Shown one piece after another: positions 1-28,933 of a stretch of DNA of 28,933 bases. The stretch's first letter is position 1. The number at the start of each line of letters is the position of its first letter. This DNA is from a virus. A program made the translations under genes and the position numbers. Under the pieces are notes generated by a model. That model was given only the letters and a program-made list of their open reading frames with translations, made no database searches and was not told where the DNA came from. The DNA lies in IMG/VR virus record IMGVR_UViG_3300017781_000079, positions 1 to 28,933 of that record. One strand, 5' to 3'.

Positions 1-123
1 GGCTGGTGTGTCTGTTAATCCTACAAATGTTGATCCTGAGTCATCTGCTATGATGAATTTACTTGTGGTTGAATCATATTTCAATATCTTACCATTTGCT
101 ACACCAGTTGTATTAACATCTGA
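1..123. repeat. Terminal overlap, left copy (circular contig)
   Basis: The first 123 bases are identical to the last 123 bases of the window (28811-28933). The repeat lies inside a reading frame that is open across both ends and rejoins in frame, so the simplest reading is a circular or circularly permuted genome of about 28,810 bp linearised by assembly. A true direct terminal repeat in the middle of a fibre gene would be unusual for a virion end. Confidence 0.93.
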
Positions 124-591
124 CAGTGCATTTATAGATAAGGCACTTGTATCAAGATTCAAAGTAACTGAGCCAGAAGCACCACCACCTGAAAGGTGTG
201 TGCCTGCTACAACCTCTGTAATGTCACCAGCATAAGTGGCTGACCAACTTAATGCACCTGATCCATCTGTGATCAACACTTCATTGGCATTACCATCGTT
301 GTCAGGTAATGTGAAGGCCACATTGGCCGCAAGTGTTGTTGGTGCTTTGATTGATATTCTATGGACACCGTTGTCTGATGCCTCTTTTAATACAAGGCTA
401 CCTACTGCCGCACCACTCGTGCCAGCAATCTTTAGATCACCTTGTATGTCAGGATTCAACACATCAATTTTATCTGTGTTTAGATTGATGAAGTTTGAGT
501 CCAACTCATTGTGAGTAAGACTTGATCCTTTGTTTAAGTTTGAGCTTGTTACTGTTGTAGAAGTCAAACTCCTTGTGGTAATGTTAGCCAT
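1..591 (-). CDS. Large tail-fibre protein, N-terminal part (continues at the other end of the window)
   Basis: This is the first 197 codons of a 781-residue protein that runs off base 1 and continues at the right end of the window. The start is ATG at 591, preceded by AAGGGAG about eight bases upstream and 20 bp after the end of the preceding gene. The N-terminus (MANITTRSLT) leads into a Thr/Ser/Asn-rich stretch, then a segment with FTLPDNDGNANEVLITDGSG near residues 90-112. That segment is a pattern common in tail or head fibres of aquatic phages. Residue 170 is the methionine from which the right-hand piece appears open on its own. Inferred role: receptor-binding or side fibre. The fibre class is clear from composition and style; the receptor is unknown. 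Confidence 0.85.
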   Translation of the reverse strand, partial: MANITTRSLTSTTVTSSNLNKGSSLTHNELDSNFINLNTDKIDVLNPDIQGDLKIAGTSGAAVGSLVLKEASDNGVHRISIKAPTTLAANVAFTLPDNDGNANEVLITDGSGALSWSATYAGDITEVVAGTHLSGGGASGSVTLNLDTSALSINALSDVNTTGVANGKILKYDSTTSKFIIADDSGSTFVGLTDTPA

Positions 592-611
592 CGTTTATCT
601 CCCTTTCAAGA

Positions 612-1058
612 TTACTCCATAGTAATCGTTAAAGCACCAGCATTTATTTGCATAGTGTCTCCGGCTGTAACCGTTTTGGCCACTGTAAGAGCACCGTGAA
701 ACAATAAGTTACCACCTGTCAAGGCATCGTAGATACCAATGTGAGTCACTTGAGCATTGTAATTTGCTGTCGCTTGTGGGAAAACGATCGCCTGATCGTT
801 AGTCGCACTGTTACCAGATACCGTAAATGTCAGTGTGTCTGAAGCATTTGATCTGGTATAAGATCCCAATGTGATCTCTGTGCCTGTGCCAGAGTTGTCA
901 TCTGTTGGACCTGCTGTAGAGTGTAAACTTACAAAAATACCATCTGAGTTGTTGTTACCTGAGTTGGCCGCTGGTGGTGTGTATTCAGCACCGCCATTGT
1001 TTTTGAAGATATGATTCAACAGCTTGTTTTCCAAATAGTTTGAAGCATTATTAGCCAT
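612..1058 (-). CDS. Virion protein of the MANNASNYLEN type (tail or head accessory protein)
   Basis: A 148-residue protein starting MANNASNYLEN, with a core ending in THIGIYDALTGGNLLFHGAL (about residues 107-126) and a C-terminal ALTITME. I recognise this layout (short N-terminal helix, then a beta-rich region with G-S-Y-x-R and T-H-x-G-I-Y-D-A) as a widespread phage structural family usually annotated as hypothetical or tail protein. The precise role is not established to my knowledge. An Asn/Ser-rich insertion sits near residues 33-41. The ribosome site AAAGGAG lies a few bases before ATG 1058, and the large fibre follows 20 bp downstream. A perfect 14-bp AT palindrome at about 1091-1104 lies in the leader, and a TATAAATA box is centred near 1112. 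It is probably cotranscribed with the fibre. Confidence 0.75.
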   Translation of the reverse strand: MANNASNYLENKLLNHIFKNNGGAEYTPPAANSGNNNSDGIFVSLHSTAGPTDDNSGTGTEITLGSYTRSNASDTLTFTVSGNSATNDQAIVFPQATANYNAQVTHIGIYDALTGGNLLFHGALTVAKTVTAGDTMQINAGALTITME

Positions 1059-1108
1059 TTTAAGTCTCCTTTATATAAAGTTAAATTCTTAATATCAATT
1101 GATATGTG

Positions 1109-1116
1109 TATTTATA
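1109..1116 (-). promoter_or_regulatory. TATAAATA box upstream of the 612-1058 virion gene
   Basis: The minus strand reads TATAAATAC here, overlapping the stop codon of the HNH gene and about 50 nt before ATG 1058. The same octamer occurs at several other proposed minus-strand promoters in the window. No convincing -35 hexamer is found 17 bp upstream (CACTAT), so this is a weak or activator-dependent promoter at best. Confidence 0.35.
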
Positions 1117-1549
1117 TGTTTCTCACACGATGTATAGTGGTCTTAGAAACTTTGTATCGTTTGGCCAGGGTGCTCAGTGTTTCATCACTGGCCCTTATCT
1201 CTTTGACCTGCTGGGCATCAAGTTTCCTCACGAATCCCTGCCTACCAGCACTTATCATATCAGCCATATTTTGTTTCTGTGAGCCCAGACACAAATGAAA
1301 AGGATTCACACATTTGGGGTTATGGCATAGATGCCTTATGACCTTGTCTTTTGGTATGTTTTTTTGGTTGTGTATCCGCCAACTGGCCCTGTGTGCCAAC
1401 TCCTTGCCAAATCTGCCGTAGCCTGACTTGTATTTGCCTTGCCACTTCCAGCAGTGCTTTCTTGGGTCTTCTGCTTTTGGCCATTGAAACCAGCTATAAA
1501 ACTGCCAGGCTTCAAGATACCAAGGATCTTTACAGGGTGTGATTTTCAT
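1112..1549 (-). CDS. Free-standing HNH homing-type endonuclease with C-terminal helix-turn-helix
   Basis: A 145-residue protein. Residues about 45-105 form an HNH_3-type nuclease: a His at 53 in the AHRASW motif, then IRHLCHNPKCVNPFHL (71-86), giving His73, Asn82 and His85, with Cys75 and Cys80 suitable for zinc binding, and downstream QNMADM. The C-terminal 40 residues (TLAKRYKVSKTTIHRVR) read as a helix-turn-helix for DNA recognition. Known family role: site-specific DNA cleavage that promotes spread of its own gene. Start ATG 1549 follows GGAGCAGAGAGAATCAT. Neighbours: a 580-nt hairpin-rich non-coding stretch lies immediately upstream, and the virion gene at 612-1058 lies downstream. It is most likely a mobile passenger in the late region. 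It has no RuvC domain, so it is not an IscB-like effector. Confidence 0.88.
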   Translation of the reverse strand: MKITPCKDPWYLEAWQFYSWFQWPKAEDPRKHCWKWQGKYKSGYGRFGKELAHRASWRIHNQKNIPKDKVIRHLCHNPKCVNPFHLCLGSQKQNMADMISAGRQGFVRKLDAQQVKEIRASDETLSTLAKRYKVSKTTIHRVRNI

Positions 1550-2130
1550 ATGATTCTCTCTGCTCCATAATATTTATTGGATCAGGCGGCGATCCTTACC
1601 TGGTGGGACAAGCCCACGAAACAATTGGCCAAAGAGAAAAAGCGAAGCCAAGAGATATGAAAAGGCGACAGCCTTTTTGGTTGACTGCGAAGCAGTTGAC
1701 CAGACAACGAGACACACAAGCAGAGTGATTGAGCACTCACACCGCGGGCCAAGTGAATATCATTCAGTTTCACTTATGTTATAGCTATCTATCATATTCT
1801 ATTATTGTGTCATCATACCTGATCAAATGCTAAAGCATTCAATCAACAACCCCTCTTCAATGGGTTGTAGTTGTTAGTTGTTTCTCTATTTGAAGTAGTA
1901 AGATACATTCAGAAAACCAGAAAGTGCTTTTTTACCAGACCACATTGTTTATCGTATCTTGTTTATACCCTTGACTTGGTCTGCTGTCTCAATGTTGTGA
2001 GTTTGAATAACTGCCTGTCGTGTTTACACGGCCTAACACCTTATCATCAACATCGTATAATCCACTTACATCGTTATTTCGCGATACCGCTTCTTATACG
2101 GGTGGGTCTTTCCTTAACCCCAATGTTTCA
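1550..2130. other. Hairpin-rich non-coding stretch beside the HNH gene
   Basis: About 580 bp without a credible protein gene. The part from 1579 to 1867 contains at least nine local inverted repeats: 1579-1583/1591-1595, 1603-1607/1613-1617, 1625-1629/1647-1651, 1660-1666/1671-1677 (loop GACA), 1679-1688/1692-1701 (10 bp, loop GAA, two wobbles), 1723-1727/1734-1738, 1751-1757/1769-1775, 1826-1830/1835-1839 (loop TAAA) and 1847-1852/1862-1867. A further GTCGTG/CACGGC stem with loop TTTA lies near 2017-2032. Such dense, regularly spaced stems suggest a structured RNA, either as the long leader of the HNH mRNA or as a separate non-coding RNA. Strand is undetermined. The stem at 1660-1677 is followed by T runs on both strands and could terminate transcription. 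Confidence 0.5.
2030..2043. repeat. 14-bp repeat GGCCTAACACCTTA, copy 1
   Basis: The 14-mer ggcctaacacctta occurs here, directly after a small GTCGTG/CACGGC hairpin, and again at 2675-2688 inside the loop of the plus-strand terminator. Both copies are in non-coding DNA on either side of the 2131-2466 gene. A chance 14-bp match within 650 bp is unlikely. The function is unknown. Confidence 0.6.
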
Positions 2131-2466
2131 TTATACTATTTTCAATCTGGCTTTCGCAACCTTTTTTTCTGGTAATTCACCTTTTATAACATCAACACCA
2201 CCCACAGCCACTTCTATAGTGCCCAACTTGGGTTTGGATGATCCCATTTTGACCTCTATGTCCTTTTTGTCCTTTGGTTTCATTATCTCCCAATTGGTCC
2301 TTTTGAAGTAGCCACTGTTGTATCGCTTGGCATAATTTATGTCAGCCAGCTTAAACTCCCAGTGATCGTTATACACTGAATCCTTTATTTCTCTCTTGAC
2401 CCACACGAGATTGGTCTTGCCCGTTGCGGCCTTTGGTATCTTTGTTGGATCTGCCTTTTTTCCCAT
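2131..2466 (-). CDS. Unknown 111-residue basic protein
   Basis: I do not recognise a family. The protein is Lys-rich (MGKKADPTKI at the N-terminus; KPKDKKDIEVKMG near residues 63-75) with a mixed alpha/beta-like centre (VKREIKDSVYNDHWEFKLAD). No membrane segment or signal peptide is visible. The ATG at 2466 has no Shine-Dalgarno sequence. Instead TATAAATA ends only 8 nt before it, so transcription from that promoter would give a leaderless or nearly leaderless message. It is the first gene of late block 2, and its transcript would run on through the hairpin-rich stretch to the HNH gene. Its position suggests a late or accessory product. That it is a real gene is likely; its role is unknown. 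Confidence 0.6.
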   Translation of the reverse strand: MGKKADPTKIPKAATGKTNLVWVKREIKDSVYNDHWEFKLADINYAKRYNSGYFKRTNWEIMKPKDKKDIEVKMGSSKPKLGTIEVAVGGVDVIKGELPEKKVAKARLKIV

Positions 2467-2474
2467 AGTAATGT

Positions 2475-2509
2475 TATTTATAAAATAACGAAAAAATCAC
2501 GACAAAACG
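2475..2509 (-). promoter_or_regulatory. Phage-type promoter, copy A (start of late block 2)
   Basis: Reading down the minus strand, CGTTTTGTCGTGATTTTT is followed by 8 bases and then TTATAAATA. The same arrangement, with one substitution (C for T) in the upstream box and identical spacing, is found at 19351-19386 before late block 1. If TATAAA is the -10, a 17-bp spacer puts TTGTCG at -35 (4 of 6 matches to TTGACA). The conserved box extends well beyond a -35, which suggests a binding site for a phage activator. The predicted start of transcription falls next to ATG 2466. Confidence 0.65.
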
Positions 2510-2510
2510 G

Positions 2511-2539
2511 TTGATATTTCTTTCTTTTTAGTATATAAA
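2511..2539 (+). promoter_or_regulatory. Plus-strand sigma70-like promoter, divergent from copy A
   Basis: TTGATA (2511-2516), a 17-bp spacer and TATAAA (2534-2539) match the sigma70 consensus at 5 of 6 positions in each hexamer. It is back to back with the minus-strand promoter at 2475-2509. No plus-strand protein gene follows; the next feature on that strand is the intrinsic terminator at 2655-2709. Confidence 0.65.
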
Positions 2540-2654
2540 TAATATTAGCATTGTTAACTTAGGCATAGTTATAGTGCTCCCTAAAGATAGATCTAATCTA
2601 TCTGCTTAAGAAGAGTTGTGTTTCCTACTGCCATAGTCGCAACTCCTATTACTT

Positions 2655-2709
2655 AAAACGGTCCTGCTACTTTTGGCCTAACACCTTAGTAGCACGGCCG
2701 TTTTTTTTA
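2655..2709 (+). terminator. Strong intrinsic terminator (plus strand; also usable from the minus strand)
   Basis: The arms ACGGTCCTGCTACT (2658-2671) and AGTAGCACGGCCGT (2688-2701) pair over 14 positions with one G-U and one C-C mismatch. Flanking A residues (2655-2657) extend the pairing into the T run 2701-2708. On the minus strand the same stem is followed by only four T residues, so it should work less well in that direction. It could still end transcripts of late block 1, whose last genes lie just upstream on that strand. Confidence 0.85.
2675..2688. repeat. 14-bp repeat GGCCTAACACCTTA, copy 2 (terminator loop)
   Basis: This is an exact copy of the 14-mer at 2030-2043. Here it occupies most of the loop of the terminator hairpin, where it would be single-stranded in the plus-strand RNA and free to pair with or bind a partner. 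Confidence 0.6.
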
Positions 2710-2772
2710 TGGGTATAGTTATACCCAGAAGGTGCTTAAACCCCACTGTGTGTGCTTCTATGTGCTTCTAAA

Positions 2773-2949
2773 TTATGAAAATATGATGGTTTTATATTGA
2801 TTGTAGTAATATTCGTCATCTTCTACCTCATATGCTTCATATCCATAAAAGTGTAATAGATACTCACAAAAGGTGAATCTGAATAAAGGTGTGCTGAATT
2901 TTAGATCTGGTATTGCTTCGAGATTAAGCGAAGAAAGTCGCGATGACAT
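2773..2949 (-). CDS. Possible small protein, 58 residues, unknown
   Basis: From ATG 2949 the frame gives a 58-residue product with a hydrophobic, aromatic middle and an acidic, tyrosine-rich C-terminus (YEVEDDEYYYNQYK). It overlaps the end of the XhlA-like gene by 26 bp and is the last frame before the terminator at 2655-2709. The ribosome site is weak (GGCGG about nine bases upstream). A longer version starting at 3045 would overlap the XhlA-like gene by 122 bp and is less likely. The composition looks protein-like, but there is no recognised family, so this is a tentative gene. Confidence 0.35.
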   Translation of the reverse strand: MSSRLSSLNLEAIPDLKFSTPLFRFTFCEYLLHFYGYEAYEVEDDEYYYNQYKTIIFS

Positions 2950-3163
2950 TTGAAGCCGCCAATATAACGATACCAAAAAGTATTGACCAAACCCTTGTGT
3001 CAAGTTTCTCAATCTTTCTGTCCATTGATCCCATCGTTGATTCAATGTGGGCGAGGTGATTATTTTTTATAGTCTTTATGTCCGTGGAGATTATCTTGGT
3101 GTCTATTTCAAGCTGAGTTAGTCTAACTTCTGCTTTGGCTTTTTCTAACTCAATCTTGTCCAT
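2924..3163 (-). CDS. XhlA-like coiled-coil and membrane-anchor protein (lysis-associated candidate)
   Basis: A 79-residue protein with a long charged helix (MDKIELEKAKAEVRLTQLEI, continuing to about residue 55) predicted as coiled coil, then one C-terminal membrane segment (VWSILFGIVILAASNVIATF, about 58-77). This two-part plan matches haemolysin XhlA and related phage lysis-cassette proteins, which associate with the membrane and cooperate with a holin. I choose ATG 3163 because it overlaps the stop of the preceding small gene as TAATG. A TTG at 3196 would also be open but lies inside that gene. Its place at the end of the virion operon fits a lysis or membrane role. The family assignment rests on architecture rather than strong sequence motifs. 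Confidence 0.55.
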   Translation of the reverse strand: MDKIELEKAKAEVRLTQLEIDTKIISTDIKTIKNNHLAHIESTMGSMDRKIEKLDTRVWSILFGIVILAASNVIATFFA

Positions 3164-3264
3164 TAAACCCCAATCCATTTTTTGATCAATTTCCAAAGTT
3201 GTTTAAATGGCCATTTGATCACGGACCAAACCCAATTTGTAATTTTACATACTCTACATTTCAT
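3163..3264 (-). CDS. 33-residue cationic Trp/Lys-rich amphipathic peptide (candidate lysis peptide)
   Basis: The peptide begins MKCRVCK and continues with a helix-like segment holding five Trp and most of the Lys residues (WVWSVIKWPFKQLWKLIKKW, residues 11-30). It has no Asp or Glu, seven Lys and one Arg. ATG 3264 follows AGGAGATTAACAT, a good ribosome site that overlaps the stop codon of the upstream gene. Its own stop overlaps the next ATG as TAATG, so it sits in a tightly coupled chain. A CxxC pair lies at residues 3-6. The composition resembles membrane-active peptides. Together with the XhlA-like neighbour and the absence of an endolysin, I infer a possible role in membrane disruption at lysis. 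No family is recognised. Confidence 0.65.
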   Translation of the reverse strand: MKCRVCKITNWVWSVIKWPFKQLWKLIKKWIGV

Positions 3265-3275
3265 ATGTTAATCTC

Positions 3276-3716
3276 CTAAGAAGCATCCACCGTAGCATCT
3301 GTGCCACCATCTGCAGTTGAGTTGAAATATTTCCAAGCACTGCCATTGTAGTAGATCATTTGATTCTGTGTGTCGCCTGCTCCATCCGTTGTTAAAAATG
3401 CCATATCACCTTGTTGTGGCGATGCTGGTAAAGAAGCATAAGCTACTGGTTTTAAGTTGATAAAGTTTTCAATTTTGACCATAGAGGTCGCTGATTTGAC
3501 AGTAAGGTTGCCTGAAGCTGTGCTGACAGCTGTAACGGCGGCTGATATTTCGCCTGAGCTTTCTATCTTAGCGGCACCACCAGCAGTCCCTAAACCATCG
3601 ATTACAGCAGTCAGCTCGTCAAGAGCGGCTTTTAAATCAGCCCTTGCATTTGCTGGTGAATCTGTAGCTTCGTTTAAATTTGTAGTTGATACATTACCTG
3701 AATTGCCCCAAGCCAT
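3276..3716 (-). CDS. Small tail-fibre-like protein
   Basis: A 146-residue protein, Ala/Ser/Thr-rich. The N-terminal half (MAWGNSGNVSTTNLNEATDS, then ADLKAALDELTAVIDG) predicts helix and coiled coil. The C-terminal part has the pattern ASLPASPQQGDMAFLTTDG followed by QMIYYNGSAWKYF, which recurs at the tips of phage fibre proteins and resembles the C-terminus of the large fibre in this genome (AGDIYFNTTSNKVRVYDGSS). It has a good ribosome site, AAAGGAGG, before ATG 3716. It lies between the tail-tip genes and the lysis-like pair. Role inferred: minor fibre or tail-tip appendage. Confidence 0.65.
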   Translation of the reverse strand: MAWGNSGNVSTTNLNEATDSPANARADLKAALDELTAVIDGLGTAGGAAKIESSGEISAAVTAVSTASGNLTVKSATSMVKIENFINLKPVAYASLPASPQQGDMAFLTTDGAGDTQNQMIYYNGSAWKYFNSTADGGTDATVDAS

Positions 3717-3750
3717 ATGTATGCCTCCTTTAATTTTATAACATTATTTA

Positions 3751-4542
3751 TTAAATTTCTCTGGGTCTTATAACACCATCTTCAAACACATCTATAACGG
3801 GAGTGCCGTATGCCAATATGTCTATGGTGCCATCAGTTTCAGCAACTGAAGATCCATCGTATTTCAATAATCTCACCGTCTTGTTTGCTTTGCTTACCGT
3901 CTGCGGTGACAACACATCACTGGCTCCTGCCTTGTGTGCTGATAGAAATAAGCCCTTTAAGTTTGTGATCATTGTGAAAGGTATGACCCTCGCTGACACT
4001 GAGCCTGTAAATGTGCTGGTGTCTTGATCATATAATTTTTCTTGTTGGTATACGGGATTCTCAAACAAGATATACAAGTTGTTTAGACTTGGTGCCAATC
4101 TCTTGTCTCCTGCCGCATTGAAGTTTTCTACATACACGGTCACCCTCACATAACGAGCAGTGAAGTCAGTGTATTCTGATATGTAACCTGGCTTACACCA
4201 ATTCAACACCCAAAAGTGTGTCAGTGTGCCAGTGTCTGTGTTATCTGCTGTGTAAGGTGCTATGGTTGTAGCACTACTCATATCAGCATTGTTTGAATAT
4301 TCTATTGTGACCAAACTATCACCCGTGGTGCCCACTGTTATTCTTGGCACAACTGTCTTCACACTGCCAAAATCAATTACAGCAGTCTGATACCTCAATG
4401 GCACACCAGGTGCCCCACCATAACTTGCTCCTGTGTATTGTGTCCAACTGTCATAAGTGCTCCAACCATTTGAAAGGTCTGCCCAAGTGGCCGTGCCATC
4501 TACTATTAATACATTATTTTCTACATATCCGTTGCTTGGCAT
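3751..4542 (-). CDS. Tail-tip associated protein, beta-rich, unknown
   Basis: A 263-residue protein, predicted mostly beta. The first half has features of a jelly-roll or discoidin-like sandwich: an early WSTYDSWTQYTG stretch, AVIDFGSVKTVVPRITV, then FTARYVRVTVYVENF. The last of these is typical of ligand-binding beta-sandwich domains on phage tips. The start overlaps the stop of the gpJ-like gene (TAATG at 4542), so the two are translationally coupled and probably work together at the tail tip. No enzyme motif is seen. It could be a carbohydrate-binding or tip-decorating protein. The fold assignment is an inference from residue patterns only. Confidence 0.6.
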   Translation of the reverse strand: MPSNGYVENNVLIVDGTATWADLSNGWSTYDSWTQYTGASYGGAPGVPLRYQTAVIDFGSVKTVVPRITVGTTGDSLVTIEYSNNADMSSATTIAPYTADNTDTGTLTHFWVLNWCKPGYISEYTDFTARYVRVTVYVENFNAAGDKRLAPSLNNLYILFENPVYQQEKLYDQDTSTFTGSVSARVIPFTMITNLKGLFLSAHKAGASDVLSPQTVSKANKTVRLLKYDGSSVAETDGTIDILAYGTPVIDVFEDGVIRPREI

Positions 4543-6638
4543 TATGCGAATCCTCCTGAAGTGGCATCTGTCACACTAACAGTCTGTGATGTTGTGCCTG
4601 TTATCACGGCTGAGCTTGACTGTAGCAGTGTGCTATTCACACCCTTCACAGCATATATCTTAAAGTTTACACTGTCTCCAACCGCAAGTTTTTGTCCGCC
4701 TATACTATAAAATTTGTCTTCACTCTTACCTGTTTTGGCCGCTCTCTGTGTTTCACTATCTGTGCCGCCATTTATGTTTAAAATAAATCTTATAGCAGTG
4801 TTTAGGCCATCTGCTTCAGTGATCTCAAATTGTATGAAAGCACCAGAGCTATCTGCTCCTGATGTTGTGTCAATGGTCGTGCCTGCCACAAAAGAGTCAG
4901 TTGGTTTGAATATGTTGTCAGCCTTGGCCGCTTGTATTGGTGATAGATCAGTATCTTCTTGTTGCTGTGTGACATCATAAATGTCATTTTGGTGCTCAAA
5001 CAGTGTAAGATCAACTGTGCCATCATAATTTAATCTCTGTGATATGACTCTAAACAGCTTTTCATTGAATAGATAGTTTTCTGCTGTTGGTCCTGACATA
5101 TCTCCCAATTGTTTAAATTTATGTGTGAGTTTTATAAGCTCACCAGCAACGATGTTTTGTCCTTCATTGCTTACTTTTATTGACACGGTGACTTGTTTCC
5201 TTGATCTTCTCACCAAGTATTCAGCAAAGTCCAGAGCTCGCTCTCTACGAGTTATACCAGGTGCCCCTATGTCCAATATCAATGGCTCACCATTGTCTTC
5301 TGAATCAATGGTTGTAGTTGGCAGGGCGAATATTTGTGTATCACTTTCAAAATCTTTTTCTTCATTTGCGAAAGTGACCTTGGCCTCGTTGTATCTGGCA
5401 TTCTTGTCATCACTGGTGACAGCGATGGCACCTATTATGTGCCGGTCGTCTATGAGTTGTAAGTCGCCTGGTGATGATTCAGCGGTCTCAATGTTTAGTG
5501 AATATCTCCCATTCACATAAGGTAAGAAACCTCTACAGCTTTGCATAATTTTTTTAGTGTTTTCAAACATAGTCTCATTGGTGTCTATGACATCATTACA
5601 CAACAAGAAAGTGGCTGTGCCTAAGCCCTCTCCAAAGTTTGGTGTCTGGTTACAAACACCTCTTGCTGTATGAAAGTCCGCAAAATTAATTCTATTGTCA
5701 TTCAGTCCCTTACCATATCTTGTATTTCTTAAATAATCTAATAAACAGTCTGCTGGGTTATTTGAATATGCGAAACTGCCAATTTCACCTTCATATGATG
5801 AAGTGTTGTTTGATGTGTCCTTAGAAGCATAAGAAGTTAATACTTTCTTACCCCTGACTATAACATTGATAGTTGGTATGCCACCCCAGGGATTGAATAC
5901 GGTTTGCTCACCTTCGTTTTCCTGATCAAACTCTGCTTTGACCCATTCAAACCTACAGGCCACATAAGCAACACCTCTCAACCTATGATCATCTGTCCAT
6001 AAGTTGTGCTCTTTCAATAGACTTGAAGCTGATTGGTCTTCTGATCCTGTAAAAAATTCAAAGCTGGCCCTTGAGGCACCATTGACATAGAAACTTGAAT
6101 CTCCTCCACCAAATTTGGTCTTATTGACTGTCCTTACACCACCTGTGGCGAAACTGCTCAGCTCCTGTCTCTCATCATTTATGTATATGCCTTGAAAGCT
6201 GTCTATCTCACCTTCAGCTACAGCCAAACAAATATATAGATACTTGTTATCTGTGTCACCTGATCCCACGAATACTCTCACACCACCTATCTTTCTCTCA
6301 CCATACACCACTGGTATCTTCGCGACATTTGATTGCTTGTTTACTGTTATACCTTGTAGAGAGGCTTCAAAGTTTTCACCACCTGTGAAAGAAGGCATAT
6401 CATAACTCATACCAAAGATACCTATGAAGCCACTAACTAAACTTGATACACCTGAGATGATGCTACGACCTAAATCTACTGCACCTTTAACGAAACCTTT
6501 TACGGCCTTCTTAACTGCTTTTGCGGCTGATTTTATTGGATTACCTTTCATCTCAGTGATTGGTCCATTATACTCGTAAGAATCCTCTTCGATTACTTTA
6601 CCATCTTTGTCCCAAACTATTTTTTTGTAGATCTTCAT
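4542..6638 (-). CDS. Tail-tip attachment protein, gpJ-like
   Basis: A 698-residue protein. After a basic, amphipathic N-terminal stretch (residues about 30-75, Ala/Lys then Gly/Ser/Ile-rich) comes the core typical of lambda gpJ-like tip proteins: IPVVYGERKIGGVRVFV (about 107-123), YLYICLAVAEGEIDSFQGIY, and a domain around NPADCLLDYLRNTRYGKGL. The C-terminal third is fibronectin-like (AVGDSVNFKIYAVKGVNST, then a Thr/Ser tail). It is shorter than gpJ itself (1132 residues). It follows the small tip proteins and the GNAT-like gene and starts 4 bp inside the end of the latter. Role: central tail tip or host-recognition hub. Confidence in the class is high; the receptor is unknown. Confidence 0.8.
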   Translation of the reverse strand: MKIYKKIVWDKDGKVIEEDSYEYNGPITEMKGNPIKSAAKAVKKAVKGFVKGAVDLGRSIISGVSSLVSGFIGIFGMSYDMPSFTGGENFEASLQGITVNKQSNVAKIPVVYGERKIGGVRVFVGSGDTDNKYLYICLAVAEGEIDSFQGIYINDERQELSSFATGGVRTVNKTKFGGGDSSFYVNGASRASFEFFTGSEDQSASSLLKEHNLWTDDHRLRGVAYVACRFEWVKAEFDQENEGEQTVFNPWGGIPTINVIVRGKKVLTSYASKDTSNNTSSYEGEIGSFAYSNNPADCLLDYLRNTRYGKGLNDNRINFADFHTARGVCNQTPNFGEGLGTATFLLCNDVIDTNETMFENTKKIMQSCRGFLPYVNGRYSLNIETAESSPGDLQLIDDRHIIGAIAVTSDDKNARYNEAKVTFANEEKDFESDTQIFALPTTTIDSEDNGEPLILDIGAPGITRRERALDFAEYLVRRSRKQVTVSIKVSNEGQNIVAGELIKLTHKFKQLGDMSGPTAENYLFNEKLFRVISQRLNYDGTVDLTLFEHQNDIYDVTQQQEDTDLSPIQAAKADNIFKPTDSFVAGTTIDTTSGADSSGAFIQFEITEADGLNTAIRFILNINGGTDSETQRAAKTGKSEDKFYSIGGQKLAVGDSVNFKIYAVKGVNSTLLQSSSAVITGTTSQTVSVTDATSGGFA

Positions 6639-7120
6639 TTTAAATTCTTTCTGTAATTAACATTATTTAATTCATATCCCATCTTTCTGAAAGCACGATT
6701 CAAATATTTTTCTTTGCCAGGCTTCTGTATGTAACCCACATTCACTGAATTGACACCTTTATTTTCAGCCCACATCTCAAATGCTTTTATCAGCATCTTA
6801 CCAAAATTCTTGCGACCATATTGTCCATCGTGGTTATTCACAAACCAGTGATATATCACAGCATCTGGCTTTTGGGTCATAAAAAGATTCTCTAAGCCAC
6901 CTGTTATGTAACCAAACGGTATGTCAGATTCTTCAACCAACACATAGTTAAATCTGTCACCCCTACCCAGGCTGTGAAATATAAAGCTCTCACAATAGTC
7001 AATTGAAAAACCGTCAGTTGTGTGAAATATCTGCTCATACTCCATCTCACCCAGACACACACAATGAGGTATGTCGTATAGCTCAGCTGGTCTTAAGTGT
7101 GTTATGATCTTGGGCCCCAA
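6635..7120 (-). CDS. GNAT-like acetyltransferase in the tail-tip operon
   Basis: A 161-residue protein with GNAT order: N-terminal LRPAELYDIP, a middle beta strand DIPFGYITGG, then VIYHWFVNNHDGQYGRKNFG, followed by an alpha3-like helix (KMLIKAFEMWAENKG) and the C-terminal RKMGYELNNVNYRKNL. The acetyl-CoA loop is normally Q/R-x-x-G-x-G/A; here the aligned stretch RKNFG lacks the first Gly. It starts at TTG 7120 after AGGAGACATACA, overlapping the upstream gene by 19 bp. It sits between the DUF2163-like and gpJ-like genes, where many siphophages and gene-transfer agents encode an NlpC/P60-type peptidase. Role unknown: it might modify host or virion proteins, or be a structural GNAT derivative. 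Confidence 0.75.
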   Translation of the reverse strand: MGPKIITHLRPAELYDIPHCVCLGEMEYEQIFHTTDGFSIDYCESFIFHSLGRGDRFNYVLVEESDIPFGYITGGLENLFMTQKPDAVIYHWFVNNHDGQYGRKNFGKMLIKAFEMWAENKGVNSVNVGYIQKPGKEKYLNRAFRKMGYELNNVNYRKNLK

Positions 7121-7722
7121 TGTATGTCTCCTATCATTGCTGAAGCATATTGAAAGCCTTTGTCACCACTAAATTGCACACTGCTATCGTATCGCTTCGT
7201 GGCCCTTTGTGATGTTGAATTTGTTATTCTACCCTGCTTCTGCTCAAAGTTGGCCCAATGTGTGGCCACACTAACAGAGACCGTTGAATTATTGGCCGCT
7301 TCGTTAAAATTCCAATTACGGATCAAACCGTCAAATAGTGTGAATGTGCGGTTGGTCTCAAAAGCATCACCGTTGAAGAAACTCCTATATATGACCACTC
7401 GCTTATTCACTATGTTGTAGTTTATAAGGTCATCTACTAATGTGGTATCAACACCTGATAGACTTAGATTGATCGCATTCACTTTTATTTGTGTTGTTTC
7501 AGTTGTTGAGCTAAATGTAAGAAAGTCACCCACAGCCAAATAAGTGTTTGAGCCTGAATCTGGTGCCGTAGCACTATCATAATCTATATCTGTAAAATTA
7601 TCTGTGAAATAAAGTGTTGGTGTTATATGGACTTCTACAAGGTGTGCTACTCTTACTGAATCTTGTTGTAGCGATCCAGTTTCACTTCCATTGAATAAGT
7701 CTGTGTTTACAAATCTGGCCAT
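7102..7722 (-). CDS. Tail hub protein, DUF2163-like
   Basis: A 206-residue protein resembling the N-terminal domain of DUF2163/BR0599 proteins, which act as tail hub components in gene-transfer agents and lambda-like tails. Visible features are an N-terminal region with VAHLVEVHIT, then the core NKRVVIYRSFF, FTLFDGLIRNWNF and VSVATHWANFEQKQGR, ending with GDKGFQYASAMIGDIHWG. These turns (x-LFDG-x-I, then H-WANF) are characteristic of the family. The start codon overlaps the previous stop as TAATG. Order in the operon (tape measure, small protein, distal tail protein, this gene, GNAT, gpJ-like) supports a hub role. Confidence 0.65.
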   Translation of the reverse strand: MARFVNTDLFNGSETGSLQQDSVRVAHLVEVHITPTLYFTDNFTDIDYDSATAPDSGSNTYLAVGDFLTFSSTTETTQIKVNAINLSLSGVDTTLVDDLINYNIVNKRVVIYRSFFNGDAFETNRTFTLFDGLIRNWNFNEAANNSTVSVSVATHWANFEQKQGRITNSTSQRATKRYDSSVQFSGDKGFQYASAMIGDIHWGPRS

Positions 7723-8315
7723 TACACAGCCTCAAAAAATTTAAATTTTAGATTACTGAATCTATCTGGTCCCATATCATAGCCAAATACATCACCATCA
7801 AGTCTCACCGTAAGCTCAAAGTTTTCTTTTGATTCAACAGTGTGCGAAGCTGTGACCACAGCAGTCAGTCCTGGCTCAAATGTCAGTGTGTTACCACTAC
7901 AAGCTGTGACCATATATGCTTTATTGTGATTAGTTGGTCCTGAAAATTTTATCATATCACCTATACCAAACTCATTGCTACCAACAGTTGTAACGGTCCT
8001 ACCGCCCACACTGTTACCAGCACTCAAAGCCTCAGAGGCTGATTGTGTGCCTGTCACCGTAGTTAAATTAGCTGGTGCTATCGTGAAAGAAGTGAAAGCA
8101 CCTCTCTTTGATATCAAGAATCCATATATCTTTCTTGTTTCAGTTTCTGTCATTGGTGGCATATCAACCTGTCCTGACCAAAACTGTCCGCCAAAGCTTC
8201 TGACCTGGCTTCTACCTGATAGAGATGTTGTAACAATAGTAGATTGATTTGATTGTAATTGTAAAGCCCTAATATCTACTGTTGCGGGCAATATGGCATT
8301 AAATTCTGCTGGCAT
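7722..8315 (-). CDS. Distal tail or minor tail protein
   Basis: A 197-residue protein, beta-rich, with SLSGRSQVRSFGGQFWSGQV (about 31-50) followed by MPPMTETETRKIYGFLISKRG. This looks like the N-terminal belt of distal tail proteins, in which a residue-range helix is followed by a strand carrying FxIxPANL. The C-terminus repeats a strand pattern (FELTVRLDGDVFGYDMGP). It lies after the tape measure and one small gene, the usual position of Dit or gpM/gpL-type proteins. It is coupled to both neighbours by overlapping stop/start codons. The exact family is uncertain. Confidence 0.6.
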   Translation of the reverse strand: MPAEFNAILPATVDIRALQLQSNQSTIVTTSLSGRSQVRSFGGQFWSGQVDMPPMTETETRKIYGFLISKRGAFTSFTIAPANLTTVTGTQSASEALSAGNSVGGRTVTTVGSNEFGIGDMIKFSGPTNHNKAYMVTACSGNTLTFEPGLTAVVTASHTVESKENFELTVRLDGDVFGYDMGPDRFSNLKFKFFEAV

Positions 8316-8587
8316 TATATCTTAAATCCTTTCTCCCAGGCTTTGAGTGACCAAAAAGCTGGTGATAAATTCTTCTGTCCTTTTACCTTGTCCAACACGG
8401 CACCCATTCTGGCATTGAAACTTCTCCTCCTTGTGGGATTATTTCTACCTATGCTCATACCTTTCTGTCCAAAGTTAATCTTATTTACATTACCGGTGTC
8501 TTTGTTTCTCACAAACACCTTAAATTTTTTAACATCACCTCTCATTGGCTTGTTTAGTGTGACATCTCTGCCTTGATACTTGGCCAT
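8315..8587 (-). CDS. Small conserved phage protein of the MxIxRxNPxRRxSFxAR type
   Basis: A 90-residue basic protein. It starts MAKYQGRDVTLNKPMRGD, then KFKVFVRNKDTGNVNKINFG, then MSIGRNNPTRRRSFNARMG, ending with FWSLKAWEKG. I recognise the pattern (polypeptide beginning with the K-Y-Q-G-R-x-V-x-L-N-K-P motif, N-F-G, then R-R-x-S-F-x-A-R and a C-terminal W-S-x-K-x-W) from many aquatic phages. There it is often preceded by a Cys in the second half, which is missing here. Function unknown to me. It is placed directly after the tape measure with a stop/start overlap, so a tail-assembly role is plausible. Confidence 0.6.
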   Translation of the reverse strand: MAKYQGRDVTLNKPMRGDVKKFKVFVRNKDTGNVNKINFGQKGMSIGRNNPTRRRSFNARMGAVLDKVKGQKNLSPAFWSLKAWEKGFKI

Positions 8588-11280
8588 TATGCTGTTATAC
8601 TCCTACGACCACCGTCATTGACTGCTTCATTGACTATACTAACTATGGCATCTCTCTGCTCAGCTAAAGCACCTTGAAAGCTACCAGAATCTATTGCTTC
8701 TACTCTGAAGTTTACGACCACTTGTTGGCCACCCAAATTATCATTTGGTATTATGTTACCATTTTGGCTTGGACTAAACAATTCTGGTCCTTGCTCTCCA
8801 ACAAGATAGCTCTCACCTTCTCTGACTGGACCACCAAATCTCCTTGGTTGAAAATCACTCAAGCTATCTATCATTCCATTGAGCAACATTGGGTTAATTC
8901 CCGCGGTTGACTCATTGTTGAGGTTACCCAATTTATGATTTGGTATTATGTTACCATTTTGATCTGGGGTAAACAATTCAGGTCCTTGCTCTCCAACCAT
9001 ATATGTCTCGCCTTCTCTAACTGGCCCACCAAATCTTCTACCAGTGTATGTCTGTGATCTGATAGCATTAACCTGTGCCATACCTGCCGCGATCGCACCA
9101 GCAACATATATGAATGAGATTGGAGGACCTGGCGGGAAGGTAAGTGCCTTGGTCGCCGCACTATAAGTTGCGATCAATGCCTGTCCTATTTGGTATGCTT
9201 TGTAAGCCTCAAATGCCTTCTTATTGACCTTGGCCATATTCGCGAGTGCTTCTTCACCTTGTTTCTTGAAATATGCTGTCTTGTCTCTCTCGTATAATTC
9301 TTTTAATTCTGCTTCTCTACGAGCTGTGTCAGTTTTTTGACCTGATGCTTCTAATTCACTTTGTATCGTGCTTATTCTTGCTTCTTTTTCAGCTTCAGCT
9401 ATGGCTTTTAATTTCTTTTTCTCTAATGCTTCAGTAAGTTTGGCATACTGCACCGCTGTAAGGTAACCATCTCTATAGCTATTCTCAATTATTCTTTGTC
9501 TATTATCATACTCCATCTCTAACTTACGAGTTGAGTCATTTAATATATCAGCGAATAGTGTGGCCGCTTCCATCTGTTTGGCCAAGTCATCATTGACAGC
9601 TTTCTCAACAATTTGCATTCTCTTGTTGACAGCTTCAAGTAGAATCCTTATTTTCTGATCTTCAATCCGTTTATATAATTGTCTTTTATTGACCAACTTG
9701 ATCTTTTCATCTTTGTCAGATGATTCAATCAAAGCCAACTCTGTCTTGTGATACTCTTCAAGTATCTTTAACTGTTTCTGTTTCTCGTTGTCAATGGTTT
9801 CTGTTTCACTCATCAGGCTCTCTTTCAACCCTGTGAATGCTTTCTGATTGGCTTCTGCCTGTTTCTGCAGTTTCTCATCATTCTGTTGTATGGTCGTTTT
9901 GATGTGCTCTTGAATGGCCTTGCTTTCTTCTTCTCTCTTCTTGGCCAGCAACATCCTGTAAGCCTCTTCCATTGCTTGTTTCTTGTTATACAGCTCAAGA
10001 TAAAGCACTTCTTCTTCTATCAGTGTTTCTCTTAGATCAACCACACCCGGGAATAATAGATTTGGATCTATCTGTGTGCCTATATCTGATTTTGATGTGA
10101 TGTTTTTGAGTTTTGGATCTTTCTTGATCATCTCGTCCAACTGTTTATTGATCATCGTCAATTCTTCGTTGGTCATACTAAGGTCAGTGTTAAGGTCACC
10201 CGTGTATTCAACCTGTTTCAGCTCACCTTTAAATTCTTTAAATTTTGATATTAACAATCCCAAAGCACCTGTGAATACTGCGATGGTGCCAAATATTATA
10301 TTTCTTTTCGTAGTGGCATTGAAAGCTATCATAGCCGCATTCATACCCATAATGGCTGTCGTGATGTTAGCGAATGCTACGGCCAGTTTAAATGCTATCA
10401 GTGTGCCAAAAGCAGTCACAACTAAATCTAAATTATTGACCAATGCCTTGAATATCGCGGCTGTGGCTCTAACTGCCGTGCCCAATGCCTGTCCAAGTTG
10501 TTTGGCGGCTTCTTTGCTATTCATAGCAAAGTCTTTCATATCTAATGCTATGGCCGTTAATGCTCCAGCGAAGCCTCCTTCACCTATGGCCACTGCCACT
10601 TCTGCTATGGCATCTTTCATATTTGATATAGCACCTGTCAGTGTAGCACTTCTGGCCTCTATGGCACCAGCAAAGTCAACTCTACCAACTTGCTCTAAGA
10701 AACCTACTATACTCGCAGAGTCTTTTTCAATTGTTTTTGTTATACCTCTGAATGATACTTTTAAGCTGTCGCTTTCCGTCTTAACCTTGATACCCAGTTG
10801 TTTAAGCATCTCAAATTCACCAGTGGTGGCATTGAATACTGCTCTCGCAACATCGTCAAGTCTCTTACCCATACCAGCCGCTATGTTACCAAGGTTTTTC
10901 ATCTGCTCTTCTGTTGGATTCAATCCAGCATTCCTTAGAGTTATGAAAGCATTTGATACTTCGTCTAATTGAAAGGTCGTTTTAGCTGTGAATTTACGAA
11001 GCATTTCAAAGCTCTTGGCCGCTTTCTCCGTGCTTCCTTCTATGGTTACGAGTGTGGCTCTAAGATCTTGAAAGGTCCTGATGGTATTCACTATACCTTT
11101 GATTACCGCGAAACCTCCAAGTGCCGCACCCACTTTCAATAAGGTGCTCTGTAAGCCACCCATATTGGTATTCAACCTTTTACCAGCTCTGTTTAGGTTA
11201 TTGATATTCTTTTGGGCAGAGTTAAAGGCACCACGAGTATTATCTTGGGCTTTTATGTCTATGGTTAGTTTTTCGCTCAT
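8587..11280 (-). CDS. Tail tape measure protein
   Basis: An 897-residue protein. The N-terminal 200 residues are helical and typical of tape measures (residues 1-40 with INNLNRAGKRLNTNMGGLQS, then the FRDL-like FQDLRATLVTIEGST). About residues 285-345 include two hydrophobic segments, and about 420-690 form a long charged coiled coil. Near the C-terminus the motif GGPVREGE-x-Y-x-VGEQGPELF occurs twice (about 748-781 and 813-846). The rule of about 1.5 angstrom per residue suggests a tail near 130 nm, consistent with a siphovirus. It follows the frameshifting chaperone pair, as in lambda. ATG 11280 lies inside the end of the frameshift extension. Confidence 0.92.
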   Translation of the reverse strand: MSEKLTIDIKAQDNTRGAFNSAQKNINNLNRAGKRLNTNMGGLQSTLLKVGAALGGFAVIKGIVNTIRTFQDLRATLVTIEGSTEKAAKSFEMLRKFTAKTTFQLDEVSNAFITLRNAGLNPTEEQMKNLGNIAAGMGKRLDDVARAVFNATTGEFEMLKQLGIKVKTESDSLKVSFRGITKTIEKDSASIVGFLEQVGRVDFAGAIEARSATLTGAISNMKDAIAEVAVAIGEGGFAGALTAIALDMKDFAMNSKEAAKQLGQALGTAVRATAAIFKALVNNLDLVVTAFGTLIAFKLAVAFANITTAIMGMNAAMIAFNATTKRNIIFGTIAVFTGALGLLISKFKEFKGELKQVEYTGDLNTDLSMTNEELTMINKQLDEMIKKDPKLKNITSKSDIGTQIDPNLLFPGVVDLRETLIEEEVLYLELYNKKQAMEEAYRMLLAKKREEESKAIQEHIKTTIQQNDEKLQKQAEANQKAFTGLKESLMSETETIDNEKQKQLKILEEYHKTELALIESSDKDEKIKLVNKRQLYKRIEDQKIRILLEAVNKRMQIVEKAVNDDLAKQMEAATLFADILNDSTRKLEMEYDNRQRIIENSYRDGYLTAVQYAKLTEALEKKKLKAIAEAEKEARISTIQSELEASGQKTDTARREAELKELYERDKTAYFKKQGEEALANMAKVNKKAFEAYKAYQIGQALIATYSAATKALTFPPGPPISFIYVAGAIAAGMAQVNAIRSQTYTGRRFGGPVREGETYMVGEQGPELFTPDQNGNIIPNHKLGNLNNESTAGINPMLLNGMIDSLSDFQPRRFGGPVREGESYLVGEQGPELFSPSQNGNIIPNDNLGGQQVVVNFRVEAIDSGSFQGALAEQRDAIVSIVNEAVNDGGRRSITA
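8743..8843 (-). repeat. Direct repeat in the tape measure gene, copy 2
   Basis: About 100 bp encoding RFGGPVREGESYLVGEQGPE and following residues. It is a near-copy of 8938-9038, shifted by 195 bp (65 codons), so the reading frame is preserved. The motif is known to recur in tape measure C-termini of other phages. Confidence 0.85.
8938..9038 (-). repeat. Direct repeat in the tape measure gene, copy 1
   Basis: First copy in reading order of the roughly 100-bp element (RFGGPVREGETYMVGEQGPE and following residues). Most differences from the second copy are single bases, many silent or conservative, which indicates a tandem duplication kept under selection rather than a very recent event. Confidence 0.85.
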
Positions 11281-11772
11281 TGGCCTTCTTCTCTCTATCG
11301 TTTTTTATCTTAAGGAATGCAAACCATCCCTTAAATTCTAACTGGGACATTTTCAATACTGACTCTACACTACATTTTAGATAATCAGCAAGAGAGAATA
11401 TGCTATACATATCCCCATCCCCTATTAGTTTTTTTCAATCTCCTCTAACGACATATCACTGGCCGTGTTTAATGCAGTAGCTATTCTTATTATTATTTGT
11501 GGATCTACTTCATTTAAAAGTGCTGATTTGTCACCGATTGAAAACAATCTGTCGCCATCTTTGTCAGTGGCTTTCAAGATTATAGTCTCAACCAATGCTT
11601 CATCACTCTTGCCTTGCTGTGTGAGAGCCATTATTTTTGATTCAGTCTTCATTGATGCGATAGATCTGTAGTAAATATCCACACCCCATTCATCAATGTG
11701 TAATTTGTGTAACTTCCCGCTTAATTTATCTTTGAAGTGGGCGGTTGCCTTCTTCATTACCGTGTTTGTCAT
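11240..11772 (-). CDS. Tail assembly chaperone, -1 frameshift fusion (G-T type)
   Basis: Translation begins at 11772 in the frame of the short chaperone. Shifting back one base on A AAA AAC (11434-11428), just before the in-frame stop at 11425-11427, opens a second frame to 11240 and gives a 177-residue fusion. The added 62 residues contain DYLKCSVESVLKMSQLEFKG followed by WFAFLKIKND, close to the pattern of gpT-like extensions (hydrophobic helix, MSxxEFxxW, A-x-x). The extension ends 41 bp inside the tape measure gene, as in lambda. An ATG at 11410 could start this part alone (56 residues), so independent translation cannot be excluded. Role: the fusion and short forms chaperone tape measure and tube proteins during tail assembly. 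Confidence 0.8.
11425..11772 (-). CDS. Tail assembly chaperone, short form (G type)
   Basis: The 115-residue short product ends ...EEIEKN. Its stop lies immediately after the slippery site. Features: N-terminal MTNTVMKKATAHFKDKLSG, a middle VDIYYRSIASMKTESKIM, and a C-terminal helical part (IIIRIATALNTASDMSLEEI). It sits between the neck protein gene and the tape measure, the invariant position of siphophage tail chaperones. It starts with ATG 11772, which overlaps the previous stop by 4 bp. Short and extended forms in different amounts are known to be needed in lambda; here the ratio would be set by frameshift efficiency. Confidence 0.82.
   Translation of the reverse strand: MTNTVMKKATAHFKDKLSGKLHKLHIDEWGVDIYYRSIASMKTESKIMALTQQGKSDEALVETIILKATDKDGDRLFSIGDKSALLNEVDPQIIIRIATALNTASDMSLEEIEKN
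11428..11434 (-). promoter_or_regulatory. Programmed -1 frameshift site A AAA AAC
   Basis: The minus strand reads GAA AAA AAC TAA in the zero frame. The heptamer A AAA AAC is a canonical X XXY YYZ slippery sequence, and the stop follows directly. The -1 frame is open for 62 further codons. I see no strong stem-loop immediately downstream; a GGGGAT GGGGAT direct repeat lies just past the site. Confidence 0.85.
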
Positions 11773-12068
11773 CGTGCTAATCTCCTTGTATTAAAATACC
11801 CCTTCACTTTACGGGCGGTTGGTTTCAAGATCCCTGAAGGTGCTTGTTTGGATCTTCCCTTTTCCAACTGCTCAATGTAAGGCACATTATTTGAAATAAT
11901 CAACCCTCTATCGTCAGTCTTCCAAGACTTTCTTGCCCTGCCAGATCGTATTGGTGTCTCTTCCTTTGCGATCTGTAATGCTCGTTTAGAAACATCACGA
12001 ATCATCTGATCAACAGCTCTCTGAAGACCAGATAGATCCGCTTTACCTTTAATACGAGCCTGTATCAT
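11769..12068 (-). CDS. Neck protein, HK97 gp10-like
   Basis: A 99-residue basic protein with the gp10 pattern: an N-terminal GLQRAVDQMIRDVSKRALQI helix, the turn EETPIRSGRARKSWKTDDRG (helix, then T-P-x-R-S-G-R-x-x-x-S-W), IISNNVPYIEQLEKGRSKQA (N-x-x-x-Y-x-x-x-x-E-x-G), and a C-terminal basic tail. In HK97-type phages this protein joins head and tail at the neck. Downstream overlap (4 bp) with the chaperone and upstream spacing of 3 bp to the tube gene place it in the usual tail-joining cluster. Confidence 0.85.
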   Translation of the reverse strand: MIQARIKGKADLSGLQRAVDQMIRDVSKRALQIAKEETPIRSGRARKSWKTDDRGLIISNNVPYIEQLEKGRSKQAPSGILKPTARKVKGYFNTRRLAR

Positions 12069-12071
12069 TAA

Positions 12072-12512
12072 TTAAGCCACTTGAGCGAATGTCAAGTTAC
12101 CTGTGCCTTGTGCCGCGAAGCTGGCTTCCACAACACCATCAACTGAAGATGATATTGAAAAAGATGTAATGATACAACTTCCTGAGATTTTAGTATTGTT
12201 TGATGATGATGCCTCGCCTGAAGGGTAAGCTTCAAAAGTTGCGATAGCTTCTTCACCTGTCTTAGATACTAATTCGTCAAGTTTTTCTTGGACTGTGTTT
12301 GTGCCGTCAAAATATACTTCACCTGAGATTGTAAAAGTATGCAATCCTGGTTTGTATTGTCTTGAGCCACCTGAGCCCATATTTGTTGTTTCTACTGTGT
12401 CTTGTGTTTGCTCAATACTGAATGATCTTAGGTTACCAACAGCTGTCAATGATAAAGAATCACCTGTATCAGCAAGTTTAAGAGCACCGTCAAAGCCATT
12501 AAATGTAGCCAT
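12072..12512 (-). CDS. Major tail tube protein
   Basis: A 146-residue beta-rich protein: NGFDGALKLADTGDSLSLTA, then VGNLRSFSIEQTQDTVETTN (about 26-45), HTFTISGEVYFDGT, and SGSCIITSFSISSSVDGVVE followed by ASFAAQGTGNL. The pattern of a V-x-x-x-x-x-F-S-x strand, a T-x-x-M turn and a C-terminal S-F-x-x-x-G-x-G-x strand is typical of tail tube proteins of the lambda gpV/HK97 type. The ribosome site AAAGGAGACTAAAA precedes ATG 12512. It precedes the neck protein and the chaperone. Confidence is good from position plus fold pattern. Confidence 0.85.
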   Translation of the reverse strand: MATFNGFDGALKLADTGDSLSLTAVGNLRSFSIEQTQDTVETTNMGSGGSRQYKPGLHTFTISGEVYFDGTNTVQEKLDELVSKTGEEAIATFEAYPSGEASSSNNTKISGSCIITSFSISSSVDGVVEASFAAQGTGNLTFAQVA

Positions 12513-12514
12513 TT

Positions 12515-12793
12515 TTAGTCTCCTTTGTTTTCATCTGAAGGATTAATTTCCTCAGATATTTCTTTGGTTTTGCCTAAGTCAATGTTAATTGGCTCTCCAT
12601 CGTTAAACGGTGAGTCAATCTCCAAATCACTTGCTTCAACCTTGACTTTGGCTTTACGAGTTTTAGCAGGTGATTTTGATGGTTTGGATTCAGTGGGAGT
12701 CCAGCTCCAACCTTCTTCGTTTACCATCTTTCTTGCTTGAGTCAAACTACAAGCAAATTCTTTTTGATCCTTATATATGATTCTTAATCCCAT
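12515..12793 (-). CDS. Unknown 92-residue protein in the tail operon
   Basis: The N-terminal 35 residues (MGLRIIYKDQKEFACSLTQA, then GWSWTP) look folded. The remainder is Ser/Pro/Lys-rich and then acidic (NIDLGKTKEISEEINPSDEN), likely disordered. No family recognised. The start overlaps the previous stop (TAATG), with AAAGGAGCC just upstream. A TTGACA-N17-TATAAA promoter lies inside the end of the preceding gene (12814-12842), so this could be the first gene of an internal transcript. It might be an accessory factor for the tube or the terminator. Confidence 0.6.
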   Translation of the reverse strand: MGLRIIYKDQKEFACSLTQARKMVNEEGWSWTPTESKPSKSPAKTRKAKVKVEASDLEIDSPFNDGEPINIDLGKTKEISEEINPSDENKGD

Positions 12794-13239
12794 TATACGG
12801 CTCCTTTAGTGTATTTATATAAAACCTTAAATGTTATGTCAACTTGGCCTATTGGATATACCGTGCCATCATCAACCGCGATGGTTGTGACATAACTGTT
12901 GAAGGCCTTTGAGTTTCTACTACGATCAACCTCAAGTTTCTCGCATATGGCTTCAATTATGGCATTCCTCTGTGTGTCTATGTTGTTGTTTACTGTTGTG
13001 GCTGAGCTTGATGCTCTCACATAAGCTGTGATGGTGTAATCTATGTCACCAAACCTTAGGTCAGCCATAGTCTCATCGCTACGGGCTTCTGTTGTAGTCC
13101 GCACCATAATACAGGGGTATTGCTCAATTGAAATATTTGTTGTGTTTATTGGGTTTCTTGACACCAACTTCACTTCAGGGACGGTAATCCCTTGTAAATC
13201 AGTGACAATGTCCAGTGCTATATCTTCTCTTATAGACAC
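12793..13239 (-). CDS. Tail completion or terminator-like protein
   Basis: A 148-residue protein: N-terminal helix (SIREDIALDIVTDLQGITVP), IEQYPCIMVRTTTEARSDET (P-C-I-x-V), then FGDIDYTITAYVRAS and a C-terminal VDDGTVYPIGQVDITFKVLY. This plan (helix, strand with P-x-I-x-V, strand x-x-Y-x-x-x-V, and a C-terminal V-x-F-x-V-x-Y) is that of tail terminator/completion proteins such as gpU and gp17. Position between connector and tube supports it. No motif distinguishes a terminator from another completion protein. Confidence 0.65.
   Translation of the reverse strand: MSIREDIALDIVTDLQGITVPEVKLVSRNPINTTNISIEQYPCIMVRTTTEARSDETMADLRFGDIDYTITAYVRASSSATTVNNNIDTQRNAIIEAICEKLEVDRSRNSKAFNSYVTTIAVDDGTVYPIGQVDITFKVLYKYTKGAV
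12814..12842 (-). promoter_or_regulatory. Internal sigma70-like promoter inside 12793-13239
   Basis: TTGACA (12842-12837 on the minus strand), 17 bp and TATAAA (12819-12814) lie at the 3' end of the tail completion gene, 20-50 bp before ATG 12793. It is a perfect -35 with a 5/6 -10 at ideal spacing. TTGACA is inside the Val-Asp-Ile codons, so chance or coding constraint may explain it. If active, it would boost tail genes. Confidence 0.45.
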
Positions 13240-13242
13240 GGT

Positions 13243-13695
13243 TTACCTCACCAATCTGCCGAAATGCTCTGGTTGTTTTTCTGAATCTTCCACAGTGCCA
13301 TCTCCATCAAAATCGTATTCAATACCATCTTGTAATAGAAGGTCAAACTCTTCTCTGAATTTGCTCTTGTAGAAGTCTATCATCATTCTGAATCTGTCTG
13401 GCTCAGCTGAATGTTGTGTTAGTCTTGGGAATATGTAGTATGCCAGTGTGTGAAACACTGCCGCTCTCTTGAATTGTGCGGCTGTTAATTTTGTTAAATC
13501 CATCTCTATGTTAGTGGATGCGAATAAGGCCCTGCCTGAGTAACTGCCGCTGACCTTGGCCCACCATTCTATTCTCAATAATCTCTGTATGTCCGCAGTG
13601 GTCTTAGAATGTAGATCACTAAAGTCTATGATACCAAACTCTTTGATTGTTGGCTCATATTCTAATAAGTCGTTGTCTGTAGCATAGTTGCTCAT
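13243..13695 (-). CDS. Head-tail connector, gp6-like, with an EF-hand-like loop
   Basis: A 150-residue protein. A first half (MSNYATDNDLLEYEPTIKEF, then DLHSKTTADIQRLL) is followed by an alpha-helical core (LTAAQFKRAAVFHTLAYYIF) and a helix FRMMIDFYKSKFREEFDLLL. The C-terminal DFDGDGTVEDSE (128-139) fits the 12-residue calcium loop D-x-D-x-D-G-x-x-x-x-x-E exactly. Connectors of this type form a ring at the portal exit and join head to tail. It is located just after the coat gene. The family is inferred from position and helical layout. Confidence 0.7.
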   Translation of the reverse strand: MSNYATDNDLLEYEPTIKEFGIIDFSDLHSKTTADIQRLLRIEWWAKVSGSYSGRALFASTNIEMDLTKLTAAQFKRAAVFHTLAYYIFPRLTQHSAEPDRFRMMIDFYKSKFREEFDLLLQDGIEYDFDGDGTVEDSEKQPEHFGRLVR

Positions 13696-13715
13696 TGGGT
13701 GTCTCCTTTGTTAGC

Positions 13716-13751
13716 ATTTGGGCGGATCCAGTCTCCCTTAGCCGCCCAAAT
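13716..13751. other. 10-bp perfect hairpin between coat and connector genes
   Basis: ATTTGGGCGG (13716-13725) and CCGCCCAAAT (13742-13751) are perfect inverted arms with a 16-nt loop. No T run follows on either strand, so it is not a classic intrinsic terminator. It could be a stability or processing element, or an attenuator that lowers expression of genes downstream of the abundant coat protein message. Confidence 0.6.
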
Positions 13752-13780
13752 AATGTTATCAAATAGATTCAAACTAATGA

Positions 13781-14638
13781 TTAGTCTGAGTCTGATCCAA
13801 TTAATTTAACACCGTGTGCATTTTGAAGAATCGCTTCTCCTTTTACCATACTCATCATAACATCAGTAGATCTTTTAGCTACTTGATATTGTGTTTGCAT
13901 ATTGATTGTGCCTCTTTGAGCATAACCAATAGCCGTTGGTGCGAAGATGGCACCTACTGCATTTGATTCAGCATCTGAGTCAGTGTTTAAGTCTCTTTTT
14001 ACAAGAGATGATTCAAACACTTGACAGCCAGCTAATGAGCCAATGTAGTATTGTCTTAGAGTTGAGTTACCAATCTCAGAAGCGGCTAAACCAGCACCCG
14101 TTGTAGAGTGTGTTAGCAATTTCTTTAATTGAAGAGCTTGTCTTGGTGATACAACTGCCGCTAATGGGCCTACCACTTTCGCCGCTCTTAAAGTTGCAAC
14201 TGCTTCAAAGAAGTTGTCAACTGTGATTGGTGAGTCTTCTGTGCCAATTGATGATGAGAATGAATTGAATAATGCAAAAACATCAGTGTCAATTTTCTCT
14301 GCGATAGCCTGACCAGCATTGAAGCCTAAGTCAGCCATTACATCTCTCTCAGCTGAGTCTCTTAACATATCTGTCACATCAAAGTATGTGCCAATTTCTG
14401 CTAATGTAATATCAACTGAAGTAGTGTTAGTATCTGCGGCTGAAGGAGCTGTGCCTTCTGTTAAGTCGCCTGCTGATACACCTGCCCAAATTGGCACTTG
14501 CATTACTTTACCTGCACCAGCTGGGTATGTGAATTGAGTTACTAATTGTCTTGCTACACTTGATTCATATGCGGCGAATTGAGCATCAGCAAGGAGTTTA
14601 GTAAACAATTCTGAGTTAATTGTAGTATTGTTAGCCAT
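13781..14638 (-). CDS. Major capsid (coat) protein, HK97-fold type
   Basis: A 285-residue protein. N-terminal MANNTTINSELFTKLLADAQ leads to AYESSVARQLVTQFTYPAGA; then KVMQVPIWAGVSAGDLTEGT and TTSVDITLAEIGTYFDVTDM followed by LRDSAERDV (E-loop and spine regions of HK97-fold coats); AKVVGPLAAVVSPRQALQLK followed by KLLT; and a C-terminal AILQNAHGVKLIGSDSD. A separate scaffold gene precedes it and no prohead protease is recognisable, so maturation may occur without proteolysis, as in P22-type systems. AAGGAGAAATAAA precedes ATG 14638. A hairpin follows the gene. Confidence 0.85.
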   Translation of the reverse strand: MANNTTINSELFTKLLADAQFAAYESSVARQLVTQFTYPAGAGKVMQVPIWAGVSAGDLTEGTAPSAADTNTTSVDITLAEIGTYFDVTDMLRDSAERDVMADLGFNAGQAIAEKIDTDVFALFNSFSSSIGTEDSPITVDNFFEAVATLRAAKVVGPLAAVVSPRQALQLKKLLTHSTTGAGLAASEIGNSTLRQYYIGSLAGCQVFESSLVKRDLNTDSDAESNAVGAIFAPTAIGYAQRGTINMQTQYQVAKRSTDVMMSMVKGEAILQNAHGVKLIGSDSD

Positions 14639-14662
14639 TTTATTTCTCCTTATGGTCTATGT

Positions 14663-15358
14663 TTAATATTTGGACTTGGTCTTATCCAAGTAATCCTGAT
14701 AGATCTTTCTATCAGAAGGTTTCGTCATATCCAATTTGCTTATATCAAACTTTTCACCGCTACCAGCATTACCAACTTTTGTTTCACTGCCAGCACCTGA
14801 TGGGCCAGCGGCTACGAAGTGTTGGTTAGCCGTTAAAAATTCTTTAATCAAACCGTCAATGCCAAGATGTGATCCATCTTCGCTGTATCTTGTTTGACCT
14901 GATTTAGGATCAACAACTTCAACCTCACCAGCTTCATTCAACTTAACTTGGTCTTTGAGTAGTGTCGCCACTTGATTTGGATTCACAGCACGGTTTTTAG
15001 CCGCTATGTCAACCAAACTCCCATCAACCTTGATAGTTTTGACTTGTTTCATCAGTGTGTCAATTTGGCCATCTTTCTTTTCAATGGTTTCTTTCAACAA
15101 CTTCTCAAACTCGCCTTTGGCTTTGAGCTTGTCTTGTCTCTCCTTTTCAGCCTTCATTGATAATTCGTTGTAATACTCCGGGTCAATCCCATCGTATTTC
15201 TTTTCAAACTTCCTTCGCTCACGAGCGATTCTGTCCGCAACTACTTTATCCAAGTCAGCCTGTGTAAAAGTCTTTGCCTCATTTGTTGATTCTGTAAAAT
15301 CTACATCATCAGTTTGAGCTTGAGTTGGCTCAGTGTTTTTAATTTCCGTTTCACTCAT
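14663..15358 (-). CDS. Capsid scaffolding protein
   Basis: A 231-residue, strongly charged protein. The N-terminal 30 residues are acidic. It then has ADLDKVVADRIARERRKFEK (the classic D-K-x-x-x-x-R-x-x-R-E-R helix of phage scaffolds), a coiled-coil segment (LKAKGEFEKLLKETIEKKDG), and a Gly/Ser-rich C-terminal part (AAGPSGAGSETKVGNAGSG) ending in a basic helix. Its position immediately upstream of the coat gene supports the role. Ribosome site AAAAAAGGAG lies before ATG 15358. Confidence 0.85.
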   Translation of the reverse strand: MSETEIKNTEPTQAQTDDVDFTESTNEAKTFTQADLDKVVADRIARERRKFEKKYDGIDPEYYNELSMKAEKERQDKLKAKGEFEKLLKETIEKKDGQIDTLMKQVKTIKVDGSLVDIAAKNRAVNPNQVATLLKDQVKLNEAGEVEVVDPKSGQTRYSEDGSHLGIDGLIKEFLTANQHFVAAGPSGAGSETKVGNAGSGEKFDISKLDMTKPSDRKIYQDYLDKTKSKY

Positions 15359-15421
15359 CGTTTTCTCCTTTTTTAAAAGTTATAAGTTTAACTCCAACAA
15401 TATTTGTTGTGATATACATAT

Positions 15422-15784
15422 TTAGTCCTTGCTCAGCTTCTCGCGAGCTTCACTTAGATTTTTTTTACTCTGTTGTATTATTACAGGCACTGGGGCACTG
15501 TTTTTACCACCTTTGGTGTAGTTGGGGTGGCTCCAAAAGTATACACAGTTTTTTAGATTGTTGTCATCTTCAAAACCCTGTATCAATTCGTCTAAAACCT
15601 CTACATCATCTGGCACATTGAGGTATATCACGGCATCATAGTATTCATCTTGCCAATACATATCCAAACGATGTATCTGGCTGTGATTGTAAGGCTCAAA
15701 CCTTATACGGCCGTGTAGAAAGCTCTCAAGGCTCCAGGGACATACCCGCTCAATTGAGCGAAAGTATTCATACCAATTAATCAT
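15422..15784 (-). CDS. Unknown 120-residue protein between portal and scaffold
   Basis: Features: aromatic N-terminus (MINWYEYFRSIERVCPWSLE), acidic middle (IYLNVPDDVEVLDELIQGFE), and a basic C-terminal helix (QQSKKNLSEAREKL). No known domain is recognised. The ATG overlaps the stop of the 24-residue gene (TAATG), linking it to the portal. A head-morphogenesis accessory is plausible, but the sequence alone does not show it. Confidence 0.55.
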   Translation of the reverse strand: MINWYEYFRSIERVCPWSLESFLHGRIRFEPYNHSQIHRLDMYWQDEYYDAVIYLNVPDDVEVLDELIQGFEDDNNLKNCVYFWSHPNYTKGGKNSAPVPVIIQQSKKNLSEAREKLSKD

Positions 15785-15858
15785 TAACCTCTTGATCTTT
15801 TAGCTCTACTTGATTTTTTTGATTTTTTCTTCTTGTCTTTTTTAGTCATTCTCGCCAT
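15784..15858 (-). CDS. 24-residue Lys/Arg/Ser-rich peptide
   Basis: ATG 15858 is preceded by AAGGAGAAGAAA, an excellent ribosome site. The peptide has nine Lys, four Arg and five Ser/Thr residues and one Asp, in the order MARMTKKDKKKKSKKSSRAK and four more. It overlaps the end of the portal gene by 17 bp and its stop overlaps the next start as TAATG, so it is embedded in a coupled chain. No family recognised. The strongly basic composition fits DNA or RNA binding, possibly inside the head, but a mere coupling peptide cannot be excluded. Confidence 0.6.
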   Translation of the reverse strand: MARMTKKDKKKKSKKSSRAKRSRG

Positions 15859-17392
15859 TTTCTTCTCCTTGTGTGTTGAATAGAGCTGATATCTCTGGGT
15901 GTGTAGCAAGTATTTCTTGTTTGCTCATACCTGACTGTATCATCTCCATCATATGTGTAACTAAATCATCCGCTGTGGTTACAGGGGTGTGTGTTAAGGT
16001 CGTTGCTCCACCTTCTTGGGTTGAAGCTTTCACTTCAGCCAACAAATCTTCATCTTTTATAAGAGCATCAGCTAACATATTGTCAATCTCTGCGATCAAC
16101 TTGCTATTGTTTGGCATAACCTCTTTTGCTGTTTTTAATAATGCGATAGTATTCGCTTTGTCGTGTATATTAAAGCTATCTGGATAGTCAATTAACATAT
16201 CTTGTGTGCTTAGACCTTGATACAAAGCATATAGATCCCAAATGTGCTCTTCAGCCAACTGTAAGTTATCTGCTTTGCTTGATAATCTACTATTCAATAG
16301 TTGAAAATCAACTTCAAGTGCCACACCTGACATTGGTGTAGTGGTTGTTGATCTGACACCACCCATATTAGCCATTCTATTGATGCTGTTTATCTTCTTA
16401 TCAATACTGTCTAATATTTGATTTATACCTGATCCGTTTGGCTCAAGCAAGAATGGTTTTAATTGAGGATCTATGTCATCTGGTAATGTTATAATAGCAC
16501 CAGCACCAGCAGAAGCCTGTGTTGTATTCGTCTTCACGAGACTGGGGTGATTTGATATTCTAATCAGTTGCTCTAATTCTGATAATTCGTTGTATACAGC
16601 TCTCTGTGTGTCAGCTATGTCACTTAGGTCACTTATACCAACACCTTTGGTCTGGCTACGACCAGCATAAACACAAACATAAGGCACTTTGCCAATAAGG
16701 TTTGGTATCTCGTCCACTAATTCAGCTGGGTCATTCTGCTCTTTATCAGTTAATTTTTGATATATCCTTGTGCTCTCTGGTGTCACGGTCCTATAGTAAG
16801 CACCTGATTCATCTATACCATCTAATAATGTTATCTCTGTTAATTCATATACACCTGAGCTCTGTCTCTCATATTTCCAATCTAAGACATTTTCTGGTGT
16901 GTATAGAGAAAGGTATGGTCTTATACCTTGATTTAATTCTTCAGCTCTTGTGGCTACTATTGTCCTTGGCTTATCAACCGCTATCCAACAATGTCCATAA
17001 ACACTTGAATATGTGCTAACATCTTTCATAAAAGCATCAAAGCTTCTGCCGTCTAAGTCAGCATCTCTATAGAAGTTGTCTATGTTTGGGTCAGCGGCCA
17101 ATTGGCCATATTCCCTCTTTGGTGGGTTTCTAAACAAGAAACTGTTGTAAGTCTCGATCACTGATTTACAGTGATTGTCCAAGGCCACATTCTTAATTCT
17201 GTTGTGATATTCATCATCTGACTCCAATACATACTTGGTAAGATACATACCAGCACGGAAGTCATTGCCTCCGTTGTATGAGTCGCTGTAATAAGTCCAT
17301 CTTCTTATATTCTTCTTCCAGTCTGGATGGACGGGCAAACCAAAATATTCTATTCTATATTCTATATCAAAAGCATCGTAGATCTGTGACAT
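15842..17392 (-). CDS. Portal protein
   Basis: A 516-residue protein, normal length for portals of siphophages. Features: N-terminal FDIEYRIEYFGLPVHPDWKK, SYNGGNDFRAGMYLTKYVLE, LFRNPPKREYG, then a core with GKVPYVCVYAGR and SDLSDIADTQRAVYNELSEL followed by EQLIRISNHP; the long helix ALEVDFQLLNSRLSSKADNL with AEEHIWDLY; and the acidic C-terminus. The stretch RNPPKR and the later helix with EQL are characteristic of DUF4055/SPP1-like portals. It lies directly after the large terminase (9 bp apart) and before the scaffold, which is diagnostic. Confidence 0.88.
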   Translation of the reverse strand: MSQIYDAFDIEYRIEYFGLPVHPDWKKNIRRWTYYSDSYNGGNDFRAGMYLTKYVLESDDEYHNRIKNVALDNHCKSVIETYNSFLFRNPPKREYGQLAADPNIDNFYRDADLDGRSFDAFMKDVSTYSSVYGHCWIAVDKPRTIVATRAEELNQGIRPYLSLYTPENVLDWKYERQSSGVYELTEITLLDGIDESGAYYRTVTPESTRIYQKLTDKEQNDPAELVDEIPNLIGKVPYVCVYAGRSQTKGVGISDLSDIADTQRAVYNELSELEQLIRISNHPSLVKTNTTQASAGAGAIITLPDDIDPQLKPFLLEPNGSGINQILDSIDKKINSINRMANMGGVRSTTTTPMSGVALEVDFQLLNSRLSSKADNLQLAEEHIWDLYALYQGLSTQDMLIDYPDSFNIHDKANTIALLKTAKEVMPNNSKLIAEIDNMLADALIKDEDLLAEVKASTQEGGATTLTHTPVTTADDLVTHMMEMIQSGMSKQEILATHPEISALFNTQGEENGEND

Positions 17393-17401
17393 TGTGTCTC
17401 C

Positions 17402-18640
17402 TTACTGAGTCATCATATTAAAGGTTTGCGGTGTATTGTTATTTATTTCAATTGATCGCCTGATTGGGTATAGATACTCAATAAGGTATCCTATCGCATC
17501 CGCCATATGCGAGAGGTTATCAGAATCATCTGGCTGTGATGTGCCAGGTTTATATATCATTCTACTCAAACTCTTAATCACCGCTTTACAATTTGGTGTT
17601 ACCCAAAGTTTCTGTTGTCCGTTAGCACTCTTGAGAGCACTGTTGACAGCATTTATTCTATCCCTTACCGCGGGGTTTCTTGACCTTGTATAGCAAGTAA
17701 AACCAGCATTCTGTAAAATACTAAGGTCTGTCCTGCCTCCAGCACTTGTTTTTCTCTGTCTTGATGCTGAGTCTGGATATACCACAACACGGTGTTTAGG
17801 GTATTTATGCTTTATCTCCTTGACTATTTCATCTGTGTTGGATCCCAACATAGCTATCTCATCAAAACACAATATACCTTCTGGTATCCTACAACATATG
17901 GCCGCACTCATTGGGTCTATGTTAAAGTCCATACCAATCAATATCTCGTGTATCTCTTTTGGTTTCTCTTTGTGATATATGCTGTGTGGTCCATAAGAAA
18001 AATATATCTGCCCTGAGTAAGTCTCAAAAGAAGCTTCATACTCTTGTCTAAATGTCCGCTCGTCCAAGTCAGCACGAGCCTGCTCTATCTCTTCAGCTGG
18101 CACTTGATTACCTTCAAGTGTGGTGAATTGAAAGCTGGCCCAATTCTTGGGATCTATACTGGCCTGTTGATACAAGTCATATGCCCAATTGGCTATACCT
18201 TTTGGTGTGCCTGTGAAAAGAGCACCTCCTCCAGTGTCAGACAGTGTGGGTCTCAACACTTCGTAGAATGCTTCAGCCTGTATGTCTTGAAATTCATCTA
18301 AAATTATGTAGTTTAAGCCCAAACCTCTCAACCTATCTGGTCTATCAGCCGATCTTAGGGCTATCAGGCTACCATTCACTAATCTTATAGAAAGATCTGA
18401 TTCGTTTATCTTCTTGGCCCATTGTAGCTCAATCAATTTATTCTTCAGCTTGTCCCATACTATCTGTTTGGCCATACTGTGTGTGGGTGCTATATACCAA
18501 ACCGTCTGATCAGGTTGGCTCGCGGCTTTACACAATTCTCTTATCGCGAGGTGTGTTTTGCCCACCCTACGACCAGCCACCATAACTTTGAATCGTTTTG
18601 TGGAGTCAGAGACCTGCTTCTGTGGATTGTTTAATGGCAT
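17402..18640 (-). CDS. terL: Terminase large subunit
   Basis: A 412-residue ATPase/nuclease that packages DNA. Walker A GRRVGKTH (23-30), adenine-motif region WYIAPTHSMAKQI (48-60), Walker B IILDE (112-116), coupling motif TGTPKG (143-148), and nuclease Asp238 in GMDFNIDP. Further acidic residues lie in VVYPDSASR and near the end in DDSDNLSHMADAIGYLI. The start ATG 18640 lacks a Shine-Dalgarno sequence and follows ATAAATAATACTACA. The closely packed microORF upstream suggests translational coupling. The full complement of ATPase and nuclease motifs indicates an intact enzyme. Confidence 0.93.
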   Translation of the reverse strand: MPLNNPQKQVSDSTKRFKVMVAGRRVGKTHLAIRELCKAASQPDQTVWYIAPTHSMAKQIVWDKLKNKLIELQWAKKINESDLSIRLVNGSLIALRSADRPDRLRGLGLNYIILDEFQDIQAEAFYEVLRPTLSDTGGGALFTGTPKGIANWAYDLYQQASIDPKNWASFQFTTLEGNQVPAEEIEQARADLDERTFRQEYEASFETYSGQIYFSYGPHSIYHKEKPKEIHEILIGMDFNIDPMSAAICCRIPEGILCFDEIAMLGSNTDEIVKEIKHKYPKHRVVVYPDSASRQRKTSAGGRTDLSILQNAGFTCYTRSRNPAVRDRINAVNSALKSANGQQKLWVTPNCKAVIKSLSRMIYKPGTSQPDDSDNLSHMADAIGYLIEYLYPIRRSIEINNNTPQTFNMMTQ

Positions 18641-18655
18641 TGTAGTATTATTTAT

Positions 18656-18727
18656 TTAGAGATAGAAGTTATACAGTAGCACCGCGAATATGATGTGTAT
18701 TATCGTAAGTGCCACTATGTATATCAT
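18656..18727 (-). CDS. 23-residue hydrophobic membrane peptide (microORF)
   Basis: The ATG at 18727 overlaps the stop of the preceding gene as ATGA. The product is one hydrophobic helix (MIYIVALTIIHIIFAVLLYN and three more residues) with no charge apart from one His. It is placed between the 199-residue gene and the large terminase, 15 bp before the latter. No family. It could be a small membrane protein or exist to pass ribosomes on to terL, which has no ribosome site of its own. Confidence 0.5.
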   Translation of the reverse strand: MIYIVALTIIHIIFAVLLYNFYL

Positions 18728-19323
18728 TTCTGTCGTTTCTCTCTGGCCAACACCAACCATACCTTGGGTCCATAAACTTCTAAACCCAGTCCGCCTGGTA
18801 TTATGTTTACATTGACTTTATCTTCACTGTCTTGTAGCTTGCCAGCCACTTCAAAAACCTGGTCATCATCCAGTGTGATCATCTGTGGTTGTGCTATGCC
18901 TGATACTTCTTCTGGCGATAGATCACTTTCTACCCTTTCGATCACCTTCAACCTATTCTGTTGCTGTGCCAATTTATCGTCTTTCTGTCTTGCTAATTTT
19001 AGTTGCATACGAGTCCATTCTGCTTTTGACACCCACATTGGCTCACTGTCGCCGCTGTAGATACCTGGATTCTTTGGATCTTCTTGTAAGTCCATAAGGG
19101 CATCACCTATTTCAGCTTTCGCCACTATGTCCCGCCATTTACGAGCATAGTTGTCCATAGTTGGATCAGCATAAGTCTTCTTGCCATTAGCAAAGTCATA
19201 CCTACGGATAATCTCACTGTGGTATCTGCTGGTCTGATCTTTTATACCAGTGATAGCACTGTGCTCATATGGTGTGTTTAGTTTAATCTTTGATAAGTTT
19301 TTTTTATAATTTCTATAAGTCAT
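18724..19323 (-). CDS. Unknown 199-residue protein upstream of terL (small terminase alternative)
   Basis: Features: basic N-terminus (MTYRNYKKNLSKIKLNTPYE), central helices (DNYARKWRDIVAKAEIGDAL, then AEWTRMQLKLARQKDDKLAQ followed by QQNRLKVI) that predict coiled coil, and a beta-rich C-terminus. The position immediately upstream of terL would fit a small terminase, but no helix-turn-helix is obvious and a better candidate lies at 23636-24064. ATG 19323 is preceded by the repeated leader AACAAAAGAAAGGCAGTAGA and by phage-type promoter copy B. This is the first gene of late block 1. Confidence 0.55.
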   Translation of the reverse strand: MTYRNYKKNLSKIKLNTPYEHSAITGIKDQTSRYHSEIIRRYDFANGKKTYADPTMDNYARKWRDIVAKAEIGDALMDLQEDPKNPGIYSGDSEPMWVSKAEWTRMQLKLARQKDDKLAQQQNRLKVIERVESDLSPEEVSGIAQPQMITLDDDQVFEVAGKLQDSEDKVNVNIIPGGLGLEVYGPKVWLVLAREKRQK

Positions 19324-19325
19324 AG

Positions 19326-19345
19326 TCTACTGCCTTTCTTTTGTT
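19326..19345 (-). repeat. 20-bp leader repeat, copy 1 (before 18724-19323)
   Basis: The minus strand reads AACAAAAGAAAGGCAGTAGA, ending 2 bases before ATG 19323. The identical 20-mer lies at 20394-20413, ending 2 bases before ATG 20391. It contains an AAAGG ribosome site but conservation extends over the whole leader. It may be a translational operator shared by the two genes. Confidence 0.7.
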
Positions 19346-19350
19346 TAAAG

Positions 19351-19386
19351 TATTTATAATATACACTAAAAATCACGACGAAACGA
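19351..19386 (-). promoter_or_regulatory. Phage-type promoter, copy B (start of late block 1)
   Basis: The minus strand has CGTTTCGTCGTGATTTTT, 8 bases, then TTATAAATA. It matches the element at 2475-2509 in 26 of 27 defined positions (one T/C difference) with identical spacing between GTCGTGA and TATAAATA (14 nt). It overlaps the end of the 19373-19591 gene and precedes the 199-residue gene by about 28 nt. Best interpretation: a promoter for the head and tail operon. Confidence 0.7.
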
Positions 19387-19591
19387 CCTTTTTTCTGGTG
19401 CTTGGGTAATTTATTTTCTTCCTGTCCATCTCCCATTCTTCATATGATAGATCAGGCCTCAGCTGTCTCCATATCTGTATATTCTTGTTGTATGTGTCAT
19501 AGTGCTCACACATCTCCTTTATAGTCATACCACATTCTCTTGAATGTTTGGTGCCTCTTGGGTTGTAATATCTGTTTATTGATTTAACCAT
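19373..19591 (-). CDS. Unknown 72-residue protein, possible helix-turn-helix
   Basis: A basic protein: MVKSINRYYNPRGTKHSREC, then GMTIKEMCEHYDTYNKNIQI, then WRQLRPDLSYEEWEMDRKKI. The middle segment could form a small DNA-binding helix pair (I-K-E-M-C-x-x-Y-x-x-x-x-x-x-I). It overlaps the end of the 19576-20391 gene by 16 bp, so it belongs to the early block. If it is a regulator, it would be a candidate activator for the phage-type promoters. This is speculative. Confidence 0.45.
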   Translation of the reverse strand: MVKSINRYYNPRGTKHSRECGMTIKEMCEHYDTYNKNIQIWRQLRPDLSYEEWEMDRKKINYPSTRKKVVSS

Positions 19592-20391
19592 ACTTCTTTG
19601 TGTCCTTCCCTTCTAAATCGTTGTATCGCGGTGTCGCTGTTATCGTATGCCTTGGCCTGTAGCAACTGGTCAACACCAGCTTGGCTGTCAGTTATGAATG
19701 TCTTCGCGAAAAATATGAAGTGATTATCATATGTCATATTTGGCATCCACTGTGTGTATCTATCAAACTGCTCTTGGTTTTTATGTCCCCGTTTGTGATT
19801 CCACAAAATATGAAATGGGTCAAGCAATTCAAAGTCATCGCCTATCAGATCTGGTTTCAACCATTCGCCTAACAGTATGCCACCTTCGGTCATTATACCA
19901 CACTGTGGTGAAACTGGAGCACCCCTCATCCAAAACTCGTTACTGAAATTATTAACGGTTTGTAATGTGGTGTCATTGCTTATCATTTTGACAGCTGGTG
20001 ATTCCGTCCTCTTCTCATACTGTCTCATACAGTGATCAGTTATTATCAAGGGCAAGTATTCTCTCCTCAATATGTGGGTCAAACTCTTGGTTGGATCTAA
20101 CATCCCCTTGCTATCTTTGAAGTATGAATCAACGGGTTGTATCTTGATCATCTTCAAGATAGCAAACCTTCTCCATTGTTGTGTGTTGCTGGGCACCACT
20201 TTTGTGTTTAGTGTTATACTGTAATGTCCATCATCATCAGCTCTAAGATTTTCAACCTTGTTTATCTTCCTGCTGAAAGGTCTGGCCTTACCACGATCAT
20301 TTAGTAGATTCTTAAATCCTGGTATGCTGGTTTCTATGCTTTTCATTTCAGCTTCAGCATCACTTATATTGTTATTCAATTGTGTTTTCAT
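19576..20391 (-). CDS. Unknown 271-residue early protein
   Basis: No recognised domain. Segments: MKTQLNNNISDAEAEMKSIE, then SIPGFKNLLNDRGKARPFSR followed by KINKVENLRADDDGHYSITL (25-64), a central REYLPLIITDHCMRQYEKRT (about 110-129), and a C-terminal part with many aromatic residues (DPFHILWNHKRGHKNQEQFD). Driven by a perfect sigma70 promoter (TTGACA-17-TATAAT at 20422-20450) and preceded by the repeated 20-bp leader. The strong promoter suggests early expression and a regulatory or takeover function. A DNA-binding or nuclease role is possible but not shown. Confidence 0.6.
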   Translation of the reverse strand: MKTQLNNNISDAEAEMKSIETSIPGFKNLLNDRGKARPFSRKINKVENLRADDDGHYSITLNTKVVPSNTQQWRRFAILKMIKIQPVDSYFKDSKGMLDPTKSLTHILRREYLPLIITDHCMRQYEKRTESPAVKMISNDTTLQTVNNFSNEFWMRGAPVSPQCGIMTEGGILLGEWLKPDLIGDDFELLDPFHILWNHKRGHKNQEQFDRYTQWMPNMTYDNHFIFFAKTFITDSQAGVDQLLQAKAYDNSDTAIQRFRREGHKEVWLNQ

Positions 20392-20393
20392 TT

Positions 20394-20413
20394 TCTACTG
20401 CCTTTCTTTTGTT
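20394..20413 (-). repeat. 20-bp leader repeat, copy 2 (before 19576-20391)
   Basis: Second exact copy of AACAAAAGAAAGGCAGTAGA, between the sigma70 promoter at 20422-20450 and ATG 20391. The two copies have different promoters but the same leader, which points to post-transcriptional rather than transcriptional control. Confidence 0.7.
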
Positions 20414-20421
20414 ATACTACT

Positions 20422-20450
20422 ATTATACAATTTTTAAGCCAAGTTGTCAA
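20422..20450 (-). promoter_or_regulatory. Consensus sigma70 promoter for 19576-20391
   Basis: TTGACA (20450-20445), a 17-bp spacer and TATAAT (20427-20422) on the minus strand match the bacterial consensus exactly. This would be recognised by host RNA polymerase without help, so the gene is expected early. Confidence 0.8.
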
Positions 20451-20457
20451 CCACATA

Positions 20458-21045
20458 TTAACCCACTTTTAACTTGTGGATCATCAGGTCTTTTTCCATT
20501 TGCTCTTGAGCCTTTTGACTAAGGTGTATCATAGATTTGAAAAAGTCAAGATCCCATTCTATGGTCTTCTGACCCCATTCATTTGGCTTCCTATCCCTTT
20601 CTTCGTGGGCGAAGTTTATGATGATATTCAGTTGGCCTGGGTCCTTGTGTAAGGGCACTATCTTCTTCATTTTAACCAAGCTACGATAATATCCTTTCTT
20701 TTTGACCATTTCTTCCATATAATCTTTCTTGGATTTTTGTAGTTGTAATCTCAATCTCTTCTCAAGTTTCTTCACATAGTATTCAGCATCTAAGGTCACT
20801 TCTTTACCAAATTGTTTTACAACTATGGGTTTGGCTCCACACAATCTCCAGAATAGATAACTTTTTAAATGTATTGAATGAAAGTGTTGTCCCAGATAGC
20901 TTGAGTTTATACCACAGTTATATTCTTGATCTTTGAGCCACTTGATCATCACTGGCTGATAGCTGGGGTTGTCTATAAATTCACCCCAACCAACTGTGTC
21001 ATTTATACTGTGCCACTTTTTATACTTGTCGTGCCATTCACTCAT
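20458..21045 (-). CDS. Unknown 195-residue early protein
   Basis: Features: N-terminus MSEWHDKYKKWHSINDTVGW, then helical segments with aromatic clusters (FHSIHLKSYLFWRLCG), a long basic helix (KKLEKRLRLQLQKSKKDYME, then EMVKKKGYYRSLVKMKKIVP), and a mixed C-terminus. No family recognised. It overlaps the start of the next gene in reading order at 21045 (TAATG) and is in the early block. The Lys/Arg-rich helix would suit nucleic-acid binding, but nothing specific is visible. Confidence 0.55.
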   Translation of the reverse strand: MSEWHDKYKKWHSINDTVGWGEFIDNPSYQPVMIKWLKDQEYNCGINSSYLGQHFHSIHLKSYLFWRLCGAKPIVVKQFGKEVTLDAEYYVKKLEKRLRLQLQKSKKDYMEEMVKKKGYYRSLVKMKKIVPLHKDPGQLNIIINFAHEERDRKPNEWGQKTIEWDLDFFKSMIHLSQKAQEQMEKDLMIHKLKVG

Positions 21046-21329
21046 TACACCGTTTCACCGTATTCATCACACTCATCAACAGTATCTATCTCTGGATCGT
21101 ATTCATCAGCACAAGGATCGCTATCCCATTCAGTCCAGTTTTCTGGGCAATCATTCATTGATAGATCTGATGTGTAATCCCAAGCATCAAATTCTCCATC
21201 GCTGATTTTATGTTTGACCAGGTATTGAGTTTCACTTACAGTGGCTCTCCTTACATTAACCTTATAGTATTTGTAAGATCCTTCTTTGATCACTTCTACT
21301 AATTTTTCTTTTTCTTCTATCGTCGCCAT
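21045..21329 (-). CDS. Small acidic early protein
   Basis: A 94-residue protein with a mildly basic N-terminal half (MATIEEKEKLVEVIKEGSYK, then YYKVNVRRATVS) and a highly acidic C-terminal half (DGEFDAWDYTSDLSMNDCPE, then WDSDPCADEYDPEIDTVDEC). About one in three residues in the latter is Asp or Glu, with three Cys. Such composition is found in DNA-mimic proteins that block restriction enzymes or polymerase, among other things. AAAAAGGAGATAAAAACT precedes ATG 21329, under a TTGACT-17-TATAAT promoter. It lies next to the methyltransferase gene. The mimic idea is inference only. Confidence 0.55.
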   Translation of the reverse strand: MATIEEKEKLVEVIKEGSYKYYKVNVRRATVSETQYLVKHKISDGEFDAWDYTSDLSMNDCPENWTEWDSDPCADEYDPEIDTVDECDEYGETV

Positions 21330-21364
21330 AGTTTTTATCTCCTTTTTTAATTTAACTATATCTT

Positions 21365-21393
21365 ATTATATAACATTTTAGTTTTTTAGTCAA
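21365..21393 (-). promoter_or_regulatory. Sigma70 promoter for 21045-21329
   Basis: TTGACT (21393-21388), a 17-bp spacer and TATAAT (21370-21365) on the minus strand. The -35 box overlaps the stop codon of the methyltransferase gene. It provides independent early expression of the two downstream genes. Confidence 0.75.
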
Positions 21394-22475
21394 GAAGTTT
21401 TTTTCCAACTTTGTATCCTACGGATGCAAATATCTACATAGTTTGCATCCAGCTCACAACCTATGAAACTGTGTCCTAATTCTACCGCGGCCATACCAGT
21501 TGATCCTGATCCACAAAATGGATCCAATACCGTGCTGTTATCAGGTGTGACCAACTTGATCAGATACCTCATAAGTGCCACTGGCTTCACGGTTGGGTGG
21601 TTGTTGAAAGGCATCCTCTCTTTACGGCTGACCTTTGGACAATAGAAATACTTCTGATAGTCCGGTATCTCACCCAACACATTTGATGGGAATCTACCTT
21701 CTGATAATTTGTATTGTTTTTTTTTATTTTTATTTTCTCCACCAATAGTGCTGTATTTCTCTATACCATCACCCGCCACTAAGCCACCTTCTGCATTTAT
21801 TTTTCTTACTTCTGCAATTCTTTCAGGTGTGCTTGGAATCCTTGTAGCATCTATGTTGAGTGCCCCAACACCGTGCTTCAACACATTGTCTATGGCTGAT
21901 CCTTTGAATGGCTTCCTGGCCATCACTATGGGCTCGTGTGCTGGTTTCAGTGCTGTCTTCCAACCTGCCCATTTTTGTGCTTCTGGTGATGTTGGGATTA
22001 CTTGTTTGATGACACCATCTTGTTGATCACCTTTGGCATCTAATTTCTTCATCATACGATTTATACCACCACCTGATCCTGTCCTACCTGCACATTCAGT
22101 CACGGCATCAAGATCTATTTCTTTATATTTTTCAACACCTTGTCTCTTTTGTATTGCTTTGCCTATGTCTTGTGCTTTAGGGAATCCAGAAGAATACAAC
22201 CACATAAGTTGATCCCTTATCTCAAATCCCACTGATTCTATGTTTGTAGCAAGTTGGTGGTATGTCCTCGCGGCACTAAAGGCCAATATATACCCACCAG
22301 GCTTCAAAACCCTGAAGCATTCTCGCCAGCATTCCAAGGCACCAGTATTCTTGTCCCAGTCCTTGTCTAAAAATTCTATGCCATATGGTGGGTCAGTTAT
22401 TATTGAATCTATGCTGTTGTCTGTGATGTTTTTTAGAGTAGCGACATTGTCACCTAAGTGTATCTTATAACTCAT
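21390..22475 (-). CDS. DNA methyltransferase, beta class (DPPY type)
   Basis: A 361-residue protein. Catalytic motif IV DPPYG (28-32) is near the N-terminus, with target recognition in the centre, then HPTVKP (293-298) and the SAM-binding motif DPFCGSGSTG (318-327). This order (catalytic first, SAM-binding last) defines the beta class. DPPY indicates methylation of the exocyclic amino group of adenine or cytosine (N6-A or N4-C). The central region (TGSGGGINRMMKKLDAKGDQ and onward) is likely part of recognition. No matching restriction enzyme is in the window, so it is an orphan, probably protecting phage DNA from host restriction. AAAGGAGATAACAA precedes ATG 22475. The promoter-hairpin-terminator cassette lies just upstream. 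Confidence 0.9.
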   Translation of the reverse strand: MSYKIHLGDNVATLKNITDNSIDSIITDPPYGIEFLDKDWDKNTGALECWRECFRVLKPGGYILAFSAARTYHQLATNIESVGFEIRDQLMWLYSSGFPKAQDIGKAIQKRQGVEKYKEIDLDAVTECAGRTGSGGGINRMMKKLDAKGDQQDGVIKQVIPTSPEAQKWAGWKTALKPAHEPIVMARKPFKGSAIDNVLKHGVGALNIDATRIPSTPERIAEVRKINAEGGLVAGDGIEKYSTIGGENKNKKKQYKLSEGRFPSNVLGEIPDYQKYFYCPKVSRKERMPFNNHPTVKPVALMRYLIKLVTPDNSTVLDPFCGSGSTGMAAVELGHSFIGCELDANYVDICIRRIQSWKKTS

Positions 22476-22524
22476 TTGTTATCTCCTTTGAGTAGCAGTT
22501 ATTTTGTGTTAGTATTTAGCGGTC

Positions 22525-22559
22525 AAAAAAACCCCCACACTCCGCGAAAAGTGTGAGGG
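22525..22559 (-). terminator. Intrinsic terminator before the methyltransferase gene
   Basis: On the minus strand CCCTCACACT and AGTGTGGGGG pair over 10 bp (one G-U), loop TTTCGCGG, followed by seven T residues. It could end transcription of late block 2 and also act on the short transcript that begins at about 22609, leaving the methyltransferase dependent on readthrough. Confidence 0.85.
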
Positions 22560-22609
22560 CTATATATACTATTTTTAGGAGCATTATCGTATGTCAGTGC
22601 GATAATACA
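22525..22609 (-). ncRNA. Short RNA or attenuated leader, about 85 nt
   Basis: It is bounded by a strong promoter (22616-22644; predicted start near 22609) and the terminator ending at 22525. At its 5' end an ATTATCG/CGATAAT stem (22583-22589/22600-22606, 10-nt loop) forms, and the terminator forms the 3' end. It has no reading frame. It could be a stand-alone small RNA, or an attenuation leader setting methyltransferase expression. Confidence 0.55.
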
Positions 22610-22615
22610 AATATA

Positions 22616-22644
22616 TTTATACAGTATATTTGCTCCGTTGTCAA
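22616..22644 (-). promoter_or_regulatory. Strong sigma70 promoter upstream of the methyltransferase
   Basis: TTGACA (22644-22639), a 17-bp spacer and TATAAA (22621-22616) on the minus strand. The -10 lies within TATAAATA, and the spacing is ideal. The promoter sits in the space after the stop of the 44-residue gene. Confidence 0.75.
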
Positions 22645-22650
22645 CCTCTC

Positions 22651-22785
22651 TTATTTGCCTTGACCACGGTATTTCTTGTAGCTTCTTCTCCGGTGTTTAT
22701 TCATTTTGGTCTTGCTGGGCTTACGACCAATGTTTGTCTTGTGAAAAGTTGGCTCGTGTGTGTTTGTTTCTCTAACCTTTGCCAT
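22651..22785 (-). CDS. 44-residue basic protein (MNKHRRRSYKKYRGQGK type)
   Basis: The protein begins MAKVRETNTHEPTFHKTNIG and ends with MNKHRRRSYKKYRGQGK. I recognise the C-terminal sequence as a small conserved protein found in many aquatic phages; no function is known to me. The ATG overlaps the stop of the upstream gene as TAATG. Fifteen of its residues are Lys or Arg, which suggests nucleic-acid binding. Confidence 0.7.
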   Translation of the reverse strand: MAKVRETNTHEPTFHKTNIGRKPSKTKMNKHRRRSYKKYRGQGK

Positions 22786-22973
22786 TATTTTTGCCTTATG
22801 CTATCTATGAAGTTATACACCCTGCCAAACTGTTTGTCAATGCTGACCAGGTCCTGTTGTATCATAGCAACCAACAACTGTAACTCCATCAGTGTCACGA
22901 GTGTCCAGGTTGCCAGGCCCATCAATATGGTGCCCAATAGTGCTATCAACATCGTGTTTGTTTTCCTTGTCAT
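22785..22973 (-). CDS. Small membrane protein with C-terminal coiled coil
   Basis: A 62-residue protein. Residues about 8-30 form one membrane helix (MLIALLGTILMGLATWTLVT), followed by an acidic/amphipathic helix (QQDLVSIDKQFGRVYNFIDS). This is close to the reverse of the XhlA-like layout at 2924-3163. It lies in the holin-like cluster (22651-23369), so a role in lysis control is possible. It is coupled by overlapping stop and start codons to the next gene. Confidence 0.6.
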   Translation of the reverse strand: MTRKTNTMLIALLGTILMGLATWTLVTLMELQLLVAMIQQDLVSIDKQFGRVYNFIDSIRQK

Positions 22974-22974
22974 A

Positions 22975-23112
22975 CTACAGCCTATGGTTATACCAGAGAT
23001 AGTCTTCTATCTCCCTCATTAACTTTTTAGTCTCCGACGGCATACCTTTGTATTGCTTTAATTTACGATAGTATCTTATCACGACTTCAAGGGGTAATCT
23101 GTCTAACTTCAT
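22975..23112 (-). CDS. 45-residue basic helical protein
   Basis: Product starts MKLDRLPLEVVIRYYRKLKQ, then YKGMPSETKKLMREIEDYLW. The start overlaps the end of the holin-like gene as ATGA. Its stop is one base before the next start. No family is recognised, but the coupled spacing and composition make it a credible gene. Confidence 0.65.
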   Translation of the reverse strand: MKLDRLPLEVVIRYYRKLKQYKGMPSETKKLMREIEDYLWYNHRL

Positions 23113-23369
23113 TTGGTGTCTTTCTTCTTGACGGCACCTGAGCCCACATATAAGCCAAAGAAACCTGCTCCAGCACCCACAACCACACTAACAAAACCAG
23201 CTTGTGCATTCGTTGGATCTGGCATAGCCATAAACCAAGTGGTCACGGCATAGAAGGCATAACAATACATAGTCATCAACACCCTTGGTATCAATCTCCA
23301 GTTGCCCATAAATTCAGGTATTTCACATTTCAAGAAATGCCATATATTTTTAATCGTTTTATAAATCAT
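23109..23369 (-). CDS. Holin-like membrane protein
   Basis: An 86-residue protein with two probable membrane helices: about residues 28-48 (RVLMTMYCYAFYAVTTWFMA) and 55-75 (AQAGFVSVVVGAGAGFFGLY). A short linker MPDPTN separates them and the C-terminus is charged (KKKDTK). This matches two-helix holin-like proteins of aquatic phages (the pattern WFMAxxDPTxxQxxFVSxVxG is one I recognise). Ribosome site GGAGATAAACTTAG lies before ATG 23369. Downstream are small coupled genes, possibly lysis regulators. Holin activity is an inference from topology. Confidence 0.65.
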   Translation of the reverse strand: MIYKTIKNIWHFLKCEIPEFMGNWRLIPRVLMTMYCYAFYAVTTWFMAMPDPTNAQAGFVSVVVGAGAGFFGLYVGSGAVKKKDTK

Positions 23370-23679
23370 CTAAGTTTATCTCCACTATTTCCGGTGTGAT
23401 AAAGTATTCTCTTTCTACTTTCTTCACAGCCGCCATCGCCTGACCCCTCGTTGAGTAGATCAGCTTCTTGTATTTCCTTATGGTGGCATTTGGTCCATAT
23501 TCCTGTGGCCTTATGTTGACCAGCCACTGTTTTTCATATGCCAGACCATACAAGCAAGGTGTTGATGCCAGATACCTTTCTCTATGAGTGTAATTTTTGG
23601 CTACTTCTCTATAAACAAAAGGTCTGCTCATACAACTATTTATTGCTTTCTTGATCTTGTCCGTTTTGAGTTTTTTCAT
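23359..23679 (-). CDS. Unknown 106-residue basic protein
   Basis: Product starts MKKLKTDKIKKAINSCMSRP, followed by a part with TPCLYGLAYEKQWLVNI and RKYKKLIYSTRGQAMAAVKK. I choose ATG 23679, which has GGAG five bases upstream. A TTG at 23754 would overlap the small terminase by 119 bp. No family. A small modular fold with a conserved-looking C-terminus is likely. It overlaps the terminase end by 44 bp and the holin-like gene by 11 bp. Confidence 0.6.
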   Translation of the reverse strand: MKKLKTDKIKKAINSCMSRPFVYREVAKNYTHRERYLASTPCLYGLAYEKQWLVNIRPQEYGPNATIRKYKKLIYSTRGQAMAAVKKVEREYFITPEIVEINLDDL

Positions 23680-24064
23680 CATCACTCCAAGGTAAAGGGT
23701 GTTTGCTACCTTCAGAAGTGGGTTGGTCCTGTTGTCCCAAGATGTTTTTTCCAAGCCATATCAGCATTGAGGTGTTACCATTGAGTGCTACCTCAAGTTG
23801 TGCCTTCCTTAACCGCTGTTTAGTCTGTGATCTGGCTTTTTGTATTAATTTTGCGAAATTGTATTCCAATGTCTTTATTGGTATGTCAAAAAAGTCCGCA
23901 ATCTCAGTGTTTGTGCAGTGATATGATGCCAATTTCTCCACTTCTGCTGGTGGTATTATGGTCTTTGTGTCACCTCTGCCCACTATGAGTCCCTGTTTGG
24001 TCATCTCACCAAACCTTGGTTGCTTACGATCTTCTTTTTGGGGTGTTTTGTCTTGCTCTGTCAT
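23636..24064 (-). CDS. terS: Terminase small subunit (best candidate)
   Basis: A 142-residue protein with a helix-turn-helix at about 45-70 (LASYHCTNTEIADFFDIPIK, C-terminal T-L-E-Y-N-F) and the helix LRKAQLEVALNGNTSMLIWL followed by GKNILGQQD. This is the pattern I know from many phage small terminases (R-x-x-Q-x-x-x-A-x-x-G-N-x-x-M-x-I-W-L-G-K-x-x-L-G-Q-x-D). The C-terminus is acidic and polar. Role: binds the packaging site and loads the large subunit. It is 5 kb from terL, separated by the early block, which is unusual. AAAAAGGAGACCAG precedes ATG 24064. Confidence 0.75.
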   Translation of the reverse strand: MTEQDKTPQKEDRKQPRFGEMTKQGLIVGRGDTKTIIPPAEVEKLASYHCTNTEIADFFDIPIKTLEYNFAKLIQKARSQTKQRLRKAQLEVALNGNTSMLIWLGKNILGQQDQPTSEGSKHPLPWSDDEKTQNGQDQESNK

Positions 24065-24107
24065 CTGGTCTCCTTTTTTAACGGTGTTGTATCACCTATG
24101 TGTTTGC

Positions 24108-24123
24108 CCGTTTACCCAAACGG
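24108..24123. other. Small inverted repeat before the small terminase
   Basis: CCGTTT (24108-24113) and AAACGG (24118-24123) pair around an ACCC loop, in the 75-bp spacer between the adaptor gene and ATG 24064. No T run follows, so termination is unlikely. It might be a translational or processing element. Confidence 0.35.
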
Positions 24124-24139
24124 TTTGGTCTTTTAGAGC

Positions 24140-24457
24140 TTATAGAAAGTCTTCTTCTACTTTTACTCTGAATCTTTTCACAGCGGTCCTGTTGTCATTG
24201 GTCACGATCGTATTCTTCACGGTATATACCGTGCCTGCCGTGCCTCCACTCAAGTTTATGGTCACCAACTTGCCGTTGTTGTGTAGTGAGTCTGAATCCA
24301 AAGTTATGCCTGAATCCACCGTCACCGTTGATGTGCTTATGTGATCACCAGATGCCAAGTAGTTTGAGTAGTCCAGTTGGTAATCCAATACTGCTTGTGG
24401 ATCTTTCCTAATGTAAGCACCTTGGTTATCTCTTTCAAATCCTGTTGTCGCTGTCAT
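24140..24457 (-). CDS. Ig-like fibre-adaptor protein, copy 1
   Basis: A 105-residue protein. N-terminal PQAVLDYQLDYSNYLASGDH (21-40), then ISTSTVTVDSGITL and LSGGTAGTVYTVKNTIVTND (about 69-88), ending in NRTAVKRFRVKVEEDFL. This layout (an A-x-L-D-Y-x-L-D-x-S-x-x-L helix, then a single Ig-like sandwich with SGGTAGxxYxV) recurs in aquatic phages and is sometimes named fibre-tail adaptor. Placed between the neighbouring adaptor and the small terminase. The role in attaching fibres is inferred. Confidence 0.65.
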   Translation of the reverse strand: MTATTGFERDNQGAYIRKDPQAVLDYQLDYSNYLASGDHISTSTVTVDSGITLDSDSLHNNGKLVTINLSGGTAGTVYTVKNTIVTNDNRTAVKRFRVKVEEDFL

Positions 24458-24474
24458 ATCAATATTTATCCTTT

Positions 24475-24807
24475 TTAAAAGTTAGTTTCTACGAAGAAGT
24501 GATACACGAATACACGACCTGAGTCAAGTGTTATGGTGTATTTGATTGGGTGTATGCCCGTGGCCGCGGGTTTTATATAAGCAACGACCTGATGTGGTAA
24601 CAGTGTGTCAGTTTCATCGTGGTCAATCCTGTAGAGTGTGGCATCAAATGTCACATCTGGGCTGGTGCTGGAGGCCACAAAATCTATGATCTGATCAGTG
24701 TCCAACAACATATCATACAGCTCAACAGCAACATCTTTCACACTGCCCACTGGTATCTCTATCTTGTGTCCTTGGTTTATCCGCTCGTATTCTTTGTAGT
24801 CAGCCAT
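24475..24807 (-). CDS. Ig-like fibre-adaptor protein, copy 2
   Basis: A 110-residue protein. It starts with an acidic N-terminus (MADYKEYERINQGHKIEIPV), has a possible Ig-like strand set (VAVELYDMLLDTDQIIDFVA), and ends with TGIHPIKYTITLDSGRVFVY. Strand order resembles the next adaptor, though similarity is weak. It is coupled with the large virion protein upstream (TAATG at 24807) and lies 17 bp from copy 1. The two could form a heteromeric connector to the fibre. Confidence 0.55.
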   Translation of the reverse strand: MADYKEYERINQGHKIEIPVGSVKDVAVELYDMLLDTDQIIDFVASSTSPDVTFDATLYRIDHDETDTLLPHQVVAYIKPAATGIHPIKYTITLDSGRVFVYHFFVETNF

Positions 24808-27014
24808 TAGTCTCCCGTGCCTCTCATATCCAACACCCTGGTGTTGCTTGATAATTCAAATTTTCTATCATCGCTATCAATTGATAACGATCTTGTATTC
24901 GCTGACAACTCAAATTTCCTATCATCAGTGTCAGCTGACAGTATCCTGGTCTTTAAAGGTCTGAATGTCCTTTGTATGGCAGGGTCTTTGTATATCACTG
25001 CCGTTTGTGTGGTCGTTAATTCACTCGTGTAAGTGCCCATCTTGGCCGCACTCATACCTATCAACACACCATACAAACCAGTGGCATCAAAACTTAGATT
25101 ACTGCTTATTTCTGCTGGTGATCCTATGAAGTTTATGAGATTGGTTGCTTTCACACCCACGAAAGAATCAGGTGATCGCATATTGACATTGAAACTTGGA
25201 TCAATAGTGTAACCAGTCCTGATCATACCAGCTAAACCTGTCTGTGTGACATCTATGTTGGTGCTCAAATTACTCACACCTGTTAATCTTATACGGGCAT
25301 CTACATCTGGTAAGTTTAAGTTACTGCTCTGTGCCTCTGGTATGCCCACTAATTTAAAACCACCCAATGCTGATACACTGTTATCAACTGACATACCCAA
25401 TGCTTGGACTCTGTGTGTCACCACAGCTTCAGTGGTCATTGTGATACTCGCTGATACGGTCTCTGGTGCTACTCTAACTGGCTCTTGGTAAGCCACTTGC
25501 ATTATGGCATAGCCACCTATCCATTCTTTCCCTTGTGAGCTGTTGCCTGTGAAGTGTCCTTTCGTGGCATCTGGTGTGTAAGCACCGCAAAAGTTATCTG
25601 AGTTGTCCGTGCAGTTGAAATGTGTGGCCGTGCTACGATACAGATTAGTGCTTGTGTTTTCTTCGTTGCTCCAAGGCACTAACACCGTGGCCCCTTCATC
25701 AGCATCATTGAATACTGAATTGTTACCAACACCAAAATTAGCATTGGTCAATTGGCTGTAAGTCAAGCCAGCCTGGTTACCAAGATCCCATACAATAACC
25801 TCTTCTGGTATGTGCCAACCTCGCTTGCCACCTGAGAATGAGCTGAGAGTATCTTCAATGGCACTGGGATACCTGTTTAATACATCAGCGGTGTCTGAAG
25901 TTTTTAATACCGTCTGATCAGGTTGGCTGGTTGTATCAACATCAGCTGGATCCGTTGTTATAAAATCACTCTGTCCAACACCTAATACTCTATTTTCATT
26001 AATGGATCTATTCCATAAGAGGTGATTCCATAATTTTATATTCACAGTATCTATCTCAATTGAGCTGGTGTCAATCTCTGATGATGAATAAGTCAATGAG
26101 CTTAGGCTATCTGTGTGATAGTATAACTTGTCATTGTCTGGTCCATCTGCCGCGAATACTTTACCAAAAAGACCATTGACCGCGAAACCCCTCGCCACTT
26201 GTCCATTCAATAAACCAAATTGTGTCCTGATGTTTCTGATACTTGAGTTGCTGTCCCTTATGTGGCTACCAAAACCATAACCTTTCGTGCCCCATTGTGA
26301 GAAATTTATGTTGGGATTGGCCGCCGCAAATGTTTTTATTATTGGACCCGTTTTGTTTCTGGTCCTACCCGTGTAATTCAGTTTGGCACTTATGTGATAC
26401 ACTTCTAAGTTAATGGTGCTATGTGCAGTGCCACTTGGTGCTCTTAATTCAGCCCAAATACCAAAAGCATCTTTAGGATCAGTGTCACCATCTGCTGGTG
26501 TATGTGTATCTCTGTCATCAATGTTTTTTATAACATCATCTATAGATACCGTTATCTCATATGTGGCTTTGGAGTCAGTTATAGTAGTTTCACTACTATT
26601 ATATAATTGTGTTGTTTCAAAGTCACCACATCTTATAAAAATATTTTTATTCGCGGTGCCATCAGGTAAGTTACATACTATCTTGAATGTCAAACTATTG
26701 ATAGTGGCCAAGCTATCTACTTCTAAAAAGTCAAAACAAAATCTGGGTTGAGAGCCAGCTGGCATTTCAGCACCCGTAATACTTTCTATTGTGGCTATTT
26801 TTGTATTTGTGTCATAGCTATTTTTTAGTAAGAAAGCACCTAATCTTTGACCATTAACTTCGGTGTTGGTTGGTTGATTCCAAGCACCCCATATGGGTAA
26901 CCTGTAATCAGTTACTACATTTGATCGCGAAAGGTGATGTGCTATGTGGCTGTCGTAAGCCTCAGCTTCAAAACTTGTTGTTAATGCTATGTCGCCTGTG
27001 GAGATTGTTGGCAT
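24807..27014 (-). CDS. Large virion protein with 9-residue repeats at the C-terminus
   Basis: A 735-residue beta-rich protein. The first 220 residues (with HHLSRSNVVTDYRLPIWGAW) read like a lectin-type sandwich. The centre has many Asp/Ser/Asn residues, and the region around TAVIYKDPAIQRTFRPLK leads to a tail of repeats at 690-725, in 18-residue units made of two 9-residue halves (for example TRILSADTD, DRKFELSAN). Repeats of this kind form beta-helix-like tail segments in phage fibres and head appendages. It lies between the large fibre and the adaptors. The start ATG 27014 has GGGAG before it. Role: fibre or tip appendage. Confidence 0.65.
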   Translation of the reverse strand: MPTISTGDIALTTSFEAEAYDSHIAHHLSRSNVVTDYRLPIWGAWNQPTNTEVNGQRLGAFLLKNSYDTNTKIATIESITGAEMPAGSQPRFCFDFLEVDSLATINSLTFKIVCNLPDGTANKNIFIRCGDFETTQLYNSSETTITDSKATYEITVSIDDVIKNIDDRDTHTPADGDTDPKDAFGIWAELRAPSGTAHSTINLEVYHISAKLNYTGRTRNKTGPIIKTFAAANPNINFSQWGTKGYGFGSHIRDSNSSIRNIRTQFGLLNGQVARGFAVNGLFGKVFAADGPDNDKLYYHTDSLSSLTYSSSEIDTSSIEIDTVNIKLWNHLLWNRSINENRVLGVGQSDFITTDPADVDTTSQPDQTVLKTSDTADVLNRYPSAIEDTLSSFSGGKRGWHIPEEVIVWDLGNQAGLTYSQLTNANFGVGNNSVFNDADEGATVLVPWSNEENTSTNLYRSTATHFNCTDNSDNFCGAYTPDATKGHFTGNSSQGKEWIGGYAIMQVAYQEPVRVAPETVSASITMTTEAVVTHRVQALGMSVDNSVSALGGFKLVGIPEAQSSNLNLPDVDARIRLTGVSNLSTNIDVTQTGLAGMIRTGYTIDPSFNVNMRSPDSFVGVKATNLINFIGSPAEISSNLSFDATGLYGVLIGMSAAKMGTYTSELTTTQTAVIYKDPAIQRTFRPLKTRILSADTDDRKFELSANTRSLSIDSDDRKFELSSNTRVLDMRGTGD
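24840..24947 (-). repeat. 54-bp tandem repeat in the large virion protein
   Basis: Two copies of an 18-codon unit (ILSADTDDRKFELSANT and SLSIDSDDRKFELSSNT, each preceded by R) plus a third partial one. The DNA copies differ at several positions, so the repeat is old and kept in frame. Each unit contains two 9-residue halves, both with Arg at position 2. Confidence 0.8.
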
Positions 27015-27055
27015 CTTGTGTTATCTCCCTTCATTAATTTCTAAAACCTTAATCA

Positions 27056-28933
27056 TTATGTCACATCCGCCCAACTTGATCCGTCATAGACTCTTACTTT
27101 GTTTGATGTTGTGTTGAAATATATGTCACCAGCATCTTTATCAGTTGTTGGGTCACTGCTCGCTGTGTGTAATTTCAACGAGCCACCTAATTTTACTTTG
27201 TCTTTTGAAGCATCAACCCTTAACACATCATCCACATCATCTCCGTGGACTCTGAAATCCACATCTAATTTTTGTGGATTCACTTTGATCTGATCACCAA
27301 TTCTAAGTTTTTCTGTTTCAGCACTTGATCCTGCCGCTGTGCCTGTGTCAAGTGTCCTAAATTCAATTTGACCACCCATCGCTGTTGCTGAGTGATCTTC
27401 AGAAGCTCTAATATCAACCGTCCCACAACCATAACTGAATACACTGTTACCAGCACCATCATCTCCTTGGTAAGGTGCTCCAAAGAATCTAAAGATGATG
27501 TCACCTTCTTCCAAGTAAGTGTCATCACCGTAATCTGATCCACCTGTTGGTCTCGCTTTAGCGGCCCATATGTTGTTGTATCCGTTTATTGAGTTGTTTT
27601 TCAATACCAATGCTGGATATTCATATTGACCATTACCTTCAACCTGTATACCAGTGTTGAATAACATACTTGATCCTGATGAATCACCCTCAGGTGCTCC
27701 ATAGTTGGCTCCATTGTTTGTGCCTTGGTTACCATTGTGTATGATCAAACCATTAGCATTGTGTTGCTCTATGATGTTTGTTTTGGCTCTTATTTGTCCC
27801 GTGCCATTTGGCTCAATGGTTAAGTTTCCATTGCTCGCTGTTATCAGCTTACCGCCGATCAATAATGTTTCATCTGTGGCATCTATCTTCAAGATATTGC
27901 TGTTGGTGTCACCATTTACGACAAAGTCTAAATTTTTATTGTCTGGGTTAATTACTAATTCTGATCCTACCAATGACAGTCCAACGATCCTATCGTTTGA
28001 TGTGGTGCCTGAGCCACCTGACTGTCCTGATGGTAACACATCAAAGATCATTTTACCACCTCTGGTATCTCCAGAGAATAGCTCATTGGCTGATGTTGTT
28101 ATCGTCGCACTTGGTGCCGCATCACTGCTACCACCATAACCCGTGCCATCGTGTCCATAGAAATTGATCTGGCCCATTCGTTTGCCTGAAGCCAGTGCTG
28201 ATGGTGATGCCGCTGTGCCATTTGATGCTTTGAAGTTAAACTGACCATTTGGGAAGTTTGTAAATGCACCACCTGCCGCTGAGTCACCTAATTTGTTTCT
28301 CAATGGGTTTGATCCATCTACCCCTTGTCCATTTGATATGATATCAATCACTGGCCAAGTGTTACCCGTGTTACCAACTATGATACCTGAAAGGTTGTAT
28401 GCTGAATTGTTGTTGTTTGGTGAAGCACCTGTTGAGCTAAATTCATTTGCTGTTGACCCAATCCTGATACCTCTGTCAATATCCAATATGGTGTCATATT
28501 TTGTTGCGGCTGTGCCTGAATCAGCATTTGTGGTATTTTCCACATAGTCATAATCTCTAAATTCCGCCGCCGTCTGTAGTGTGCCTCCAGCATCTTTGAC
28601 TTTCAAGTGTATCTCTTTGTCTGTTGTGTCTGCTGATACAGTAATATTGGCTGAGCTTGATGTTATTGTTTTATCCAACACATCCAATGACCCACCCAGT
28701 TGCGGACTTGTATCTTCTGATAAGTTTTCTAAAGGTGAAACTGCAACAAATTCCAATGCTGAAGCACCTGAATTGACTTTTACAAATTTTGATCCCGCTG
28801 ATGTGAAGTTGGCTGGTGTGTCTGTTAATCCTACAAATGTTGATCCTGAGTCATCTGCTATGATGAATTTACTTGTGGTTGAATCATATTTCAATATCTT
28901 ACCATTTGCTACACCAGTTGTATTAACATCTGA
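27056..28933 (-). CDS. Large tail-fibre protein, C-terminal part (start is at 591 on the other end)
   Basis: This is residues 157-781 of the fibre (window edge; residue 170 is an internal Met at 28894). The body has Gly/Ser/Asn-rich, beta-rich repeats (for instance LLIGGKLITASNGNLTIEPN followed by GTGQIR), segments with GNTGNTWPVIDIISNGQG, and a knob-like C-terminus with SDPTTDKDAGDIYFNTTSNK followed by VRVYDGSSWADVT. Bases 28811-28933 duplicate bases 1-123 of the window and should be counted once. The stop lies at 27056 and the next gene starts at 27014. It is probably a receptor-binding side fibre. Confidence 0.85.
   Translation of the reverse strand, partial: SDVNTTGVANGKILKYDSTTSKFIIADDSGSTFVGLTDTPANFTSAGSKFVKVNSGASALEFVAVSPLENLSEDTSPQLGGSLDVLDKTITSSSANITVSADTTDKEIHLKVKDAGGTLQTAAEFRDYDYVENTTNADSGTAATKYDTILDIDRGIRIGSTANEFSSTGASPNNNNSAYNLSGIIVGNTGNTWPVIDIISNGQGVDGSNPLRNKLGDSAAGGAFTNFPNGQFNFKASNGTAASPSALASGKRMGQINFYGHDGTGYGGSSDAAPSATITTSANELFSGDTRGGKMIFDVLPSGQSGGSGTTSNDRIVGLSLVGSELVINPDNKNLDFVVNGDTNSNILKIDATDETLLIGGKLITASNGNLTIEPNGTGQIRAKTNIIEQHNANGLIIHNGNQGTNNGANYGAPEGDSSGSSMLFNTGIQVEGNGQYEYPALVLKNNSINGYNNIWAAKARPTGGSDYGDDTYLEEGDIIFRFFGAPYQGDDGAGNSVFSYGCGTVDIRASEDHSATAMGGQIEFRTLDTGTAAGSSAETEKLRIGDQIKVNPQKLDVDFRVHGDDVDDVLRVDASKDKVKLGGSLKLHTASSDPTTDKDAGDIYFNTTSNKVRVYDGSSWADVT
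28811..28933. repeat. Terminal overlap, right copy (circular contig)
   Basis: Identical to bases 1-123. Removing one copy closes the genome at about 28,810 bp and restores the fibre reading frame without a gap. Confidence 0.93.

Follow-up and report, generated by a model that had tools for sequence, protein, structure and literature searches.

A gap between minus-strand genes of the phage genome analysed here very probably holds a gene for a small RNA, encoded on the plus strand at 2547-2709 (Table 1). The genome was read as one stretch of 28,933 bases, referred to below as the window, which is the whole or nearly the whole genome of a siphovirus-like phage, uncultured and aquatic. Judging from its sequence, we give about even chances to the view that this is a late phage small RNA that acts as an antisense regulator of translation initiation. 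The features computed for the case are the promoter class, the fold, the strand preference, the recurrence of the design in eight further phages and an excess of short modules complementary to translation starts.

Table 1 Features of the small RNA unit and its surroundings in the window.
Feature	Position	Strand	Basis or remark
Small RNA, ~160 nt, non-coding	2547-2709	+	Fold and design conserved in relatives
Promoter element TATAAATA of the small RNA, phage late-type	2534-2541	+	Exact match; TAAATA-type element at the matching place in relatives
5' hairpin, GGCAU in loop	2547-2578	+	Fold prediction and sibling substitution
Second hairpin, A+T-rich GATAGATC/GATCTATC-like stem	2585-2603	+	Fold prediction
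Third hairpin	2613-2645	+	Fold prediction
Intrinsic terminator: long stem 2655-2700, then T8 2701-2708	2655-2708	+	T-run follows the stem on this strand
Module 1: GGCAU 2562-2566, CUCCC 2577-2581	2562-2581	+	Complement of GGGAG-N10-AUGCC
Module 2: GCCAU 2630-2634, CUCCU 2643-2647	2630-2647	+	Complement of AGGAG-N8-AUGGC
Divergent TATAAATA of the structural strand	2475-2482	-	Back to back with the small RNA promoter
Neighbouring small gene, 111 aa	2131-2466	-	Read from the divergent promoter
Pair of overlapping small genes flanking the slot on its far side; coiled-coil gene 2924-3196	2773-3196	-	Homologues mark the slot in relatives

The small RNA unit and its setting

The window begins and ends with an exact 123-base direct terminal repeat (1-123 and 28811-28933). 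Though its record is classed as linear, it is probably a complete genome, because a sibling contig (L001), 99.5-99.7% identical to it, spans the window ends and runs across the terminal-repeat junction. Genes were called by simple ORF rules, and every recognisable one is carried by the minus strand: terminase, portal, capsid, tape measure, tail tip, HNH endonuclease and methyltransferase. The RNA unit sits on the plus strand in the gap between the minus-strand genes ending at 2773 and beginning at 2466, and overlaps neither these nor any other minus-strand gene. Small genes weakly similar to the neighbouring one (2131-2466) lie at the matching place in three relatives (L006, L113 and L133). 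A search of genome contigs with the tail-tip protein returned no host or prophage.

The RNA (2546-2709) folds at -48.2 kcal/mol, and none of 200 shuffles did as well; two computations gave z-scores of -4.8 to -5.2. The first-pass annotation of this DNA had described three stems and a terminator with eight T residues: the terminator is as described, but the prediction contains four hairpins, its own stem included. It is missing from our intrinsic-terminator scan because its loop exceeds the limit of that scan. The start of the transcript, about 2547, is placed by its spacing after TATAAATA. No ORF of note lies on the plus strand of the unit, in agreement with the earlier reading that no plausible peptide is encoded there; a peptide on either strand was considered and rejected, and ARAGORN found no tRNA or tmRNA in the window. 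As is generally required of a phage small RNA gene, a promoter and a terminator of its own enclose a non-coding stretch, and the structure is conserved on the RNA strand in relatives.

A long non-coding stretch also separates the small divergent gene from the HNH endonuclease gene (window 1774-2130; L217 5735-6307). No unusual fold was detected in it (window 1780-2125, z -0.7) or in its L217 counterpart. A 14-base repeat, GGCCTAACACCTTA, occurs once in this stretch (2030-2043) and once in the loop of the RNA's terminator (2675-2688); we found no role for it.

Promoter

The promoter had been annotated as TTGATA (2511-2516), 17 nt and TATAAA (2534-2539). Both hexamers are present, but the second is part of TATAAATA, and this promoter class of the phage describes the site better: TTGATA, a possible -35 element, is not conserved in relatives. 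Sigma-70-type matches number 62 in the window, with 54.5 expected by chance; alone, such a match is worth nothing here, and the weight is carried by TATAAATA. Promoter and terminator consensus scans of the window as a whole are at chance level, and the case must therefore rest on comparison.

TATAAATA occurs 19 times in seven genomes. All but one of the copies (18/19, 95%) are intergenic and 15/19 lie at most 60 nt upstream of a start, as against 35% and 17%, respectively, for control 8-mers of the same letters in these genomes. Because of this enrichment over same-letter 8-mers, we read TATAAATA as a working and genuine promoter motif of these phages. The copy in the RNA unit is the only one on the opposite strand in the window, G033 (L133) and G034 (L138); the unit carries the variant GCTAAATA in L006, L179 and L217, GATAAATA in L244 and TAATAAATA in L113. 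The T4 late promoter is the same octamer as TATAAATA, and that of the marine cyanophage S-PM2 is NATAAATA (PMC2984593). As expected of a T4-type late promoter, TATAAATA is found at the -10 position upstream of genes. Late timing of the RNA is read from the promoter motif only, because no gp55-like sigma factor was recognised by Pfam or PHROGs among the unassigned proteins scanned; gp55 homologues diverge strongly.

The phage-type minus-strand promoter from which the unit had been said to diverge is indeed present (Table 1), and the stretch between the two promoters can be aligned among most relatives. In front of the divergent gene, TATAAATA (window 2466-2482, minus) or, in relatives, TGTAAATA (L006 8680; L244 360) stands ~8 nt before the ATG. 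Because the promoter is so close and the gene has no Shine-Dalgarno sequence in the window, L006 or L244, this arrangement suggests a message that is leaderless or nearly so. The TATAAATA promoters at window 19351-19385 and 2475-2506 (minus) have an upstream stretch in common, TTTYGTCGTGATTTTT, which is possibly an activator site.

Recurrence of the unit in related phages

Scans with the neighbouring proteins yielded phages that have the gene block in common; all relatives are metagenomic virus records, mostly fragments. An opposite-strand unit of like design occupies the slot beside the HNH/head genes in seven of them: L006, L244, L113, L133, L138, L179 and L217. The slot gap between the coiled-coil gene and the HNH/head genes was read in six (L006, L113, L133, L138, L179 and L217), and L244, a cousin of L006, was found by a search with the L006/L179 terminator pattern, whose matches were otherwise mostly unrelated DNA. 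An eighth unit, in the more distant phage L123, lies elsewhere in the genome and has the order TATAAATA, hairpin, UUCCUCCU, hairpin, U5. It came from a scan of all fetched loci for an opposite-strand TAAATA, hairpin and T-run, which also picked up known members.

The shared design begins with a TAAATA promoter and a hairpin close to where the RNA is predicted to start, continues with UCC and ends in a closing hairpin, in most cases with a U-run after it. The U-run follows the last hairpin on the RNA strand only; it is strong in the window, L006, L244, L179, L217 and L123, and weak in L113, L133 and L138. Within the RNA itself, outright alignment is limited to L006, L244 and L179, and most members share the design and not alignable sequence. 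With that restriction, conservation of the stems in relatives, on which the first-pass annotation had staked its proposal, is borne out by the recurrence of the design, and a free-standing small RNA on the opposite strand, with seven counterparts at the slot and an eighth elsewhere, is still the best reading of the unit.

The same annotation had placed the RNA opposite to every other gene, which is true of the window but does not extend to most relatives: in L006, L113, L133, L138 and L179 the slot also holds at least one protein gene opposite to the structural genes. Ahead of that gene and on its strand, the order is TAAATA-type promoter, hairpin(s), UCC, strong closing hairpin and sigma-70-like promoter. 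In the window and L217 the RNA unit is present and the opposite-strand gene absent.

Four of these genes encode a family of ~200-aa proteins with 33-54% identity (L006 7837-8427, L113 5651-6259, L133 13366-13989 and L179 6157-6789, minus). Each has a strong sigma-70-like promoter, and an early or accessory role is likely. The opposite-strand protein of L138 (15168-16133, minus) contains a DGGHR motif and is perhaps ParB-like; its PHROGs match is weak and unnamed. Searches of Pfam and PHROGs gave no useful identity for the opposite-strand proteins of the relatives.

Strand preference and conservation of stems

For each of the seven members first collected, the better fold is that of the RNA strand (z -3.2 to -5.9, versus -1.4 to -3.8 for the complement). 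Within the 5' hairpin, L006 and L244 differ by three substitutions in ten pairs, and all three keep the pairing through G-U; the one substitution in the sibling of the window, A2573G, likewise turns a U-A pair into U-G (1/1). On the other strand, each of these changes would leave one sequence of the pair with an A-C mismatch. Covarying pairs had been named in advance as evidence to look for, and these one-sided, pairing-preserving changes go part of the way: no two-sided compensatory change was seen in either comparison (L006/L244 or window/sibling), and the covariation evidence is therefore modest. L006 and L244 are also identical over 34 nt of the second (module) hairpin and 37 nt of the terminator, and their adjacent gene has diverged to roughly two thirds identity (a fraction read off the alignment).

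Modules complementary to translation starts

The RNAs carry a recurrent signature, CAU-N5-11-UCCY (UCCU, UCCC or CUCC), which is complementary to a start codon preceded, at working distance, by a Shine-Dalgarno sequence, as an antisense RNA against translation initiation would be (a correspondence noticed post hoc). Eleven such modules occur in seven RNAs, with 1.02 expected from dinucleotide shuffles; this count is post hoc, since the pattern was defined on the same sequences in which it was counted. Each of the seven has at least one module, and the complement strand has none. As a rule the CAU falls within a hairpin loop or next to it, and the UCC follows the stem immediately. In L123, which was added afterwards, the anti-Shine-Dalgarno part is present but CAC replaces CAU.

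These features suggest how the RNA could work; its actual transcription, late timing and antisense action we infer. The TATAAATA promoter, of the class used for the structural-strand genes, would start a transcript of ~160 nt from the opposite strand late in infection, and the intrinsic terminator would end it. In each of its two modules, the complement of a start codon would be exposed within a hairpin loop or next to it, and an anti-Shine-Dalgarno sequence (CUCCC or CUCCU) would come 8-10 nt further on. The RNA would then most likely pair with start codons and their ribosome-binding sites in messages of the phage, the host or both, so that translation initiation would be blocked and the paired messages probably exposed to RNases.

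When the phage start regions of the seven genomes were compared for pairing, none favoured the modules over controls in which CAU and UCC were retained. This speaks against a single conserved target in the phages, and host messages or broad binding are the options left. It is conceivable, if rather doubtful, that the family consists of late RNAs with one or two interchangeable anti-initiation hairpins, whose broad binding to ribosome-binding sites would, in the late phase of infection, reduce the translation of host messages or early ones.

Alternative explanations

The main rival, which we consider unlikely but take seriously, is that the slot is a two-way promoter region whose terminator merely stops the opposite transcript, the RNA itself being functionless. 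The terminator would then keep this transcript out of the tail operon or, in relatives, out of the opposite-strand gene, which has a sigma-70 promoter to itself. Two TAAATA promoters do lie back to back, and in five relatives the terminator comes just before the sigma-70 promoter of the opposite gene. This would explain a promoter and a terminator, but not the conserved hairpins, the G-U-preserving changes or the modules; moreover, the window and L217 keep the whole unit without an opposite gene to insulate.

By its position, the RNA is also the perfect complement of any structural-strand transcript passing through 2547-2709, so that it could pair over its full length with putative read-through and lead to an RNase III cut separating the tail from the HNH/head part, in the manner of lambda OOP, whose effect on cII mRNA depends on RNase III (PMC12197685). 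We regard this as improbable: there is no gene opposite the RNA, and perfect complementarity requires no conserved modules or hairpins.

On the other strand, the module sequences can just as well be taken for ribosome-binding sites of mini-ORFs (MAVGNTTLLKQID and MPKLTMLILFIY in the window), and the structural strand might thus be the functional one, providing leader peptides or ribosome landing sites. The spacing from Shine-Dalgarno to start is in the working range, with one or two sites in each of the seven RNAs. A coding role was rejected because the peptides lack conservation, come down to three codons in L113 and L133, and are set apart by an indel in L006 versus L244; since fold and U-run also favour the RNA strand, we hold any such function of the structural strand to be quite improbable. 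That an A+T-rich intergenic gap has acquired a promoter-like site and hairpins by chance would agree with the chance-level consensus scans, but is very hard to reconcile with recurrence at one slot in seven relatives with strand-specific folding.

Relation to known phage RNAs

To our knowledge, the small RNAs that phages of uncultured aquatic bacteria encode are poorly known. The C4 antisense RNA of P1/P7 is a folded phage RNA that acts on a ribosome-binding region by means of short, separated stretches of complementarity; the RNA described here differs from C4 in promoter and position, and neither the window nor its relatives match it in Rfam at gathering score. P22 sar is a small RNA encoded against the coding strand that pairs with the initiation region of ant mRNA and blocks initiation (PMC12197685). 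The window RNA resembles it as a small opposite-strand phage RNA with complementarity to initiation regions (here from sequence alone), but sar lies opposite its own target, and here no gene start is opposite. Lambda OOP, a short opposite-strand transcript in a phage operon region (PMC12197685), likewise has its own promoter and terminator, but it overlaps cII and works with RNase III, whereas the window RNA overlaps nothing and its modules match ribosome-binding sites. Both sar and OOP are placed opposite the gene they regulate; at the corresponding place in our phages there are only the unconserved mini-ORFs. CfrI of S-PM2 is an antisense RNA of ~225 nt from a marine lytic phage that has NATAAATA as its late promoter, and a homing endonuclease gene lies nearby (PMC2984593). 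It resembles the window RNA in the antisense action proposed for the latter, in the late-type promoter motif of the phage and in a neighbouring endonuclease gene; unlike the window RNA, CfrI overlaps the psbA and endonuclease genes, S-PM2 is a large T4-like myovirus, and no shared structure is known.

Rfam gave no match at gathering score for the window or seven relatives, the best weak match being MicX at 13 bits against a cut-off of 75, and 50,697 records of annotated phages contained no DNA relative of the RNA above noise. Neither strand of DSL-LC06, the annotated phage closest in gene order, contains TATAAATA; copies do occur in HTVC202P, but none was matched to such an RNA unit. On these searches, the window RNA and its relatives are a new family of phage small RNAs, belonging to no tested known family. 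Novelty had been predicted for the case that RNA databases held no match, and none was found in Rfam; phage small RNAs as such are already known, however, and the novelty lies in this family and in the complementarity of its modules to ribosome-binding sites.

RNA-family libraries that rely on alignable sequence miss families which keep their design but not their sequence. The proposal made here is directly testable, with the promoter class, start, end and candidate pairing modules all given. Should the modules prove functional, they would direct this phage RNA to the starts of translation, possibly across messages in general and not to a single one.
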